Source of the DNA: Gemmatimonadota bacterium
Lineage (GTDB): Bacteria; Gemmatimonadota; Gemmatimonadetes; Palauibacterales; Palauibacteraceae
Length of the DNA: 64,000 nucleotides
Direction of reading: 5' to 3'
NCBI GenBank assembly: GCA_022826685.1
Contig: JAJDUL010000053.1
Span: 1 to 64,000, forward strand
In this document: one piece after another, positions 1 to 64,000 of the stretch
How the letters are laid out: the number at the start of each line of letters is the position of its first letter
Numbering within the stretch: position 1 is the first letter of the stretch
The notes under the pieces: generated by a model
What the model was told of the DNA's origin: nothing
Seen by the model: only the letters and a program-made list of their open reading frames with translations
Databases searched by the model: none
Translations under genes and position numbers: made by a program

Positions 1-2
1 TG

Positions 3-242
3 AACGAGTTGCTCGACCCCGTGCCCGACGCTCGCCTCATCGTCGAGCGTCTCGCGGCCAGCGTGGCCAGCGCGTTCGGTGCGCCCGCCACGGCCGCGAC
101 GAAGGCTCCCGCGGGGATCGCGACCTCCGCGGCCCTGACCCGCCTGGCCGCCGGCTACGAGCGCCTCCACCGCGCCGGTGCCTGGCTCTGGCTCCGGGAA
201 CGGCCTCTCCCGCCGCTTGACGGTCCCGCAGGCCGCTTCTAG
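3..242 (+). CDS. C-terminal end of an unrecognised protein (cut by window edge)
   Basis: The reading frame is already open at the left edge and closes at TAG 240-242, leaving about 79 visible residues. The stretch is rich in Ala, Leu and Arg and ends in a Trp/Leu/Arg/Pro-rich tail. I see no membrane segment or motif that identifies a family. A TTG at position 9 could be a start, but the frame runs through it, so this is more likely the tail of a longer gene to the left. It lies about 80 nt upstream of the ExbB-like gene and may share its transcript. Function unknown. Confidence 0.45.
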   Translation, partial: NELLDPVPDARLIVERLAASVASAFGAPATAATKAPAGIATSAALTRLAAGYERLHRAGAWLWLRERPLPPLDGPAGRF

Positions 243-323
243 CTTGGTTCCGCTCGTACTTGGGCGCATCCGCGCCGGAGGGTGCGAGCCAGTCAATCGA
301 TCAATCTTACCGGGAGGCCCACC

Positions 324-998
324 TTGATCGCGTCCACACTCTGGTTGCAGGAGACACTGACGCTGGGCGAAGGACAGACGCTCAACCTCGCGGAGATCTG
401 GGAGGCCGGGGGGTGGATGATGTGGCCGCTCGGGGCCGCCCTGGCCATCGGGATCCTCATCATCCTCTTCAAGCTCGTCGACCTCCAGTTGAAGGGCGGC
501 AAGAACAAGAAGGTTCTTCAGGAAGCCGACGAACAGATCGCCGCCGGCCACCTCGACGAGGCGCTCGAACTCTGCACCGAGTCCGGCGCTCCGGCGGGGA
601 ACGTCCTCAGCGCGGGGCTCTCGCGGTACAACGAAGGGACCGACCGCGCGACGCAAGCGGTGGAGAATGCCGGCGCCATCGAAGTCGCGGGCCTCGAGAA
701 GGGTCTCGTGTGGCTGGCGACGTTGTCGAACGTCGCTCCGCTCCTCGGCTTCCTCGGGACCGTGATCGGGATGATCATGGCCTTCCAGGCCATCGAGATC
801 GCGGGCGAAGTGGAAGCCACCCTGGTCGCCGGCGGGATCAAGGTAGCGCTCATCACCACCGCCACCGGCCTCACGATCGCGATTCCGATCAACATCTTCC
901 ACAACTACTTCGTGACGAAGATCGATCGCCTCGTCATCGACATGGAAGAGAGTGCACAGCGTCTCATCGACGCGCTGCACGAGCGGGTGGCCGCCTAG
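324..998 (+). CDS. MotA/TolQ/ExbB proton-channel family protein
   Basis: About 224 residues with the family's three membrane segments: near 31-50, 130-155 and 173-195. The second and third hold the Gly/Thr/Pro-rich core typical of TolQ and ExbB (LLGFLGTVIGM; TATGLTIAIPINI). ExbB-type proteins form a pentameric proton channel in the inner membrane that energises outer-membrane or motility partners. I chose TTG 324 because GGGAGG sits 6 nt upstream; a GTG at 282 would add 14 residues but has no properly spaced ribosome site. The usual ExbD/TolR partner does not follow: a strong terminator comes next. It could be a TolQ-like protein whose partner is elsewhere. Confidence 0.88.
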   Translation: MIASTLWLQETLTLGEGQTLNLAEIWEAGGWMMWPLGAALAIGILIILFKLVDLQLKGGKNKKVLQEADEQIAAGHLDEALELCTESGAPAGNVLSAGLSRYNEGTDRATQAVENAGAIEVAGLEKGLVWLATLSNVAPLLGFLGTVIGMIMAFQAIEIAGEVEATLVAGGIKVALITTATGLTIAIPINIFHNYFVTKIDRLVIDMEESAQRLIDALHERVAA

Positions 999-1055
999 AA
1001 GAGACGAAACGTTCGCCGGGGCGTTTCCCGGCGCAGGCGATGGGGTTCCGAACGA

Positions 1056-1087
1056 GCGGCCCGCCATCCGGGCGGGCCGCTTTTTTT
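1056..1087 (+). terminator. Intrinsic terminator after the ExbB-like gene
   Basis: A perfect 10-bp stem (GCGGCCCGCC pairing with GGCGGGCCGC) around a 5-nt loop is followed directly by seven T residues. This is a textbook rho-independent terminator 57 nt beyond the ExbB-like stop codon, so that gene ends its transcript here. Confidence 0.93.
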
Positions 1088-1207
1088 CGGATCCGAAGAG
1101 GCCTCCGCTTGCATCGAGGGCACCGGAACATTGAAGTTCGGTGTCGGGCCGCAGGCCGGGGCCCCTGCGTGAGTGGGGTGGGGACGACGTGGGAAGGAGG
1201 CCTTCCT

Positions 1208-3574
1208 GTGCATGTTCAGCGGCAAATCCGGCGCCTTCGGCGCATCCATCGCGTACGCGATCTCTGGCTGGGGTCGCTACTGACGCTCGTCCTGGCGTCC
1301 GCTCTCGGCGCGCAGACCGGGAACGCGGCACGCCCATCCAACCCCGCCGAGGTCACGGCGACGACGGCAGGCGCGCGGCGCCTTCTCGATGCCCGGATGC
1401 CGGTCTCGGCATCGGCTCTGCTGGCGCGCGAGCTCGCCGCGGGCGAGGTGCGAGGGGACGAGATCGTGCTCCTGGCGGCGCAGGCCTTCGCGGATCAGCG
1501 GGCATGGGCTTCCGTGCTGAGCCTCCTCTCGGGGCGGGAGGGTCCACCCACGGCCACGCAGTCGCAGGCGGCGCTCCTCCTCGCTCGAGCGTATGCGGGA
1601 CTCGACAGCCTGACCCGGTCCGCGGCGCACTACCGCGCGTATCTGGACGCGGTCGACGGGACGCCTCCGCTCCGCGCGCGGGTGGAGTTCGCCCGCGTCT
1701 CCTACCGGCGGTACCACTGGTTCGAAGCGCGGGACCAGCTCGTCCTCGCCGAGCGGGAGCACCCCGAGTTCGCTCCGTGGTTGCGGCTCTCGCGGCTTTA
1801 TGCCCTGGCGGAGGCCGAGGACCGGGACGCCTTCGCCCTCGCGGACTCGATCGTACGCGAGGCCCGCGTGCCGGCGGACTCCGCGCTCCTCCCGGCGGCG
1901 CGCCTGGCCTTCGAACTCGGGGATCCCGAACGCGGGGCCGCGCTCGCGAGCCGCGCCGGAAGGGGCGTCCGGAACATCCTCGCCGCCCGGCACCTCGGGC
2001 CGCACTACCTGGCGACCGGGGACTCCGCCGCGGCGGCGTCGGCGTTCGCGGCCGCGCTCGCGAGAGGCCTTCAGACGCCGGAGACGGGATCGGCCCTCCT
2101 CGCGCTCACGCGATCCTGGCGGACGCTGCGCGATGTCGGCCGCTCCGACACCCGCGCCGGCCGTCGCTCCCGTGGCGCCGGCTACCTCTCGGAAGCGCTC
2201 GAGCTCGCACCCGCGGCCGAGCGCCCCGGCATCGCCGAGTCGCTCGCTTCGACCTACATGGCGCTGGGCAACCCCGGACGGGCGGCGGAGACGCTCGCCC
2301 CGTGGACCGGGGATCCCGCTTCCGTCACCGCGCCCCGGGCGTCGCTGTGGATGCTCGCCTCCAGCATCTACCGTGCGCTCGGGCGCCCCGGCGACGCCGC
2401 GACCGCGCACGAGACGGCCGCCCGCGGCTCCGGGGATGTCGCCGCCCGCGCCGCCTACCTGCTCGCGGACCTCGCACACGACGACGGCCACCCGGACATC
2501 GCTGCCGAGGGCTTCGAACGCTCCTACCGCGCCTTCCCGGAAGCGAGCTACGGATCGCGGTCGCTGGAACGGCTCGCCCTCCTCGCGTACCACGAGGGCC
2601 GCTACCCGGAAGCGCGCGCGCTCCTGGCCGAATACCGCGAGCGCTATCCCGAGGGCGGGTGGGTCCAGGGAGCCATCTACTGGAGCGGCAAGGTCGCGGA
2701 GGCGCTGGGGGACACCCAGGCCGCGAGCGCGTTCTACGCCCGCGCTCTCCGGTACAACCCGCTGGACTACTACGCCATCCTCGCGGAGGCCCGCACCGGC
2801 GCGGACCGCCTGGCCACCATCGGGCTCGGGGAAGCGGAGCCTTTGCCCGACCTCGATCCCATCCATGCGACCGCGCTGCGGCGCATGAACGTGCTGCGGG
2901 AGGTGGGGTGGCCCGAGCGGGCGCGCCGGGAATACCGCCGGGCGAGCGAGCGCGGACCGTCGACCTACGGCGCGATCCTCGCGTTCGCGCACGCGTTGAA
3001 TGCGGCGGAATGGACGCGGGAGGGGATTCGCGAAGGGTGGCGCGCGCAGGCCATCCGCGGACGCTGGACCCGGCCCCTTCTCGAAGCGATCTATCCACTG
3101 CCGTTTCGCGAGGCCCTCGTCGCCGCCGCGGAGCGGAACGGACTCTCGCCCCACTTCGTCGCCGGACTCTCGCGCCGCGAGTCGATGTTCGACCCCGAGA
3201 TCCGCTCCGTCGCGAACGCCATCGGCCTCATGCAACTCCTGCCGGAGACGGCCCGCAACGTCTCCTCCCGCGCCGGACTCGCCGGGTATCGCCGCCACCA
3301 GCTCACGGTCCCGCAGGTCAACCTGATGCTCGGTACCCGGTACCTGTCGGAAGTCCTCGGCCGCTTCGACGACTTCGATATCGCGGGGATGATCTCCTAC
3401 AACGCCGGCCCCCACCGCTACACGCGCTGGCGCGACTTTCCCGAGTTTTTGGATGAGGAAAAGCTGGTCGAGCGGATCCCCTACAGGGAGACGCGAGAGT
3501 ACGTTCGGGCGGTCACGGAACTCGCCGAAATCTACCGCTTCCTGTACCCGGATCTGGCCTCCGCGAAGCCCTGA
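1208..3574 (+). CDS. Soluble lytic murein transglycosylase (Slt-type), secreted
   Basis: About 788 residues. The N-terminus is basic and then hydrophobic (LWLGSLLTLVLASALG), a signal peptide ending near Ala-Gln. Residues about 40-620 are Ala/Leu-rich helical repeats of the TPR/superhelix kind seen in Slt70. The C-terminal SLT domain has the catalytic glutamate in SRRESMFDPEIRS (about E658), then GLMQLLP and the SYNAGP motif. Slt enzymes cleave the MurNAc-GlcNAc bond of peptidoglycan in the periplasm, leaving 1,6-anhydro ends. GTG 1208 is chosen because GGAAGGAGG ends 7 nt upstream; the open frame reaching back to 260 crosses the preceding terminator and is not coding. Confidence 0.93.
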   Translation: MHVQRQIRRLRRIHRVRDLWLGSLLTLVLASALGAQTGNAARPSNPAEVTATTAGARRLLDARMPVSASALLARELAAGEVRGDEIVLLAAQAFADQRAWASVLSLLSGREGPPTATQSQAALLLARAYAGLDSLTRSAAHYRAYLDAVDGTPPLRARVEFARVSYRRYHWFEARDQLVLAEREHPEFAPWLRLSRLYALAEAEDRDAFALADSIVREARVPADSALLPAARLAFELGDPERGAALASRAGRGVRNILAARHLGPHYLATGDSAAAASAFAAALARGLQTPETGSALLALTRSWRTLRDVGRSDTRAGRRSRGAGYLSEALELAPAAERPGIAESLASTYMALGNPGRAAETLAPWTGDPASVTAPRASLWMLASSIYRALGRPGDAATAHETAARGSGDVAARAAYLLADLAHDDGHPDIAAEGFERSYRAFPEASYGSRSLERLALLAYHEGRYPEARALLAEYRERYPEGGWVQGAIYWSGKVAEALGDTQAASAFYARALRYNPLDYYAILAEARTGADRLATIGLGEAEPLPDLDPIHATALRRMNVLREVGWPERARREYRRASERGPSTYGAILAFAHALNAAEWTREGIREGWRAQAIRGRWTRPLLEAIYPLPFREALVAAAERNGLSPHFVAGLSRRESMFDPEIRSVANAIGLMQLLPETARNVSSRAGLAGYRRHQLTVPQVNLMLGTRYLSEVLGRFDDFDIAGMISYNAGPHRYTRWRDFPEFLDEEKLVERIPYRETREYVRAVTELAEIYRFLYPDLASAKP

Positions 3575-3618
3575 ACAGGCGGTTTTTGACGGCCCCGCGA
3601 CGATCCCGTAACGACCTG

Positions 3619-3647
3619 TTGACGGCTCCAAATTGCTCGCATAGCAT
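3619..3647 (+). promoter_or_regulatory. Probable sigma-70 promoter of the cold-shock gene
   Basis: TTGACG (3619-3624) is separated by 17 nt from TAGCAT (3642-3647), a good match to -35/-10 consensus in an otherwise G+C-rich region. Transcription would start near 3654, giving an untranslated leader of about 100 nt before the cold-shock ATG, as is usual for csp mRNAs. The leader contains a GC-rich hairpin (GCGCGG/CCGCGC, 3696-3711) shortly before the Shine-Dalgarno sequence. Confidence 0.6.
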
Positions 3648-3754
3648 AGGTGCGTCTCGAGTCCGGCGGGGCGAAAGAAAGACGCCAAAAACGATGCGCG
3701 GCGAGCCGCGCGACGCGCCCGCAACACCCATCACCGATGTTCGCAGGAGGCAGG

Positions 3755-3961
3755 ATGCCATCAGGTACGGTAAAGTGGTTCAACGACTCCAAGGGGTACG
3801 GTTTCATCGAGCAGCCCGACGGCGGCGATGACGTCTTCGTCCACTATTCGTCCATCGACATGGACGGGTACAAGACGCTCGCCGAAGGGATGGAAGTGGA
3901 CTACGAGTTCACGCAGGGCGACAAGGGCCTGCACGCGACCCGCGTCGTGCGCACCGCCTGA
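3755..3961 (+). CDS. Cold-shock domain protein (CspA family)
   Basis: Sixty-eight residues, the normal Csp size. It has RNP1 (KGYGFI) and RNP2 (VFVHY), the surface motifs by which these five-stranded beta barrels bind single-stranded RNA or DNA and melt RNA structure. ATG 3755 follows GCAGGAGG at a 4-nt spacing. It stands alone: it has its own promoter and about 100-nt leader upstream and an intrinsic terminator just downstream, so it is a single-gene unit probably controlled at the mRNA level. Confidence 0.96.
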   Translation: MPSGTVKWFNDSKGYGFIEQPDGGDDVFVHYSSIDMDGYKTLAEGMEVDYEFTQGDKGLHATRVVRTA

Positions 3962-3986
3962 CCGGACGCCGTAGCCGGAACTTCAC

Positions 3987-4019
3987 GCGCCCCGCCCCAC
4001 CCGGCGGGGCGCTTTTTTT
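3987..4019 (+). terminator. Intrinsic terminator after the cold-shock gene
   Basis: A perfect 10-bp stem (GCGCCCCGCC with GGCGGGGCGC) and a 6-nt loop are followed by seven T residues, 26 nt after the csp stop codon. Confidence 0.93.
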
Positions 4020-4030
4020 GGTCCCCGGCT

Positions 4031-4060
4031 TTGCCACGGACGGCCCCCCCGCCATACATA
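4031..4060 (+). promoter_or_regulatory. Possible promoter of polA
   Basis: TTGCCA (4031-4036) lies 18 nt before TACATA (4055-4060). The -10 match is only moderate. If real, transcription would begin near 4067, downstream of the ATG at 4062, and would favour the GTG at 4119 as the polA start. Confidence 0.35.
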
Positions 4061-4118
4061 GATGCCATGCCGACCATCCCCGACAGCCCGTGAACGCCGT
4101 GCGGCGGCACCAGGCGTC

Positions 4119-6908
4119 GTGAACCCCGCACGGGCCACCCGTCCGTCGCTCTTCCTGCTCGATGGCTACGCGCTCATCTACCGGGCGTTCTTCGCCATGA
4201 TCAACCGGCCGCTCACGACCTCCAGCGGCGAGAACACGTCGGCCCCCTACGGCATCGCCCGCTTCCTCATGCGGCTGATCGCCGATCACGCACCCGACTA
4301 TCTCGGTGTCGCGTTCGATGCCGGCGACAGCTTCCGCACCGACATCTACCCGGAGTACAAAGCCACGCGAGAGAAGATGCCCGACGAACTCCGGGCGTCC
4401 CTCCCCCGGTGTCGGGAGGTCTTCGACGCCTTCCGGGTGCCCGTCATCGAGGCGGAAGGGTGGGAGGCGGACGACGTGATCGGGACCCTCGCGCAGAAGG
4501 CCGCAGACCGTGGTCTGCGCACCATCATCGTCTCCGGAGACAAGGATTTCCACCAGCTTGTGGACGATCGCACCGCGTTGCTCAATCCGGGCCGCGGCGG
4601 ACCCGCCGGAGTGGAACAGGTGTGGGTGACGCCGGACAACGCCGAGGAGCGGTTCGGCGTGCCGCCGGAGCACGTGACCGACTTCCTCGCGCTGCTCGGC
4701 GACTCGTCCGACAACGTCCCCGGCGTGCCCGGCATCGGGAAGAAGACCGCGCCCGCGCTCATCCGGGAGTTCGGCGACCTGGAGTCCATCCTCGCGCGAG
4801 CGGAGGAGGTCAAGGCCGCCCGGGCCCGCAACGCGCTTCTCAAGCACGCCGAGGACGCCCGGCGCTCCAGGCGGCTGGTGACGATCCGCACCGATGCGCC
4901 CGTGAGCCTCGATCTCGAGAGCCTCCGGTCACGGACGCTGGACGCCGAAAAGGCGGCGGCCGTCTTCCGCGACCTGGAGTTCCACAACCTGCTCAGGGAG
5001 CTTGAGGCTCCGGCGACCGAGGCGGAGCGCTTCGCTCCGGAGGTGGACGTCGTGGCCGCCGCCGATGGGCTGGGCGCTCTGCTGGCCGAGTGCTCGGAAG
5101 CTCCGCGCATCGGACTCTTCGTCGCGGGCAGTTCCGACGATCCGCTCGGCGCCGATCTCGTCGGCCTCGCAGTCGCCGCCTCCGAGGACCGCGCCTTCTA
5201 CCTGCCCCTCGGGCACCGGGCCCCGGAGATCCAGCACGATGCGGCGGGAAACCCGACGCTCGCCTTCGATGCGGGCGAACCGGTCGGCCTGCCGGGGATG
5301 TCGTCGCCCGACATGCGGGGTCTGCGGGAATTGCTCGCCTCCGACACCCCGAAACTCGGGCACGACCTCAAGTACGCCGCCCAGCTCCTGCGCCGGCACG
5401 GCGTCGAGCTGGGGGGTCTCGAGGACGACGACGCGTTCGACACGCAGATCTCCTCCTACTGCCTGGATCCGGCCCGCCGCGACCGCGCCCTCTCCACCCT
5501 CGGCCCCGACCGCCTGGGCGTCGCTCTGGAGACGGGCGACGCCATCACGGGCACCGGACGGAACCGTCTCCCCCGCGCATCGGTCGAGCCTGCGCGGGTC
5601 GCCGAATGGGCCGGCGCCCGCGCCGCTCTCCTGCACCGCCTCGCGAAGGTCGACGAAGCCGACCTCGTGCGCACGGGCATGGGCCGCCTCTTCCGCGAGG
5701 TCGAGATGCCGCTGGTCACCGTCCTCGCGAGCATGGAGCGGGCGGGCATCGCGATCGACCTCGACTTCTTCGGCGAGTTGCGCGCCCGCCTGCGCCGCGA
5801 TCTCGACGCCGTGCGCTCGGAGATCCACAAGATCGCCGGGACCGAGGTGAACCTCCGCTCCGTGCCGCAGATGCGGGCGCTTCTCTTCGACCAGCTCGCG
5901 CTGCCCGTCCTCAAGAAGACGAAGACCGGGCCCTCCACAGACGAGTCCGTGCTCGAACAACTCGCGGCGATGGGCCACGAACTTCCACGCCTCATCCTCG
6001 AACACCGGGAACTCGACAAGCTGGACGGCACGTACGTGAGCGTGCTCCCGCGCCTCATCGACGACGAGGGGCGCATCCACACCCGCTTCAACCAGACCGT
6101 CGCCGCGACCGGCCGACTCTCCTCCTCGGACCCCAACCTCCAGAACATCCCGATCCGGCGGGCGCTGGGGCGCGAGATCCGGAAGGGGTTCGTCGCCGCA
6201 CCCGGCCACCTGTTCACCGGGGCGGACTATTCGCAGATCGAACTCCGCGTGATGGCCCATCTCTCGGGGGACGAGGCGTTCGTGGAAGCGTTCCGGGCGG
6301 AGCGCGACATCCACCGGGAGACCGCGGCCCGCATCTTCGGGGTCGAGCCGGACGCTGTCACGCCGACCATGCGCGAGCAGGCGAAGACCATCAACTTCGC
6401 GACCATCTACGGCCAGGGGCCCTTCGCCCTTGCCCAGCAGCTCGGCATCTCGCGGACGCAGGCGAGCGAGTTCATCGACGGATACTTCGAGAGGTTCGCG
6501 GGCGTCGCGGCCTACCTCGAGGAGATGAAGGAACAGGCGCGCGACCGGAACTACGTCGAGACGCTGTTCGGACGCCGGCGGTACATCCCCGAGATCCGGT
6601 CCAGGAACCCCGGGATCCGCGGCTACGGCGAACGCACCGCGACGAACTCCCCCATCCAGGGATCCGCGGCGGACCTCATCAAGGTGTCGATGATCCGGCT
6701 GCACGAGCGTCTGGCGGGAACCGAGGCCCGCATGCTGCTGCAGGTGCACGACGAGTTGCTCATCGAGGCCCCGGAGTCCGAGGTTGAAACCATCGGCGGG
6801 ATCGTGCGCGAGGAGATGGAGGGGGCCATCGAGCTGACCGTCCCCCTGCGCGTCGATCTCGGGATCGGCCGCAGCTGGTACGACTGCAAATTCGGGAAGG
6901 GATCGTGA
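4119..6908 (+). CDS. polA: DNA polymerase I
   Basis: About 929 residues with all three PolA regions. The N-terminal 5'-3' exonuclease shows LFLLDGYALIYRAFFA, EADDVIGTLA, SGDKDFHQL and GVPGIGKKTAP. A middle domain with the 3'-5' exonuclease fold follows but lacks the metal-binding DTE motif and the late Tyr/Asp pair. The C-terminal polymerase has motif A (DYSQIELR, D703), motif B (KTINFATIYG) and motif C (VHDE, D878). It fills gaps after excision repair and removes RNA primers. GTG 4119 puts the first beta strand close to the start as in other PolA proteins; ATG 4062 would add 19 residues with no ribosome site. Its stop overlaps the next start (GTGA). Confidence 0.95.
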   Translation: MNPARATRPSLFLLDGYALIYRAFFAMINRPLTTSSGENTSAPYGIARFLMRLIADHAPDYLGVAFDAGDSFRTDIYPEYKATREKMPDELRASLPRCREVFDAFRVPVIEAEGWEADDVIGTLAQKAADRGLRTIIVSGDKDFHQLVDDRTALLNPGRGGPAGVEQVWVTPDNAEERFGVPPEHVTDFLALLGDSSDNVPGVPGIGKKTAPALIREFGDLESILARAEEVKAARARNALLKHAEDARRSRRLVTIRTDAPVSLDLESLRSRTLDAEKAAAVFRDLEFHNLLRELEAPATEAERFAPEVDVVAAADGLGALLAECSEAPRIGLFVAGSSDDPLGADLVGLAVAASEDRAFYLPLGHRAPEIQHDAAGNPTLAFDAGEPVGLPGMSSPDMRGLRELLASDTPKLGHDLKYAAQLLRRHGVELGGLEDDDAFDTQISSYCLDPARRDRALSTLGPDRLGVALETGDAITGTGRNRLPRASVEPARVAEWAGARAALLHRLAKVDEADLVRTGMGRLFREVEMPLVTVLASMERAGIAIDLDFFGELRARLRRDLDAVRSEIHKIAGTEVNLRSVPQMRALLFDQLALPVLKKTKTGPSTDESVLEQLAAMGHELPRLILEHRELDKLDGTYVSVLPRLIDDEGRIHTRFNQTVAATGRLSSSDPNLQNIPIRRALGREIRKGFVAAPGHLFTGADYSQIELRVMAHLSGDEAFVEAFRAERDIHRETAARIFGVEPDAVTPTMREQAKTINFATIYGQGPFALAQQLGISRTQASEFIDGYFERFAGVAAYLEEMKEQARDRNYVETLFGRRRYIPEIRSRNPGIRGYGERTATNSPIQGSAADLIKVSMIRLHERLAGTEARMLLQVHDELLIEAPESEVETIGGIVREEMEGAIELTVPLRVDLGIGRSWYDCKFGKGS

Positions 6909-8008
6909 ACGCAGCCCGGACCGCCCTCATCGCCTTGACCTCGAGCGCGCTCGCGTGCGCACCGCCCTCCACGCCCGACCCGTCCGCGCTGGAGGGGTTC
7001 GCGGACCGCATGGCCGAACTGGGCGTGCCCGGCGTCAGCGTTGCCGTCCTGGTCGACGGCGAGATCGCCTGGGCGCGCGGCTACGGCCTCGCCGACGTCG
7101 AATCGGGCCGGCCCGTGACGCCGAACACGCTCTTCCAGGCGGCCTCGATCTCGAAGCCCGTGGCGGCCCTCGCCGCCCTCCGCCTCGTCGAGTCGGGCCA
7201 AGTGGACCTCGACAGGGACGTCAACGCCTATCTCACGAGTTGGCGGGTTCCGGACAACGCGTTCACGGAGCAGGGGCCCGTCACCCTGCGCGGGCTCCTC
7301 ACGCACCGGGCCGGCCTCACCGTGTGGGGCTTCCCCGGGTACGGCCCGGACGAGGAGGCCCCGGACGGGCCGGGCGTTCTCGACGGCCGCGGCAACACGG
7401 ACCCGGTGCGCGTCTACAAGGCGCCGGGGGAGAGCTGGCAATACTCCGGCGGCGGCTACACGGTGATGCAGCAACTCGTGGCCGACATGGCCGGCAAACC
7501 GTTCGCCGCGGTCATGCGCGAGGAGGTTCTCGACCCGATCGGCATGTCGCGCTCGACGTACGAACAGCCGATCGCCCCCGAGCGGCAGGACGATATCGCG
7601 ACAGGCTACCGGTCGGACGGCGAGCGCGTCCCCGGCGGGTGGCATACCTATCCCGAACAGGCGGCCGCCGGCCTGTGGACGACGCCGAGCGAACTCGCGC
7701 TCTACGCCCGCGAGGTGCAGCGGGCCTGGAAGGGCGAGTCGACCCGCGTGCTGGGAGAAGCGCTCGCCCGCGAGATGCTGACGCCCGACGCGGACGACTG
7801 GGGGCTGGGCCCGGCGATCTCCGAGGACGGCGAACGCTTCCGGCACGGCGGCTCGAACCAGGGCTTCCGCTGCACGTTCGCGGCCTACATCGATGGAGAC
7901 GACGGGGTCTTCGTGATGACGAACTCGGACTCCGGGAGCGAGCTCGCGGCCGAGATCGCGATCATGGTCGCCCACGCATACGGCTGGTCCGGACCCCGCG
8001 CCGAATAG
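6905..8008 (+). CDS. Secreted beta-lactamase-family serine hydrolase
   Basis: 367 residues. A hydrophobic N-terminus ending in a cysteine (SALAC) suggests an exported, perhaps lipid-anchored, protein. The class C beta-lactamase/esterase fold is shown by SISK (the nucleophile serine and lysine of SxxK), by QYSGGGY at the position of the YxN tyrosine, and by RHGGSN near the C-terminus. Such proteins are peptidases, esterases or D-amino-acid amidases more often than true beta-lactamases; the substrate cannot be told from sequence. The GTG start overlaps the polA stop by 4 nt, so translation is probably coupled to polA. Confidence 0.87.
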   Translation: MNAARTALIALTSSALACAPPSTPDPSALEGFADRMAELGVPGVSVAVLVDGEIAWARGYGLADVESGRPVTPNTLFQAASISKPVAALAALRLVESGQVDLDRDVNAYLTSWRVPDNAFTEQGPVTLRGLLTHRAGLTVWGFPGYGPDEEAPDGPGVLDGRGNTDPVRVYKAPGESWQYSGGGYTVMQQLVADMAGKPFAAVMREEVLDPIGMSRSTYEQPIAPERQDDIATGYRSDGERVPGGWHTYPEQAAAGLWTTPSELALYAREVQRAWKGESTRVLGEALAREMLTPDADDWGLGPAISEDGERFRHGGSNQGFRCTFAAYIDGDDGVFVMTNSDSGSELAAEIAIMVAHAYGWSGPRAE

Positions 8009-8022
8009 AAAGGGACAAACCG

Positions 8023-9147
8023 ATGACGAAGTGGAACCAGACCCGACGAGAGTTCGTGAAGACGTCCGCGCGCGCCGGCGGCGCCCTGGGCGTCATGGGC
8101 GCCTTCGGCTCCGCCGCCTGTGCGGGCGGTTCCGAACAGCCTCTCCGCATCCTCATCCTCGGCGGGACGCGCTTCATCGGTCCCCACCAGGTGAAGTACG
8201 CGCTCGACCGGGGCCACGAGGTCTCGACCTTCACGCGCGGGCAGACCGAACCGCCCTTCTTCCACGACTATTTCGAGCGCGTCGAGCAACTCATCGGCGA
8301 TCGCACGAGCGATCTGTCGGCGCTCGAGGGGCGGGAGTGGGACGCCGTGATCGACAACTCCGCCTCCTACCCGAGCTGGGTCGCCGCAACGGCCGAACTG
8401 CTCCGCGACCAGGTCGACCGCTACCTCTTCGTCTCGTCCATCTCGGCTTACGCGGACTTCGCCACGGTCGGGATCGACGAGGACTACCACGTGGGGCAGC
8501 TCTCGCCGGACGAGGCGGAGGACGACGGCCAGTACGGCCCCAGGAAGGCGCGCTGCGAGGAGTACGCGCGCGACGCCTTCGGCGAGAACGCGATCATCGT
8601 GCGACCCGGGCTGATCATCGGCCCCGGCGACAACACGGACCGCTGGACCTACTGGCCGGTGCGGGTCGACCGGGGCGGGGAGGTGCTCGCCCCCAACACC
8701 CCCGCCGACCCCGTGCAGAACGTCGACGCCCGCGACCTCTCCGAGTGGATCGTGCGTCTCGTCGAGGGCCCCGGGCACGGCGGCACGTACAACGCCACGG
8801 GCGAGGTGCAGCCGTTTGGCGAAATGCTGGAAGAGATCCGGGGCGCGCTCGGCTCCGACGCGTCGTTCACCTGGGTGCCGACGGCGTTCATGCAGGAGCA
8901 GGAGGTCGCGCCGTGGATGCACATGACGAACTGGACGCCGCCGGAGGGGCCGACGGTGGGGATGAACCAGGTCTCGGTGGCGGCCGCCGTGCAGGCCGGG
9001 CTCACCTTCCGGCCGCTCGCGGACACCGCCCGCGACACCGTCGAATGGTGGAACTCGCTCCCCGACGAGCGCCGCGCGGAACCACGGGCCGGTCTCCCCG
9101 CCGACAGGGAGGCCGAAGTCCTCGCCGCATGGCACGCCAGCGCATGA
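8023..9147 (+). CDS. Tat-exported NAD-dependent epimerase/dehydratase (extended SDR)
   Basis: 374 residues. The N-terminus carries a twin-arginine motif (TRREFVKTS) and a hydrophobic stretch ending at AAC, so it is probably exported folded and may be lipid-anchored. It is followed by a Rossmann nucleotide-binding loop (LGGTRFIGPH), a serine-rich SSISAY and the catalytic YGPRK (YxxxK). The family acts on sugar nucleotides or related substrates; export with a bound nucleotide cofactor explains the Tat signal. ATG 8023 follows AAAGGGA. It starts 14 nt after the serine hydrolase gene and is probably co-transcribed with it. The exact reaction is unknown. Confidence 0.87.
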   Translation: MTKWNQTRREFVKTSARAGGALGVMGAFGSAACAGGSEQPLRILILGGTRFIGPHQVKYALDRGHEVSTFTRGQTEPPFFHDYFERVEQLIGDRTSDLSALEGREWDAVIDNSASYPSWVAATAELLRDQVDRYLFVSSISAYADFATVGIDEDYHVGQLSPDEAEDDGQYGPRKARCEEYARDAFGENAIIVRPGLIIGPGDNTDRWTYWPVRVDRGGEVLAPNTPADPVQNVDARDLSEWIVRLVEGPGHGGTYNATGEVQPFGEMLEEIRGALGSDASFTWVPTAFMQEQEVAPWMHMTNWTPPEGPTVGMNQVSVAAAVQAGLTFRPLADTARDTVEWWNSLPDERRAEPRAGLPADREAEVLAAWHASA

Positions 9148-9210
9148 GTTGCCGCTGACTCCTCACCGGGAGCCCGGAACCTTCAGCGGACCCGAGTGGT
9201 TAAATTCACC

Positions 9211-9933
9211 ATGATTCCCATGGTTTCAAAGCGTCGACACGTGTGGCTTCGGCCACTGGTGCTCGCGGTCGCCCTCGCCGCGGCGTCCGGGTGCGTCAAT
9301 GAGACCGGCCCCCTGCTTCGGGAGCCTGAACCGCCGCCGGCGCCGGTCGCGTCGACCACGGCGACGTATCGGGTGGTCTTCGAGTCGACGTGGAGCGCCT
9401 CGACACACCCGACGAACTTCCCCGGCGGCGCACATCTCTCTCCGCTGATCGGCGCCGTGCACAACGGCGGCGTCACCTTCTGGGAGGCGGACGGCACCGC
9501 GACGCCGGGGATCGAGAGCATGGCCGAGACCGGCGGCACGGGTACCCTCACCGCGGAGATCCAGGCCGAAGTCCCGGGAGCCGCGCTGACGGTCATCAAC
9601 GGCTCCGGGATCCGCAGCCCCGGCAGCACGACGATCCAGGCGATCACCCTTCGGGAGGACTTCCCGCTCATCACCCTCGTCACGATGATCGCCCCGAGCC
9701 CGGACTGGTTCGTGGGCGTGTCCGGCATGTCGCTGCGCGACGCGGACGGAAACTGGATCGCGGAACTCGAGGTCGTCCTCTACCCCTACGACGCGGGGAC
9801 GGACAGCGGGCCCGACTACGCCTCCGCCAACGACGACACGCAGCCGAGAGAGCCCATCCACAGCCTGCGCGGCGAGCGCCCCTTCTCCGACGAACCCATC
9901 GGCACCTTCACCTTCACGCGCACGGACGCGTAG
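9211..9933 (+). CDS. Spondin_N-domain lipoprotein
   Basis: About 240 residues. A signal peptide ends in a lipobox (AAASGC). The rest matches the Spondin_N domain: a strand beginning YRVVFESTWS, then SPLIGAVHN, GIESMAETG and a hydrophobic block with PSPDWFVGVSG. In animals this domain occurs in F-spondin and reeler-type extracellular proteins; in bacteria it is found in predicted surface lipoproteins of unknown role. ATG 9211 is used; ATG 9220 (MVSKRRHVW) would give a tidier signal peptide, and no ribosome site decides between them. It is monocistronic or the end of the preceding run, with the next genes convergent. Confidence 0.8.
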   Translation: MIPMVSKRRHVWLRPLVLAVALAAASGCVNETGPLLREPEPPPAPVASTTATYRVVFESTWSASTHPTNFPGGAHLSPLIGAVHNGGVTFWEADGTATPGIESMAETGGTGTLTAEIQAEVPGAALTVINGSGIRSPGSTTIQAITLREDFPLITLVTMIAPSPDWFVGVSGMSLRDADGNWIAELEVVLYPYDAGTDSGPDYASANDDTQPREPIHSLRGERPFSDEPIGTFTFTRTDA

Positions 9934-9972
9934 CGAGGGGCACGGACTTGTAGTCGGGCGCACGGCCCTCCG

Positions 9973-10359
9973 TCAGACGACGTCGTCGAGGAGGAAGAGG
10001 TCGGTGAGGAGCGCCCGCAGGTGGGATGAGGCGTTGAGGTTGTCGATCAACTGTGAGCTGATCGTCTCCTGGGCAAGAACGATCCGCACGGCCGCGCCGG
10101 CCCGTGCGGCGTCGGCCGAGGTGACGTCGATCATGTCACGGTAGGCGCCCGCCGGTTCCAGCCCCGCCGCCGCGATCAGGCCGCCGAGGTCGTTGGCCAG
10201 CGCCCCGAGCGCCGCGTCCGTGCGGCTCAGGTACTCCCGCAACTGGCCGCCGACCTTCGAGGCTTCCTCCTGCTCGGCCCCGAGCGCGGCGTAGGAGAGG
10301 AAGAACTCGTACGCCTTTTCGAGGACCTCGATGTGAGCCTTCAGCTCCTCGCGACTCAA
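9973..10359 (-). CDS. Helical protein of unknown function, last gene of the molybdenum hydroxylase operon
   Basis: 128 residues, strongly helical, rich in Ala, Leu and Glu, no signal peptide, membrane segment or cysteine motif. I do not recognise a family. Its TTG start overlaps the stop of the cytochrome b gene by 4 nt (TTGA), so it is translated with the operon. By position it might be an assembly or regulatory factor for the exported enzyme, in the place where other operons carry a PaoD/XdhC-type chaperone, but it shows no likeness to those proteins. It ends 39 nt from the convergent Spondin_N gene. Confidence 0.7.
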   Translation of the reverse strand: MSREELKAHIEVLEKAYEFFLSYAALGAEQEEASKVGGQLREYLSRTDAALGALANDLGGLIAAAGLEPAGAYRDMIDVTSADAARAGAAVRIVLAQETISSQLIDNLNASSHLRALLTDLFLLDDVV

Positions 10360-11231
10360 GCGGGCACGACCCCGTCGGGATCCGCGGACGACGCGCTACC
10401 CTCGGCCAGTTCGGCCCCGGCGGGCTCCGTCCCCAGCTTCCAGAGGTCGGGGTCGTAGTGCTCGAGGTATTCCTCGCGCGTGATCCAGCCCTTGATCATC
10501 GAGCGGGTCATCCAGCGCTTCTCGGGTCGGATCGCGAAGTAGATGTGGGCGATGACCATCGTGACGAGCCCGACCCCGCACAGCCCGTGCAGGACGAACA
10601 CGAGCCCCCACGTGGAGTCGGAGAGGAAGTACGGGTTGCTCGCCCAGAACCAGGTGTCGACCCCGAACATCATGAGGATACCGGTGACGATGACCCCCAC
10701 CGAAACGAGCGTCACCGCGTTGTGGTAGGCCCGCTGGTCGAGGGGGTACTTGCCCGAGCGCTCCTCCTTGGCCGGCTGGCGGCGGAGGAACTTCCCGATG
10801 GATTCGAACGCCTGCCTCATCTCCTTCGCCCCGGTCCACACCGACCAGAGGTCCTGCTTCGTCGTCGCGTGGATGATGTGGTAGATGATGAGGAGGGTGA
10901 GGACGATGCCGGCGATCCAGTGGATCGTGACCCAGGCGAACTGGACGCCGATCACGGGGAAGAACGCCGTGACCAGCAGCGTGAGCATCGTCGCCGCCAT
11001 CAGCCAGTGAAAGGTCCGGGAAGCCGACGAATGGCGCTCGACGCGCTCGGGGATGTCGGGTGCCGGCCCGGCCGCGCTCTTCTCGGCCTTGGGTGCCATG
11101 ATCCAGACGTACAGGTGGTGCCCGACCACGAAGAGAAAGCCGGCGATCGCGGCGGCCCAGAGCAGATCCCAGGCGACGCCGACGAGTACCTCCTGGCCCC
11201 AGGGATTCGGAGCTGTGCGGAGAATCTCCAT
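10356..11231 (-). CDS. Membrane cytochrome b subunit, electron acceptor of the molybdenum hydroxylase
   Basis: 291 residues with five predicted membrane helices, near 20-45, 75-95, 100-121, 170-190 and 208-232. Histidines in or beside them (H38, H75, H104, H118, H121, H215, H229) can hold two b hemes, as in the FdnI/cytochrome b561-like family (SRTFHWLMA; VTIHWIAGIV; LLIIYHIIH). Such subunits pass electrons from a periplasmic enzyme to quinone. ATG 11231 lies 27 nt after the FAD-subunit gene, and its stop overlaps the next start. Its place in this operon, with no other redox partner nearby, points to the molybdenum hydroxylase as donor. Confidence 0.85.
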   Translation of the reverse strand: MEILRTAPNPWGQEVLVGVAWDLLWAAAIAGFLFVVGHHLYVWIMAPKAEKSAAGPAPDIPERVERHSSASRTFHWLMAATMLTLLVTAFFPVIGVQFAWVTIHWIAGIVLTLLIIYHIIHATTKQDLWSVWTGAKEMRQAFESIGKFLRRQPAKEERSGKYPLDQRAYHNAVTLVSVGVIVTGILMMFGVDTWFWASNPYFLSDSTWGLVFVLHGLCGVGLVTMVIAHIYFAIRPEKRWMTRSMIKGWITREEYLEHYDPDLWKLGTEPAGAELAEGSASSADPDGVVPA

Positions 11232-11258
11232 CCAGGAGCTATCCTTTCCGGGACGCTG

Positions 11259-12257
11259 CTAGGCTGCGTCTCCTCGCACCGCGCGCCGGACGAGATTCCG
11301 CGCGAGCGGTACCTTGTAGTCGTTGTGGCGCAGCGGCTTGAAGCCGCGCGTGGCGAGTTCGCCGGCCGCCATGCCGGTGTCGTCGTTCGCCGGCATCCCC
11401 TGAACCAGGTCCTCGACATCGGTGAGCCGCACCGGCGTCGGAGCCACGCCGTTGACGGCGATCCGGGCGCGCTCGATCGTGCCGTTCGACTCCACGATCG
11501 CCGCGGCCACGCTGGCCAGTGCCCAGTCCCACGATTTCCGGTCGCGGACCTTCTCCCAGTAGAAGCGCGCACCCGCCCAGTCGCCGGGGATGCGCACGTG
11601 CGTCAGGAGGTCTCCCGGCTCCAGCACGGTCATGCGCTGGATGTCGATCTCCGGGCCGATGAAGAAGTCCTCGGCCTCATAGACGCGCTCGCCGCCTGGG
11701 TTCCGCACCATCATCTGCGCGCCGAGGGCGACCAGCGCGCCTGCCGTGTCCGCGCCGTTCACGGCCACGCAGCGGCTCTGTCCGGTCACGGCGTGCTCGC
11801 GGTTCATGGAGCGGGGCGTCCCCGCGTAACAGATGTTCCCGCCCGCGCGATAGCACGGCCACCCACCCCGGTAGTACCAGCAGCGGGTGTCCTGGATGAG
11901 GTTGCCGCCCAGCGTCCCCTGGTTCCGGATCTGCGGCGTCGCCACCTCGGCGGCGGCCTGGGCGAGGATTCCGAAGCGCGACCGCACCTCTTCACTCGCC
12001 GCCACGTCGCGCAGCGAAGTCATGGCGCCGATCTCGAGCCCGTCTCCGCTTACGCGGATCCCGCTCAGCTCGCTCACGGAGCCCAGCTCGACGACGACGT
12101 CGGGCCGCTTGATGCGGTCCTTGAACCAGTCCATCGAGTCGAGGCCGCCGGCCAGGACCCAGGTGTTGTCGTGGCGCTCGAGCACGTCCAGCGCCTCGTC
12201 CACGCTCGTCGGCTGGAAGAGCTCGAACGCGGGCATCATGTCGCGAATCACGGCCAT
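11259..12257 (-). CDS. FAD subunit of exported molybdenum hydroxylase, with 4Fe-4S cysteines (PaoB-like)
   Basis: 332 residues of the CoxM/XdhB FAD-binding family: VLAGGLDSMD and the ATPQIRNQGTLGGNL flavin loop. After the loop comes an insert with cysteines at 126, 135, 143 and 163. PaoB of E. coli and the beta subunit of 4-hydroxybenzoyl-CoA reductase have a comparable four-cysteine insert that binds a [4Fe-4S] cluster near the flavin, so a cluster is likely here too. No signal peptide is present, so it should leave the cell together with the Tat-tagged 2Fe-2S subunit. It is 13 nt downstream of the molybdenum subunit gene. Confidence 0.88.
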   Translation of the reverse strand: MAVIRDMMPAFELFQPTSVDEALDVLERHDNTWVLAGGLDSMDWFKDRIKRPDVVVELGSVSELSGIRVSGDGLEIGAMTSLRDVAASEEVRSRFGILAQAAAEVATPQIRNQGTLGGNLIQDTRCWYYRGGWPCYRAGGNICYAGTPRSMNREHAVTGQSRCVAVNGADTAGALVALGAQMMVRNPGGERVYEAEDFFIGPEIDIQRMTVLEPGDLLTHVRIPGDWAGARFYWEKVRDRKSWDWALASVAAAIVESNGTIERARIAVNGVAPTPVRLTDVEDLVQGMPANDDTGMAAGELATRGFKPLRHNDYKVPLARNLVRRAVRGDAA

Positions 12258-12270
12258 CGTCCTATCTCCC

Positions 12271-14667
12271 CTAGCTGTGGATCTCGGTGAGTGCGTGCGG
12301 CTGCGCCCGGCCCTCGAGTTCGGCCAGGATCACGTCCGTCGTCAGCGGGATCCGGCACAGGCAGCGCCCGCCAAGCGCGTCCGCGATCGCGGACGTGACC
12401 GCCGCGGACCCGGCCCCGACCGGGGGTTCTCCGATCCCCTTGGCGCCGATCGGCGTCTGCGGATCCGGCTCGCCCGCCGCCGCCCAGTCCATGCTGAGCG
12501 GCACGTCGAGGATGCCGGGCGGTCTCGCGGTATAGAGCCGGTGGGCGAAGGGCACGCCCCACTTCGGGTCGAACACCCACTTCTGGCTGCGCGCCTGGCC
12601 GAAGCCCTGCACGCTGCCGCCGTGGATCTGCGCCGCGAGGCTGCGCGGGTGCACGACGACGCCGCAGTCGGCGGATCCCGTGTAGTCGACGATCCGCACG
12701 TCGCCCGTCTCGGTGTCGAGTTCGACGACCGCGAAGCCCACGACCCACGACCACGTCGACCCCTCGTGCGAGAAGTTGTCCCGCGCGACGCCCATCAGGC
12801 CCTGGCCCGCGAGCTGGGTGGCGGAGCCGCGCGTGTAATCGTTGATGTCTTCCGGCAGCGCTTCGCCGGAGTACTCGCCGCCCATGGCGATCGCGCGCTC
12901 GGCGGCCTGCGCAAAGCTCATGGAGCCTCCCGGTCCGCTCACGCGCGCACCCCCGACCTGGTAGGCGCTCGCCGAGCCACCCAGCGCGGCGGCCGCGACC
13001 TCCTGCAGCTTCCGCTTCATGTCGAGCGCGGCGGCATAGTTCGCGCGCGTGTGCGCGTGGATCGTCTGGCTCCCCGCCTGCACCGAGCTGTACGGATGGT
13101 GCTGCGAGCTGTCGCCCCAGATGACCGCGCAGTCGTCCCACTCGAGGCCGAGTTCATCCGCCGCGGCCCGGGCCGTGTCCGCCATGGAGTGCGTACCGAG
13201 GTTCCCGATGCCCTGGTGGATGTAGAGCGTCCCGTCCGGGCGGATGAGGAGGAGCCCGTCGAACCCCGACGAGCCGCCGACGTACGGGCTCAGGCCGACG
13301 CCGACCCCCGTGACCTTCGTCCCGTTCCGCTGCCCGCTGAGCGCCTGCTTCCCGGCCCAGTCGAACTGCGCCGCGCCCGCATCGATCGCCTCGCGCACGA
13401 AGGCGCTCGTCGTCGTTATCCGCTGTGGCCCGAACTCCGAGTCGTGCGTGGGGGCGTTGATCTTGCGGATCTCCACCCGATCGATCCCCAGTTCGCGCGC
13501 CGCCTTGTCGACGAGCGGCTCGAGCATGGCAACGATCTGGGCGCCGCCCGGCGCCCGCTGCGCCGCCCGGGGCGGCGTGTTCGTGTAGAGGGTGAGACCG
13601 CGGAAGCGCATCGCGTCGGGCTGGTACATGAGGTCCGTCACGGCGCCCGCGGTGTTGTAGTCGCCCGACCGCCCGTAGGGCCCGTGGTCCTGGATGATGT
13701 AGAGGTCGATCCCGGTGATCTTCCCGTCGCTGCGGAAACCCATCTTCGTCCACGCCTGGAAACCGGGGCGCGCGCGGCCGATGTAGTTCTCCTCGTAGCG
13801 GTTGATCCGCATCATCACCGGCCGCTGGATCTTCTTCGCCAGAAGCGCCGTGACCTGGTAGATGGGGACGCCGGCGATCTTCGAGCCGAAGCCGCCGCCG
13901 CAATACTGGCCCACGAAGACGAGTTCGTCCGGCTCCAGATCGAGCTGTCCCGCGATCGCCTGGTGGGCGCGCTGCGTACTCTGTGTGGACCCGTAGAGGT
14001 AGCAGCGGCCGTCCTCCCAGTAGGCCATGGAGCTTCGCGGCTCCATCGGATGGTGGGTCAGCGACTGGTGCACGATCGTGTCCTCGAGCACGTAGTCCGC
14101 GTCGGCGAACGCCGCGTCGAGGTCGCCGTGGTCCCATTCGTCCGTCGGCTCGCCCATCGGCAGCCGGCCCTCGGCCTCGGCCGCGTCGAACTCCGCCTGC
14201 GGCCACTTCAGATCCTCCCATTCACGCCCGCTCTCCCCCAAACGCATGACGTTGCCCTCGAGCCGCGCGTTCGAGCCGCCGGGCCGCAGGCTGTCGAGCG
14301 GGTCGATCGCGAAGGGGAGCGGCTCGAGGTCGATGTCGATCGCCTCGATCGCGTCCGCCGCCGTCGTCTCGTCGACCGCCGCCAGCGCGAGGATGGGCTC
14401 GCCCACGTACTTCGGCTCATCCGTGAGCGCCGCCTCGCCCGGAGCATCGGGTTGATTGACCTCGGCCGCCCGCAAAATCCCGAGCACGCCGGGCATCGCG
14501 AGCGCGCGGCTCGCGTCCACGCTGCGCACGCGGGCGTGCGGCATCGGGCTCAGGAGAAGCTTGGCGAAGACCATGCCCTCCGCCCTGAAGTCCTCCGCGT
14601 ACCTGGCTCGTCCCGTGACTTTCGCGCGCAGATCCGGCGGCGAAATGTCCTGTCCGATTAGCGCCAT
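12271..14667 (-). CDS. Molybdopterin-binding large subunit of exported molybdenum hydroxylase (PaoC-like)
   Basis: 798 residues, full length for the xanthine dehydrogenase/aldehyde oxidase large subunit. Visible are the N-terminal Ald_Xan_dh domain (KVTGRARYAEDF), the cofactor-binding CGGGFGSK and AAQRAPGGA loops, and the catalytic glutamate in KGIGEPPVGAG (about E747). The family hydroxylates aldehydes or N-heterocycles using water at a Mo centre. ATG 14667 follows GGGGAG; the open frame extends 15 codons further with no better start. No signal peptide, so export by hitch-hiking on the small subunit is inferred, as known for PaoABC. Substrate unknown; an aldehyde is plausible. Confidence 0.92.
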   Translation of the reverse strand: MALIGQDISPPDLRAKVTGRARYAEDFRAEGMVFAKLLLSPMPHARVRSVDASRALAMPGVLGILRAAEVNQPDAPGEAALTDEPKYVGEPILALAAVDETTAADAIEAIDIDLEPLPFAIDPLDSLRPGGSNARLEGNVMRLGESGREWEDLKWPQAEFDAAEAEGRLPMGEPTDEWDHGDLDAAFADADYVLEDTIVHQSLTHHPMEPRSSMAYWEDGRCYLYGSTQSTQRAHQAIAGQLDLEPDELVFVGQYCGGGFGSKIAGVPIYQVTALLAKKIQRPVMMRINRYEENYIGRARPGFQAWTKMGFRSDGKITGIDLYIIQDHGPYGRSGDYNTAGAVTDLMYQPDAMRFRGLTLYTNTPPRAAQRAPGGAQIVAMLEPLVDKAARELGIDRVEIRKINAPTHDSEFGPQRITTTSAFVREAIDAGAAQFDWAGKQALSGQRNGTKVTGVGVGLSPYVGGSSGFDGLLLIRPDGTLYIHQGIGNLGTHSMADTARAAADELGLEWDDCAVIWGDSSQHHPYSSVQAGSQTIHAHTRANYAAALDMKRKLQEVAAAALGGSASAYQVGGARVSGPGGSMSFAQAAERAIAMGGEYSGEALPEDINDYTRGSATQLAGQGLMGVARDNFSHEGSTWSWVVGFAVVELDTETGDVRIVDYTGSADCGVVVHPRSLAAQIHGGSVQGFGQARSQKWVFDPKWGVPFAHRLYTARPPGILDVPLSMDWAAAGEPDPQTPIGAKGIGEPPVGAGSAAVTSAIADALGGRCLCRIPLTTDVILAELEGRAQPHALTEIHS

Positions 14668-14680
14668 GATCGTTCTCCCC

Positions 14681-15313
14681 TCACACCATGCGCCGCGCGT
14701 ACTCGGCGGCACGCATGGCGGAGTTCAGGATTTTGTTGTAGTCCCCGCAGCGGCAGAGATTGCCGGAGAGAGCCTCGGCCGTCTCCTCGCGCGTGGGCTC
14801 CGGGTTCTCGTTCGTGAGCGCGACCATGCTCATGATGAAGCCGGGCGCGCAGAAGGCGCACTGGAACCCGCCCTCGTCGATCACCGCCTGCTGCACCGGG
14901 TGCAGCGTCCCGTCCGCGCTCTCGAGCCCTTCGATCGTCGTCACCGACCGGTCGCGCACCGTGTTCGTCAGCATCGAACACGCGTAGTGCGAAACCCCGT
15001 CGACGAGCACCGTACAGGCGCCGCACTCCGCGCGGTCGCAGCCGAGCTTCGTGCCGGTGAGGCCCAGCTTGTAGCGGAGCGTCATCGCCAGCGTCTCCTG
15101 CGGCATGACATCCACCGAACGCGACACACCGTTCACGTCCAGCGAGATCATGCGGGGCATCGACGCCCGCACCGCCGCGCTCGCCGACAGGCTCCGAGCC
15201 CGGAAGAGGTGGCTGGAGGAAGAGACCACCGCGCCGGTCGCGATGACCCCCTTGATGAACGTCCTGCGGGAATGACCCGTTGGAGTCTCGGTCGTGATCT
15301 CGGCGTCACTCAT
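14681..15313 (-). CDS. Tat-exported [2Fe-2S] subunit of molybdenum hydroxylase (PaoA-like)
   Basis: 210 residues. A twin-arginine signal (SRRTFIKG at residues 15-22, then a hydrophobic region) precedes two 2Fe-2S domains. The plant-ferredoxin-like one has GCDRAECGAC and a further C in HYAC; the helical one has CAFC and LCRC. This subunit carries electrons from the Mo centre to FAD. It is the first gene of the minus-strand operon (FeS, Mo, FAD, cytochrome b, unknown); GAGG lies upstream of the start. It should bring the whole assembled, cofactor-loaded complex through the Tat pore. Confidence 0.92.
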   Translation of the reverse strand: MSDAEITTETPTGHSRRTFIKGVIATGAVVSSSSHLFRARSLSASAAVRASMPRMISLDVNGVSRSVDVMPQETLAMTLRYKLGLTGTKLGCDRAECGACTVLVDGVSHYACSMLTNTVRDRSVTTIEGLESADGTLHPVQQAVIDEGGFQCAFCAPGFIMSMVALTNENPEPTREETAEALSGNLCRCGDYNKILNSAMRAAEYARRMV

Positions 15314-15455
15314 GGGCGAACCTCAAGCGGGAGACCTTTTTACGCGTTTGCGTCGCGCTCGCCGCGTTTCCACGGGAGACACAACGATCCACGGTGAATC
15401 CTTACATCGCCCGCCCCCGGAAACAAGACTGCGGGCCGCGCTCCCGGCGGGGCTG

Positions 15456-17585
15456 TTACAGGATCCTGAGGAATCGGGGGTCGATGGAGAGGAGGAGGAC
15501 CCAGTTCGCGCCGCTTCCGCCGGGCGATGAATCGCCGCGCAGACCGCGCATGACGTCGAAGCGAAGGATGTCGTAGACAAGTCCGAGGCCGAGGCCGGCC
15601 GAGGCGCGCAGACCGTCGCTTCCACTCACGCCGAAGCGGCGGGCGGCGCCCTCCGCCGCGCGGCCGAGGCCGGCCCAGCCGGCGGCTCCGATGCCGCGCA
15701 GCCGCACCCACGGGGACGCGATGGCCCGCGACACCTCGGCGCGCCACAGCGCCATGCGGTCCCCGCCCCAGCCGCGAAACTCGTAGCCGGGCAGCGAACC
15801 GCGCCCCCCGAGCAGGAAGAGCCGCTGGACCGGCAGCTCCCCGCCGGCGAGACCGAACTCCACGCCGCTCGCCCAGTCCCACCCGCCGCCCGGACTCCCC
15901 CGGACCCGCAGCGCGACCGTGGCGCGCGTGTAGCCGAAGTCCCCGACGCCGTTCGCAGCTGCTTCGCCCGCGAGATCCAGGAGCCAGCGAGCGCCCGATC
16001 CGCTTCGGAGTCGCACCGTCACACCCGCGTCGAGCCGCGCGAGCTCCCCCTCGTCGACGGGGTGCACGGGGCGGAGCGGCCGGTCTCCGAGCGGCACGGT
16101 GCCGACGACCAGCCCGGCGCTCCGGTGGCGCTCGAGCGAAGCGCCCACGCGCCAGCGCACGGGGCCGCCGTGACGGGCGATCCCGATCCGTCCGCCGGTC
16201 GTGAGGTAGGGATCCTCGTAGTCCTCTCCGCGGGCGAGGAGGGAGAGCGTCCGCAGCGCCCCCACCCCGGCGGACGGCCCCACGTCGCGGTGAGTCCGAA
16301 GCCAGCCGTCGACCGCCACCTCGACCTCCCCGAGCCGCCGCCCCAGTCCGAGGCTCGCCTGCGGTCGCGCCTCCCCGATCGCAAGGCCGCCCCCGAACGA
16401 TATCCGCGTGAGATCGTTCGGCCGCCAGGCGCCTCCCGCCCCGACGAACAGCCCCTCGGAACGCCGCGCCCGGATTCCCCCCGACGCGTTCGGAAGCGCG
16501 AATTGCCAGCGTCCGCCCCCGAGCAGCGCCTGCCGCCGCAGGAGTCCGCGGGCGTCCGCGACGGCCCTCGCCGGATCGCCATCGGCGCTTCCCTCCTCGA
16601 TGGGTCCCCCGTAAAGCGGGTCTTCCCAGCCGTCGAAGCGGGCCAGCTCTTCGTCGCGATAGCTGTAGATGACCTGCCCCGGCCCGAGGCTGAAGAGCGC
16701 CTCCTCGTCGAATTCGTAGTCAAGGACGCGGAAGCGGGTCCGGATCAGCGTCGCGAGCGGGAAGTCCAACCAGGGAAGGGAGCGCGCGATCTCGATTTCC
16801 TGCTCGTCGGGCAGCCAGTAACGACCCTCCTGCAGCGCGGAGCGCAGGTCGACGACGAGCCGCACGACCTGCGGGTCCCGGTAGGCGGCGCGGGTGAAGG
16901 TGATCCGCATCCGGGCGATGGCCCCCGTCTCCCGTTCGACGAAGAGCGACCCGACGACGCCCGCGGCCGCCACTTCCCGCGGGCGGACCTCCAGTTCGAA
17001 GACCCGGGCGGTCCGGTCGCGGAGCCGGATCTCGAGCGAGTCCGCGAGCCGGTATTCATAGAATTCACGCGCGCCGGCCGCCGCGGGATGAAGCACGTCC
17101 CGGACCTCGTGACCCTCTCCGATCCCGATCCGGTCGCCGAAATTGTCGAGGACGAGAAAGAGGTGGTCGATGTGATAATCGATGGTCGTCGGCAGCCGGC
17201 GTTCGTGTCGGCGTCCGATGATCGTCTGCATCGAGCGGTCCGGGTGCTGCCAGCGGACATCCAGCGCGAGCTGGTCCGCCCGGATGACATGCCGTTCCCC
17301 GAGGATGTCGCCGAGGTAGTAGACGTGCCCCTGCACGTCGGCGCGGAATCGTTCGAGGGAGCTGTCGGCCCAGACGTGCCGCCGCGCTTCGATCGCGCGC
17401 TCGATGAGGAGAAGCGCCGTCTCGGAGTCCCAGCCATCGGAACCCCCGGCCTGCGGAGCCGCGGCCGGCGAGGCGGGGATGGCCTGGGCACCGGTCCCGG
17501 ACGCGAAGCAGAGCGCCGCCACGGCGACCACCGCCGCGGCCGCCACCCACCGCCCGTCAGCCGAAGAGGTCCTCCTGCCCGTCAT
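15456..17585 (-). CDS. Omp85/BamA-TamA-like outer-membrane beta-barrel protein
   Basis: 709 residues. A signal peptide (VAAAAVVAVAALCFASGTGA) is followed by a periplasmic part of about 330 residues and a C-terminal barrel of alternating hydrophobic strands. In the barrel, GGRGSLPGYEFRGWGGD resembles the surface-antigen (Omp85) signature at the start of the last strands. It may be a lipid or protein translocator, or a DUF5686-type barrel; the periplasmic part does not show clear POTRA repeats. Its start overlaps the end of the preceding minus-strand gene by 29 nt. The next operon downstream begins 142 nt later with its own start signals. Confidence 0.72.
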   Translation of the reverse strand: MTGRRTSSADGRWVAAAAVVAVAALCFASGTGAQAIPASPAAAPQAGGSDGWDSETALLLIERAIEARRHVWADSSLERFRADVQGHVYYLGDILGERHVIRADQLALDVRWQHPDRSMQTIIGRRHERRLPTTIDYHIDHLFLVLDNFGDRIGIGEGHEVRDVLHPAAAGAREFYEYRLADSLEIRLRDRTARVFELEVRPREVAAAGVVGSLFVERETGAIARMRITFTRAAYRDPQVVRLVVDLRSALQEGRYWLPDEQEIEIARSLPWLDFPLATLIRTRFRVLDYEFDEEALFSLGPGQVIYSYRDEELARFDGWEDPLYGGPIEEGSADGDPARAVADARGLLRRQALLGGGRWQFALPNASGGIRARRSEGLFVGAGGAWRPNDLTRISFGGGLAIGEARPQASLGLGRRLGEVEVAVDGWLRTHRDVGPSAGVGALRTLSLLARGEDYEDPYLTTGGRIGIARHGGPVRWRVGASLERHRSAGLVVGTVPLGDRPLRPVHPVDEGELARLDAGVTVRLRSGSGARWLLDLAGEAAANGVGDFGYTRATVALRVRGSPGGGWDWASGVEFGLAGGELPVQRLFLLGGRGSLPGYEFRGWGGDRMALWRAEVSRAIASPWVRLRGIGAAGWAGLGRAAEGAARRFGVSGSDGLRASAGLGLGLVYDILRFDVMRGLRGDSSPGGSGANWVLLLSIDPRFLRIL

Positions 17586-17964
17586 CGTCCGGCTCCATGA
17601 CCCGCCGGAGTCTGCCGGCCCAGTACTCGACGTCGAAACCCTCTTCGTTCTTCAACATCCGCTTGAGCACCGGCGACAGGTCGCGCAGCGCGCCGACGAG
17701 GTCTTCGGCGATGGAGCCGGCCTCGGCGACCCGGGCTTCGTCCGGGAGCGACGCCATGTCCCGGAGGATCGAAGCCTCGGATCGCGATGCCGTGACGGGC
17801 TCGGACCTGGTGGCGACGAAGACCTCCGTCCGCCGGCCGGGTCCCCGGTCTTCCTCGATCGGGAGCAATCCGACGATCTGGTCGGAGCGCCAGTACTTCG
17901 CGTACCCGAGGTGGACCATCCGGTCGCGTTTGATCTCCACGCCGCCTCCGTTCCGCCTGCTCAT
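17557..17964 (-). CDS. Possible RemA/DUF370-like small protein
   Basis: About 135 residues. The first half (HLGYAKYWRSDQIVGLLPI, then GPGRRTEVFVATRSEPV) has the pattern of RemA-type regulators: a Gly-aromatic start, a conserved Asp-x-Ile-Val strand and a Gly-Arg-Arg-Thr strand. RemA proteins are small DNA-binding activators first known from Bacillus biofilm genes. The second half is helical and acidic and has no RemA counterpart. ATG 17964 is used; GTG 17940 has a better ribosome site (GGAGG) and would give 127 residues. The resemblance is weak, so treat the family call as tentative. Confidence 0.45.
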   Translation of the reverse strand: MSRRNGGGVEIKRDRMVHLGYAKYWRSDQIVGLLPIEEDRGPGRRTEVFVATRSEPVTASRSEASILRDMASLPDEARVAEAGSIAEDLVGALRDLSPVLKRMLKNEEGFDVEYWAGRLRRVMEPDDDGQEDLFG

Positions 17965-18035
17965 GCGCCGACCCCGCTGCCGGCTCCAAGCTCGCAAGTG
18001 CCCCGTCCGCGCCGCAACACCGCCACCCCCTCAAA

Positions 18036-18053
18036 CCGGCGGCATACCGCCGG
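18036..18053. repeat. Inverted repeat between divergent genes
   Basis: CCGGCGG and CCGCCGG form a perfect 7-bp inverted repeat around CATA in the 139-nt gap between the minus-strand RemA-like gene and the plus-strand HD phosphohydrolase gene. It has no T tract. It could be an operator, but GC-rich palindromes of this size also arise by chance here. Confidence 0.35.
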
Positions 18054-18103
18054 CCCGGTTGATTGCCCGTTGACCGCGCGGCGGAGCATGTTCAGCGACG
18101 CCC

Positions 18104-19456
18104 ATGGCCAGAATCCGCACCATCCGTGATCCCCTGTGGGGGAACGTCCGCGTGGACCAGGACGCGGCCGAGATTCTCGACACGCCCCAGTTCCAGCGAC
18201 TGCGGCGCGTCAAGCAACTCGGCTTCGCTCACCTCGTGTATCCCGGCGGCGTCCACAACCGCTTCCTGCACGCCCTCGGCGTCTACCATCTCGTATCGAG
18301 GGCCATCTCCTGTCTCGAGCGCGACGGACACCTCGAGGCGCTGGCAGCGGAGGATCTGGACGAACTGCCGGTGGTTCGCCTCGGCGCGCTACTCCACGAC
18401 GTCGGGCACTACGCCTTCTCCCACGCGTTGGAGGAACTCGGTCCGGGAGCGATCCCCGGAGACCACGAGGAGATCGCGGCGCACTTCATGGCGGCGGACC
18501 CCATCCGGCGCGTGCTCGAGCGGCACGGCCCGGATGCCGCGGCCCGCATCGGCGCCCTCATCCGCGGGCAGTCGAGCCACCCGCTGCAGGGGCTGATTTC
18601 GGGATCGCTGGACCTCGACAAGATCGACTACCTCCGGCGCGACTCCCTCTTCTGCGGCGTGCCGTACGGGGCCGTGGACGTCGACCGCCTCCTCCCCGCG
18701 CTCACCGTCGCCCGCGAAGGGGCCGGACGTCCGCTCGAACTCGGGGTCAGCGAGAAGGGACTCAGCGCGCTGGAGACGCTCCTCTTCTCGAAGTACCAGA
18801 TGTTCCGCAACGTCTACTGGCACCACGCCGTGCGTGCCGCGACCCTGACCTTCGTGCGCCTCGTCCAGACGGCGCTCGAGAGCGGTCTGCTCTCCCCGGA
18901 GGACCTGGCGGGCCCGACCGATGAGGAAATGCTTTCGCTCATCGATCAGCGGATCGCGCAGTCGTCGGCGGGTGGGGGGCACGATCCCGACTCGTCGCTC
19001 GGCCGGGCGGCGAAGCTCCTCCGCACGCTCGTGGACCGGCGTCTCCCGAAGCGGCTCGTGGAGTTGACGGGCGACCAGCTTCCGAACGAGTTGTCGTCGT
19101 GGCCGTCGCGGCGCGCGGACCTCGTCGCCGCGCTCGAGCGGCGCATGGCCCTCGAGTGGGGTCTCTCCGAGGGAGCGGTGATGCTCGATTATCCGAGCTA
19201 CCCCGGCATGCTCGAACTCAACCTGCTCCTCGTGCGGAACGACGGCGAAGTCCGCCGGCTGACCACGCTGGGCGAGCGAGGCCTCATCGACATCCCCCGG
19301 CTCGGGCGTTCCCTGCACCACTCGGCGCGGGTGCTGCGCATCTTCTCCTTCGAACCTTCCGCTCCGCGCGATCCGAAGCCGGTGCTGGCGCTGATCGAAG
19401 CTTCCGAAGAGGAGGTGGAGGCACGGCTCGACTCGGGAGTCCCGCTTCTCACCTGA
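18104..19456 (+). CDS. HD-domain phosphohydrolase (SAMHD1/dGTPase-like)
   Basis: 450 residues. The metal site is complete: a histidine in HNRFLHALGVYHL, the HD pair in LLHDVGHYAFSH and the late aspartate in LDLDKIDYLRRDS. The opening DPLWGNVRV and TPQFQRLRRVKQLG segment is typical of the SAMHD1-like branch, which hydrolyses dNTPs to nucleoside and triphosphate or acts on other nucleotides. The C-terminal 150 residues are helical with no known motif. The gene has its own start region and is followed 95 nt later by the radical SAM gene. Substrate is unproven. Confidence 0.88.
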   Translation: MARIRTIRDPLWGNVRVDQDAAEILDTPQFQRLRRVKQLGFAHLVYPGGVHNRFLHALGVYHLVSRAISCLERDGHLEALAAEDLDELPVVRLGALLHDVGHYAFSHALEELGPGAIPGDHEEIAAHFMAADPIRRVLERHGPDAAARIGALIRGQSSHPLQGLISGSLDLDKIDYLRRDSLFCGVPYGAVDVDRLLPALTVAREGAGRPLELGVSEKGLSALETLLFSKYQMFRNVYWHHAVRAATLTFVRLVQTALESGLLSPEDLAGPTDEEMLSLIDQRIAQSSAGGGHDPDSSLGRAAKLLRTLVDRRLPKRLVELTGDQLPNELSSWPSRRADLVAALERRMALEWGLSEGAVMLDYPSYPGMLELNLLLVRNDGEVRRLTTLGERGLIDIPRLGRSLHHSARVLRIFSFEPSAPRDPKPVLALIEASEEEVEARLDSGVPLLT

Positions 19457-19551
19457 AGGCCGTACCTGAGACCGTCGCGTCGACCCTCGGTCGCGCGTGC
19501 CCCGGCGCTCGCGGTAGGATCAACGGCAGAAACCCCGCAAAGGCTCATCGC

Positions 19552-20538
19552 ATGCACGGATCGGCACCGCCGATCGAACCACGGCAAGACAGCGCGCGCC
19601 CGCGACGAATCGACTCGTCGCCGGCCGCGTCGAACGGCGCCGGATCAGCTGGCGCGGCCCCCCTCGTGCGCCTGGACCACCTGGATACCCTCTGGTTCCA
19701 GGTGACCGGGACGATCTGCAACCTGCGCTGCGTCCACTGCTTCATCAGCTGCGCCCCGGACAACGACAGCTTCGAGTTTCTCTCCCTCGCCGAGGTCGAG
19801 GACTGGCTCGGGCGCTCCGAGAAGTGGGGTATCAAGGAGTACTACTTCACCGGCGGCGAGCCCTTCATGCACCCCGACCTCCCCGCCATGCTGGAACGGA
19901 CCCTGGAGCGGGGACCCGCTTCCGTGCTGACGAACGGGACTCTGCTTCCGGCGCGGGCCCTGAAGCCCATCGCCCGCACCGCCCGCGCGGCGAGCTACTC
20001 GCTCGAAATGCGCGTTTCCCTCGATGGACCGTCGCCCGAGACGAACGACCCGATTCGGGGCGAGGGCACCTTCGATCGCGCGATGGACGGCGTCCGGAAG
20101 CTGCTCGCCGAGGGGTTCCTTCCGATCATCACCGCCACGCAGGTATGGGAACCGGAACGGGATGAAGAGGTGCGACAGGCCTTCGTCGCGCGGCTGCGGT
20201 CGCTGGGGTACGAGAACCCGCGGCTCAAGATTCTCCCGTCCCTGCGCATCGGGCGCGAGGCGGCGCGGATCCGCCCGTACACGGAGGAGGAGCGCGTGAC
20301 GGAGGCGATGATGGAGGGATACGAGGAGAACCAGCTGCTCTGCGCGTCGAGCCGCGTGGTGACGAACCGCGGCATCTACGCCTGTCCCATCCTGATCGAG
20401 ACGCCGGCGGCCCGCATGGGTTCGACGCTGGAGGAAGCGTCCCGCCCGGTGCGCCTCGGCGAGTCCGCGTGCTACACGTGTTGGCTGCACGGCGCGATCT
20501 GCTCCAACTACGGGGGCATCGGGCAGGATGTCTCCTGA
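19552..20538 (+). CDS. Radical SAM protein with C-terminal cysteine-rich region
   Basis: 328 residues. The radical SAM cluster motif is CNLRCVHC (C56, C60, C63), followed by a glycine-rich FTGGEP that contacts S-adenosylmethionine. The C-terminus has cysteines in LLCAS, YACPI, ACYTCW and ICSNY, a SPASM/twitch-like arrangement that would bind an auxiliary Fe-S cluster. Such enzymes modify peptides, cofactors or nucleotides. No precursor peptide gene is visible close by. ATG 19552 gives a disordered 45-residue N-terminal tail; no strong ribosome site is seen. It overlaps the next gene by 11 nt, so the two proteins are made together. Confidence 0.88.
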   Translation: MHGSAPPIEPRQDSARPRRIDSSPAASNGAGSAGAAPLVRLDHLDTLWFQVTGTICNLRCVHCFISCAPDNDSFEFLSLAEVEDWLGRSEKWGIKEYYFTGGEPFMHPDLPAMLERTLERGPASVLTNGTLLPARALKPIARTARAASYSLEMRVSLDGPSPETNDPIRGEGTFDRAMDGVRKLLAEGFLPIITATQVWEPERDEEVRQAFVARLRSLGYENPRLKILPSLRIGREAARIRPYTEEERVTEAMMEGYEENQLLCASSRVVTNRGIYACPILIETPAARMGSTLEEASRPVRLGESACYTCWLHGAICSNYGGIGQDVS

Positions 20539-21331
20539 ACCGCGCCGGATCGCGGTCTTCGGCGGTGTCTACAGCAACCACCTCGCGCTGGCGGCGGCGA
20601 TCGAGGACGCCACGGCCCGGGGGGCGGAAGCGCTCTACTGCCTGGGCGATCTGGGGGCGTTCGGCCCCCACCCCGACCGGGTCTTTCCGCTCCTCGTCGA
20701 CCACGATGTCCGCGTCCTGCGCGGCAACTACGACGATTCGATCGCGCGTGGCCTCGAGGATTGCCAGTGCGGCTACACCGACCCGCGCGACAACCACTTC
20801 GCACGGCTCTCGTACCGCTACACGTTCCGGAACACGCACGGGCGGTGGCGCCGCTGGATGGATCGTCTCCCCGGCGAGATCCGCCTCGAGGTGAACGGCG
20901 CGCGGGTGCTCATGTGCCACGGCAGCCCCCGGCGCATGAACGAATTCCTGTGGGAATCGGCGACCTCGACGCAGTTCCTGGCCTGGCTCGCCCGCGAGTA
21001 CGAGGCGGACATCGTGCTCGCGACCCATACCGGGATCCCGTGGCAGCGCTCGCTGCCCGGCGGCGGGCTGTTCGCGAACGTCGGCGTTCTGGGCCGGCCC
21101 GCGAACGACGGGCGGACGGAAGTGTGGTACGCGCTTCTCGATTTCGGCGACGCCACGGAGGCGCCGGCGTTTCTCGAGTTCGTGCCCGTGAGCTACGATC
21201 ACGAACGCCTCGCGGGCGAGATGCGCGACGAGAAACTGCCGGAGGAGTTCGTGGAGACGATCCTCACGGGCTGGTGGACGACCTGCCTCGAAGTCCTCCC
21301 GGCCCGCGAACGCGCGCTCGGTCGGTTCTGA
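20528..21331 (+). CDS. Metallophosphoesterase-like protein with altered metal ligands
   Basis: 267 residues with the calcineurin-like fold pattern, but several metal-binding positions differ. The first motif, normally DxH, reads FGGVYSN (residues 11-17). GDLGAFGPHP is intact as motif two. GNYDD replaces GNHD. CHGSPR is normal. THTGIPWQR stands where GHTH is expected. It may bind fewer metals or act on an unusual substrate, or it may have lost catalysis. It overlaps the radical SAM gene by 11 nt and is presumably its partner. Soluble, no signal peptide. Confidence 0.8.
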   Translation: MSPEPRRIAVFGGVYSNHLALAAAIEDATARGAEALYCLGDLGAFGPHPDRVFPLLVDHDVRVLRGNYDDSIARGLEDCQCGYTDPRDNHFARLSYRYTFRNTHGRWRRWMDRLPGEIRLEVNGARVLMCHGSPRRMNEFLWESATSTQFLAWLAREYEADIVLATHTGIPWQRSLPGGGLFANVGVLGRPANDGRTEVWYALLDFGDATEAPAFLEFVPVSYDHERLAGEMRDEKLPEEFVETILTGWWTTCLEVLPARERALGRF

Positions 21332-21487
21332 CGTCGCGACGCGCCTTGCCGCGCCGGATTTTGCGGGGTGACCGATCCGCGTTTAGCTTCATTGCCGCGT
21401 CGGATGGTCCGAGCGCCACGGAGCCGGAATCGACAGATCGGCCCGACAGCCTGGCCGGGTCGACGTCGGCAAGGAGAGGAAGTTGCG

Positions 21488-22327
21488 ATGGATCGCGAGG
21501 GTTTGTCGCCCAACATCCTCGAACGCTACCTCGAGGAACTGGGTCGTTATCCGCTCCTGACCCCCACCGAGGAACGTGAGACCGCCCGCTCCGCCCGTGG
21601 CGGCGACGCGTCCGCCCTCGACCGCCTCATCCGCGCGAATCTGCGCTTCGTCATCTCCATCGCCCGACGATACCGCAACAAGGGGCTGAGCTTCCTCGAC
21701 CTCATTCAGGAGGGGAACGTCGGCCTGGTCATCGCCGCCCGGAAGTTCGATCCGGACCACGGGGTGAAGTTCATCAGCTACGCCGTGTGGTGGATTCGCC
21801 AGGCGATCCTGTCCGCGATCGCGAAGCAGGGCAGGCCCGTGCGGGTGCCTCTCAATCGGGCGACCGAGTTGGCGCGCATGATCCGTGCGCGGGGTGAACT
21901 GCGTCAGACCCTGGACCGTGAGCCCAGCGATCGGGAGATCGCGTCCGAGACGGGGTTGACGATACCCACGGTCCAGCTGCTGCGGAGACTGAATGCGCGT
22001 GAGGTGCGACTCGACGCGCGGGTCGGGGCCGCTGACGACAGCGACCTGGCGGAGCGGTTCCTCGCGGACGAGACGGATGTCGAGGAAGTCGTCGAACGGC
22101 GCCTGCTGAAGCGGCACATCGCCGACGGCCTGCGGCGCCTGCGTCCGCGGGACGCGCGCGTCGTCCGGCTTTACTACGGACTGCAGGGCGAAGACCCCCA
22201 CACTCTGGAGCAGATCGGTCGCTTGCTGGGCGTCACGCGCGAACGCGTCCGGCAGCTCCGGGATCGAGCGCTCCGGGAGTTGCGGGAAGGTCCCGAAGGA
22301 CAGAGCCTCGCGACCTTCGCAACCTAG
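21488..22327 (+). CDS. RNA polymerase sigma-70 family factor (group 2-like)
   Basis: 279 residues, without region 1.1, so smaller than the housekeeping factor. Region 1.2 is seen in ILERYLEELGRYPLLT, region 2 in LRFVISIARRYRNKG, FLDLIQEGN and FISYAVWWIRQAI, and region 4 in the helix-turn-helix LEQIGRLLGVTRERVRQL. This is the RpoD/RpoS/SigB-like class of alternative or secondary sigma factors that direct promoter choice. ATG 21488 follows AAGGAGAGGAAG; the frame is open to 21368 but that part has no ribosome site. No anti-sigma gene is adjacent. Confidence 0.94.
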   Translation: MDREGLSPNILERYLEELGRYPLLTPTEERETARSARGGDASALDRLIRANLRFVISIARRYRNKGLSFLDLIQEGNVGLVIAARKFDPDHGVKFISYAVWWIRQAILSAIAKQGRPVRVPLNRATELARMIRARGELRQTLDREPSDREIASETGLTIPTVQLLRRLNAREVRLDARVGAADDSDLAERFLADETDVEEVVERRLLKRHIADGLRRLRPRDARVVRLYYGLQGEDPHTLEQIGRLLGVTRERVRQLRDRALRELREGPEGQSLATFAT

Positions 22328-22359
22328 CCTGGTGTGACGCACAGCCCGAGGCGGCGGCG

Positions 22360-23328
22360 CTGAAGCGTCTGGGCCTCTTTCAGCATCCCGACTGCAGCCG
22401 GCACGACACGGGCTGGGGTCATCCGGAGCATCAGGGACGGCTCCGCGCCGTGATGGGTGCGCTCGAGCGGGCGTTGCCCGAGCTTCACGAGGACGTCCTC
22501 CCCGTCATGCCGCCCGCGGCCGAAATCGCCCAACTGGAACGGGCCCACACGCCGGGACACGTGGAACGGGTGCGGGCGATCTGCGACCGGTCCGTCGAGA
22601 GCGGAGGGATCGTGCGGATCGATCCCGATACGCCGGTCTCGCCGGGAAGCTGGGACGCCGCCGTCGCCGCGTCCGGGTGCGGGGTCGCGGCGGTGGACGC
22701 GGTCCTCGACGGAACGTGCCGCGCGGCCTTCTGCGCCGTGCGCCCGCCGGGACACCACGCGACGGCGGACCGGGCCATGGGCTTCTGCCTCTTCAACAAC
22801 ATCGCCGTGGCCGCCCGCCACGCCCTGGCCCGGCCGGAAGTCGAGCGGGTTCTGATCGTGGACTGGGACGTGCACCACGGAAACGGGACCCAGGACATCT
22901 TCTACGACGATCCCTCGGTCTTCTTCCTCTCGATGCACGAGTACCCTCTCTTCCCAGGCACCGGGTCCGCCGATCAACGCGGCCGGGGAGCGGGGGAGGG
23001 GACGACGCTGAATCTCCCCATGCCCGGGGGTCTTCCGCCCGAGCGCTACGTGGACACGCTGCTCGAGGGCGTGGACCGGGCACTGGCCCGCTTCGAGCCC
23101 GACATCACCCTCGTTTCCGCCGGGTTCGACGCGGGGGCGGAGGACCCGCTGGGGGGCTTCACCCTCACGCCGGCGCACTTCGACACGCTGACGCACGAGG
23201 TCGTCGGACGGACGCGGGCCACGGCCCGAAACCGCGTGGTCTCCTTCCTCGAGGGCGGTTACAATCCCGACGAACTGGGACGCAACGTCGTCTCGCACCT
23301 GACCGCCCTGCGCGACGCCACGGGCTGA
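22360..23328 (+). CDS. Histone-deacetylase-like (acetoin utilisation/acetylpolyamine) amidohydrolase
   Basis: About 322 residues if it starts at CTG 22360. The family's opening motif (FQHPDCSRHDTGWGHPE) is encoded upstream of the first GTG (22450), and no in-frame ATG, GTG or TTG lies before it, so the gene seems to use CTG 22360, 8 nt after GAGG, or CTG 22369. Active-site parts are all present: RPPGHHA, the zinc ligands in VDWDVHHGNG and SAGFDAG, and EGGYN. Zinc amidohydrolases of this family remove acetyl groups from lysines, polyamines or small metabolites. It follows the sigma factor by 32 nt and precedes the M24 peptidase by 38 nt. Confidence 0.88.
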   Translation: MKRLGLFQHPDCSRHDTGWGHPEHQGRLRAVMGALERALPELHEDVLPVMPPAAEIAQLERAHTPGHVERVRAICDRSVESGGIVRIDPDTPVSPGSWDAAVAASGCGVAAVDAVLDGTCRAAFCAVRPPGHHATADRAMGFCLFNNIAVAARHALARPEVERVLIVDWDVHHGNGTQDIFYDDPSVFFLSMHEYPLFPGTGSADQRGRGAGEGTTLNLPMPGGLPPERYVDTLLEGVDRALARFEPDITLVSAGFDAGAEDPLGGFTLTPAHFDTLTHEVVGRTRATARNRVVSFLEGGYNPDELGRNVVSHLTALRDATG

Positions 23329-23366
23329 CCGCCCGGGAGCGCGCTCCGCAGAACAGGAGCCCCGCC

Positions 23367-24602
23367 TTGCCCGACCTTGACCCGACCTTCCTGGAGACCG
23401 CTTCCCGGGAGCTCGAACGACAGAGAATCGACGGCTGGTTGCTGTACGACTTCCGGGCCCTCAATCCGCTGGCGGCGCACCTCGTCGGCCTGCCCGAAGG
23501 CCAGAAGCGCCGGTATTTCGTCCTCATCGAGCCCGGGCGGACGCCGCACGCGCTCGTCCAGAAGATCGAAGTGTCCGGATGGGACGGGTGGCCGCACCGG
23601 CTCACGAGCTACGTCGGCTGGGATGAGATGGAGGCCGCGCTACGGGAGATGCTGCAGGGCACGGATACGGTCGCGATGGAGGTGAGCCCCCGGGACTCGA
23701 TCCCGTACGTGGACCACGTCCCCGCAGGCGTCGTCGAACTCGTCGAGTCGCTCGGACCCCGGGTCGTCAGTTCGGTGGAGCTGATCTCCGGGACGGCGGC
23801 GCAGTGGGGCGCGCGCGGGCACGCGCTGCACCACGAGGCAGCCGAGATCCTGGCGCGGACCGCGCGGACTGCGTTCGAGCTGGCCGTGCGCGCGGCGGGG
23901 CTCACGCCCGAGGCGGATCCCGAAACGGCCGCCGCCTTCGACGCCTCCGGCGAGCCGACCCCGGTCACGGAGCACGACCTCGCCGAGTGGATCCGGGCGC
24001 GCCTGCGCGCCGAGGGCCTGACGGAGGTCGACACGATCGTCGCGGTGGGTCCCAACGCCGCCAAGCCGCACTACGAACCCCGGGCCGAAGGATCGTCCGC
24101 CCTGACGGCGGACCAGGTGTTCATGGTAGATCTGTGGGGGCGCGTGGCCGGCGAACCCGACGCCGTCTTCGCCGACCAGACATGGATGGGTTTCCTCGGC
24201 CCGGAGCCGCCCGCCGAGGTGGTCGCCGGCTGGGACGCGGTTGTTGCGGCGCGCGATGCGGCGGTCGAGGTCATCCGGGAGGACCCGGGCGCCACCGGTG
24301 CGGACGCGGACCGGGCGGCCCGGGAGGCGCTGATCGCGCGCGGCTACGAGGACGCCATCTTCCATCGCACGGGGCACGGGATCGACCGCGAAATCCACGG
24401 CGTCGGTCCCACCCTGGACAGCATCGAGATGCGGGACGACCGGCGGCTCGTGGCGGGCGTCGGCTTTTCCGTCGAGCCCGGCGTCTACCTGGAGGGACGC
24501 TTCGGCCACCGGACGGAAATCGATGTCTACATGCGCGAGGATGGGCCCGAAGTCACTCCATCCCGCATCCAGTACAACCTCTGGCGGACGACCGGAACAT
24601 GA
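23367..24602 (+). CDS. M24-family (Xaa-Pro-type) metallopeptidase
   Basis: 411 residues. An N-terminal creatinase-like domain (about 1-165) is followed by the pita-bread catalytic domain. Metal ligands can be placed at VDLWG, FADQT, GHGI, SVEPGVY and TEIDVY; the spacing between the first two aspartates is longer than usual, a small insertion. M24 enzymes such as Xaa-Pro dipeptidase remove N-terminal residues or split dipeptides. TTG 23367 is chosen because AGGAG sits 7 nt upstream. Its stop overlaps the epimerase start (ATGA), which suggests a joint role in cytoplasmic peptide breakdown. Confidence 0.9.
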   Translation: MPDLDPTFLETASRELERQRIDGWLLYDFRALNPLAAHLVGLPEGQKRRYFVLIEPGRTPHALVQKIEVSGWDGWPHRLTSYVGWDEMEAALREMLQGTDTVAMEVSPRDSIPYVDHVPAGVVELVESLGPRVVSSVELISGTAAQWGARGHALHHEAAEILARTARTAFELAVRAAGLTPEADPETAAAFDASGEPTPVTEHDLAEWIRARLRAEGLTEVDTIVAVGPNAAKPHYEPRAEGSSALTADQVFMVDLWGRVAGEPDAVFADQTWMGFLGPEPPAEVVAGWDAVVAARDAAVEVIREDPGATGADADRAAREALIARGYEDAIFHRTGHGIDREIHGVGPTLDSIEMRDDRRLVAGVGFSVEPGVYLEGRFGHRTEIDVYMREDGPEVTPSRIQYNLWRTTGT

Positions 24603-25636
24603 GACTCTCATGGGAGCCGTTCCACGTCGAAACGGCACACCCCTTCGGCATCAGCCGCGGCGTGAAGACCGGCGACGACCTGGTGTGGGTGCGGCTGGAG
24701 CATGAGGGGATCGAAGGCTGGGGCGAGGCGGATCCGTCCGGGTACTACGGGGAGACGGCGGATACGGTGGAAGCAGCGCTGGGAAAGCTGGCCCCCCGCA
24801 TCGAGGAGGTGGAAGACCCGTTCCAGCTCGAGAACATCGAGCGGGACCTCGCGAGCCTCCTCGGCCGGAACGGGTCGGCCCGCTGCGCGCTCTCGTCGGC
24901 GCTTCACGACTGGGTCGGAAAGCGCGCGGGGCTTCCGCTCTGGAAGCTCTGGGGCCTGAATCCGGACGACGCGCCGCTCAGTTCGTTCACGATCGGGATC
25001 GACGCTCCGGAAGTCATGGCCCGGAAGACGCGCGAGGCCGAAGCGTGGCCGATCCTCAAGATCAAGCTCGGAAGCGACGACGATGAAGCGCGGCTGAGCG
25101 CGGTACGCGGCGCGGCGCCGGACAAGATCCTGCGCGTGGACGCGAACGCGGCCTGGACTCCCGCCGAAGCCATCGAGGGGATCGCGATGTGCGCCGAGTA
25201 CGGCGTGGAATTCGTCGAGCAGCCGCTCCCGCCGACGGAGAACGACGAACTGGCCTTCGTCCGCTCGCGCGCGGTCCTGCCCATCGTCGTGGACGAGTCG
25301 AGCATCGTGGCGACCGACATTCCGCGACTCGACGGCCTCGTCGACGGCATCAACATCAAGCTCGCGAAGTGCGGAGGTCCGAGGGAGGCGCTCCGCATGG
25401 TGCACACCGCGCGCGCGTGCGGCCTCTCGGTCATGCTCGGATGCATGCTGGAGACGAGCCTCGGGATCGCGCCCGCGGCGCACCTCGCCTCGCTCGTGGA
25501 CTACGCGGACCTCGACGGCGCCGCGCTCCTCCGTTCCGATCCGTTCACCGGCCCGCATCTCGAGGAAGGTCGAATCGTCCTGCCCGACCGTCCCGGGCTC
25601 GGAGTGGAGCGGGCAGCCACGGGGGCGGCCGCCTGA
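24599..25636 (+). CDS. Dipeptide epimerase (L-Ala-D/L-Glu epimerase-like, enolase superfamily)
   Basis: 345 residues of the muconate-lactonising/enolase superfamily. Catalytic lysines of KxK are in LKIKLG; Mg ligands are the Asp in VDANAAW, the Glu in VEQPLP and the Asp in VDESS; the second-side lysine is in NIKLAKCGG, then CMLETS. AEE-type enzymes racemise one residue of dipeptides, typically L-Ala-D-Glu from murein recycling, making them degradable by ordinary peptidases. The upstream M24 peptidase in the same overlapping unit fits that path. It also overlaps the TrpF-like gene at its stop. Dipeptide specificity cannot be read from sequence. Confidence 0.9.
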   Translation: MRLSWEPFHVETAHPFGISRGVKTGDDLVWVRLEHEGIEGWGEADPSGYYGETADTVEAALGKLAPRIEEVEDPFQLENIERDLASLLGRNGSARCALSSALHDWVGKRAGLPLWKLWGLNPDDAPLSSFTIGIDAPEVMARKTREAEAWPILKIKLGSDDDEARLSAVRGAAPDKILRVDANAAWTPAEAIEGIAMCAEYGVEFVEQPLPPTENDELAFVRSRAVLPIVVDESSIVATDIPRLDGLVDGINIKLAKCGGPREALRMVHTARACGLSVMLGCMLETSLGIAPAAHLASLVDYADLDGAALLRSDPFTGPHLEEGRIVLPDRPGLGVERAATGAAA

Positions 25637-26304
25637 GTCAACGGAAGCCCGCGGTCAAGATCTGCTGCATCGGGAGCCCCGACGAAGCCGCGCTCGCCGC
25701 CCGTCACGGGGCGACGGCGATCGGGCTCGTCTCCGCGATGCCGAGCGGACCGGGGGTCATCGATGAGGCCACGATCCGCCGCATCGCGGCCGGGGCCCCG
25801 GGCGGCGTCGCCACCTTCCTGCTCACGTCGCGGACGGACCCGGAGGAGATCGCGGCCCAGCAGCGCCACGCCGGGGCCGACACGCTCCAGCTCGTGGACC
25901 GGCTGGCGCCCGACGCGCTCCGCAGCCTGCGCCGCCTGTTGCCGGGCGTCTCGCTCGTCCAGGTCGTCCACGTCTCGGGAGAGCACTCGGTGGAGGAGGC
26001 GGCCGCGGTGGCGCCGCTGGTCGACGCCGTCCTCCTCGACTCGGGCGACCCGGACCTCGCCGTGCGGGAACTCGGGGGCACGGGCCGCGTTCACGACTGG
26101 AGCCACAGCCGCAAGATCGTCGAGCGGGCCGACTGCCCGGTCTACCTCGCGGGAGGCCTCCGGCCGACGAATGTGGCCGCGGCGCTGCAAGCGGTCCGTC
26201 CCTTCGGCGTGGACGTCTGCTCGGGCGTGAGAACGGACGGGCGACTCGACGAGAGGCTGCTGCGACGCTTCATGCGCGAAGCGAGAGCCGGCGGGAACGG
26301 CTAG
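25633..26304 (+). CDS. Phosphoribosylanthranilate isomerase-like protein (TrpF family)
   Basis: About 223 residues. It has the TrpF signatures: catalytic cysteine in VKICCIG (usual form VKICGI), catalytic aspartate in AVLLDSGDP, the phosphate loop GGTGRVHDW and a C-terminal GGLRPTNV and VDVCSGVR. TrpF converts phosphoribosylanthranilate to CdRP in tryptophan synthesis. No other trp gene is in the window, and its motifs are slightly divergent. No ATG, GTG or TTG lies before the first motif; CTG 25633 overlaps the epimerase stop as CTGA and is the likely start. It could be the genuine trpF of a scattered pathway or a relative with another sugar-phosphate substrate. Confidence 0.8.
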   Translation: MSQRKPAVKICCIGSPDEAALAARHGATAIGLVSAMPSGPGVIDEATIRRIAAGAPGGVATFLLTSRTDPEEIAAQQRHAGADTLQLVDRLAPDALRSLRRLLPGVSLVQVVHVSGEHSVEEAAAVAPLVDAVLLDSGDPDLAVRELGGTGRVHDWSHSRKIVERADCPVYLAGGLRPTNVAAALQAVRPFGVDVCSGVRTDGRLDERLLRRFMREARAGGNG

Positions 26305-26339
26305 CAGCCACGGGCTGCCGGCCAGTCGGGAACGGCTAG
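26292..26339. repeat. Direct repeat and hairpin between convergent genes
   Basis: CGGGAACGGCTAG occurs twice (26292-26304 and 26327-26339). The first copy ends with the TrpF-like stop codon; the second holds the stop of the opposite-strand lipoprotein gene (CTA read in reverse). Between them GCAGCC/GGCTGC (26304-26318) makes a 6-bp hairpin without a T tract, perhaps a weak two-way terminator. Confidence 0.5.
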
Positions 26340-27652
26340 TCCGCCCGTACGCGGGCCCCGCGCCGGCACTCGAGCGCGAGTTCCTCCGTCTCCGACGCCT
26401 CGCACGCCTCGCGCCGCACGGCTTCGTCCGCATGGAGCGAGTACAGTGCCTCGCCCATCGCTTCGTGACACCGCGGCTTAGCCGAGTCTTCGATGATGCG
26501 GCAGAACGAGAATCCGGCCTCGGTCGTCGCGGTCACGTCCACGAAGTTCCTGACGACGCCCACGTAGCACAACGCGCGGTGGTCCGCCGGCGACTTCCGG
26601 CATTCGCGGTGCGCATCGTCTTCGTCCAGCAGCGTGCGGCCGCTGATGTCGCGGCCCAGGCTCACGAAGCAGTCGTCTCGCCAGGCGTCCGGCGCATCGA
26701 GACAGGAGGAGGCCGCGTCGGCGATGTCCCCGTCGTTGTGCCAGAGCATGGCGGACGTCTGCATCTGGTAACAGGAGGTCAGGTACTGCTCGTCCAGGAT
26801 CGAGCAGGGATAGTGCGGGTCATCGGCACGCAGCGGCTCGAAGGGTTCGACGCCCTCGGCCATCGCCATCGTCCCGTGGCCGTGCGCGCCCGCGCCGTGG
26901 TCCGACGCTTCGACCGCCTCGCCTGCCCCGCCCTCCATGGCGGTCCCGTCGGACACGAGTTCGGCGGCCGGATGATGAGGATCGATTGCGTTGACCACGT
27001 TCTCCATGAACGCCCCGCCGTAGCACGAGTTCCGGTTCCATCCGGTCGTCAGCAGGTCGCAGCCCTCGAGGGCCATGAGAAGGTGGTGGCCGTAGTACAT
27101 CGTCAGGCCGTGGCCGAGACCGTGCAGGCACTGGAAGAGCCGCCAGCGGTCGCCGGGATCCGCCTCGTAGGGCTCGCAGAGCCCGGCGACCTTCTCCACG
27201 TTCGGTTCGCCCGTGGCGACGAAATAGGCCTGGACGACACCGTGGTAGCACCCCGACTGGAAGAGCTCCGTGCACTCCTCGAAGACGTCGGTGAAGGCAT
27301 CTCCGGGGGAGTAGGCGTTGATGCCGATCGCGTGCGTGAGGACATGGGACTGCGCCCGAACCGCCCGGTCCGCGGCGGCCAGCGACTCGAGCATTTCCAA
27401 CGCCGCACGTGTCCCGGCCGCGTCGAGTTCGTCGAGGAGCCGTGCTTCATAGCATGCCTGCTTCTCCTCCCACGCCAACGCGCTGCACGCCTCGAACGCG
27501 GCCGCCGCCTCGGCCGAAGCGATGGATGGCAGCGACGGCCCCCCGCAGGTCGCCGCCGCGATCCCGAGTGCCAGGACAAGCCCCGGGCCCCGAGCGTGAC
27601 GGCGCCAGTGAACTCCCATGGACACGACGGTGCGTGATCCTGATTCGCTCAT
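26336..27652 (-). CDS. Cys/His-rich secreted (probable lipo-) protein of unknown function
   Basis: 438 residues. The signal region is LVLALGIAAATCGG, with a possible lipid-anchored cysteine. The mature part has about 18 cysteines and repeated histidine motifs: LTHAIG, GCYHGVV, CLHGLGHG, YYGHHL, SCYGGAF and a His/Gly stretch (GAGAHGHG). The regular C-x-H-G pattern suggests metal or heme binding, or disulphides. I do not recognise a named family. ATG 27652 follows GAGGGAGAGGGA, an excellent ribosome site; the frame is open far upstream through priA in another phase, which is a shadow. It is transcribed in the same direction as priA but 104 nt beyond it. Confidence 0.82.
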   Translation of the reverse strand: MSESGSRTVVSMGVHWRRHARGPGLVLALGIAAATCGGPSLPSIASAEAAAAFEACSALAWEEKQACYEARLLDELDAAGTRAALEMLESLAAADRAVRAQSHVLTHAIGINAYSPGDAFTDVFEECTELFQSGCYHGVVQAYFVATGEPNVEKVAGLCEPYEADPGDRWRLFQCLHGLGHGLTMYYGHHLLMALEGCDLLTTGWNRNSCYGGAFMENVVNAIDPHHPAAELVSDGTAMEGGAGEAVEASDHGAGAHGHGTMAMAEGVEPFEPLRADDPHYPCSILDEQYLTSCYQMQTSAMLWHNDGDIADAASSCLDAPDAWRDDCFVSLGRDISGRTLLDEDDAHRECRKSPADHRALCYVGVVRNFVDVTATTEAGFSFCRIIEDSAKPRCHEAMGEALYSLHADEAVRREACEASETEELALECRRGARVRAD

Positions 27653-27756
27653 TCCCTCTCCCTCGTTTTGCACCCGCGACAGCGGGCGGAACCAGCGGCA
27701 CAACTTGACGGAGCGTGGTCCTCCCAACAAGCGAAGCGCGGAGCTGGACGGCCCGC

Positions 27757-30033
27757 TCACAGGAGCGCCTCGGGATCGCGGTCGATCTCGAGCCGGAGGC
27801 CCGAGCCGGGCTGGCCCCGCTGCTCTCCGAGGAAGCGGAGAACGCCGCCGAGCGTCGCGGCGCGATCCGCCTTGATCAGGAAGTGCCACCTCCACCGCTC
27901 CCGGAGTCGATCGATGGGGCAGGGGGCCGGGCCGATGACCTCGACTCCGGGGAGCCGGCGATCCCGAATCAGCCGCCGCGTCCACTCGGACAGTTCCTCC
28001 GCGACGTCGATCACCCGGGACTCCGTCTTCCCGGAGACGACGAGGTTCGCGAGCCGGCGGTGCGGCGGATAGCCGGGTTCCTCCCGGTCCCCGAGTTCGC
28101 GTTCCGCGAAGCCGACGTAGTCGTGCTCCGCAGCCGCGGCGAGCGCGTAGTGTCCCGGGCGCGACGTCTGGACGAGGACCTCCCCCGGCTCCTCGCCCCG
28201 CCCGGCCCGTCCGGCGACCTGTTCCAGGAGTTGGAAGGTGCGTTCGCTCGCCCGGAAGTCCGGCAGATGGAGACCGACATCCGCGTTGATGACTCCCACG
28301 AGCGTGACCTGCGGGAAGTCGAGGCCCTTGGCGATCATCTGCGTTCCGAGCAGGATGTCGACCTCCCGTCTCCGGAACGCGTCCAGAATCTCGACGTGCG
28401 CCCACTTGGAGCCCGTGGTGTCGAGGTCCATGCGGGCGATGCCGGCCTCCGGAAAGAGTTCGCCCACGCGGCGTTCGACCTGTTCGGTGCCGACCCCGGC
28501 GTAACGCGGCGCGGGTCCCCCGCACTCGTCGCAGCTGGAGGGGAGCGGACTCGTCGAGCCGCAGTGATGACACACGAGTTGCCTGCGCCGGCGGTGATAC
28601 GTGAGGGTCACGGAGCAGGCGCCACAACTCCACACGTGACCGCAGGCCGCGCACTCGGCGAAGGAGGCGTATCCTCGGCGGTTGAGAAAGAGGATCGTCT
28701 GCTCGCCCCGTTCCAGGCGCGCGGCGATCGCCTCCCGCAGCCGCCTGGAGAAGACCCTCGGTCCGCCACCCGGAGCGGGCTCCTCCGCATCCTGTCCCGG
28801 GTCCTCGCCGGCGTCGGCGCGCAGGTCGACGAGTTCCACCGAGGGGAGCCCGTGGCCCGTCACCCGTTTCTCGAGTTCGAGCAGGTGGTAGCGCCCGGTC
28901 CGCGCATTCTCCCAGCTCTCGAGGGCGGGCGTCGCGGAACCGAGCACGCAAAGACCCCCTTCCAGCCGCGCGCGCATGATCGCAACGGAACGGGCGTGGT
29001 AGCGCGGTACGTCGGATTGCTTGTAGCTGCTCTCGTGCTCCTCGTCGACGATGATCGCGCCCAGGTTCCGGACCGGCGCGAACACCGCCGAGCGCGGACC
29101 GATCGCGATCCGCTTCCTCCCCTCGCGCAGGCTGCGCCAGGCGTCGAAGCGTTCCCCGTCCGAGAGCCCCGAGTGCAACACGGTGACCTCATCGCCGAAG
29201 CGGGCCCGGAAGCGCTGCACCGTCTGGGGCGTGAGAGAGATCTCCGGCACGAGGAAGATACCGGAGCGGCCCAACGCGAGTTGACGCTCCAGCACCTCGA
29301 GGTAGACGGCCGTCTTGCCCGAGCCCGTCACGCCGCGCAGGAGCGCGACGCGTCCCGGCGCGTCGAGGCGCTCGAGGTCGCCGACGATCCGCATCTGGTC
29401 CGGAGTGAGGGTGAACCGCGGCTCCGGCTCCACCGGGCCGGCGAACGGATCCCGCTCCACCTCGCGCTCCACGACTTCCGCGAGGCGCCGCTCCACGAGC
29501 CCGTCGAGCACGCCCCGGCTGAAGCCGAGTTGCTTCACCAGGTGCCCGACGCCCGCCTGCCCTCCGACCGACTCGAGCGTCTCGTACAACTCGCGCTGCC
29601 GTTTCGCCCGCCCGAAGGCGCGGTCCCGTTCGCTCAGCGTTCGCAGTTCGCGCACAAGCCGGAGCACACGCTCGGTGCGCGGTCGTCCCGGGCTCCCTCC
29701 GCGGGCGGCCCGTGACCCGAGCGCGCCCGGAGGGAGGGCTGCCCTCAGCACAACGCCGAGAGGCGCGACGTAGTAGTCCGAGATCCAGCGGCAGAGATCG
29801 AGGAGACGCGCGTCGACCACCGGCGCTTCGTCGAGGACGCCCCGCAGTTCGCGCAATCGGGGTTTCCGCCCCCGGTCCGTCCGCAGCCCGAGGCGGTCCA
29901 CGACCCCGACCGCCGTCCCGCCGCCGAGCGGCACGCGGACCCTGACGCCCGGCCCCACGGCCCCGACGAGCGAGGCGGGGATCGCGTAGGCGAGCGTGCC
30001 GAGGAACGTCCGCGCGACCGCCACCTCGCACAC
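27757..30033 (-). CDS. priA: Primosomal protein N' (replication restart helicase)
   Basis: About 758 residues, normal for PriA. The N-terminal DNA-binding domain starts EVAVARTFLGTLAYAIP. The helicase has Walker A GVTGSGKT, DEEH and later motifs. The zinc-binding insert has paired cysteines (CAACGHVWSCGAC, CHHCG, CDECG). PriA recognises stalled forks and reloads the DnaB helicase. GTG 30033 matches the family's N-terminus and leaves room for the divergent HNH gene's promoter. ATG 30141 would add 36 residues and its start codon would share bases with the HNH ATG; I consider it less likely. Confidence 0.94.
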   Translation of the reverse strand: MCEVAVARTFLGTLAYAIPASLVGAVGPGVRVRVPLGGGTAVGVVDRLGLRTDRGRKPRLRELRGVLDEAPVVDARLLDLCRWISDYYVAPLGVVLRAALPPGALGSRAARGGSPGRPRTERVLRLVRELRTLSERDRAFGRAKRQRELYETLESVGGQAGVGHLVKQLGFSRGVLDGLVERRLAEVVEREVERDPFAGPVEPEPRFTLTPDQMRIVGDLERLDAPGRVALLRGVTGSGKTAVYLEVLERQLALGRSGIFLVPEISLTPQTVQRFRARFGDEVTVLHSGLSDGERFDAWRSLREGRKRIAIGPRSAVFAPVRNLGAIIVDEEHESSYKQSDVPRYHARSVAIMRARLEGGLCVLGSATPALESWENARTGRYHLLELEKRVTGHGLPSVELVDLRADAGEDPGQDAEEPAPGGGPRVFSRRLREAIAARLERGEQTILFLNRRGYASFAECAACGHVWSCGACSVTLTYHRRRRQLVCHHCGSTSPLPSSCDECGGPAPRYAGVGTEQVERRVGELFPEAGIARMDLDTTGSKWAHVEILDAFRRREVDILLGTQMIAKGLDFPQVTLVGVINADVGLHLPDFRASERTFQLLEQVAGRAGRGEEPGEVLVQTSRPGHYALAAAAEHDYVGFAERELGDREEPGYPPHRRLANLVVSGKTESRVIDVAEELSEWTRRLIRDRRLPGVEVIGPAPCPIDRLRERWRWHFLIKADRAATLGGVLRFLGEQRGQPGSGLRLEIDRDPEALL

Positions 30034-30080
30034 GCCGGCGGAGCCCGCCTCCCGCGCCGCCTCCCCGGGGGGGCCTTCGC

Positions 30081-30109
30081 TTGACACGTCGCAGCCGGAT
30101 TGCTTGTTT
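30081..30109 (+). promoter_or_regulatory. Possible promoter of the HNH endonuclease gene
   Basis: A perfect -35 TTGACA (30081-30086) is followed after 17 nt by TTGTTT (30104-30109), a poor -10. It lies in the gap between priA and the divergent HNH gene, 30 nt before the HNH ATG. Confidence 0.4.
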
Positions 30110-30139
30110 TCCGCCACCGAATCCAATGGGGGGTCGATC

Positions 30140-30688
30140 ATGGGCTGTCTGGCCCTGAACGCTTCATACGAGCCGTTGACGATCATTCCGGTCCGGCGCG
30201 CCGTTCGCCTGCTCATCGACCGGAAGGCCGACGCGCTGGAGGTGGATTCGGAACGTCCCATCCGATCCGAGCGCGTACGGATGGATACGCCCGTCGTCAT
30301 CCGCCTCGTCCGGTTCATCCAGATCCCCCGCCGCTTCCGCCGCCAGGTCACGAACACCTTCCTGTTCGCGCGCGACGCCTATCGCTGTCAGTACTGCGGC
30401 CGTCACCGGCGGGAACTGGGGTATCGCGAGTCGCTGACCCGCGATCACGTGATTCCGATTTCGCGTGGCGGAGACAACGGATGGTCGAACGTGGTCACGG
30501 CCTGCAGCAAGTGCAACCTGAAGAAGGCGGACCGTCTGCTGGCCGAATGCGGGTTCTCGCTCCCGGCGGAGCCTCGCGAACCCAACCACGTCGAACTGAT
30601 CTGGGCCGTCCGCACGGTCACGCCGGTGCAGGCCAGGTATATCGGCATGTTCTACGGCGACGACGTGCTGCGGGCGCTGACCCCCTGA
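30140..30688 (+). CDS. HNH endonuclease
   Basis: 182 residues. The N-terminal part (CLALNASYEPLTIIPVRRA) is typical of a widespread stand-alone HNH family. The HNH core has CQYCG, the catalytic TRDHVIPISRGG, NGWSNVV and the second zinc pair CSKCN. These enzymes cut DNA with one metal ion; the cellular role of this family is not established. ATG 30140 follows GGGGGG. The gene is divergent from priA and followed after 34 nt by the TatA/B gene, possibly in the same transcript. Confidence 0.92.
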   Translation: MGCLALNASYEPLTIIPVRRAVRLLIDRKADALEVDSERPIRSERVRMDTPVVIRLVRFIQIPRRFRRQVTNTFLFARDAYRCQYCGRHRRELGYRESLTRDHVIPISRGGDNGWSNVVTACSKCNLKKADRLLAECGFSLPAEPREPNHVELIWAVRTVTPVQARYIGMFYGDDVLRALTP

Positions 30689-30722
30689 GTTCGGCCCGCC
30701 CGCCCCGGCTGATCGCACCGTC

Positions 30723-31268
30723 ATGAATATGACCGGGTTCGGAATCGGCGAGATCCTCCTCATCGCGATGCTCGTGCTCATCGTGTTCGGGCCCCGCCGC
30801 CTGCCGGAGATCACCCGCACCATCGGCAAGGGGATCCGCGAGTTCCGGAAGGGGATGAACGAGATCCAGCGCGAACTCGAGGCCGCCGGCCGGGAGACGC
30901 AGTGGAGGTCGCCGCCCACGCCCCCGAAACCGGCGACCGCGAGCAATGCGACGATCGCCGGAACCGCCACCGCCGCCGGGACCGCGGCCGCCGGGGCGGC
31001 TGCCTCCGCGGATGAGACGGAGGACGAAGAGGACGCCTCCGAAGCGACCGCGGGGCCGGTCGTGGAGGAACAGGAACCGCCCACGCCGCGCGATGAAGTG
31101 GATCCGGCTCAGGAGTTCATCGACCCCTGGTCCACGGATTCCTCGCGTCCAACGTTCGGCCCGAAGTCGTCCTCGGAGCCCGTGATCGCCCCGCCCACGA
31201 CCGAGCCCGCGCCGACGGAACCGCCGGAGCCGTCCGAAGGGGAGGATCCGGCGACGGCTCCCCAATGA
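30723..31268 (+). CDS. Twin-arginine translocase TatA/TatB family protein
   Basis: 181 residues. The N-terminal helix with glutamate (FGIGEILLIAMLVLIVFG), the FGPRRLPE hinge and the amphipathic TIGKGIREFRKGMNEIQ helix are diagnostic of TatA/TatB. The remaining 120 residues are low-complexity Ala/Thr/Pro/Glu. The glutamate in the first helix and the longer tail lean towards TatB, which recognises twin-arginine signals with TatC; some species use one protein for both jobs. No tatC is in the window. The 3' part overlaps the convergent secreted-protein gene by 152 nt. Confidence 0.87.
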   Translation: MNMTGFGIGEILLIAMLVLIVFGPRRLPEITRTIGKGIREFRKGMNEIQRELEAAGRETQWRSPPTPPKPATASNATIAGTATAAGTAAAGAAASADETEDEEDASEATAGPVVEEQEPPTPRDEVDPAQEFIDPWSTDSSRPTFGPKSSSEPVIAPPTTEPAPTEPPEPSEGEDPATAPQ

Positions 31269-32766
31269 GCGCGCGGTAGCGGCGGTTATCCCCTTCCAGC
31301 GTCCTCAGCAACTCGATCGCCGACGGCGCGCCGGTTTCGGACAGGTCCGGGAAACCGGTCCCCGCGATGCGCGCGCGTGGCGGCTCCGCATCGGCGCCGC
31401 CGGTCCCCCGGAACTCGACCTCCAGCCGTCGGCCGCGCTCGCACGGGCTGCACAGGAGGCCGTCCTCCGCCGCGGATCCGTCGACGGTCCACGATCCCTC
31501 CGTGCCTCGGAGCGTGAAGCCGGCCAGGGCGTCCGGAACCCGCAACGTGCCGCGCCACACGCCGTCCGCCCCGGCATCGAGCGCCAGGTCCAGCGCGCCG
31601 TGGAGCGCTCTCAACACCGGCGCCGCGGACATGCGCCCCTCGCCCTCGCCGTCTCCGCCCTCCCAGCGGAACTCGGCCTTCATGCCGTCGTCGCGCAGCG
31701 CGGCCTCACGGAGCTTCCGGAACGGGAGAACGCCCTCGAAGGAGACGGGTACGCCCGGTGTGAGTTCGCCGGAGGCGGCGACGAACGACTCCCCTGCAAG
31801 ACGCAACTCGGCGGAGCCCTCTCTCGGCGCCGGAGTACGGGTTTCCGGTCGGCGCAGCAGGAACGCGACCATCCGCGCCCGCTGTCCGTCCGGATCCGTG
31901 GGTCCGGTCTCATCTTCGCCCTCGCCCGCTTCGCCCGAGATGCCCGGAGCGCCCGGGGCGCCGCCGCTCCGGCGGGGGAGGTCGAGAGGGTTCCGGAATC
32001 GGACTTCGGGGCGCTGGATCCCCGGGGCACCGGCGCCGTCCATGCCGGCCCTGAACTCGCGACCCCAGCTCGCGAGGTCATAGCTGATGGCGGCCTGGAG
32101 ATCTTCGGCGTCGGGGCGCCAGGCGAGCCCCGTGATGCGGGGGGCCGAAACCGTCACGACACCCTCGGGCCAGGTCGGCCGCACGCCGGGCGGGCGGGAG
32201 GCCTGCACGGTCAACCGGTCGCCCGAGCGGTCGTCGCGCTCCGTCCGCACGTTCGGACCGGTGTCCAAAGAGAGCCGCGCGGAGAGCGAGCGCGCACACC
32301 CGGGTTCGCCGTCGAGCACGACGAGGAGCGTGTTCCAGCCCGCCGCCAACCGCACTTCGCGCACGGCCCGGACGTCCGCGATCTGCTGCGCGTTCACCCA
32401 CGCTTCGAGGCGCGCGCAGGGCTCGACGCCCAGTTCGAGCCGGACGCTCGCGTCCGCGGATGACTTCAGATACGCGTGGGCGAGCGTCGCCTGCCCGGCT
32501 TCCGGGACATCCGAAAAATCCAGCGGCGCCTCCCCGTCGCGGCGAAAGAGCGTCCACGTGCCCGCGGCGGTTTCGAGGTTCCGGTCCGGGAATCGGTCCG
32601 GTCCCGCGACGGGGAGCGGATGGTCACCCGCCGCGTGTTCCGCGCTCGTGACCAGCCAGCGGTCGACCGGGATCTCCTGGGCCCGCGCGGTTTCGGGGGC
32701 GAGCGCGCCCACTCCCGAAGCGGAGAGCAGGAGCGAGAGCAGGGTTCGTCGAGCCAGGCGATGCAT
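31117..32766 (-). CDS. Secreted protein of unknown function
   Basis: 549 residues. A clear signal peptide (TLLSLLLSASGVGALAPETARA, cleavage before QE) is followed by a beta-rich region with alternating hydrophobic strands and a charged Gly/Glu linker (about 260-290). I see no catalytic motif. Fragments such as WNTLLVVLDGEPG and the pairing of an early strand with ASVRLELGVEP resemble carbohydrate-binding or PEGA-like beta sandwiches, but this is only an impression. The last 50 residues are encoded opposite the low-complexity end of the TatA/B gene and are Arg/Ala/Pro-rich, so the true stop region may be unstructured tail. Confidence 0.7.
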   Translation of the reverse strand: MHRLARRTLLSLLLSASGVGALAPETARAQEIPVDRWLVTSAEHAAGDHPLPVAGPDRFPDRNLETAAGTWTLFRRDGEAPLDFSDVPEAGQATLAHAYLKSSADASVRLELGVEPCARLEAWVNAQQIADVRAVREVRLAAGWNTLLVVLDGEPGCARSLSARLSLDTGPNVRTERDDRSGDRLTVQASRPPGVRPTWPEGVVTVSAPRITGLAWRPDAEDLQAAISYDLASWGREFRAGMDGAGAPGIQRPEVRFRNPLDLPRRSGGAPGAPGISGEAGEGEDETGPTDPDGQRARMVAFLLRRPETRTPAPREGSAELRLAGESFVAASGELTPGVPVSFEGVLPFRKLREAALRDDGMKAEFRWEGGDGEGEGRMSAAPVLRALHGALDLALDAGADGVWRGTLRVPDALAGFTLRGTEGSWTVDGSAAEDGLLCSPCERGRRLEVEFRGTGGADAEPPRARIAGTGFPDLSETGAPSAIELLRTLEGDNRRYRALIGEPSPDPPLRTAPAVPSARARSWAGRSRAPRTTSGRTLDARNPWTRGR

Positions 32767-32924
32767 CGTGTGTTCCTCATTTGACCGTCATCCACGGGCG
32801 GACTCTCTCCAGACGATTGAACATGGGGCTTTCGTCACACGATGCGCACCCGGCGGGCACCCGGACCGTGTTTCCCACCCGATTCCGGTTGCCGCCCGGG
32901 AGACCCCCGGACAACTTGATTCCC

Positions 32925-33449
32925 ATGCACAGCGTGGTTGAACTGCGGGTGAACGGAGACCGGCGCCGGGTCGGAGTGCCGTCCCACTACACCCTCCTCG
33001 AGACCCTTCGCTACGGGCTCGGCCTCACGGGATCGAAGCAGGGGTGCGACAAGGGGGACTGCGGGGCGTGCACGGTGCTCCGCGATGGCGAGGCCGTGCT
33101 CTCCTGCATCATGCCGGTGCACGAAGCGACGGGTCACGAGATCACGACCGTCGAAGGTCTCGGGGACGCGTCCGGCCCCCACCCGCTCCAGGACGCCTTC
33201 GATCTCACGGGAGGGGCGCAATGCGGCTTCTGCACACCGGGCATTCTCTGTTCGGCCCATGGACTGCTGACCCGCGATGCGGACCCCGCTCGCGAGGACG
33301 TCGCGCGGGCGCTCTCCGGCAATCTCTGCCGCTGCACCGGCTATACGAAGATCTTCGAGGCCGTGGACATCGCGGCCGAGGCGATCCGCACGGGCGAGAC
33401 CCCCGAGGAGATCGTCTCCCGCCGGCGCGATCCGGGGGGGACGGCATGA
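32925..33449 (+). CDS. [2Fe-2S] small subunit of a cytosolic molybdenum hydroxylase
   Basis: 174 residues with two 2Fe-2S domains: GCDKGDCGACTVL plus SCIMP, then CGFCTPG and LCRCTGY. It is the electron-transfer subunit of the xanthine dehydrogenase family and, unlike the one at 14681, has no Tat signal, so the enzyme stays in the cytoplasm. No Mo or FAD subunit is adjacent; the nearest large subunit without a signal partner is at 48296, about 15 kb away. ATG 32925 is used, with no strong ribosome site. Its stop overlaps the RidA-like start (ATGA). Confidence 0.9.
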   Translation: MHSVVELRVNGDRRRVGVPSHYTLLETLRYGLGLTGSKQGCDKGDCGACTVLRDGEAVLSCIMPVHEATGHEITTVEGLGDASGPHPLQDAFDLTGGAQCGFCTPGILCSAHGLLTRDADPAREDVARALSGNLCRCTGYTKIFEAVDIAAEAIRTGETPEEIVSRRRDPGGTA

Positions 33450-34018
33450 TCTCGCCCTCGCCGCGATCCGGGCGCGTGCCGCGCACCCTCGTCGGCGCGC
33501 TCGCGGGACTCTTCATCCTCCTGCCGTTGGCGGGCGGAGCCGCCGCCCAGACTCCGGAAGAGCGTCTCGCCGAACTCGGGATCGAACTCCCGACCCCGGA
33601 TGCACCGACCGCCAACTTCGTGAAGGCGGTGACGACCGGGAATCTCGTCTTCCTCGCCGGGCACGGCCCGTGCGGCGGCCTCGACGAGAGCAACACCGGG
33701 AAGGTCGGCCTCGACCACACCGTCGAGGAAGGCTACGAGATCGCCCGCTGGGTCGGCGTCTGCCTCCTCGCATCGCTCGCCCGCGAGATCGGCGACCTCT
33801 CCCGCGTGAAGCGGATCGTGCGGGTGTTCGGGATGGTGAACACGCCTCCGGACTTCACGCAGCATTCGCAGGTCATCAACGGCTGCTCCGACCTCATGGA
33901 ACAAGTGTTCGGCCCCGCGATCTCGAAGCACGCCCGCGCGGCCGTGGGCATGGCCTCGCTCCCGCGGGACCAGTCGGTCGAGATTGAGATGCTGGTCGAA
34001 CTGCACGACCCCGGTTGA
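33446..34018 (+). CDS. Exported RidA/YjgF-family protein
   Basis: 190 residues. A signal peptide (LVGALAGLFILLPLAGGAAA) precedes a RidA-type domain: FVKAVTTGNLVFLAGHGP, then IVRVFGMVNTPPDFTQH and a late ARAAVGMASLPRDQSVEIEM. Cytosolic RidA removes reactive enamine/imine intermediates; periplasmic members of the family are known but their substrates are not. The arginine in the ARAAVGM segment corresponds to the conserved active-site arginine. It overlaps both neighbours by 4 nt. Confidence 0.85.
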   Translation: MISPSPRSGRVPRTLVGALAGLFILLPLAGGAAAQTPEERLAELGIELPTPDAPTANFVKAVTTGNLVFLAGHGPCGGLDESNTGKVGLDHTVEEGYEIARWVGVCLLASLAREIGDLSRVKRIVRVFGMVNTPPDFTQHSQVINGCSDLMEQVFGPAISKHARAAVGMASLPRDQSVEIEMLVELHDPG

Positions 34019-34494
34019 CGCGTGTCGCCGGCGTTCGCCGAGCACTACCGGCGGCCTCCCTGTCCTGCGTCGCCGGTCTGCTTGCGCTCGCCACCAGCGG
34101 CTGCAGCGCCCTGCTCGGGGTTGGAGAGTTGCTCGGAAGCGGATTCGCGATCGTCGGCCCGTCGTCGGTCTCCCTCGGGGAGAGGGCTTTCTACCACGTC
34201 CAATACGCAGAGACCGAGCAGATCGTCTGGGTGCTCTGCGGAGACGGGGTCTCCTTCGACGAGGCTGCCGCAACCCTCCACATGGAAGGGGGCTCAACGT
34301 GCATGACGGCTTCCACGGAACCGCCGGGGGCTCTGTCCCCGAACGGTCTGGGGCACTTCGAGGTGGACCCCGAGGACCGTTACGCCGGGTACTACACGCC
34401 GCCGCCATCTTCCGGTCGCCGGCTCGTTCTCGGCGCCTACGAGGTCCGCGACTCCGGCATCGCCGCGGACGATCGGGAGATCGTGATCGAATGA
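34015..34494 (+). CDS. Small lipoprotein of unknown function
   Basis: 159 residues. The signal peptide ends in a lipobox (ATSGCSALLG). The mature protein is beta-rich with two later cysteines (VLCGDG, STCMTAS) that could form a disulphide. No family recognised. The TTG start overlaps the RidA-like stop (TTGA) and its own stop overlaps the next start (ATGA), so it belongs to a four-gene overlapping unit. Confidence 0.75.
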   Translation: MTRVAGVRRALPAASLSCVAGLLALATSGCSALLGVGELLGSGFAIVGPSSVSLGERAFYHVQYAETEQIVWVLCGDGVSFDEAAATLHMEGGSTCMTASTEPPGALSPNGLGHFEVDPEDRYAGYYTPPPSSGRRLVLGAYEVRDSGIAADDREIVIE

Positions 34495-35981
34495 TCCCGG
34501 GTGCCCGGCGCGCGTGCGTCGCCGTCGCTCTCCTCGCCGGGTGCGGAGGCGCTGGAGACCCAGCCCCGTCTTCCGACCTCGCGCGCGGGATCGACGCCGT
34601 GTTCGCCGACCTGGATCGCCCGGGCTCGCCGGGCGCCGCCGTGTCGGTGATCCGGGACGGCGAGATCATTCACTCCCGCGGCTACGGCTACGCCCAGATC
34701 GAGCACGGCGTCCCCGTCACCCCGCGGACGGTGTTCCACGTCGCCTCCGTGTCGAAGCAGTTCACGGCCATGGCCGTGACGATGCTCGCGGCCGAGGGGG
34801 CGCTCTCGCTGGACGACCCCGTGCAGGCGCACCTCGAGTTCGTCCCCGGGTTCGAACATCCGGTCACCGTCCGCCAGATGATCCACCACACGAGCGGGAT
34901 CCGGGACCAGTGGCAGCTTCTCGGCATCTCCGGCTGGCGCCTCGACGACGTGATCACGACCGAGCAGATCCTCGGCCTCATGTCGCGCCAGCGGGAACTC
35001 AACTTCGTGCCCGGTTCCGAGTACCTCTACTCCAACATGGGCTACACCCTCCTCGCCGAGACAGCGGCGGCGGTCGGCGGCACGTCCTTCCCGGAGTTCA
35101 CGGCCGCACGGATCTTCCGGCCGCTCGGAATGGACCGAACGCACTTCCACGATGACCACGAACACATCGTCCCGAACCGCGCCTATTCCTACCGGCCGGT
35201 CCCGACGGGCGACGACGAGAGCGGCGAGGGAAGCGGGGCGGCGCCGCAGCCGGAGTACACGAAGGCGGTGCTCAGTTACGCGAACGCGGGGGCGACGAGC
35301 CTGTTCACGACGGCGGACGACCTCGTGCGCTGGCTCGACAACTTCCGTCACGAAACGGTCGGCGGTCCGCAGGTGATGGAGATGATGACGACGCGCGGCG
35401 TCCTGAACAGCGGAGATACGATCCCCTACGCGCACGGCCTCAGCATCGGCGACCACAGGGGGCTGCGCACGATCGGGCACGGGGGCGCCGATGCGGGGTT
35501 CCGGACGCAGGCGATCTGGTATCCCGAGGCGAACGTGGGCGTCGTCGTGCTCACCAACGTGGCGAACGGGAACCCGGGCGGGCGCGCGCGGCAGGTGGCC
35601 GAGATCGTCCTCGCCGACGCCTTCCCCGAGGGCGCGCCGGAGGAGGAAGAGGATGACCCGTCCGCCGACGCCGATTCGGAGGCGCCGCCGACGCCCGACC
35701 GGGCGACGCTGGCCGGATACGCGGGCAGCTACTACAGCCCGGAACTCGACGCCCTGTACCACCTCGAAGTGGGAGAGGACGGGCTCGTCGCGCGCCACAT
35801 ACGCCACGGCGACATCGCCCTCGAACCCGGGGCCGCCGACGAATTCGCCACGGACCGCTGGTTCATGCGCGAGATCCGCTTCGAGCGCGCGCCGGACGGC
35901 GCCGTCACGGAAATGCGCGTCGGCGGCGGAAGGGTCCGCAACCTGCTTTTCATCAAGCTGACCCGTCCGCTTCCCCGGTAG
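34491..35981 (+). CDS. Beta-lactamase-family serine hydrolase lipoprotein
   Basis: 496 residues. The lipobox LLAGC follows a short signal peptide. Catalytic motifs are SVSK (SxxK), YSN (YxN) and IGHGGAD near residue 325, as in penicillin-binding-protein-like and EstB-type hydrolases. An acidic linker (about 380-400) leads to a C-terminal beta-barrel-like domain of some 95 residues seen in D-aminopeptidase-like members. It could cleave D-amino-acid peptides or esters in the periplasm. It is the last gene of the overlapping run that starts with the 2Fe-2S subunit. Confidence 0.88.
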   Translation: MIPGARRACVAVALLAGCGGAGDPAPSSDLARGIDAVFADLDRPGSPGAAVSVIRDGEIIHSRGYGYAQIEHGVPVTPRTVFHVASVSKQFTAMAVTMLAAEGALSLDDPVQAHLEFVPGFEHPVTVRQMIHHTSGIRDQWQLLGISGWRLDDVITTEQILGLMSRQRELNFVPGSEYLYSNMGYTLLAETAAAVGGTSFPEFTAARIFRPLGMDRTHFHDDHEHIVPNRAYSYRPVPTGDDESGEGSGAAPQPEYTKAVLSYANAGATSLFTTADDLVRWLDNFRHETVGGPQVMEMMTTRGVLNSGDTIPYAHGLSIGDHRGLRTIGHGGADAGFRTQAIWYPEANVGVVVLTNVANGNPGGRARQVAEIVLADAFPEGAPEEEEDDPSADADSEAPPTPDRATLAGYAGSYYSPELDALYHLEVGEDGLVARHIRHGDIALEPGAADEFATDRWFMREIRFERAPDGAVTEMRVGGGRVRNLLFIKLTRPLPR

Positions 35982-36021
35982 GGACTCCTCGTCTTCCCGC
36001 TGCCACACGGGTTGCAGATAA

Positions 36022-36044
36022 GCAAATTCATTGCGTGTATTTGC
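36022..36044 (+). promoter_or_regulatory. Palindromic operator candidate upstream of the AbiE module
   Basis: GCAAAT and ATTTGC form an inverted repeat with an 11-nt spacer, 22 nt before the antitoxin ATG. The surrounding 54 nt (36012-36065) contain only about 44 % G+C against roughly 70 % nearby. AbiEi antitoxins are known to bind inverted repeats in their own promoter, so autoregulation is a fair guess. Confidence 0.5.
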
Positions 36045-36065
36045 CGGTTACGGCATGTTATCCGC

Positions 36066-36713
36066 ATGAAATTTATGGAGTTGCTTGAGATCGTCCAGGA
36101 CGAGCCGATGTTCGAGACCGGTTTCCTCCGCAGCGGCCGGGGCTCGGAGCCGGGTCTGGAAGCGCAGCTCAGCCGCTGGTGCGCGGCCGGCAAGCTGCTG
36201 CGGCTCCGGCGTGGGTTGTTCGCACTCGCCCCGCCGTACCGGAAGGTGGTTCCGCATCCGTTCCTCGTCGCCAACCGGCTCTCGGCCGGGTCCTACGTGA
36301 GCGGGCTGTCGGCGCTCGCCTTCGCGAACGCGATCCCGGAATACGTCCCGGAGGTCACCAGTTGCGGCCCCGCGCGTCCCCACCTGAGAGAGACGCCGCT
36401 GGGGCGGTTCTCCTTCCGTTACGTCAAGCCGGCGCTGAGAACCGGCTATCGGCTCGTGGGCCTTGTCGACGGGCAAAGTGCGTTCGTCGCCTGCCCCGAG
36501 AAGGCCTTTCTCGACCTGGCGCACCTGCAGCCGGGCGGCGATGCCCCGGCGTGGATCGACGAGCTGCGCATGGATTTCAACCAACTCTCGCCGTCGCGCC
36601 TTCGAGCCATGGCGGCGGCCACCGAGAGTCCGAAGCTGGCCCGCGCTGCGGCCCACGTGATCCGCCGCGCGACCGATCCGCCGTCGGCAGACGAACCCCT
36701 GCCGGTCACGTGA
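36066..36713 (+). CDS. AbiEi-type antitoxin / transcriptional regulator
   Basis: 215 residues. A winged-helix start (MELLEIVQDEPMFETGFL, LSRWCAAGKLLRLRRGLFAL) is followed by the C-terminal AbiEi domain (SYVSGLSALAFANAIPE; ACPEKAFLDLAHL). In the type IV AbiE system this protein represses the operon and neutralises the nucleotidyltransferase toxin without binding it. ATG 36066 is chosen as the first codon before the winged helix; a TTG at 36012 would extend it through the palindrome. It overlaps the toxin gene by 4 nt (GTGA). Confidence 0.85.
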   Translation: MKFMELLEIVQDEPMFETGFLRSGRGSEPGLEAQLSRWCAAGKLLRLRRGLFALAPPYRKVVPHPFLVANRLSAGSYVSGLSALAFANAIPEYVPEVTSCGPARPHLRETPLGRFSFRYVKPALRTGYRLVGLVDGQSAFVACPEKAFLDLAHLQPGGDAPAWIDELRMDFNQLSPSRLRAMAAATESPKLARAAAHVIRRATDPPSADEPLPVT

Positions 36714-37513
36714 AGGACCATCTCCGGGAGCTGATCCGGGGTCTCGATCCGCACGCCGGGCGCAACGTGATGCGGGAATACCTGCAGGCTCGGATCCTGG
36801 AGGGTCTGCAGAGGGTCGGAGCCATGTCGCCGCTGGCGTTCCACGGCGGCACCGCTCTGCGTTTCCTCTACAGGCTGCCGAGGTACTCCGAGGATCTCGA
36901 CTTCGCCTTCGAAGGGCCCCGCGAGAGCTACGATCCCCGGCGCTGGCTGACGTCCATCGCCGCCCAGTTCCGGCGGGAGGGATACGACGCGAGAGCTTCG
37001 CTGCGCGACGCGGAGGCCGTCCACGCGGGGTGGTTCCGTTTCAGGGGACTCCCCCACGAGTTCGGTCTGTCGAGCCACCGCGACGAGACACTCCGGATCA
37101 AGCTCGAGGTGGATACCCGCCCGCCCGCGGGCGCGGTGACGGAGACGCGCCTCGTGCGGCGGCACGTGTCGCTGCGGATCCATCACCACGACCGGGCGTC
37201 GCTGCTGGCCGGCAAACTGCACGCGGTGCTCCACCGGCCCTGGCTGAAGGGCCGGGACATCTACGATCTCGTCTGGTACCTGAGCGACCCCGCGTGGCCG
37301 GCACCGAACCTCGACCTGCTGAACGCCCCGCGCCGCGAGACGGAGCCGACGGCGGCGGCGCTAACGGAGGACACGTGGCGGGAGTCGGTCGCGGCGAGGG
37401 TCGCGGGCGTGGCGTGGGCGGCGGTCGAGGCCGATGTCCGCCCCTTCCTGGAGAGCAAAAAGGACGTACCCGCCCGGAACGATGTGCTGAATCTGCTGGA
37501 TCCCGGCCGCTGA
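36710..37513 (+). CDS. AbiEii-type nucleotidyltransferase toxin
   Basis: 267 residues. The nucleotidyltransferase core is FHGGTALRFLYRLPRYSEDL followed by DFAF, containing the GG and DxD elements, and further on KLHAVLHRPWLKGRDIYDL, typical of AbiEii/AbiGii. These toxins add nucleotides to RNA targets such as tRNA acceptor ends and stop growth, giving phage defence. The C-terminal part is helical. GTG 36710 overlaps the antitoxin stop. Both genes are intact, with no frameshift. Confidence 0.88.
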   Translation: MKDHLRELIRGLDPHAGRNVMREYLQARILEGLQRVGAMSPLAFHGGTALRFLYRLPRYSEDLDFAFEGPRESYDPRRWLTSIAAQFRREGYDARASLRDAEAVHAGWFRFRGLPHEFGLSSHRDETLRIKLEVDTRPPAGAVTETRLVRRHVSLRIHHHDRASLLAGKLHAVLHRPWLKGRDIYDLVWYLSDPAWPAPNLDLLNAPRRETEPTAAALTEDTWRESVAARVAGVAWAAVEADVRPFLESKKDVPARNDVLNLLDPGR

Positions 37514-37568
37514 CCTGAGACGAACCCGGTCCGCCGCCCTCAAACGGGCAGCGTAGCCTCGAGGAGGT

Positions 37569-38114
37569 CTACGGACCGCCGGGGCTCTCCGAGGCGAGGC
37601 GGTCGATGACGAGCTGCGTGATGTCGACGCGTTCGCTGAACAGGATGATGATGGGGCTCGTCGCGTTCAGGATCAGGTCGTAATCCAGTTCCGCCTGGAT
37701 CGCTTCGATCACCGGCGCGAGTTCCGCGCGGATCCGCTCCCGTCCGTCGTTCTGCAGCGCGGTTGCTTCCTCCTGCTTGTCCTGCTGGTAGCGCTGGAAG
37801 GCCGTGAGGGCGTCCTGGTACTCGCGTTCGAGCACCCGTTGCTCGTCGACGGTCAGGCTGTCTGCTTCGGCGACCCGTAGCTCGACCGCGCGCACCGCTT
37901 CCTGCCGCGCCTGCAGCTCGGCGGCGAGATCCTGCTGGAAGTCCGTCAGTTGCTGCGCGAGTTCCTGTCCCGCCGGCGACCCGAACGCGGCGGCGTCCAA
38001 GTCGATGACGCCGATCCTGAGCGGTGCCTCGTCCGCCTGACCCGCCAGCGTCGTGGGCGCCAGCGCCAGGAGCAGCGCGGCGAACGAAAGCACGAGACGT
38101 GCGTACCTTTCCAT
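37569..38114 (-). CDS. Skp/OmpH-family periplasmic chaperone
   Basis: 181 residues. Signal peptide (LVLSFAALLLALAPTTLAG), a first strand RIGVIDLDAAAF, then about 90 residues of charged coiled coil rich in Gln, Glu, Arg and Ala, and a closing YDLILNATSPIIILF and VDITQLVIDRL. That is the Skp plan: a trimer with tentacle-like helices that holds unfolded outer-membrane proteins. ATG 38114 follows AGGGAGAACG. It is alone rather than next to bamA; the Omp85-like gene at 15456 is far away. Confidence 0.88.
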   Translation of the reverse strand: MERYARLVLSFAALLLALAPTTLAGQADEAPLRIGVIDLDAAAFGSPAGQELAQQLTDFQQDLAAELQARQEAVRAVELRVAEADSLTVDEQRVLEREYQDALTAFQRYQQDKQEEATALQNDGRERIRAELAPVIEAIQAELDYDLILNATSPIIILFSERVDITQLVIDRLASESPGGP

Positions 38115-38206
38115 CGTTCTCCCTCTATTGGAACCTGCCGGAACGGGTCTACCCTTGAAGGGGCCGCACCGGCTTCATCGTCACGGAAACATGAAAGTAA
38201 CGCGAT

Positions 38207-39775
38207 ATGTCTGAAGGAACGAAACGCCCGCGCCGCGGCGGGCGCAGCCTCCACCTCCTGTCGGCGCTCATCCTGGGAGTCGCGGGAGGCGCCGGCGCTC
38301 CGGAAGGGGTGGTCGCGCAGGCGGCCACGGGTGTGGCGGAAGAGCCGGCCACGGTCCTGTTCACGAACGCGACGCTCGTCGACGGGACGGGCGCGCCCGG
38401 CTACGTGGGCGACCTGCTCATCGAGGGGGGACGCATTGCGGCGCTCGGCGCCCCGGGCTCCATCGAAGCTCCGCCCGACGCGGAACGGCAGGACCTCACG
38501 GGTCTCGTCCTCGCCCCGGGCTTCATCGACATCCACAACCACTCCACGGACCGCCTGTTCGACTTCCCGCTGGCCACGACCCAGCTCGCGCAGGGCATCA
38601 CGACGATCGTCGTCGGGGCCGACGGCTCCTCTCCATGGCCGATCGCGGACTACCTGGCGCGCATCGACGGACTCCGTCCCACGGTGGACGTCGCGACGCT
38701 CGTCGGGCACGGGACCGTGCGGAGACTCGCGCTGGGGGAGGACTACCGGCGCAGCGCGACGGATGCCGAGATCGCGGACATGACGGTGCGCGTCGAGCGC
38801 GGGATGACGGAAGGCGCGTTCGGCCTCTCGAGCGGACTCGAGTACGACCCCGGTTTCTACTCCACGACGGGCGAGCTGATCGCCGTCGCGCGGGCGGCGG
38901 CGGGCCACGGCGGCTTCTACATGACCCACATGCGCGACGAGGAAGAAGGGCTGATGGAGGCCGTGGACGAGGCGATCCGCATCGGGCGCGAAGCGGGGCT
39001 TCCCGTACAGATCTCGCACATCAAGGCGGGGAACGCCTCGGTCTGGGGACGGGCTCCGGACGTGCTGGAGAGAATCCGGCGGGCGAACGACGAGGGGCTG
39101 GACGTGACGGCCGACCAGTACCCGTACGCGGCGTGGCAGTCCGGGCTCGCGATCGTGGTGCGGTCGAGGATGTTCTCGAACCCGGACTCCGTGGCGAAGG
39201 GGATCGCGGCGGCCGGCGGCGCGAACCGGCTTCAGATCGTCGCCTTCTGGGACGAACCGGAACTGAACGGGCTGCGGCTCGACGAGATCGCCCGGCGCAG
39301 GGGGATGACGGACGTCGAGGCGTACATCTGGATCATGGATAACGGGGGTTCCGGCCTCATCGGCCACACGATGAACGAGGACGACGTCGATACGTTCATG
39401 GCCTCGCCGTGGGTGATGACGTCGAGCGACGGCGGGGTGCGGAGCGCGCACCCGCGCGGCGCCGGGACCTTCCCGCGCGTGCTGGGCCACTACGTGCGGG
39501 AGCGCGGCATCCTGACGCTGGAGCGGGCGGTGCAGCGCGCCACCTCGATGCCGGCGCGGCGGCTGGGGCTGAACGACCGCGGGGTGCTGCGCGCGGGGGC
39601 CCGGGCGGACCTCGCGATCTTCGACCCTGAGCGCGTGGTGGACCGGTCGACCTTCGACAACGGGACCCGGCAGGCGGAGGGCGTGGAGAGCGTGTGGCTC
39701 GGCGGCGTGGAGACCTGGTCCGCCGGGGAGCCGACCGGCGCCCGCCCCGGCCGCGCCATCCGCCGCGCGCCGTGA
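38207..39775 (+). CDS. Secreted N-acyl-D-amino-acid deacylase (amidohydrolase superfamily)
   Basis: 522 residues. A signal region is followed by the beta-sandwich and TIM barrel of D-aminoacylases. Metal-binding residues appear in FIDIHNHST, THMRDEEEG and QISHIKAG, and the late TSSDGGV supplies the catalytic aspartate. The C-terminal RGVLRAGARADLAIFDP is the usual amidohydrolase end. These zinc enzymes split N-acyl-D-amino acids or D-containing peptides. It is convergent with queF, and its gene lies opposite and upstream of skp. Confidence 0.9.
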   Translation: MSEGTKRPRRGGRSLHLLSALILGVAGGAGAPEGVVAQAATGVAEEPATVLFTNATLVDGTGAPGYVGDLLIEGGRIAALGAPGSIEAPPDAERQDLTGLVLAPGFIDIHNHSTDRLFDFPLATTQLAQGITTIVVGADGSSPWPIADYLARIDGLRPTVDVATLVGHGTVRRLALGEDYRRSATDAEIADMTVRVERGMTEGAFGLSSGLEYDPGFYSTTGELIAVARAAAGHGGFYMTHMRDEEEGLMEAVDEAIRIGREAGLPVQISHIKAGNASVWGRAPDVLERIRRANDEGLDVTADQYPYAAWQSGLAIVVRSRMFSNPDSVAKGIAAAGGANRLQIVAFWDEPELNGLRLDEIARRRGMTDVEAYIWIMDNGGSGLIGHTMNEDDVDTFMASPWVMTSSDGGVRSAHPRGAGTFPRVLGHYVRERGILTLERAVQRATSMPARRLGLNDRGVLRAGARADLAIFDPERVVDRSTFDNGTRQAEGVESVWLGGVETWSAGEPTGARPGRAIRRAP

Positions 39776-39821
39776 CCGCGCGGCTCGGCACGCACCCCGC
39801 GGGCGGGGAGGTGCGGGAGCC

Positions 39822-40226
39822 TCAGTCGGCCGCAGCCTCCCCGCGCTCGGCGGTCGCGACGATCTCGATGCCGCCCCGCACGTTCTGCTCCACGTCGACG
39901 CGCACCCGGCGCGGGGCCACGGCGTAGACCACGTCGTCGGCGATCCGGGCCGCGAGCGTCTCGCAGAACTCCCCCTCGTCCCGGAAGGACCACAGGTAGA
40001 ATTTGAGTGCCTTGGATTCCAGGCAGCGGTCTCGCGGTTCGTAGTCGATCGTCACCCGCCCGAAGTCCGGCTGTCCCGTCTTCGGGCAGAGCGACGTGAA
40101 CTCCAGCGCCCGCAGGCGGACGCGCTGAACGTCGGTCGCCGGGATCGCCTCCGCGCGGAGCGTCTCGCGTCCCTCCTCCGGGTCCCGGGGCCGCGGCAGG
40201 GGACCGGACGCGGGGAGTCTCGTCAT
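39822..40226 (-). CDS. queF: NADPH-dependent 7-cyano-7-deazaguanine reductase
   Basis: 134 residues, the short unimodular QueF type. The active-site cysteine and aspartate are in SLCPKTGQPDF, and the QueF signature is in ESKALKFYLWSFRDEG. It reduces preQ0 to preQ1 in queuosine synthesis, a modified base of GUN anticodons. ATG 40226 overlaps the stop of the transporter gene (ATGA), making it the third gene of a minus-strand unit. No other que gene is in the window. Confidence 0.95.
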   Translation of the reverse strand: MTRLPASGPLPRPRDPEEGRETLRAEAIPATDVQRVRLRALEFTSLCPKTGQPDFGRVTIDYEPRDRCLESKALKFYLWSFRDEGEFCETLAARIADDVVYAVAPRRVRVDVEQNVRGGIEIVATAERGEAAAD

Positions 40227-41440
40227 GCCTCCGCCTCTTCATCGTTGCGCGTCATCGCATCGACGGTCGTGGCGGCGGCCATGTGGCCGATGACGTTCGT
40301 CGCCGAGCGGAAGACATCGGGCACGCGGTCGATCCCGAGCAGGATCCCGAGTCCGGCCAGCGGCACGCCCACGACATCGAGCGCCGGCACCATCGACACG
40401 ATGCTCGCGCTCGGCACCGGCGCCACCGTCATGGCGGCGAGGAAGATCGCGAGGACCGCCGCGGCGATGAGCCCCGCATCGAGCGGGACCCCGTACATGG
40501 CGGCGAGGAAGACCAGCGACGCGCTCTGGAAGAGGGCGCTCCCCGGGCGGTTGATCGAGGCGCCGAGCGGGAGGATCAGCGTGTAGCGGTCTCGGCGGAG
40601 CCCCAGCTTCTCCGCCTCCTGCAGCATCATCGGCAGCGTGCCCACCGACGTCGTCGTGGTGAAGCCGACGGTGTACGTACCCACGGTGCCGCGGATGAAT
40701 CGACCCGCGCGCATGCCACCGACGAAGCGGACCATCGGCAGCAGGACGAGACCCTTGAGGATGAAGAGACCGACGACGACGGCGAGGATGAAGACGGCGA
40801 GGTTCTGGAGCAGCGCCAGCCCCGTGCGCGCGATCACCGGCGCGGCGAGGCCGAACACGCCCACGGGAGCCGTCCACAGCACCCAGTTCATGAGCTTGAT
40901 GAGGGCGTCGCCCGCCGTCTCCGCGAATCCGGTGAGCAACTCCCGCTTCTCCCGCGGCAGCGTCGTCGTGGCCGCCGCGAGAAGGACGATGAAGATGAGG
41001 ATCGAGAGCAGCGATCCGTCCGCCGCCGCCTGCACCGGGTTCCTCGGCACGAGGTTCACGAGGAAGTCGATCACGCCCGGGTTCGCCGTGTTCAGCTCCG
41101 TCGTCGGGGTCGGGGGCGGCACCGGCGCCGTGAAGGTGAGCGCGAAACCCATCACACCCATCCCGATGAGGATCGCCGGCAGCGTCGTGACCCAGAAGAA
41201 ACCGACCGAGAGGCCGCCGATCCGCCCCAGCTTGCGGAGGTTCCCGATCCGCGCCACGCCGACGAACACGACCGCGGCCACGAGGGGAATCACGACCATC
41301 TGAATCGCGCGCAGGAAGACCTGTCCGAGCGGCGCCACGGCCTCGGCCGCGCGCAGGAGCGCCGGAGATCCGGTGGCGGAGGCCGCGACCCCAAGCCCCA
41401 GCCCGAGCGTGAGGCCGATGAGAATGGCGCGCGTGTTCAC
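40223..41440 (-). CDS. Dicarboxylate/amino acid:cation symporter (SDF/DAACS family)
   Basis: 405 residues with about eight membrane helices and two re-entrant loops. The family's serine-rich loop is replaced in part by TVGFTTTTSVGTLPMM, and the second motif LPLGASINRPGSALFQ is close to the NMDGT region; the Asp of NMDGT reads Arg-Pro here, so substrate choice may differ. These carriers use Na+ or H+ to import C4-dicarboxylates or Glu/Asp. GTG 41440 follows AAGGG. It overlaps both neighbouring genes by 4 nt. Confidence 0.88.
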   Translation of the reverse strand: MNTRAILIGLTLGLGLGVAASATGSPALLRAAEAVAPLGQVFLRAIQMVVIPLVAAVVFVGVARIGNLRKLGRIGGLSVGFFWVTTLPAILIGMGVMGFALTFTAPVPPPTPTTELNTANPGVIDFLVNLVPRNPVQAAADGSLLSILIFIVLLAAATTTLPREKRELLTGFAETAGDALIKLMNWVLWTAPVGVFGLAAPVIARTGLALLQNLAVFILAVVVGLFILKGLVLLPMVRFVGGMRAGRFIRGTVGTYTVGFTTTTSVGTLPMMLQEAEKLGLRRDRYTLILPLGASINRPGSALFQSASLVFLAAMYGVPLDAGLIAAAVLAIFLAAMTVAPVPSASIVSMVPALDVVGVPLAGLGILLGIDRVPDVFRSATNVIGHMAAATTVDAMTRNDEEAEA

Positions 41441-42555
41441 GTCCCTTCACCCCCTCCGGATGTCCCCGTTTCTCCCCGTTTCCGGAACGCGAGCCAGGCG
41501 CCGATGGTGAGGACGGGCAGCACGTAGTAGACGATGAACCCCCAGGTGATCGTCCCGTATCCCCGGCTGATGAGGTCGATGAGGCCGAGAGGGGTGAGGG
41601 AGAGCGCGATCCCGAGGAAGACCGCCGCGACCACCGGCCTCGCCCAGCTCGGCATCCCGGCGCCCCGCTCGCGCCGCGTGACCGCGAGCCGCTCGTTCAC
41701 CGCGTGGATCATGCCCGTCCCGGTCTCGATCAGCGTGCCGAAGAGGATGACCTGGTAGGCGATCTGGAACGTCCTCGACCCGAGCGCCTCGAGGATGAAG
41801 TTCGAGGGGACGGTCGCGTCGACGATGCCGGGGTAGTGCGGCACCATGGCGAGGTAGAAGAAGAACGCCGGCAGCATCCCGATGATGCCGGCGAGCAGGC
41901 CGGCCCACACGGCCTGGTTCCGCGTCTGGATGTGGCGCACGGTGAACAGCGCCACGGCGGCCGCGGAGAGGTTGTAGCCTCCGTACTGGACCCCCTTCAC
42001 GAGCCAGTCGCCGTCGAGAGCGCTGGCGGCGAAGCTCGGGCCCAGCGTGGACCCGAAGCGCACCAGCGACCACACGACGAGCGCCACGAACACGGCGTAG
42101 AGCGCGAACGACCAGCCGGCGAAGAAGCGCTCGATCGCGACGCTCCCGTAGAAGAGGAGCAGCGCGACCGCCCCCAGCGCCACGATCACGCCCAGCGCAT
42201 ACGGGAGCCCGAACGTCTCGTCCACGATCGAGCCCGCCGCCGCCCCGATGACGGCGAGCACAAGGAGCGTCAGCAGCACGTACGTGACCTCGAACAGCAC
42301 CCAGGACGGCCCGAGCAGACGCTTGAAAAAGTTGCGGTACTCGTAGCTGCGGAACTGCCGCGCAAGTTCGAAGGTGACGGCGCACACCGCGCTCCAGATC
42401 GCCATCGAGAGGGCCATGGCGGCGAGCCCGGACGTGGGACCGATGGAGAGGAAGAACTCGACGTTCTCCCGCCCCGTGCCGTATCCGCCTGCGATCACGG
42501 CCGACTGGAAGACGAGCCCCGGCAGCAGATAGCGGCGGAACCAGGGAGCTTTCAC
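41437..42555 (-). CDS. YkvI-like membrane transporter
   Basis: 372 residues with about ten membrane helices. The start (LPGLVFQSAVIAGGYGTGRE) matches the unwound first helix of YkvI-type proteins, relatives of the LeuT-fold amino-acid carriers. No substrate is known for this group. GTG 42555 is preceded by AAGGGA. First gene of the minus-strand unit YkvI-like, DAACS, queF. Confidence 0.8.
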   Translation of the reverse strand: MKAPWFRRYLLPGLVFQSAVIAGGYGTGRENVEFFLSIGPTSGLAAMALSMAIWSAVCAVTFELARQFRSYEYRNFFKRLLGPSWVLFEVTYVLLTLLVLAVIGAAAGSIVDETFGLPYALGVIVALGAVALLLFYGSVAIERFFAGWSFALYAVFVALVVWSLVRFGSTLGPSFAASALDGDWLVKGVQYGGYNLSAAAVALFTVRHIQTRNQAVWAGLLAGIIGMLPAFFFYLAMVPHYPGIVDATVPSNFILEALGSRTFQIAYQVILFGTLIETGTGMIHAVNERLAVTRRERGAGMPSWARPVVAAVFLGIALSLTPLGLIDLISRGYGTITWGFIVYYVLPVLTIGAWLAFRKRGETGTSGGGEGT

Positions 42556-42676
42556 GCTGGCGTCCCTTTCTCTCGGCCGGCCCCTGCCCCAAGGTTTCGC
42601 CCGTCAGCGAGGGGCGAGTCGACCCGGGCGCCGGGGGCCGGCGGCCACATGCGACCCGCCAAGCTAGAGGCCGGGG

Positions 42677-44032
42677 ATGGAACGAGACAGACGCGAGACG
42701 TTCGGCTCCCGCTTCGGGCTTGTCGCCACGATGATCGGCGTCGCCGTCGGTCTCGGGAACGTGTGGCGCTTCCCGTACATGGTCGGCGAGTTCGGCGGGG
42801 CTCCCTTCGTGGCCTTCTACGTCCTGGCCGTCGTGCTGATCGGGGTTCCCGCGCTCATGGCGGAATGGACGCTGGGCCGGCACACCCGCCGCGGCCCGGT
42901 CGGCGCGTTCGAGTCGGGCGGTCTCCCCTTCGGCCGCGCGCTCGGCTGGATCTTCTTCGTCGGCGTCACCGCCGCCACCGGCTACTACTCGAACGCGCTT
43001 GGCTGGGTGCTGTACCACGCCCTGGCCGGGCTGCTCTCCGGCGTCGGGGTCGAGATCGACGCCGCGGCGATCCTGCCCCCGGACGAGGGGTTCTCCCTCC
43101 GCTCCTTCCTGCTGCAGTGCGCCTGCACCGGCGCCGTCCTCCTCACCTGCGCCGCAGTGCTGCGCCGCGGGCTGCGGCGCGGGATCGAGAAGGCGAGCCG
43201 CTTCATCGTTCCGGCGCTCCTCGCGGGGCTCGTGATCCTCATCGCCCGCTCTCTGACGCTGCCGGGGGCCGGAGAGGGTCTCCGCTGGTACCTGGGCGCC
43301 TTCGATCCCGGCGCGCTCACGCCGCCCGTCATGCTGGGGGCGCTCGGCCAGGCGATCTTCAGCCTCTCGCTGGGCGGCACCTTCATGGTCGTGTACGGTT
43401 CCTACCTGAACCGCGACGACCCCCTGCGCGGCAACGCCGTCTTCACCGCGGGCGGCGACCTCTGCGCCGGACTCATGGCGGGGCTCGCCATCTTCCCCGC
43501 CGTGTTCGCGTTCGGACTCGAGCCGGCGAGCGGCCCCGGTCTCCTCTTCGTCACGCTGCCCGAGGTGTTCGGCCGGATCCCTGCCGGGGCCGTGTTCGGG
43601 ACGCTCTTCTTCCTGGCCCTGTTCGGGGGCGCCTACCTGTCGGATGTGGCGGCGCTGGAAGTGCTGGTGGCCGGGGTCACCGACAACACCGGGATCGGCC
43701 GGCCGCGCGCGGTCACGCTGACGACCGTGGTCGTATTTGCCTTCGCGCTGCCCCCGATGATCAACATGAACGTGTTCACGCCCTGGGATCTGACCTTCGG
43801 GTCGGGCTTCCAGACGCTCGGCGCGCTGCTCTCCGTCGTCGCCGTGGGGTGGGCCCTCGACCGCTCCGAAGTGCTGCGGCAGCTGGCGGCGGGCGAGGCC
43901 CGGCGCTCGAGGCGGGGCGTGCCGGCGATCTGGCTCTACTACTGGCTCCGCTTCGTGATCCCCGCCGCGATCCTCGCCGTCGGCGCCTGGTGGCTCCTCA
44001 CCGACGTGCTCGGCCTCTTCGCGGGGGCGTGA
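42677..44032 (+). CDS. Sodium:neurotransmitter symporter family transporter (SNF/NSS)
   Basis: 451 residues, about eleven to twelve helices. The first helix has the sodium-site motif MIGVAVGLGNVWRFPYM, and the second GGAPFVAFY, both typical of LeuT/NSS transporters. These use the Na+ gradient to import amino acids or related compounds. The gene is divergent from the YkvI-like carrier; three carriers of amino-acid type therefore sit side by side, fitting a life on peptide and amino-acid nutrients. Confidence 0.93.
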   Translation: MERDRRETFGSRFGLVATMIGVAVGLGNVWRFPYMVGEFGGAPFVAFYVLAVVLIGVPALMAEWTLGRHTRRGPVGAFESGGLPFGRALGWIFFVGVTAATGYYSNALGWVLYHALAGLLSGVGVEIDAAAILPPDEGFSLRSFLLQCACTGAVLLTCAAVLRRGLRRGIEKASRFIVPALLAGLVILIARSLTLPGAGEGLRWYLGAFDPGALTPPVMLGALGQAIFSLSLGGTFMVVYGSYLNRDDPLRGNAVFTAGGDLCAGLMAGLAIFPAVFAFGLEPASGPGLLFVTLPEVFGRIPAGAVFGTLFFLALFGGAYLSDVAALEVLVAGVTDNTGIGRPRAVTLTTVVVFAFALPPMINMNVFTPWDLTFGSGFQTLGALLSVVAVGWALDRSEVLRQLAAGEARRSRRGVPAIWLYYWLRFVIPAAILAVGAWWLLTDVLGLFAGA

Positions 44033-44057
44033 GGCCCCAAGGGCGACGGATCCCGGT

Positions 44058-45347
44058 TCAACGTTCGTTCTCCGGGGCCCGCCCCATGGCGCGCAGGAGG
44101 TCCCAGTAGTCGATCCACGCCGCGGATCGCATGGAGAGGGCGCTGAGCCGCGCGCTCCGGAAGGCCCTCGCCGCGTCGAGCAACTCCAGGAGCGACATTT
44201 CGTTCTCTCCGTACGCCGCCGTCGCCGAGGCGAGCAGCGCCTCGGCATCCGCCAACAGGCCGTCGGCCGCCGCTTCGAGACGGGCGCGACTGGAGGCGTA
44301 ACGGTCCGAGGCCGTCAGTAGATCGTTCTCCGCCAACCGTCTCCGGAGGTCGAGGCGATGGGCGGCCGCGGCGCTCCGGGCGTCGGCTGCCTGCCGGTTT
44401 CCCCCTCCGCGATCGAACAGCGGCAGCGGGAGATCGAGGCCCAGGCTGAGTCCCTGGAATCCGCCCTCCTGCCGTCGATATCCCAAACTGACGGTCGGAT
44501 CGGGCATCCAGCCGGACCTCGCAACGGCGAGTTCGGCCTGCGCGGCGTCCAGCTCCCGGGCCGCGGCCTCCAGGTCCGGCCGCTCGAACATCGCGTCGAG
44601 CGCGGCTTCGCGAGTCACCGGAGGCGGCAGCCCTTCCAGCGTCGCGGACGGTCCGACCTCCTCGATTCCGGTCCCGGGAAAGGTCAGCGCGGCGAGGCGC
44701 CTGCGGGCGTCGCGGGACCGGAGTTCGGCCTCCGCCACATCCTGCTCGGCCTGCACCCGCTCCAGTCGCAACCGCCGCGTTTCGTAGGCGGAGATGTCCC
44801 CTTCCTCCAGGCGGATCTCCGCATCCTCGGCCACCTCCTGGATCACCGCCACGGCCTGCCGCGCCGTGAGTTCCGCGGCCTCCGCGAACCACGCGAGCGC
44901 CCAGGCTTCGCGAACCTCAAAGGCGAGCCGGGTCGAGTCGCTGCGGAAACGGGCGGTACCCGCTTCGATCGTGTGGGCGGCGGCCCGGTAGCGGGCGGCG
45001 GTCCGGCCAGGCCATTCGAGGGGCTGAAAGAGGAGCAGATTTTCCTCCCAGTACTCGTCACCATTGCGGTCGAGGTCGTCGCGCCTGGCCGAGAGCGACG
45101 GGTTGAACCACGCGCGGGACTGGCGCGCGGCTCCCGCGATCTCGGCGGCCTCGGAGCGCGCGATCCTCAGCGCGAGGCTGTTCTCGGCGAACGCCTCGAG
45201 GGCTGCCGCAAGCGAGACTCGGTGTACGGTTTCCTGACCGAGGGTCGGGCGCGGCAGAAGGAGAAGGGCGACAAGCCCCGGAAGCATGATGTAGCGGATG
45301 TTGGATTTCCTCGTCGTGATAGCCCGGATCCGGTCCAACCTCACCAA
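44058..45347 (-). CDS. TolC-family outer-membrane efflux protein
   Basis: 429 residues. A signal region (LPGLVALLLLPRPTLG) is followed by two repeats of long amphipathic helices. Typical TolC features are ALEAFAENSLALRIARSEA, a Pro-rich strand EWPGRTAARYRAA, and in the second repeat ERPDLEAAARELDAAQAEL with SLGLDLPLPLFDRGGGN. It forms the outer-membrane duct for RND or other pumps; the likely partners here are the adaptor and RND genes at 52774-57211. The start is uncertain: TTG 45347 by frame, ATG 45287 by signal-peptide length. Confidence 0.9.
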   Translation of the reverse strand: MVRLDRIRAITTRKSNIRYIMLPGLVALLLLPRPTLGQETVHRVSLAAALEAFAENSLALRIARSEAAEIAGAARQSRAWFNPSLSARRDDLDRNGDEYWEENLLLFQPLEWPGRTAARYRAAAHTIEAGTARFRSDSTRLAFEVREAWALAWFAEAAELTARQAVAVIQEVAEDAEIRLEEGDISAYETRRLRLERVQAEQDVAEAELRSRDARRRLAALTFPGTGIEEVGPSATLEGLPPPVTREAALDAMFERPDLEAAARELDAAQAELAVARSGWMPDPTVSLGYRRQEGGFQGLSLGLDLPLPLFDRGGGNRQAADARSAAAAHRLDLRRRLAENDLLTASDRYASSRARLEAAADGLLADAEALLASATAAYGENEMSLLELLDAARAFRSARLSALSMRSAAWIDYWDLLRAMGRAPENER

Positions 45348-45500
45348 TCGCGGCGCCGCACAGCAAGGGCGCCCGACGTGACGAGTGACCTCGCGGGTCG
45401 GTTCGACGTCAGTCTATCGTGCCGCCGCATCTGAAGTCCGTCACCGGCGCGCAGTCTTCCGTGGGGAAAACTCGTTCACGGGCGCTCTTCGGAGGTCGCC

Positions 45501-46607
45501 ATGAATCAACGGAGCGAACGCTCCCGCTGCCTCGTCACGGCGCCGCTGGGCGGCGCGACGCTGCGGATCGGCGTCCTGCTCGGCGCGCTCCAGTTCACGG
45601 TGGGTTCCGGCGGGCTGGCGGGACAGGAGGCGGAGGACTGCAGCGCCGGCGTGCCCCTGGGGGTCGCCGTCGTGGACGAGTCCGGCTCGGTTCCGATTCC
45701 ATTCGCGACCGTGATCCTGACGTCGGAAGACGCGGATGCGTTGAGCGGGCCGATGCGCGGGCAGGCCGGATCCGACGGCCGACTCGTTTTCTGCGTCCCC
45801 GATGGCGTCGTCCACGCCACGCTGTCGACGGAGTTCGGGGACGCCTCCAGCGACGACACCGAAGTCAACGTGAGGTTCGCAGCAGCGCGGGACGTGGTCC
45901 TCAGGCTTCGCGTCGCTTCGGTCGAGAACGGGCGTCTCCTGGGCACCGTGACGGACGCGCTCAGCAACGCCCCGGTGACTGCGGCCGCGGTGTCCCTGCG
46001 GGGCCGTCCCCAGGAAGTTCAGACGGACCGGCAGGGCGGGTTCATCCTCAGCGAGGTGCCGGTGGGCGTGTACGAATTGTCCGTGCGACATCTCGGGTAC
46101 GCCCCGTTGCGCCACATGGTCAATGTCGCCCGCGGCGCCACCACGGACGTCCAGATCGGCCTCGTCCCGGCGCCGCTCGAGATGGAACCGCTCGTGGCGA
46201 CGGCCGTGCGGCTGCGCCGGCTGGAGATCAAGGGCTTCTACGAGCGGAAACACTGGGGCGAACTCCTCGGCCTCGGTGCGTTCTACACCGTGGCCGATAT
46301 CGAACGTCGCAACCCCCGAATCATATCCGACATGATCATGGAGGAAACGTCGATCCAACGGGTCTGTGGTCTCGGGTCGCGCACCTGCAAGCTGTACACG
46401 ACGCGGCTGGCCACCGGTTTCGGCTCGCGTTGCCTCATGAAGATCTACCTCGATGGCATCCTCATCAGCGAGGAAGGCGAGGCCGACCTGTGGGTGTCGC
46501 CCGTTGAAATCGCAGGCGTCGAGGTGTTCAAGGGTGCGGCGTCGTTGCCGGCCGAGTTCGCGGGGCCCGGCTCGCGGTGCGGCGTGGTCGCGATCTGGAC
46601 GAAGTAG
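45501..46607 (+). CDS. Carboxypeptidase-regulatory-like plus TonB-plug protein (no barrel)
   Basis: 368 residues. After a signal peptide come two CarboxypepD_reg-like beta sandwiches (about 50-135; 150-230, GRLLGTVTDALSNAPV), then a TonB-dependent-receptor plug-like domain (about 260-365, YTVADIERRNPRIISDMI, VEVFKGAASLPAEF). The 22-strand barrel that normally follows is absent and the gene ends cleanly, so this is not a truncation within a longer frame. Four cysteines in the plug could form disulphides. Such proteins are frequent in Bacteroidota and Gemmatimonadota; their role is unknown. ATG 45501 follows GGAGG. Confidence 0.8.
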   Translation: MNQRSERSRCLVTAPLGGATLRIGVLLGALQFTVGSGGLAGQEAEDCSAGVPLGVAVVDESGSVPIPFATVILTSEDADALSGPMRGQAGSDGRLVFCVPDGVVHATLSTEFGDASSDDTEVNVRFAAARDVVLRLRVASVENGRLLGTVTDALSNAPVTAAAVSLRGRPQEVQTDRQGGFILSEVPVGVYELSVRHLGYAPLRHMVNVARGATTDVQIGLVPAPLEMEPLVATAVRLRRLEIKGFYERKHWGELLGLGAFYTVADIERRNPRIISDMIMEETSIQRVCGLGSRTCKLYTTRLATGFGSRCLMKIYLDGILISEEGEADLWVSPVEIAGVEVFKGAASLPAEFAGPGSRCGVVAIWTK

Positions 46608-46712
46608 GCGGTCGGGCCGGTCGCAGCGTCCCGGCATCAGTCGCCGCGCGCAGTACGCCGCCACGGATCCCACCGTCCGAAATCCGGGCGAGATCGCGCC
46701 CACGCATTTCCG

Positions 46713-48134
46713 TCATCGGTCGGCGCCCTCCTCCAGCATGGCGTCCAGCGCGGTTCGGTCGAACCATTCGCCCCGCCGCACGACGCCCGCGATGCGTCGC
46801 GTGCTGCCGATCGCCTGCAACGGATTGCCCTCCAGCAGCACGAGGTCGGCCGGACTGCCCGCCACCACCATGCCGGCACCCTCCTCCCGTCCGAGGAAGC
46901 GGGCCGGGTTGACCGTGGCGCTCCGCAGCGCCTCGTACGGTGAGAGACCCGCGGCGACGAGTTCCTCCAGTTCCCGATGGAGGGCGAAACCCAACGGCGG
47001 CGTGTCCGTGCCGGCCATCACGGAGGCGCCGGCGGCCACAAGGGCGCGGATCAGGGAGTCCGCCACCGCGAAACCATCCATCGCGGCCTCGAAGTCGCCC
47101 GCCGTGAAGTTGCTCATCCAGGGGATCGACATGCGCTCGGTGTAGAAGCGGCGCATGTCATCGGTCATGTGCGATGCCTCTTCCGTGGCGAGATAGGCGT
47201 CGACCAGGCGGTCCGGCTTGTGGATCATGCGGACCGAGAGCGTCGGTACGTTCCACGAACCGGCCTCCACGGTACGCTGCGCGAGCGCCGGGATGCGCGA
47301 GAGGTCCCCGTATGCCCAGGCGAGTGTTCGCGATCGCAGGTCGGGGCCGGGTTGGGCCGGCGCGTCGTCGGGCACGAGGTGCCAGATGTAGCCACGAAGG
47401 TGTTCGATGCTGGCCTGACCGGCCGCGAAGGCACCATCGAGCCCCACCTCGAACGGAATGTGCCCCGCCACGGGGATGCCGAGTCCGCGCGCCTCGGCGA
47501 CGATGCCGCGGTAGGCCGCGGCAGGCACGTTGTTGTAGACCTTGATGAAGTCGTATCCGGCCGCGTGCTGCTCCCGCACGACACGGGCGCCGTCGAGGCT
47601 GTCGCGCACGATTGCGCGCCCTGCCGTGTCGATGACGGCGGCGAACTCCGGTGGCGGCAACCCCTCGACGATGGGGCCCGCCGTGCGGATGTCCGGTCCC
47701 GCCAGTTCGCCGCTGCGGACGCTGTCGCGGAAGTCGAGCGTATGCGGGCCGCCCGAGAGGATGCGCACGCCGGTCACGCCTGTGGCCAGGAACCGCGCGA
47801 GCGCCCATGCCTCCCGGAAGTGGACGTGCATGTCGTTGAGCCCCGGGATGAGGAAGCGACCGCCGGCATCGACTCGCATGGCGTCCTCGGGGACATTCGC
47901 GGCGGCCGACGACTCGACCGCGAGCACGCGTCCGCCGCCGATCAGGACGGTCATGCCGGGGAGGACGCGCTCGCCGTCCATCGGGATGACCGAGACGCCC
48001 TCTATCGCCAGCGTCACCCGCGCGGGAGCCGATCCGGCGTCGGGGCTGCAGGCCAGGAGCGACGCCAGCACCGGAAACCCCACGGCCAGGGATACGTGGC
48101 GGCGGAGCATCATGGCCGCGACCGGAACGCTCAT
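46713..48134 (-). CDS. Secreted amidohydrolase lipoprotein (imidazolonepropionase-like)
   Basis: 473 residues. The signal ends in a lipobox (LASLLAC). Metal-binding residues follow the amidohydrolase order: NDMHVHF, the barrel lysine in YDFIKVYN, AGHIPF, IEHLRG and the late GTDTPP. The C-terminal GMVVAGSPADLVLLEGNPL is the family's closing strand. Relatives include Xaa-Pro dipeptidases and imidazolonepropionase; extracellular members probably hydrolyse peptides or lactams. ATG 48134 follows GGAG at 5 nt; the open frame reaches 48269 with no ribosome site. Confidence 0.87.
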   Translation of the reverse strand: MSVPVAAMMLRRHVSLAVGFPVLASLLACSPDAGSAPARVTLAIEGVSVIPMDGERVLPGMTVLIGGGRVLAVESSAAANVPEDAMRVDAGGRFLIPGLNDMHVHFREAWALARFLATGVTGVRILSGGPHTLDFRDSVRSGELAGPDIRTAGPIVEGLPPPEFAAVIDTAGRAIVRDSLDGARVVREQHAAGYDFIKVYNNVPAAAYRGIVAEARGLGIPVAGHIPFEVGLDGAFAAGQASIEHLRGYIWHLVPDDAPAQPGPDLRSRTLAWAYGDLSRIPALAQRTVEAGSWNVPTLSVRMIHKPDRLVDAYLATEEASHMTDDMRRFYTERMSIPWMSNFTAGDFEAAMDGFAVADSLIRALVAAGASVMAGTDTPPLGFALHRELEELVAAGLSPYEALRSATVNPARFLGREEGAGMVVAGSPADLVLLEGNPLQAIGSTRRIAGVVRRGEWFDRTALDAMLEEGADR

Positions 48135-48295
48135 CTGTCTCCATCTGCTGCTGACGGCCAGAATCGAATGCCGATTCACACTACGTGATGTTCGGAGAGG
48201 GGTCACGCCCCGATGAGATGCCGCGCACCTGTCGAGCGCGTCGGCGTTCGTCCGCCGCTGATGCTCCACCCGCGGGTCGACGCTAGATTGGACCT

Positions 48296-50710
48296 ATGCA
48301 CCCGCACGAACTGACGCCCGCACAGCACGCGGCCGCCGACAACCCGGACGGGCTCCCCGGGCTCGCCGGCGCCGAATTCACGGCGCTGGGCCGCCGCGCG
48401 CGCCGGGTCGAGGGGCTCCGCAAGTCGACCGGCCGCGAGATCTACACGGACGACATCGTCCTGCCGGGGATGCTGCACGGGAAGATCCTCCGATCCACCG
48501 AGGCGCACGCCCGGATCGTCTCCATCGACACGGCCGAAGCCGAGGCCCTCGAAGGCGTGCACGGCGTCATCACCGGGCGGGACCTGCCGACGCCCTACGG
48601 GATCATCCCCTGGACCCGCGACGAGCACGCCCTCTGCGTCGACAAGGTGCGCTTCATCGGCGACGCGGTGGCGGCGGTGGCGGCCGTCGACGAGGATACG
48701 GCGAACGCGGCGCTCGAGCGGATCCACGTCGAGTACGCGCCGCTTCCCGTCTATCTCTCGCCCGAGGAGTCGCTGACGCCCGAGGCCGCCGCGGAGCCCA
48801 TCCATGCGCCGCGCAAGCCGGGGGCGAACGGCAACGTCCTCAAGCACGTCCACCTCGAGTTCGGGGATGTGGATGCGCAGATGGCGGAGGCGGACATCAC
48901 CATCGAGGGGGAGTACTTCTTCCACGGGACGACGCACACGCCGATCGAACCCCACTGCGCGATCTCGCGACTCAACCCGGATGGCGTGCTCGAGGTCTGG
49001 TCCTCGACGCAGGTCCCGCACTACCTGCAGCGCGAGCTGGCGCGGGTGCTCGACCACGACGTGGCGAAGGTACGGGTCGCGCAGCCGGCCGTGGGCGGGG
49101 CCTTCGGCGGCAAGTCCGAGCCGTTCGATCTCGAGTTCTGCGTCGCGCTCCTCGCGATGCGGACCGGCCGTCCGGTGAAGATCCTCTACACGCGCGAAGA
49201 ACTCTTCTATTCGCACCGCGGCCGCCACCCCATGCGCATGAAGTACCGGCTCGGCGCCTCGCGCGGCGGGAAGCTCAGGGCACTCGACGCCCACACGATC
49301 CTTGACGGCGGCGCCTATGCCTCGTTCGGCCTCGTGACCACGTACTACTCGGGACAGCTCCTCACCGCGCCCTGCCATATCGAGTCCTACCGCTTCGACT
49401 CGACGCGCGTGTACACGAACGTCGCCCCGTGCGGCCCCAAGCGCGGCCACGGCTCCGTGCAGCCGCGCTTCGCGTACGAGATCTCGCTCGACAAGCTGGC
49501 CGGGAAGCTCGGCCTCGACCCGTTCGAACTCCGCCGCCGCAACTTCATGGGCACGGGACGGACGGTGAACGAGTTCAAGGTCCGGTCGAACGGCTTCCTG
49601 GAGTGTCTGGAGGCGGTGGAGCGGGCCAGCGACTGGAAGACGCGCTACCGGCGGCTACCGACAGGTCGCGGCCTCGGGATGGCCGCCTCCTCCTACATCT
49701 CCGGCACGAACTACCCCATCTATCCGAACGAGATGCCCCAGGCCGCGGTGCAGGTGCAGGTCGAGCGCTCCGGCCGGGTGGCGATCCTGCACGGCGCCTC
49801 GGAGATCGGGCAAGGTTCCGATTCCACCATGGCGTACATCGCGTGCGAGGAACTCGGCGTCCCACTCGAATACGTACGCGTCTTCTCCGCCGACACGGAC
49901 CTCACGCCGGTGGACCTGGGGGCCTACTCCTCGCGCGAGACCGTGATGGTGGGGAACGCCTGTCTCGACGCCTGCCGCGCGCTTCGAGCGCAGGTGACGG
50001 AGGCGGTCGGCGAAGTCTGGGGCGTGGCGGCCGGCCGGGTGCGTCTGGCGCGCGGCTGGGCCTTCGACGTCGACGCCCCGGAGGACGGCGACCGCCGCAT
50101 CCCCATCTCGGAGGCGTTCAACATCGCCGAGGCGAAGTTCGGCCTGCTGGGCGCCGTCGGCTCCTACGACACGCCGAAGGATGTCCACGGCGACTACCGC
50201 GGCGGCACGATCGGATCGTCGCCCGCCTATTCCTTCACGGCGCACGTGGCCGAAGTCGAGGTCGAGGGGGACACGGGGGTCGTCGACGTCAAGAACATCT
50301 GGGTGGCGCACGACTGCGGACGCGCGCTCAACCCCGTGCTCGTCGAAGGCCAGATCGAGGGCTCTGCCTACATGGGCTTCGCCGAGGCGATCTTCGAGGA
50401 GCAGCTCTTCCGCGAGGGAGAGGTCGAAGGCGGCCTGCACACGTCGCCGTCGCTGCTGGACTACCGGATTCCCACCTCCATGGACTGCCCCGAGTTCGAG
50501 GCGCTCATCGTCGAGTCGGTGGATCCGGAAGGCCCCTACGGCGCGAAGGAGGCGGGGGAGGGTCCGCTCCACCCATCGCTCCCCGCGATCGCGAACGCGA
50601 TATACGACGCGGTGGGAGTGAGGATCGACGAACTCCCCTTCACGCCGCAGCGCGTATGGAGAGCCCTGCGCGCGCACGCCGCCGCCGCGAGCCGCGAGGA
50701 CGTCGCCTGA
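48296..50710 (+). CDS. Molybdopterin-binding large subunit of a cytosolic molybdenum hydroxylase
   Basis: 804 residues of the xanthine dehydrogenase family, closest in style to the alpha subunit of 4-hydroxybenzoyl-CoA reductase: HTPIEPHCA, VGGAFGGKSEPFDLE, PKRGHGSVQPRFAYE and the catalytic glutamate in KEAGEGPLHPSLP (about E755). No signal peptide. There is no small or FAD subunit next to it; the free 2Fe-2S subunit at 32925 is the only candidate in the window. A -10-like TAGATT ends 7 nt before the ATG and no Shine-Dalgarno is visible, so the mRNA could be leaderless. Confidence 0.9.
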   Translation: MHPHELTPAQHAAADNPDGLPGLAGAEFTALGRRARRVEGLRKSTGREIYTDDIVLPGMLHGKILRSTEAHARIVSIDTAEAEALEGVHGVITGRDLPTPYGIIPWTRDEHALCVDKVRFIGDAVAAVAAVDEDTANAALERIHVEYAPLPVYLSPEESLTPEAAAEPIHAPRKPGANGNVLKHVHLEFGDVDAQMAEADITIEGEYFFHGTTHTPIEPHCAISRLNPDGVLEVWSSTQVPHYLQRELARVLDHDVAKVRVAQPAVGGAFGGKSEPFDLEFCVALLAMRTGRPVKILYTREELFYSHRGRHPMRMKYRLGASRGGKLRALDAHTILDGGAYASFGLVTTYYSGQLLTAPCHIESYRFDSTRVYTNVAPCGPKRGHGSVQPRFAYEISLDKLAGKLGLDPFELRRRNFMGTGRTVNEFKVRSNGFLECLEAVERASDWKTRYRRLPTGRGLGMAASSYISGTNYPIYPNEMPQAAVQVQVERSGRVAILHGASEIGQGSDSTMAYIACEELGVPLEYVRVFSADTDLTPVDLGAYSSRETVMVGNACLDACRALRAQVTEAVGEVWGVAAGRVRLARGWAFDVDAPEDGDRRIPISEAFNIAEAKFGLLGAVGSYDTPKDVHGDYRGGTIGSSPAYSFTAHVAEVEVEGDTGVVDVKNIWVAHDCGRALNPVLVEGQIEGSAYMGFAEAIFEEQLFREGEVEGGLHTSPSLLDYRIPTSMDCPEFEALIVESVDPEGPYGAKEAGEGPLHPSLPAIANAIYDAVGVRIDELPFTPQRVWRALRAHAAAASREDVA

Positions 50711-50732
50711 ACCCCTCGTGCATCCCGCCGGA

Positions 50733-51152
50733 ATGAAGCAGTTCGTCCGACAACTCGGCGTCGAGACGCGGGGGAAGGGCCTGTATGAGATCACCCGCCC
50801 CGTCCTCGAATGGGCGGCCGGGCTCGAGATCGAGACGGGCATGCTCACCGTCTACATCCGCCACACGTCGGCGTCTCTGACGATCCAGGAGAACGCGGAC
50901 CCGGACGTCCTCCACGACCTCTCGAACTTCTTCGCCCGTCTCGTTCCGGAAGGCGACCGCCACTACCGGCACACCATGGAGGGACCGGATGACATGCCGG
51001 CGCACATCCGGTCGGCTCTGACCCAGACGCACCTGGCCGTCCCGGTGCTCGACGGAGCGCCGGCCCTCGGAACCTGGCAGGGGCTCTTCCTCTTCGAGCA
51101 TCGGAGCCGGCCCCACCGGCGAACGGTCGTGCTGCATATCCTCGGCGAATAG
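50733..51152 (+). CDS. YjbQ family protein (UPF0047)
   Basis: 139 residues, the normal size. The start (MKQFVRQLGVETRGKGLYEI) and the conserved IRHTSASLTIQENADPDV and HRSRPHRRTVVLH segments are diagnostic. YjbQ proteins have weak thiamine-phosphate synthase activity and bind a metal with three histidines; the true role is unsettled. It begins 22 nt after the molybdenum subunit gene and is probably co-transcribed. ATG 50733 is preferred over GTG 50718. Confidence 0.93.
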   Translation: MKQFVRQLGVETRGKGLYEITRPVLEWAAGLEIETGMLTVYIRHTSASLTIQENADPDVLHDLSNFFARLVPEGDRHYRHTMEGPDDMPAHIRSALTQTHLAVPVLDGAPALGTWQGLFLFEHRSRPHRRTVVLHILGE

Positions 51153-51154
51153 AC

Positions 51155-52657
51155 GTGCGTGAGGCGGGACGGATCGCGCGAAGGCCCGGCTTCCGGGCAA
51201 TCGCGGTGCTGGCCGCCGCCACGGCCGCGGCGTGCGGCGACGGGAGCATGGAACTTCCGCTGACGCGGCCCCCGATGGTCATCGGCGCCGTGGCCGACTT
51301 CGACCTGGCCGTAGGGGACACGGCGACGGTGGAGGCCTCCGGCTACTTCCGCGATCCCGACGGGGACGTTCTCTCTTTCGAGACGAGGTCGTCCGCCGAG
51401 GAGGTCGCGGTCGCCGACGTCTCGGGGAGCACGGTCCGCATCGTCGCGCTGGCGCCGGGTACGTCGACCGTGGCGATCACGGCGCGCGACCCGGAAGGGC
51501 GAGCTGCCGCGCTGCGCTTCGAGGTTACGGTGCCGAATCGGGCGCCCGTGTCCATGGGCGAGATCCCGGAGCTCAGGTTGGCCGCGGCGGATACGACACG
51601 GATCGATGTATCGGGCTACTTCGCCGACCCGGACGGGGAAGCGCTCAGCTATGGCGTGGCCTCTTCGGACAGCGGGGTGGCGGCCGTCGCCGCCCGGGGC
51701 GACACGATGCGGGTGATCGGCGTCGCTGCGGGTACCGCGACCGTGACGGTGACGGCGCGCGACGCGGGAGGCCTTTCGGCCGAAAGCTCCTTCACCGTGC
51801 ACGTCCGGGCATCAGGGGGCGGCTTCGACATCGTGCTCGACTTCGACACCACGGCGACCGAGCCGCGGCGGGCCGCGGTCCTCGCGGCGGCGGAACTCTG
51901 GATGTCGGTGCTGGCCGATACGGAGCTGCCGGCCGTGACGGTCGACGACCACATCGAGTGCTACGGCGCGAACACAACCGAGCCGGTGGGGACCGTCGAT
52001 GATCTGCTGGTTCTCGTCGAGTTCCGGGACATCGACGGTCCGGGCCGCACGCTCGCCCAGGCCGGCGTGTGCCGTCTGCGCGAAGGGTCGATGCTGCCGT
52101 TCGCCGGCGTGACGTTCTTCGACGTGTCGGACTTCGACGGCCTCATCGACTCCGGCGATGCGACGGAACTCGCCGTTCACGAAATCGCGCACGCGCTCGG
52201 GTTCGGCCTGCTGTGGCGCCCTCTCGGCCTCCTCCGGGATCCCGCCCTGGGCGTGGGAGCGATCGATGCACACTTCGTCGGTCCCCTGGCCATCGCCGCC
52301 TTCGACGCGGCGGGCGGCACGGACTACGCGGACGGGGCGAAGGTCCCCGTCGAGAACCTTGGCGGAGCCGGGAGCGCGAACCTCCATTGGCGGGGGTCCG
52401 TCTTCGGCGGCGAACTCATGAGGCCGCTCCTCCGGCTCGGCGTGCCGGAGACCTTCAGCGCGATCACGATCCAGTCGATGGCCGATCTGGGTTACATTGT
52501 CGACGTGAGCCTGGCGGAGCCGTACACGCTTCCCGGCGCCGGCGACGCGGACGAGAAACCCGGCCGCGTGGTCGACCTGGGCGACGACGTCCTCAGGGGC
52601 CCGGTGCAGGTCGTCGACCTGCGGGGACGCGTGACGCGGGTGCTGCATAATCGCTAA
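51155..52657 (+). CDS. Secreted metzincin-like metalloprotease with two Ig-like domains
   Basis: 500 residues. A signal peptide ends at AAACGD, a possible lipid anchor. Two Ig/cadherin-like repeats follow (about 40-125, 130-218; both have the GYFxDPDG signature). The C-terminal domain has the zinc motif AVHEIAHALGFG (HExxH with later H), a third histidine in NLHWRG, and the ITIQSMADLGY Met-turn, as in leishmanolysin-like bacterial proteases. It would cut proteins outside the cell. GTG 51155 starts 2 nt after yjbQ, so they share a transcript. Confidence 0.82.
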   Translation: MREAGRIARRPGFRAIAVLAAATAAACGDGSMELPLTRPPMVIGAVADFDLAVGDTATVEASGYFRDPDGDVLSFETRSSAEEVAVADVSGSTVRIVALAPGTSTVAITARDPEGRAAALRFEVTVPNRAPVSMGEIPELRLAAADTTRIDVSGYFADPDGEALSYGVASSDSGVAAVAARGDTMRVIGVAAGTATVTVTARDAGGLSAESSFTVHVRASGGGFDIVLDFDTTATEPRRAAVLAAAELWMSVLADTELPAVTVDDHIECYGANTTEPVGTVDDLLVLVEFRDIDGPGRTLAQAGVCRLREGSMLPFAGVTFFDVSDFDGLIDSGDATELAVHEIAHALGFGLLWRPLGLLRDPALGVGAIDAHFVGPLAIAAFDAAGGTDYADGAKVPVENLGGAGSANLHWRGSVFGGELMRPLLRLGVPETFSAITIQSMADLGYIVDVSLAEPYTLPGAGDADEKPGRVVDLGDDVLRGPVQVVDLRGRVTRVLHNR

Positions 52658-52689
52658 CCCGTTCCGCCGTCGACCGTTTCCCGGGCCCG

Positions 52690-52718
52690 TTGACACCCTG
52701 TGTCACGTCTCGGACAAT
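52690..52718 (+). promoter_or_regulatory. Promoter with palindromic operator before the RND-P450 operon
   Basis: A perfect -35 TTGACA (52690-52695) and GACAAT (52713-52718) are 17 nt apart. TGACAC-CCT-GTGTCA (52691-52705) is a perfect palindrome overlapping the -35 box, the classic place for a repressor. Transcription would start near 52725, giving a leader of about 50 nt with AGGGGAG before ATG 52774. No regulator gene is adjacent. Confidence 0.65.
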
Positions 52719-52773
52719 CAAATGGATGATGGGCGTTCCCGGTCGCGTACGACCTTCAGGGGAGTGAATTATC

Positions 52774-53985
52774 ATGCGCCGTAGAAGTCTCGCCGTAATC
52801 GGCGGTATCGTCCTCGGAACCGCGGCGATCGTGGCTCTCCTGCTCGTCCTGGCGCCGGAACCCGAAGCGCGGGACCTCCCACCGCAGATCCCCTTTGCCC
52901 AGACGGCCTCCGTGACGGCCGGGTCCGGAGCGATCCCGGTCCATGGATCGGGCACCGTACGCCCCAGAGCCGAAATCAACGTCGCACCTCAGGTCGGCGG
53001 TCAGGTCGTCTGGGTCGACCCGGGGTTCCAGAGCGGCGGGCGGGTGGAAACGGGGCAGACGCTCTTCCGCATCGACGAAACCGACTACCTGTACCGGGTG
53101 CAGGAAGCCGAGGCCAATCTCGCGTCACGCCGCGTGGCCTTCCTGGAGGAGCAGGAACGATCCGGGATCGCCCTCGACCAGTACAGGCTCTATTCGGAAC
53201 GGCGGGCGGGAGACGGCTCTTCGACGGACCCGAGTCCGCTGACGCTGCGGGAGCCTCAACTCGAGGCGGCGCGCGCCGCGCTCAAGCGCGATGAGGCCCG
53301 TCTCGCCGACGCCAACCTTGCCCTGTCGAGGACCGAGGTTAAGGCGCCGTTCACCGGATTCGTGCGCGACGAGTCCGTAGCGGTCGGACAGATCGTTTCG
53401 CCGGGCGAGCCGGTCGGACGGCTGTTCGCCGCCGACGCGATCGAGGTGAACGTGTCCCTGTCCCATGCCGATGCGGTGTTGATTCCCGGTCTGTGGGAGC
53501 TTCAGGGCGGAGGCGGAGCGTCGCGCGTGGGCGCGCGCGTCGTCGCACGCTACGGCGAGACCGGCTACAGCTGGGAAGGGTACGTCGACCGGGGCGAGGT
53601 TTCGCTCGACGAGCAGACGCGGACGGTGGACGTGGTCGTGCGTGTCCCGGACCCGTTCTCGGCGGGCGTCGCGGTGGAAGGGGGCGATCCGGCCGGCGGA
53701 ACGCCGCCCCTGCTCGTGGGTGAGTTCGTCGACGTGGAGATCGAGGGCCTGTCTCCCGATCGTTACTTCCGCGCGCCACGCGCCGCCCTGCAACCGGGGA
53801 ACGAGGTGTGGGCGGTGAACGATGGCGGCGTTGTGAGCATCGTCTCCGTGCGCGTGCTGCAGCGTGCGGACGACGAAGTGTTTGTCACCGGCGCTCTGCG
53901 GGACGGGCAGGCGGTGATCACCGGCGGAATCCGGTTCGCGACGGAAGGGATGCTCGTTCAGACCGGGGCCCAGCCCGAGCAATGA
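52774..53985 (+). CDS. RND efflux periplasmic adaptor (membrane fusion protein)
   Basis: 403 residues. One N-terminal membrane anchor (AVIGGIVLGTAAIVALLLV), the first lipoyl half (GSGTVRPRAEINVAPQVGGQ), an alpha-hairpin (about 110-190), the second lipoyl half (TEVKAPFTGFVRDESVAVGQ), beta-barrel and membrane-proximal domains. It bridges the RND pump to a TolC duct across the periplasm. It is the first gene of the operon, 7 nt before the RND gene. Confidence 0.94.
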   Translation: MRRRSLAVIGGIVLGTAAIVALLLVLAPEPEARDLPPQIPFAQTASVTAGSGAIPVHGSGTVRPRAEINVAPQVGGQVVWVDPGFQSGGRVETGQTLFRIDETDYLYRVQEAEANLASRRVAFLEEQERSGIALDQYRLYSERRAGDGSSTDPSPLTLREPQLEAARAALKRDEARLADANLALSRTEVKAPFTGFVRDESVAVGQIVSPGEPVGRLFAADAIEVNVSLSHADAVLIPGLWELQGGGGASRVGARVVARYGETGYSWEGYVDRGEVSLDEQTRTVDVVVRVPDPFSAGVAVEGGDPAGGTPPLLVGEFVDVEIEGLSPDRYFRAPRAALQPGNEVWAVNDGGVVSIVSVRVLQRADDEVFVTGALRDGQAVITGGIRFATEGMLVQTGAQPEQ

Positions 53986-53992
53986 GCCCGGG

Positions 53993-56900
53993 ATGAGCCG
54001 CAACGGGGAGTTCCACGGCGAACGTCCCGGCCCGATCGCCTACATGGCGAGCAACAGCATTGCCGCCAACCTCCTGATGTTCGGGATCCTCGCCGCCGGA
54101 CTGGTGGCGCTGACCGGCATCGAGCGGGAGGCGTGGCCCACCGTCCCCTTCTATCACGTCGAAGTCTCGATGGTCTATCCCGGCGCCACTCCGGAGGAGG
54201 TCGAGGAGTCGATCGTCGTCAAGATCGAGGACCAGGTCAGCGGACTCGACGATGTGAAGGCCGTCAAATCCGTAGCGGCCCCCGGCGTGGCATCCGTCCG
54301 GATCGAAATGGACTCCGGTACGGACATGGCGCGCGCGCTGGACGACGTCGAATCCGCGGTCAACCGCATCCAGTCGTTTCCGACCGGAGCCGAGCGTCCC
54401 CAGTTCCGGGAGATGACGAACCGCCAGAGCATGATGCGGCTCATCGTCTACGGCGATGTATCCGAGCGGTCGCTGAAGGAACTGGCGTACCAGATCGAGG
54501 ACGAACTCACCACGCTTCCCGCCGTGTCCCAGGTCGACGTCAGCGGCGTACGGCAATACGAGATCTCCATCGAGGTACCGCTCCAGAGGCTGAGAGCCCT
54601 CGGACTCACCCTCGCCGATATCGCCAATACGATTCGCCGCAGCTCGCTGGACCTGTCGGCTGGCAGCATCGATACCCGTGAGTCCCAGGTACGGGTCAGG
54701 ACCCTCGGTCAGAGCTACGACCAGCAGGACTTCGAGGAGATCGTCGTTCTCGGCAACAGCGACGGCACGGTCGTACGCCTGGGCGATATCGCCAGGGTAC
54801 GCGACGAATATCAGGACATCGATCTGATTCTCCGGCACCAGAACCACCCCGCGGTATTCGTGGAGGTTTACCGGGCCGGCGGCGAGCAGGTGATGGATGT
54901 CGCCACAAGCGTGCACGAGCATTTGGCGGACGAGGTGATCCCGTCCCTGCCCGACGGGGTGGGCGTCACGGTCTGGAACGACGAGTCCCGGGACTACAAG
55001 GAACGGGCCGACCTTCTCCTGAAGAACGGGATCCTGGGCCTGCTGCTGGTGCTGATCGCCCTGAGCCTGTTCCTCCAGATCCGGCTCGCCGTGTGGGTCG
55101 CGGTCGGGCTCGCGGTCTCTGGCATCGGCGCGCTCGCCGTCATGCTTGCGCTCGACTATGCGATCAACACGATCTCGCTGTTCTCCTTCGTCCTCGCGAT
55201 CGGCATCATCGTCGACGATGCGATCGTCGTGTCCGAGCAGATCCACCTGGAACGGATGCGGGGGACCCCGGGGGTGCTGGCGGCGATCCGCGGAACGCGA
55301 CGGATCAAGGTGCCGCTGACCTTCGCCGTCCTCACGTCGGTGGCCGCGTTCATGCCGCTCCTCTTCATCCCGGGCGGCGTCGGCGAGACCTGGTCCGCAT
55401 TGCCGGTGATCGTCATCGCCATGCTGATGGTGTCGCTGGTCGAATCGTTGCTGGTGCTGCCCAATCACCTCTCCCATCTGCCCGGCCCGGAATGGGTGCC
55501 GACGAGCGCCCCCGACCGGTTCTTCGCCCGGGTCCAGGATCGCGTGGACAGCGTGCTGAAGCGGTTCGTACGGGGCCCGCTGGACCACGCGCTGCGCTTC
55601 GCGACGCGCGAGCCCGGCATCACGGTGGCGGGAGCGGTCTGCCTGCTCGTGTTGTGCATCTCCCTGCTTCCGGCAGGCATCGTCCCGACCACGTTCGCCG
55701 GTGTCGTCGAGGGGGATTTCGCCACGGCCACGCTGGAAATGCCGGATGGGACGACCGCGCAGCGAACGTACGAAGTCGCCCAGGACCTGGAAGCGGCCGG
55801 ACACAGGGTCATCGAGCGGCTCTCGGCCGACCGGCCCGAGGATGCGCCTCCGCTGCTGTCGGGGGTCACCGTCATGGTCGGCCAGCGGCCGCGGATTCAG
55901 GGCGGAGGGCTGAACCCCGCGCCGACCCTCAATCCCGAAGCCAATATCGCGACCGTCGAGTTGAAGCTCCACGGAGCGCAGCAGCGCCAGGTGTCCACCG
56001 GCGAGGTCGCGCAGGCGTGGCGCGAGGAAGTGGGCATGCTGCCCTATGTACGCAGTCTCACCTTCAGCGCCGAGATCATCGACTTCGGCAACCCTGTCGA
56101 GACCGTTCTGTCCCACCCGGACCCGGAGCGCCTCATCGGCATCGCGGACTCCGTCGTCGTCGGTCTCCGCCGCGTGGGCGGCGTTTTCGACATACGCTCC
56201 GATCACACGCCGGGCATCCCGGAAGTTCAACTCGAGTTGCGGCCGGGAGCGCGAACCCTCGGTCTCACGCTGGAGGACCTGGCGGGGCAGGCGCGGGCCG
56301 CGTTCTTCGGCGCGGAGGCCATGCGGATCCAGCGCGGCCGGGAAGAGGTTCGGGTCTACGTGCGCCTGCCGTCCGATGAACGGGAGTCCGTCACGGACAT
56401 CGAAGGATATCTGCTCCGTACGCCGAGCGGCGGCGAGGTTCCCCTGATCACCGTGGCCTCGTTGAACTCGGGCACCTCGCCCCCCGCGATCCGGCGGAGG
56501 GATGGCCAGCGCGTCGTCACGGTGAGCGCGGATGTGGACCCCGTGGTGATCTCCGGCGGGGAGGCCAACGACATTCTCGTCAATTCGATCCTCGCGGACC
56601 TCACCGACGCGGACCCGGATCTGACGTTCATGCTCGGAGGCGAGCAGCAGCAGCAGGTCGAGTCGCTGGACTCGCTCTATCGCGGGTTTGCGATCGCCAT
56701 GCTCCTCATCTTCGCGCTCCTCGCCATCCCCCTGCGTTCCTGTACCAAGCCGTTCATCATCATGGCCGTCATCCCGTTCGGGTTCGTCGGGGTGATCCTC
56801 GGTCACCTGATTCTGGGAATCGCCGTGAGCGCGCAATCCTTCATGGGTTTCTTCGGTCTCAGCGGCGTGGTCGTGAACGACTCCCTGGTCATGATCGATC

Positions 56901-57211
56901 TCATCGACAGGAAACTCAGGGAAGGCATGCCCGCCCGGACCGCGATCATCGAGGGCGCGAAGGGGCGCTTTCGCCCGATCATGCTCACGTCCGTGACGAC
57001 CTTTCTCGGCTTCACGCCCCTCATTCTCGAACGCGCCATTCAGGCGCAGTTCCTCGTGCCCTTTGCCGCGTCCCTCGGTTTTGGCATCCTTATAACTACA
57101 GCTCTGCTGATGCTGATCGTGCCGGCGCTTTCCACGATCCATCTGCGGCTGACCTCGTCGCGCCGAAGTCCCGGCGTCCACGCGGCGATACAAGAAGCGA
57201 CCTCGGCCTGA
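53993..57211 (+). CDS. RND-family efflux transporter (AcrB-like)
   Basis: 1072 residues, normal for RND pumps: a first helix near 25-45, a large periplasmic loop, six helices, a second loop and five helices. The proton-relay motif in helix 4 is GIIVDDAIVVSEQI, with its aspartate pair. Porter-domain marks are VSMVYPGATPEEVEESI and SGLDDVKAVKSVA. It pumps hydrophobic compounds or lipids out of the periplasm or inner membrane using protons. The P450 fusion gene begins 31 nt downstream, so the pumped compound may be its product. Confidence 0.95.
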   Translation: MSRNGEFHGERPGPIAYMASNSIAANLLMFGILAAGLVALTGIEREAWPTVPFYHVEVSMVYPGATPEEVEESIVVKIEDQVSGLDDVKAVKSVAAPGVASVRIEMDSGTDMARALDDVESAVNRIQSFPTGAERPQFREMTNRQSMMRLIVYGDVSERSLKELAYQIEDELTTLPAVSQVDVSGVRQYEISIEVPLQRLRALGLTLADIANTIRRSSLDLSAGSIDTRESQVRVRTLGQSYDQQDFEEIVVLGNSDGTVVRLGDIARVRDEYQDIDLILRHQNHPAVFVEVYRAGGEQVMDVATSVHEHLADEVIPSLPDGVGVTVWNDESRDYKERADLLLKNGILGLLLVLIALSLFLQIRLAVWVAVGLAVSGIGALAVMLALDYAINTISLFSFVLAIGIIVDDAIVVSEQIHLERMRGTPGVLAAIRGTRRIKVPLTFAVLTSVAAFMPLLFIPGGVGETWSALPVIVIAMLMVSLVESLLVLPNHLSHLPGPEWVPTSAPDRFFARVQDRVDSVLKRFVRGPLDHALRFATREPGITVAGAVCLLVLCISLLPAGIVPTTFAGVVEGDFATATLEMPDGTTAQRTYEVAQDLEAAGHRVIERLSADRPEDAPPLLSGVTVMVGQRPRIQGGGLNPAPTLNPEANIATVELKLHGAQQRQVSTGEVAQAWREEVGMLPYVRSLTFSAEIIDFGNPVETVLSHPDPERLIGIADSVVVGLRRVGGVFDIRSDHTPGIPEVQLELRPGARTLGLTLEDLAGQARAAFFGAEAMRIQRGREEVRVYVRLPSDERESVTDIEGYLLRTPSGGEVPLITVASLNSGTSPPAIRRRDGQRVVTVSADVDPVVISGGEANDILVNSILADLTDADPDLTFMLGGEQQQQVESLDSLYRGFAIAMLLIFALLAIPLRSCTKPFIIMAVIPFGFVGVILGHLILGIAVSAQSFMGFFGLSGVVVNDSLVMIDLIDRKLREGMPARTAIIEGAKGRFRPIMLTSVTTFLGFTPLILERAIQAQFLVPFAASLGFGILITTALLMLIVPALSTIHLRLTSSRRSPGVHAAIQEATSA

Positions 57212-57242
57212 CGGCCGACGTCGCACAGGGAGGTCAAGGCTG

Positions 57243-59267
57243 ATGGCGGTGAAGACCGAGGATGTAGCAACTCAGGCGCTGAGTCTGCCCGAAGAGCTGA
57301 TCCTGATGCTCCTCAACGAGGAGAGCGGCTACTTTCACCAGGTCCCCGGCTGGGAGTTGAACTGCGCCGTCGCCGGCGCGGTACTCGCGGAACTCTCCCT
57401 GCAGTCGCGCATCGACACGGACATGGAGTCCCTGTTCCTGGTGGACCCGACCGAAACCGGCGACCCCGTCCTGGACCCGTTCCTGGAGGAAATCGCAGCG
57501 GCGCCCCGTCAGCGGACCGCCCGGTACTGGATCGAACGGCTCGCTCCCCAGGCGGAATCCATCATCGACCGGACGCTGGAGCGCCTGGTCGACCTGAACA
57601 TCCTGGAACACCACGATGGCGACTTCTGGACGCTGGCTCGCGGTGTCTGGGAGTCCGAACTGTACGGCGCCGCCGAGGAGGGCACCGCACGCCAGTTCAT
57701 CAAGACACGGATCGGCAGGGTCATCTTCACCGACGAGATTCCGGATCCGAGAGACGTCATCATCATCTGCCTGGTGAATACGTGCGACGTCTTTCGCTAC
57801 ATCTTCCAGCTCGACGAGGAGGCGGAGGAACGCATCGAGTTCATCTGCCGGATGGACCTCATCGGCCGGTCCATCGCCGCCGCCGTCGTACACAACCTCG
57901 CCGGCCCCCTGCTCCGCCGTTCGGCCCTGTCCAAGCACATTCCGAAGGTCAAGGCGCGTCACATCCTGCTCAACCCGCACCTGCGCTCCGGCAACCTTCC
58001 CGCGATCGTCGCGGAACTTGCGAAGGAGTACGGGCCGGTGTTCGAGCTCCGCCCGCCGTTCAAGGAGCCCATGCTCATCCTCGTCGGCCCGGAGACGAAC
58101 CGCTGGGCGCACCGGCACGGCCGGATCTACGTGAGAACCAAGGACTATTTTGCCGACTTCGAGAAGGTCTACGGCGCGAACGGCGTGTTGCCGTCGCTGG
58201 ATGGCGCCGACCATTTTCGGCTTCGCAAGGCCATCTCGCCGGCGTATTCCCGCGGGAGACTCGCGGACCAGGCGGACGTTCTCTACGAGTATGCCCGTAA
58301 CTTCATGGCGGACTGGAAGGTCGGCGACACCTACCAGGCGAGGTCGCTGTGCCGCCGAATGGCCAACGGGCAGATTTCGCCTCTGTCCGTCAGCGTCGAT
58401 TCGCAGGACATCTTCGACGATCTGTCGGTGTACAAGGAGCGCGCGCTCACCGTCAAGATCATGAAGGCGATGCCCGGCTTCATGCTGAAAACACCGGGCA
58501 TGAAACGCCGCGCGGCCACGGTCGACACGTTGCTGAAGCGGGTCCAGAGCGTCCATACCACCGAACAGCGCGCCGGATGCCCACGGGACCTGGCGGACGA
58601 CTGGCTCAGCCTGCACGCGAGCGATCCGCAGTTCGTGCCGCAATCGAATCTGCGTTTCGCGCTCTCGGCGGCGCTCGTCGCCAGCGTGTACCTCGGCGAC
58701 GCGCTCAGCTTCGTGGTGTACGCCATGGCGACGCAGCCGGAACTCTACGAACGAATCCGGAGCGAAGCCGATGCGCTCTTCGCGGACGGCGATCCGGATG
58801 CCAACGCCATCACGGGGTCATCGATCGATGTGACCCACCGATTCCTGATGGAATCCCTCCGCATGTATCCGGTCGTCCCGGGGTCCATGCGGACCGTGAT
58901 GAATTCGTGCATGGTCGAGGGCTACGAACTGCCGGTGGGGAGCAACATCTTCATCGCCTCTACGGCCTCCCATTACATGGAAGATGTATTCCCGGACCCG
59001 TTCTCGTTCGACATCGACCGCTACCTGCCGCCACGCGACGAGCACAAGAGTCCGGGGTACGCGCCGTACGGGCTGGGTACGCACACCTGTCTCGGTTTCC
59101 GGTGGATGGAACTGCAGCTGGCGGTCAACGTGCTGATGATCGCGCACTACTTCAGGCTCGAGGTGCCGGAGGGCTACAAGTTCAAGTTCGACCCGCTTCC
59201 GTCGATGAAGCCGAACAAGAAGCTCAAGTTCCACATCGCGGAGCAACACCGCGAGATACCGGTCTAG
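57243..59267 (+). CDS. GPP34 (GOLPH3-like) domain fused to a cytochrome P450
   Basis: 674 residues in one uninterrupted frame. Residues 13-217 match GPP34/GOLPH3: LSLPEELILMLLNEESGY, AGAVLAELSLQSRI, DPTETGDPVLD, YWIERL, ERLVDLNILE and PDPRDVIIICLVNTCDVF. In eukaryotes this fold binds phosphatidylinositol-4-phosphate on Golgi membranes. Residues about 238-660 are a P450: C-helix HFRLRKAISPAYS, ExxR in FLMESLRMYPV (E537, R540) and the heme loop PYGLGTHTCLG (C616). The I-helix reads VASVYLGDALS, lacking the acid/threonine pair. The GPP34 part may dock the enzyme to a membrane lipid. ATG 57243 follows AGGGAGG. Third gene after the RND pair. Substrate unknown. Confidence 0.88.
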   Translation: MAVKTEDVATQALSLPEELILMLLNEESGYFHQVPGWELNCAVAGAVLAELSLQSRIDTDMESLFLVDPTETGDPVLDPFLEEIAAAPRQRTARYWIERLAPQAESIIDRTLERLVDLNILEHHDGDFWTLARGVWESELYGAAEEGTARQFIKTRIGRVIFTDEIPDPRDVIIICLVNTCDVFRYIFQLDEEAEERIEFICRMDLIGRSIAAAVVHNLAGPLLRRSALSKHIPKVKARHILLNPHLRSGNLPAIVAELAKEYGPVFELRPPFKEPMLILVGPETNRWAHRHGRIYVRTKDYFADFEKVYGANGVLPSLDGADHFRLRKAISPAYSRGRLADQADVLYEYARNFMADWKVGDTYQARSLCRRMANGQISPLSVSVDSQDIFDDLSVYKERALTVKIMKAMPGFMLKTPGMKRRAATVDTLLKRVQSVHTTEQRAGCPRDLADDWLSLHASDPQFVPQSNLRFALSAALVASVYLGDALSFVVYAMATQPELYERIRSEADALFADGDPDANAITGSSIDVTHRFLMESLRMYPVVPGSMRTVMNSCMVEGYELPVGSNIFIASTASHYMEDVFPDPFSFDIDRYLPPRDEHKSPGYAPYGLGTHTCLGFRWMELQLAVNVLMIAHYFRLEVPEGYKFKFDPLPSMKPNKKLKFHIAEQHREIPV

Positions 59268-60297
59268 CGTCCCCCTGGTCCGGATAGAACTGCCGGCAAT
59301 ATCGGCGGTACTTCCCTATGGGGCCGTCGGTCCGGCTCAGGCGGGGCGGGGTCCGGTAGCGCTTCCTGTCCCAGATGATCACGTCCTGGAGGACGAACCG
59401 CCTCTCCTCCCGGATGAAGAAGACGTTCAGCAGCCGGTGGCGCAGGGGCACGGGCAGGAAGGCCAGGCCCGCGAAGAACCGCCCCGGTTTCCGGATCTCC
59501 CGCACCTGACTCACGAGCGTCATCTCCACCGATTCGCCGTCCACCGGTGTCGAGAGCACCCAGAGGCGCGAGTTCATGCCGATGTCCTTCTCGTGGATCT
59601 CGACGAAGGAGAAGCCGAATCCATGGACGTGCGTGATGACCGAGATCTCGGAGTGGATCTCCAGCAGACCCGCGATCCGGCGCACATTCCTGAAGTCGAA
59701 GCAGCTCTTCAGGTAGGCGCCGTCGATCGAGAAGTCCGTCGGCTCGACATCGTGGTACCCGTGTGTGTACTCCAGGTGCTCCACGTCCACGGAGTTTTCG
59801 GTCGTCTCCTGGGGGTGGCCCCGGAACCGCAGGGTGGTGGACCGCAACCCGGTCCACTCCGCGTCGTGAGGTTCATCCGGCAGGTGCCACTGAGGCGCCC
59901 GGCCGCCGGTCCCCCACCAGGCGAAGATCATGCCGAGGATCTCCCGGGTCTCGTAGAGCTTCAATCTCGCGGCCTTCGGGGGCGGGGCATTGGGCGTCGC
60001 CACGCACTGGCCGGTCGTGTCGAACTCGAACCCGTGGAAGGGGCACACGAGACAGCCGTCGCGCACCAGGCCGCCCGCGGAGGGTCCCATGTGCGAGCCC
60101 AGGTGGGGACAGAAGGCATCCGCCACGCAGATGCGGCCCTCGTCGTCGGCCCAGGCGACGATCTCCTCGCCCATCCACGTCTTCTCGATGAGCTTCGCGC
60201 GCTCGATGGACGCGCGCTTTCCGATGAAGTACCAGCCTTCGGGAAACGGCGGCAGCGCATCGCTGTACGTCGACGTTCGATTGCTTCTGGTCGTCAT
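59224..60297 (-). CDS. Rieske 2Fe-2S aromatic-ring/steroid-type oxygenase
   Basis: 357 residues. The Rieske cluster is CPHLGSHMG with VCPFHGFEFD (CxH and CxxH). The catalytic iron site is DVEHLEYTHGYHD (H-x4-H). The overall plan and short C-terminus resemble KshA and the DAF-36/Neverland cholesterol desaturases more than benzoate-type dioxygenases, so a sterol-, hopanoid- or other lipid-like substrate is plausible. ATG 60297 begins the Rieske domain properly; the open frame goes on to 60549 with no signal. Its 3' end overlaps the P450 gene by 44 nt on the opposite strand. No dedicated reductase gene is adjacent. Confidence 0.9.
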   Translation of the reverse strand: MTTRSNRTSTYSDALPPFPEGWYFIGKRASIERAKLIEKTWMGEEIVAWADDEGRICVADAFCPHLGSHMGPSAGGLVRDGCLVCPFHGFEFDTTGQCVATPNAPPPKAARLKLYETREILGMIFAWWGTGGRAPQWHLPDEPHDAEWTGLRSTTLRFRGHPQETTENSVDVEHLEYTHGYHDVEPTDFSIDGAYLKSCFDFRNVRRIAGLLEIHSEISVITHVHGFGFSFVEIHEKDIGMNSRLWVLSTPVDGESVEMTLVSQVREIRKPGRFFAGLAFLPVPLRHRLLNVFFIREERRFVLQDVIIWDRKRYRTPPRLSRTDGPIGKYRRYCRQFYPDQGDARPVSRGVAPRCGT

Positions 60298-60306
60298 GTG
60301 GCGAAC

Positions 60307-60333
60307 TTGACTACCGTGATGCCGGCGAGTCAA
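60307..60333. repeat. Inverted repeat between divergent Rieske and glucosidase genes
   Basis: TTGACT (60307-60312) and AGTCAA (60328-60333) form an inverted repeat with a 15-nt spacer, the arms centred 21 bp apart, or two helical turns. Each arm resembles a -35 box pointing towards one of the divergent genes, but neither is followed by a good -10. It may be an operator or overlapping promoters. Confidence 0.35.
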
Positions 60334-60373
60334 CCAGGGTTTAGGGCACCGATCCGAGACGACCGGAGGGGCA

Positions 60374-62980
60374 ATGGCTCTCGATAGTATCCCGCGCGTC
60401 GCGCTCCCTGCGCTCTTCGTCGCGGTGGCCACGGGCTTGCCCGCGAACGGCTCCGGCCAGTCCGCAGCCGGGGTTCCGCGTTTCGGGATCGCGCCTTCGC
60501 CGATCGAACTCACGGGACCCGTGCGTCCCGGCGAGTATCTCGGCGTCACCGGGCCCCGGTCCGCGTGGCTGGGGCTCGAGACGGGCGAAGCGGAACTGTG
60601 GGTCCATCCCCTGAAGGTCGGGAACCGTTTCCGGCTCGGCTTCTCGACGCCGGCCTACGGGACGCCGATTCCGGGAGACGAGGTCGCGCGCACCGTGCAG
60701 GTTCGGCCCGAACTCACGACGATCACCTACAGCCACGCCGCCTTCCAGGTGCGCCAGCACATCCTCGCGCCGGCCGACCTCCCCGGCCTTCTGCTCCTGC
60801 TCGACGTGGACAGCCCGGAACCGCTCGAGATCATCGCGGAGTTCGAGCCCGTCCTGAACTACATGTGGCCGGGTTCGATCGGGGGGCAGTACGCCTACTG
60901 GGACGCCGACCGTCGCGTCTTCGTGCTCTCCGAGAGCCTGCAGGAGAGAAACGCCGTCGTCGGCTCTCCGTGGGCCGTGAACTCCGTGGAACACCCCGCC
61001 CATCAACTGGGCGAGGCGCCGCGCACCATGGTGATCCCGGTCGACCCGGAGCGCGCGCGGCGGGAGTTCATCCCGATCGCGGTGGCGGGCGGAACCACGC
61101 CCCGCGAGGAGGTCTTCGCCAGCTACGAACGGCTGATCGCCGAGGCGCGCTCGCTCTACGACGCGAAGCGGGCATGGGCCGACTCGGTGCTCGCCTCCAC
61201 CGCCTCCATCGAATCGCCGGATCCGCGGCTCGACCTCGCACTCGAGTGGGCAAAGATCAACCTGGAGGAGCAGCGCGTCTGCAACCCCGACCTCGGCTGC
61301 GGGTTCGTCGCCGGGTGGGGCCATTCCCGCAACGGAACCCGTCCCGGCTTCGGCTGGTTCTTCGGCGGCGACGCGGCGCAGACGATGTTCGCCATGGAGG
61401 CGCTCGGGCAGTGGGAACTGGTGGCGGAGGAGCTCGCCTTTCTCGCGACGTACCAGCGCGAGGACGGCAAGATCACGCACGAAATCTCTCAGGCGGCCGC
61501 GCGCATCCCGTGGTTCGACGTGTACCCGTACGCCTACTACCACGCCGACACGACGCCCTACTGGATGGTCGCGCTCTACGAGTACTGGCGGGCGAGCGGC
61601 GACGACGACCTCCTGCGGGAACTGTGGCCGGCGTACCGGCGCGCCTGGGCGTGGTGCCTCACCGCCGAGACGGACGGGGACGGGCTCATCGAGAACACCG
61701 TGGGTGGGCTCGCGGCGGTCGAGGTCGGCGGCCTGGGGGCCGCGCTGCACCAGGATATCTACCTGGCGGGGATCTGGGTGGCGGCGCTTGAAGGGACGAT
61801 GGCGTTGGCCGAACGCATGGGCGACGCGGGGATCGCGGACCGGGCGCGGGAACTCGCTCCCCGCGCGCGGGCGACCCTGAACAACGCGTACTGGCTGGAC
61901 GACGCCGGATATCATGCCTTCGGGATCCTCGCCGATGGCGGAACCAACGACAACCTCACCGTGTGGCCTGCCACGGCGGCGGCGTTCGGCCTGTTCGACG
62001 AGGCGCGCGCCCGGGCGACCCTCGCCCACCTCGCGAGCGACCGGATTTCGTCGGACTGGGGCGCGCACATGCTCTCCACGGAGAGCGAACTGTATCACCC
62101 CCTCCAGTACAACATGGGAACGGTATGGCCCTTCGTGACGGGATACGTGTCGTGGGCCCAGTACCGGTATCGGCGTCCGTGGGCCGGCTTCCATCTCATG
62201 GACGCGGTGAAACAGATGACCTTCGACTGGAGCCTGGGACGACACCCGGAGTTGCTGTCCGGAACGTTCTACGAGCCCCTCGACCAGACCGTCCCCCACC
62301 AGTTCTTCGCGACCTCGGCGCTGGTGACACCGTTACTGCGCGGCGTCATCGGCTGGGAACCCGATGCGCCGCTGGACCGCGTGCGCCTCGCCCCGCAGCT
62401 CCCGCCGGACTGGCCGGCCGTGACGGTGAGACGGCTCCGAGCCGGGGAGACGACGACGGACGTGGAGATCCGACAACGGTGGACGGAGGAAGGCGGGGAG
62501 CAACGGACGACGCTCACGACCAGGGGGCCTGCGCTGACATTCGGCCTCGTACCCGACGTGCCGGCAGGCGCGCGGGACGTGTCCATCAGCGTGAACGGAG
62601 TAGCCACCGAACTCACCGAGGATGGAACGGTGGAGATGACGCTGGGCGAGACCGGCGCTGCGGACGATCGCGCGGAAATCGTCGTGACGTGGAATGGCGG
62701 ACTCGCGATCGCGCCGCCCCGGATCGACCTTGAGCCCGGCCAAGGGAGCAACGGCCTGCGCATCCTCGACTTCAACGCAGATCCCGACGGTTGGACTCTC
62801 GAAGTGGAGGGGGTGGCAGGTCGGAGTTACGAGCTTGGAATCTTCGGCGCCACGGTCGAACCTGACGTCGTGGAAGGCGCCGCAACGACTGCCCTCGCCA
62901 ACCGCGTGACCGTACGCATCACATTTCCCCCGGGCACCGCGGAACGCACGACAGCTGTGGTTCGTTTTATGACCCCGTAA
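60374..62980 (+). CDS. Secreted amylo-alpha-1,6-glucosidase-like (six-hairpin) glycoside hydrolase
   Basis: 868 residues. A signal peptide is followed by an N-terminal beta-sandwich (about 30-275) and an (alpha/alpha)6 barrel (about 285-690). Typical catalytic-region motifs are AGWGHSRNGTRPGFGWFFGGD and its downstream carboxylates, HEISQAA, and YNMGTVWPFVTGY; the plan is that of glycogen-debranching GDE-C and GH63/GH15 relatives. A C-terminal beta domain (about 700-868) completes it. It should hydrolyse alpha-linked glucans or glycans outside the cytoplasm. ATG 60374 follows GGAGGGG. It is divergent from the Rieske gene and appears to stand alone. Confidence 0.82.
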   Translation: MALDSIPRVALPALFVAVATGLPANGSGQSAAGVPRFGIAPSPIELTGPVRPGEYLGVTGPRSAWLGLETGEAELWVHPLKVGNRFRLGFSTPAYGTPIPGDEVARTVQVRPELTTITYSHAAFQVRQHILAPADLPGLLLLLDVDSPEPLEIIAEFEPVLNYMWPGSIGGQYAYWDADRRVFVLSESLQERNAVVGSPWAVNSVEHPAHQLGEAPRTMVIPVDPERARREFIPIAVAGGTTPREEVFASYERLIAEARSLYDAKRAWADSVLASTASIESPDPRLDLALEWAKINLEEQRVCNPDLGCGFVAGWGHSRNGTRPGFGWFFGGDAAQTMFAMEALGQWELVAEELAFLATYQREDGKITHEISQAAARIPWFDVYPYAYYHADTTPYWMVALYEYWRASGDDDLLRELWPAYRRAWAWCLTAETDGDGLIENTVGGLAAVEVGGLGAALHQDIYLAGIWVAALEGTMALAERMGDAGIADRARELAPRARATLNNAYWLDDAGYHAFGILADGGTNDNLTVWPATAAAFGLFDEARARATLAHLASDRISSDWGAHMLSTESELYHPLQYNMGTVWPFVTGYVSWAQYRYRRPWAGFHLMDAVKQMTFDWSLGRHPELLSGTFYEPLDQTVPHQFFATSALVTPLLRGVIGWEPDAPLDRVRLAPQLPPDWPAVTVRRLRAGETTTDVEIRQRWTEEGGEQRTTLTTRGPALTFGLVPDVPAGARDVSISVNGVATELTEDGTVEMTLGETGAADDRAEIVVTWNGGLAIAPPRIDLEPGQGSNGLRILDFNADPDGWTLEVEGVAGRSYELGIFGATVEPDVVEGAATTALANRVTVRITFPPGTAERTTAVVRFMTP

Positions 62981-63063
62981 GCGGGAGTCTGCTTCCCGCC
63001 GCTCCGCAACACTCGAATATCGCTAAATTGTCGTCGACTTGCGGTTGCCTGTCGCTTCACGGT

Positions 63064-63088
63064 CGCATACGATCAGCTATCGTATGCG
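63064..63088. repeat. Perfect 10-bp inverted repeat in the intergenic gap
   Basis: CGCATACGAT, five-base spacer CAGCT, then ATCGTATGCG. No T tract follows on either strand, so it is not a standard terminator. It lies in the 265-nt gap between two convergent genes (glucosidase, argD-like). The rest of that gap shows nothing I can name. Confidence 0.7.
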
Positions 63089-63245
63089 TGCGAGTGGGGA
63101 TTGGGCGGTGTCCACGTGATCGCAAGGCTCGTGGCGACCTCCTCGGCTCGGCATAGCGCCGTCCAATCCCGCTCCGCGAACGAACTCCGGCGTCCGGTCG
63201 ATTCGGGCATCAGGGAATCGACGGCCCGGCGGCTCCCGGTCGGCG

Positions 63246-64000
63246 TCAGTCGGCCAGTACTTCCGTCAGCGTCTCGGCCACCTCGTCGATCTGCGCTTCG
63301 GTGATCACAAGCGGTGGCAGCAGCCGGATGACCGTGGTGCCGGCCGGGAGGGCGAGGACGCCGCGCTCCGCGAGGGCTTCGAGGTAGGGGCGGCAGCGCT
63401 CCCGGAGTTCGACGCCGATCATGAGGCCCACTTGCCGCACGGCGCGCACGCGAGCCGACCGGCGTCGGGCGAAACGCTCGCTGAAGCGAGAGCCCAGCGC
63501 CTCCGCCCGCTCGTCGAGCCGTTCGTCCCGCATGAAGCGGATCGCGGCCAGGGCGGCGGCGCAGGCGAGCGGGTTGCCGCCGAAGGTCGTGCCGTGCCGC
63601 CCGGGCGGCGGCTGCAGCCGTTCATGCGCCAGGACCGCTCCCAGCGGCACGCCGCCCGCGATCGCCTTCGCGAGGCAGAGAACGTCCGGCGCGACGCCGT
63701 AGCGATCGCAGGCGAACATGCGGCCGGTGCGGCAGAAGCCCGTCTGGATCTCGTCGAACACGAGGACCGCACCGGCCTCGTCGCAGATGCGGCGCGCCGC
63801 CGACAGATAGTCCTGACTGGCCGGCCGCACCCCCCCCTCTCCCTGCACCGGTTCGATGATGACCGCCGCCGTGTCCTCGCCCACGGCCGCGCGCAGCTTC
63901 TCGACGTGGTTGAAAGGTACGAACGAGAACCCCGGCACGAGGGGCTCGAACGGCTCCCGGTACTGCCTTTTATGCGTCGCGCTCAACGCACCCAGCGTTC
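63246..64000 (-). CDS. argD: Class III PLP aminotransferase, ArgD-type (C-terminal part, cut by window edge)
   Basis: About 251 visible residues; the frame runs through the right edge, and the visible protein starts within the TLGALSATHKRQYREPFEPL segment typical of acetylornithine aminotransferase, so roughly 140 residues are missing. Motifs present: IIEPVQGEGGVRPA, VLVFDEIQTGFCRTG and the PLP-lysine in CLAKAIAGGVPLGA, then TTFGGNPLACA. It would form N-acetylornithine (or the LysW-linked lysine precursor) from glutamate. Close relatives in the family include ornithine and GABA aminotransferases, so the name is likely but not certain. Confidence 0.82.
   Translation of the reverse strand, partial: TLGALSATHKRQYREPFEPLVPGFSFVPFNHVEKLRAAVGEDTAAVIIEPVQGEGGVRPASQDYLSAARRICDEAGAVLVFDEIQTGFCRTGRMFACDRYGVAPDVLCLAKAIAGGVPLGAVLAHERLQPPPGRHGTTFGGNPLACAAALAAIRFMRDERLDERAEALGSRFSERFARRRSARVRAVRQVGLMIGVELRERCRPYLEALAERGVLALPAGTTVIRLLPPLVITEAQIDEVAETLTEVLAD

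Follow-up and report, generated by a model that had tools for sequence, protein, structure and literature searches.

Few functions have been assigned to the GPP34 domains of bacteria. Streptomyces SCO4440, likewise a bacterial protein with a GOLPH3-like domain, has been linked to peptidoglycan and wall-deficient cells (PMC12402492); it differs from the gene described here in being a stand-alone protein, and the likeness is drawn from its description. In GOLPH3 itself, the PI4P residues are W81, R90, R171 and R174 (PMC13408441). With respect to sterols, the closest described systems are the sponge-symbiont CSGs of PMC9531527, for which horizontal transfer is reported, the SMT clusters of PMC10070321 (SMT denoting a homologue of sterol 24-C-methyltransferase, or sterol-24-methyltransferase) and the msb cluster of PMC7074536, which have ERG24, CYP51, cyclase, SMT and Rieske genes in common with our loci. 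However, no GPP34-P450 gene is seen in the available portions of these three reports; the main text of PMC10070321 mentions neither GOLPH3 nor cytochrome, and that of PMC7074536 does not mention P450. The origin of the unusual sponge sterols, in the animals or in their bacteria, is an open question, and the 24-isopropyl sterols among them are the basis of a claimed earliest animal biomarker (PMC10070321).

The window, a 64,000-nucleotide stretch of a Gemmatimonadota contig, holds at 57243..59267 (+) a single open frame of 674 aa in which a GPP34 domain and a cytochrome P450 are fused. It is preceded by AGGGAGGT at 57227..57234 (+), read directly from the DNA as the likely ribosome-binding site. 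The GPP34 domain (PF05719) covers residues 15-215 (57285..57887, +; E 4.6e-33, 115.4 bits against a Pfam cut-off of 29.1), and the P450 domain (PF00067) covers residues 248-660 (57984..59222, +; E 3.3e-37, 128.8 bits against a cut-off of 22.8), so that the two-domain gene proposed in an earlier note on this DNA is borne out by both profiles. The two domains are connected by residues 216-247 (57888..57983, +), where model confidence falls below 50 at residues 222-227. The AlphaFold2 model of the whole protein has a pLDDT of 84.5 and a pTM of 0.77; the structure-prediction alignment comprised the window protein and 75 proteins from 74 of 80 loci. These loci are the best 80 of 190 stretches encoding a relative, which were obtained by scanning 84,980 species genomes for a pattern, and all 80 carry both domains, full-length, at 65-75% identity. 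The earlier note had named the opposite outcome, separate genes run together by a sequencing error at 57890-57960. Because a full-length fusion occurs in every kept locus (80/80) and third-position GC is equal on the two sides of the junction (0.861 and 0.863), a sequencing error or chimera was ruled out. The fusion protein is real, its gene is no singleton but a member of a large family, and the architecture read earlier stands while the mechanism is reinterpreted below. No published account of such a fusion was found in the literature searched on GPP34 or GOLPH3 with P450, bacteria, sponges or symbionts, in line with the novelty supposed in that note.

By superposing the predicted GPP34 part on solved structures, the relationship with GOLPH3 may be evaluated. 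The AlphaFold2 model of this part alone (pLDDT 83.9, pTM 0.83) gave eight Foldseek matches at E<=0.001, all of them GOLPH3 or Vps74, with query-normalised TM values of 0.60-0.69; the entries 9qpq, 3kn1, 2zih, 4tu3 and 2zii are matched at E 7e-9 to 1.3e-5. The overlay suggested earlier therefore returns the GOLPH3/Vps74 fold. In sequence searches a profile was required for this match: PDB phmmer with the GPP34 part alone returned nothing at E<=0.1, and the profile search reached GOLPH3 3kn1 at E 1.7e-10. The fusion shares with GOLPH3/Vps74 the predicted fold, most of the domain and a hydrophobic hairpin tip, whereas the stretch W161-L170 of GOLPH3 is absent and the P450 is added. The PI4P residues are also different. 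In the HMMER profile alignment, W81, R90, R171 and R174 of GOLPH3 correspond to P35, A44, E105 and I108 of the fusion, and the three arginine positions lie within gap-free helix stretches. R156 and R159, which the earlier note had put at the basic phosphate-contacting positions of GOLPH3, align with none of the PI4P residues and were rejected as PI4P contacts; R156 is invariant in 106/106 distinct fusion proteins, whereas position 159 varies (commonest letters K 37, N 23, R 22, Q 9, E 8 and D 5). Its placement of W37 near the GOLPH3 tryptophan was fair, since W37 lies two residues from the partner of W81, beside a one-residue gap. On the other hand, the window's subfamily conserves the hydrophobic residues F128-W129-T130-L131 at 90% or more, F128-T130 fall opposite F194-L196 in the membrane-inserting hairpin of GOLPH3, and the tip is retained across the part aligned with GOLPH3 190-201. 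With the hairpin tip kept and the PI4P residues lost, GPP34-type membrane docking of the fusion appears plausible and GOLPH3-type reading of PI4P does not. The earlier proposal that lipid-headgroup recognition positions the P450 is thus retained in part: placement at a membrane, near its lipid, would be plausible, but the headgroup idea fails as stated because the PI4P arginines are not conserved.

In the P450 domain, motifs were compared in 106 distinct fusion proteins, three short or cut proteins having been dropped beforehand. The heme-binding loop P608-G618 (59064..59096, +) with C616 and the ExxR motif E537-R540 (58851..58862, +) are those of P450 enzymes, C616, E537 and R540 being kept in 106/106 proteins, and R593 is among the columns conserved at 98% or more (at least 104/106). 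The 50 Foldseek matches listed for the whole model are headed by CYP184A1 with oleic acid and include CYP51, BM3 and CYP3A4; solved sterol P450s share about 20-22% identity with the fusion. The I-helix stretch A480-A487 (ASVYLGDA; 58680..58703, +) is unusual. The acid-alcohol pair of other P450s, together with one residue, is absent in 101/106 fusions, and the window's fusion, of subfamily A (ASV-YLGDA), therefore lacks this hallmark of a canonical monooxygenase. Subfamily B has AGH-YLGSA or AGH-YTGSA. The five fusions of subfamily C, with VGLDTTAST (3), AGLHTAASV (1) and VGTDTVGVT (1), keep the pair partly or wholly (T in 5/5, D in 4/5). Loss of the pair is known among P450s of unusual mechanism, and the chemistry of the fusions without it may be unusual as well. 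Given this loss, the reaction in the window's subfamily is probably substrate-assisted or peroxide-type, or else an isomerisation or dehydration. CYP51, the sterol 14-demethylase, has the P450 fold and a sterol gene neighbourhood in common with the fusion and is among its best PDB sequence matches. It differs, however, in having a gene of its own in the Nitrospirota loci and in lying outside the fusion clade of the P450-domain tree, where three CYP51s form their own clade (support 100/100); a 14-demethylase function of the fusion was rejected on these grounds.

Upstream of the fusion in the window lie a probable RND periplasmic adaptor (52774..53985, +), assigned by eye from its position, and an AcrB-type RND pump (53993..57211, +; Pfam ACR_tran 528.7 bits), whose stop codon is 31 bp from the fusion ATG; strand and spacing make it likely that pump and fusion belong to the same operon. 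Downstream, a convergent gene for a KshA-like Rieske oxygenase of 357 aa (59224..60297, -) overlaps the 3' end of the fusion by 44 bp; its longer frame scores 59.4 bits for Pfam Rieske and 79.2 bits for KshA_C, and both metal motifs are present. The Rieske gene is in turn adjoined by a divergent GH116/MGH1-like glycoside hydrolase (60374-62980, +).

Across the 80 loci, five neighbour types recur: the Rieske oxygenase (54 loci), an FAD oxidase (43), SMT (42), a sterol-sensing MMPL protein (27) and the RND pump (16); only the first and the last of these adjoin the window fusion. The adaptor (6), ERG24 (6), CYP51 (5) and an epoxidase-cyclase (4) are rarer. Counting was at E<=1e-25 with half coverage of one representative each, and for CYP51 also at 30% identity; this stricter search superseded a first pass by single linkage (48, 39, 38, 35 and 16 loci). 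When the flanks are full (46 loci), at least one of the five types is found in 44 and at least two in 33; none is found in 7/80 loci, four of these seven being on pieces shorter than 12 kb. Both metal motifs are kept in 54/54 Rieske neighbours, and Sterol_MT_C was over its cut-off in both SMT neighbours scanned (L062 and L036). Single representatives gave 66 bits for Sterol_MT_C, 83 for KshA_C, 78 for Amino_oxidase, 156 for MMPL with 56 for Sterol-sensing, and 249 for ERG4_ERG24. The best solved relative of the FAD neighbour is LkcE, and the Rieske neighbours reach 33 and 38 bits with the sterol C-4 demethylase model SdmA, far below its cut-off of 600. The Rieske gene also stands beside the subfamily-B fusion of L129 and the A2 fusion of L134. 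The flanks of the seven Nitrospirota-titled loci hold CYP51 in five, a squalene epoxidase-oxidosqualene cyclase in four and ERG24 in four; an ordinary P450 in L095 matches CYP51 at E 4e-101, and the epoxidase-cyclase scores 724 bits with TIGR03463, below the cut-off of 851, and exceeds the cut-off of TIGR01787. In L082 (12455-15883, -), squalene epoxidase is fused to oxidosqualene cyclase, as in msbE (PMC7074536). No SMT, Rieske or FAD gene was found near the five subfamily-C loci or seven stand-alone GPP34 loci, and one subfamily-C locus has an RND gene nearby. These five loci (L119, L126, L132, L120 and L121), with their I-helix threonine, perhaps serve another role. No redox-partner gene is among the annotated neighbour types, which take in a minority of the rarer ones. 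The sterol-type gene neighbourhood of the GPP34-P450 fusion is a new observation.

The kinship of the P450 domain leads to a sterol cluster as well. The nearest unfused P450 found is WP_227398350 of Planktothrix agardhii plasmid p2 (28.5% identity, E 6e-42), which is the only match to the P450 half at E<=1e-18 among 72,556 plasmid records. It is the second P450 of a sterol cluster with an epoxidase, a cyclase, CYP51, an ERG24-like gene and two Rieske genes, and it differs from the fusion in having no GPP34 domain and in keeping the I-helix E-T pair (GGMETAAN). In the record of this cluster (L136, NZ_LR882940.1 40796-61986), the ERG24-like gene is annotated as hypothetical.

Similarly, the fusion co-occurs with sterol genes at the genome level. 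At E<=1e-40, the fusion is matched in 44/246 genomes of the window's class, some of which carry subfamily C alone; for G079 the match is limited to GPP34, and for G213 to the P450 part. The class of L040 has 21/197 such genomes, one of which (G385) is matched solely in GPP34. SMT was found in 32/43 fusion carriers of the window's class against 2/203 others (G079 excluded; 31/42 against 3/204 when G213 is not taken as a carrier) and in 19/20 carriers against 0/177 others in the class of L040, with kinship and habitat uncorrected. Of the 32 genomes of the window's class with both genes, 24 have SMT no more than 8 kb from the fusion and the other 8 have it on a different contig; in the class of L040 it is within 10 kb of the best fusion match in only 5/19. 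With G079 counted and the same lack of correction, ERG4_ERG24 occurs in 21/44 carriers of the window's class against 2/202 others, and a cyclase at E<=1e-80 in 5/44 against 4/202. A second set, made up of the genomes behind 44/80 loci, has at least three genomes in common with the class set. Here, SMT is present in 31 and SMT without cyclase in 28, and oxidosqualene cyclase was found in 6/44, all titled Nitrospirota. Since no such cyclase was found in most of the carriers examined, remodelling of imported sterols is probable. At the limits used, neither SMT nor ERG24 nor cyclase was found in the window genome, which is 90.85% complete.

The locus titles name 11 phyla, and 80/80 records are titled as MAGs. 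The isolate prefixes or titles of several fusion loci resemble those of sponge metagenome sets, so we presume these to be sponge-symbiont MAGs. The sponges listed by PMC8163846 include Rhopaloeides, Coscinoderma, Ircinia, Cliona and Aplysina, and Ircinia sets are described in PMC9531527. Judged from record titles, the fusion is found in many apparently sponge-dwelling bacteria. Identities to the window's protein are 64-75% in subfamily A, 53-54% in A2, 44-45% in B and 32-38% in C; further fusions in the class of L040 (54-61%) are outside the trees, and stand-alone GPP34 paralogues, mostly of about 220 aa, have 41-47%. In the P450-domain tree, rooted by midpoint as was the GPP34 tree, the fusions form one clade (81/90, under the star mark), which the Planktothrix P450 adjoins (91/94). 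In the GPP34 tree, the fused domains group apart from the stand-alone ones (96/97), with C apart from A and B. Both trees are consistent with a single origin of the fusion and with loss of the acid-alcohol pair ahead of the split between A and B. On a tree of 85 fusions from 75/80 loci (L022, L029, L037, L042 and L044 left out as identical proteins), the 11 title phyla require 15 changes against a least possible 10 and a shuffled mean of 38.1, and starred branches force at least four changes for Chloroflexota and at least three for Pseudomonadota. The gene therefore appears to track the phyla to some extent and to have crossed between them several times, although mis-titled or mis-binned contigs and paralogues may add changes. 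In fact, L037, L042 and L044, titled Gammaproteobacteria, encode exactly the fusion proteins of G091, G180 and G217 in the window's class, which makes title-based phylum counts unsafe. Carriage by phage or plasmid was rejected: none of 72,556 plasmid and 50,697 phage records covers 80% of the query, and none of the 14 stretches that fit the pattern in a pattern-limited IMG/VR scan encodes a relative.

Based on neighbourhood, kinship and co-occurrence, it is fairly probable that the fusion is a membrane-docked P450 that tailors sterols, mostly imported ones. Its lipid partner is likely a sterol, which the earlier note had not proposed. The GPP34 domain would serve as a peripheral membrane adaptor through its hydrophobic hairpin, not through the PI4P site of GOLPH3, and would keep the P450 at the membrane's inner face, where it could take up sterol. 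It would work with the KshA-like Rieske oxygenase, the FAD oxidase and the sterol 24-C-methyltransferase, sterol being moved by RND or MMPL pumps, and the carriers would thereby remodel sterols from the host or other symbionts.

The Rieske neighbour, with its KshA_C domain, could instead point to catabolism, in which fusion and Rieske enzyme help to use host sterols as a carbon source by a route like the 9,10-seco pathway. Sponges are enriched in steroid-degradation genes, with a KshA cluster of sponge MAG proteins only (PMC5790920). However, KshA-type Rieske genes are present in the Planktothrix sterol cluster too, and the recurrent neighbour is a methyltransferase of the side-chain-adding kind, so we regard degradation as unlikely. 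TIGR03213, an extradiol dioxygenase model standing in for HsaC, was over its cut-off in 0/45 carriers (the 44 genomes and G000, added for this model and for hopene cyclase); a match at E<=1e-10 occurs in 15/45, one of them strong (G274, E 4.2e-80), and none in the window genome. This test is weak because the search included no genome known to hold HsaC. No ring-cleavage gene that could serve as a probe was found around the Rieske matches on one Rhodococcus and one Novosphingobium plasmid.

Nor does it seem probable that the P450 acts on a different lipid, polycyclic or fatty (a hopanoid, carotenoid or fatty acid), and that the sterol link is incidental. The MMPL neighbour resembles HpnN too, though at 114 bits against a cut-off of 752; hopene cyclase is present in 20/45 carriers but was not found at E<=1e-40 in the other 25, the window genome included; and SMT scores as CMAS too, yet both SMT neighbours scanned exceeded the cut-off of Sterol_MT_C. 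The oleic acid in the top fold match would suit a fatty substrate, whereas the grouping of the fusion P450s with the Planktothrix sterol-cluster P450 argues for a sterol. There is little likelihood that GPP34 serves for dimerisation or protein-protein contacts and so links the P450 to the Rieske enzyme or methyltransferase. Loss of the PI4P arginines would agree with such a role, as would the binding of protein tails by GOLPH3 (PMC13408441), but the hydrophobic hairpin tip retained in the window's subfamily speaks for a membrane adaptor.

With this fusion, a bacterial GPP34 domain is linked to an enzyme and to a probable pathway. A fusion that closely tracks SMT in mostly cyclase-less carriers points to bacterial sterol editing and offers a named enzyme for assay in the sponge-sterol question, and the I-helix change within one fusion family is a natural experiment on P450 oxygen activation. 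A wider and rather doubtful reading is that the genes form a laterally shared sterol-remodelling set, by which sponge symbionts of several phyla edit sterols that they cannot make; the docked P450, its common oxygen-activating residues abandoned, would act in a substrate-assisted or a non-monooxygenase way and would thereby add to the odd biomarker sterols of sponges.

Several loci show additional or altered copies. The fusion of L017 (G005) is broken into two frames inside the P450 and may be a decayed or mis-assembled copy. A frame of 71 aa at the end of the Rieske gene (L029:12663-12878, L037:12342-12557 and L127:13444-13659, -; L037 and L127 are one and the same locus) has a match (53-55%) to no more of the fusion P450 than its final 54 residues, and is perhaps the remnant of a second copy. 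Subfamily B occurs once in tandem beside A (G071), and two tandem stand-alone GPP34 genes lie at L131:5513-7044 in a fusion-bearing genome.
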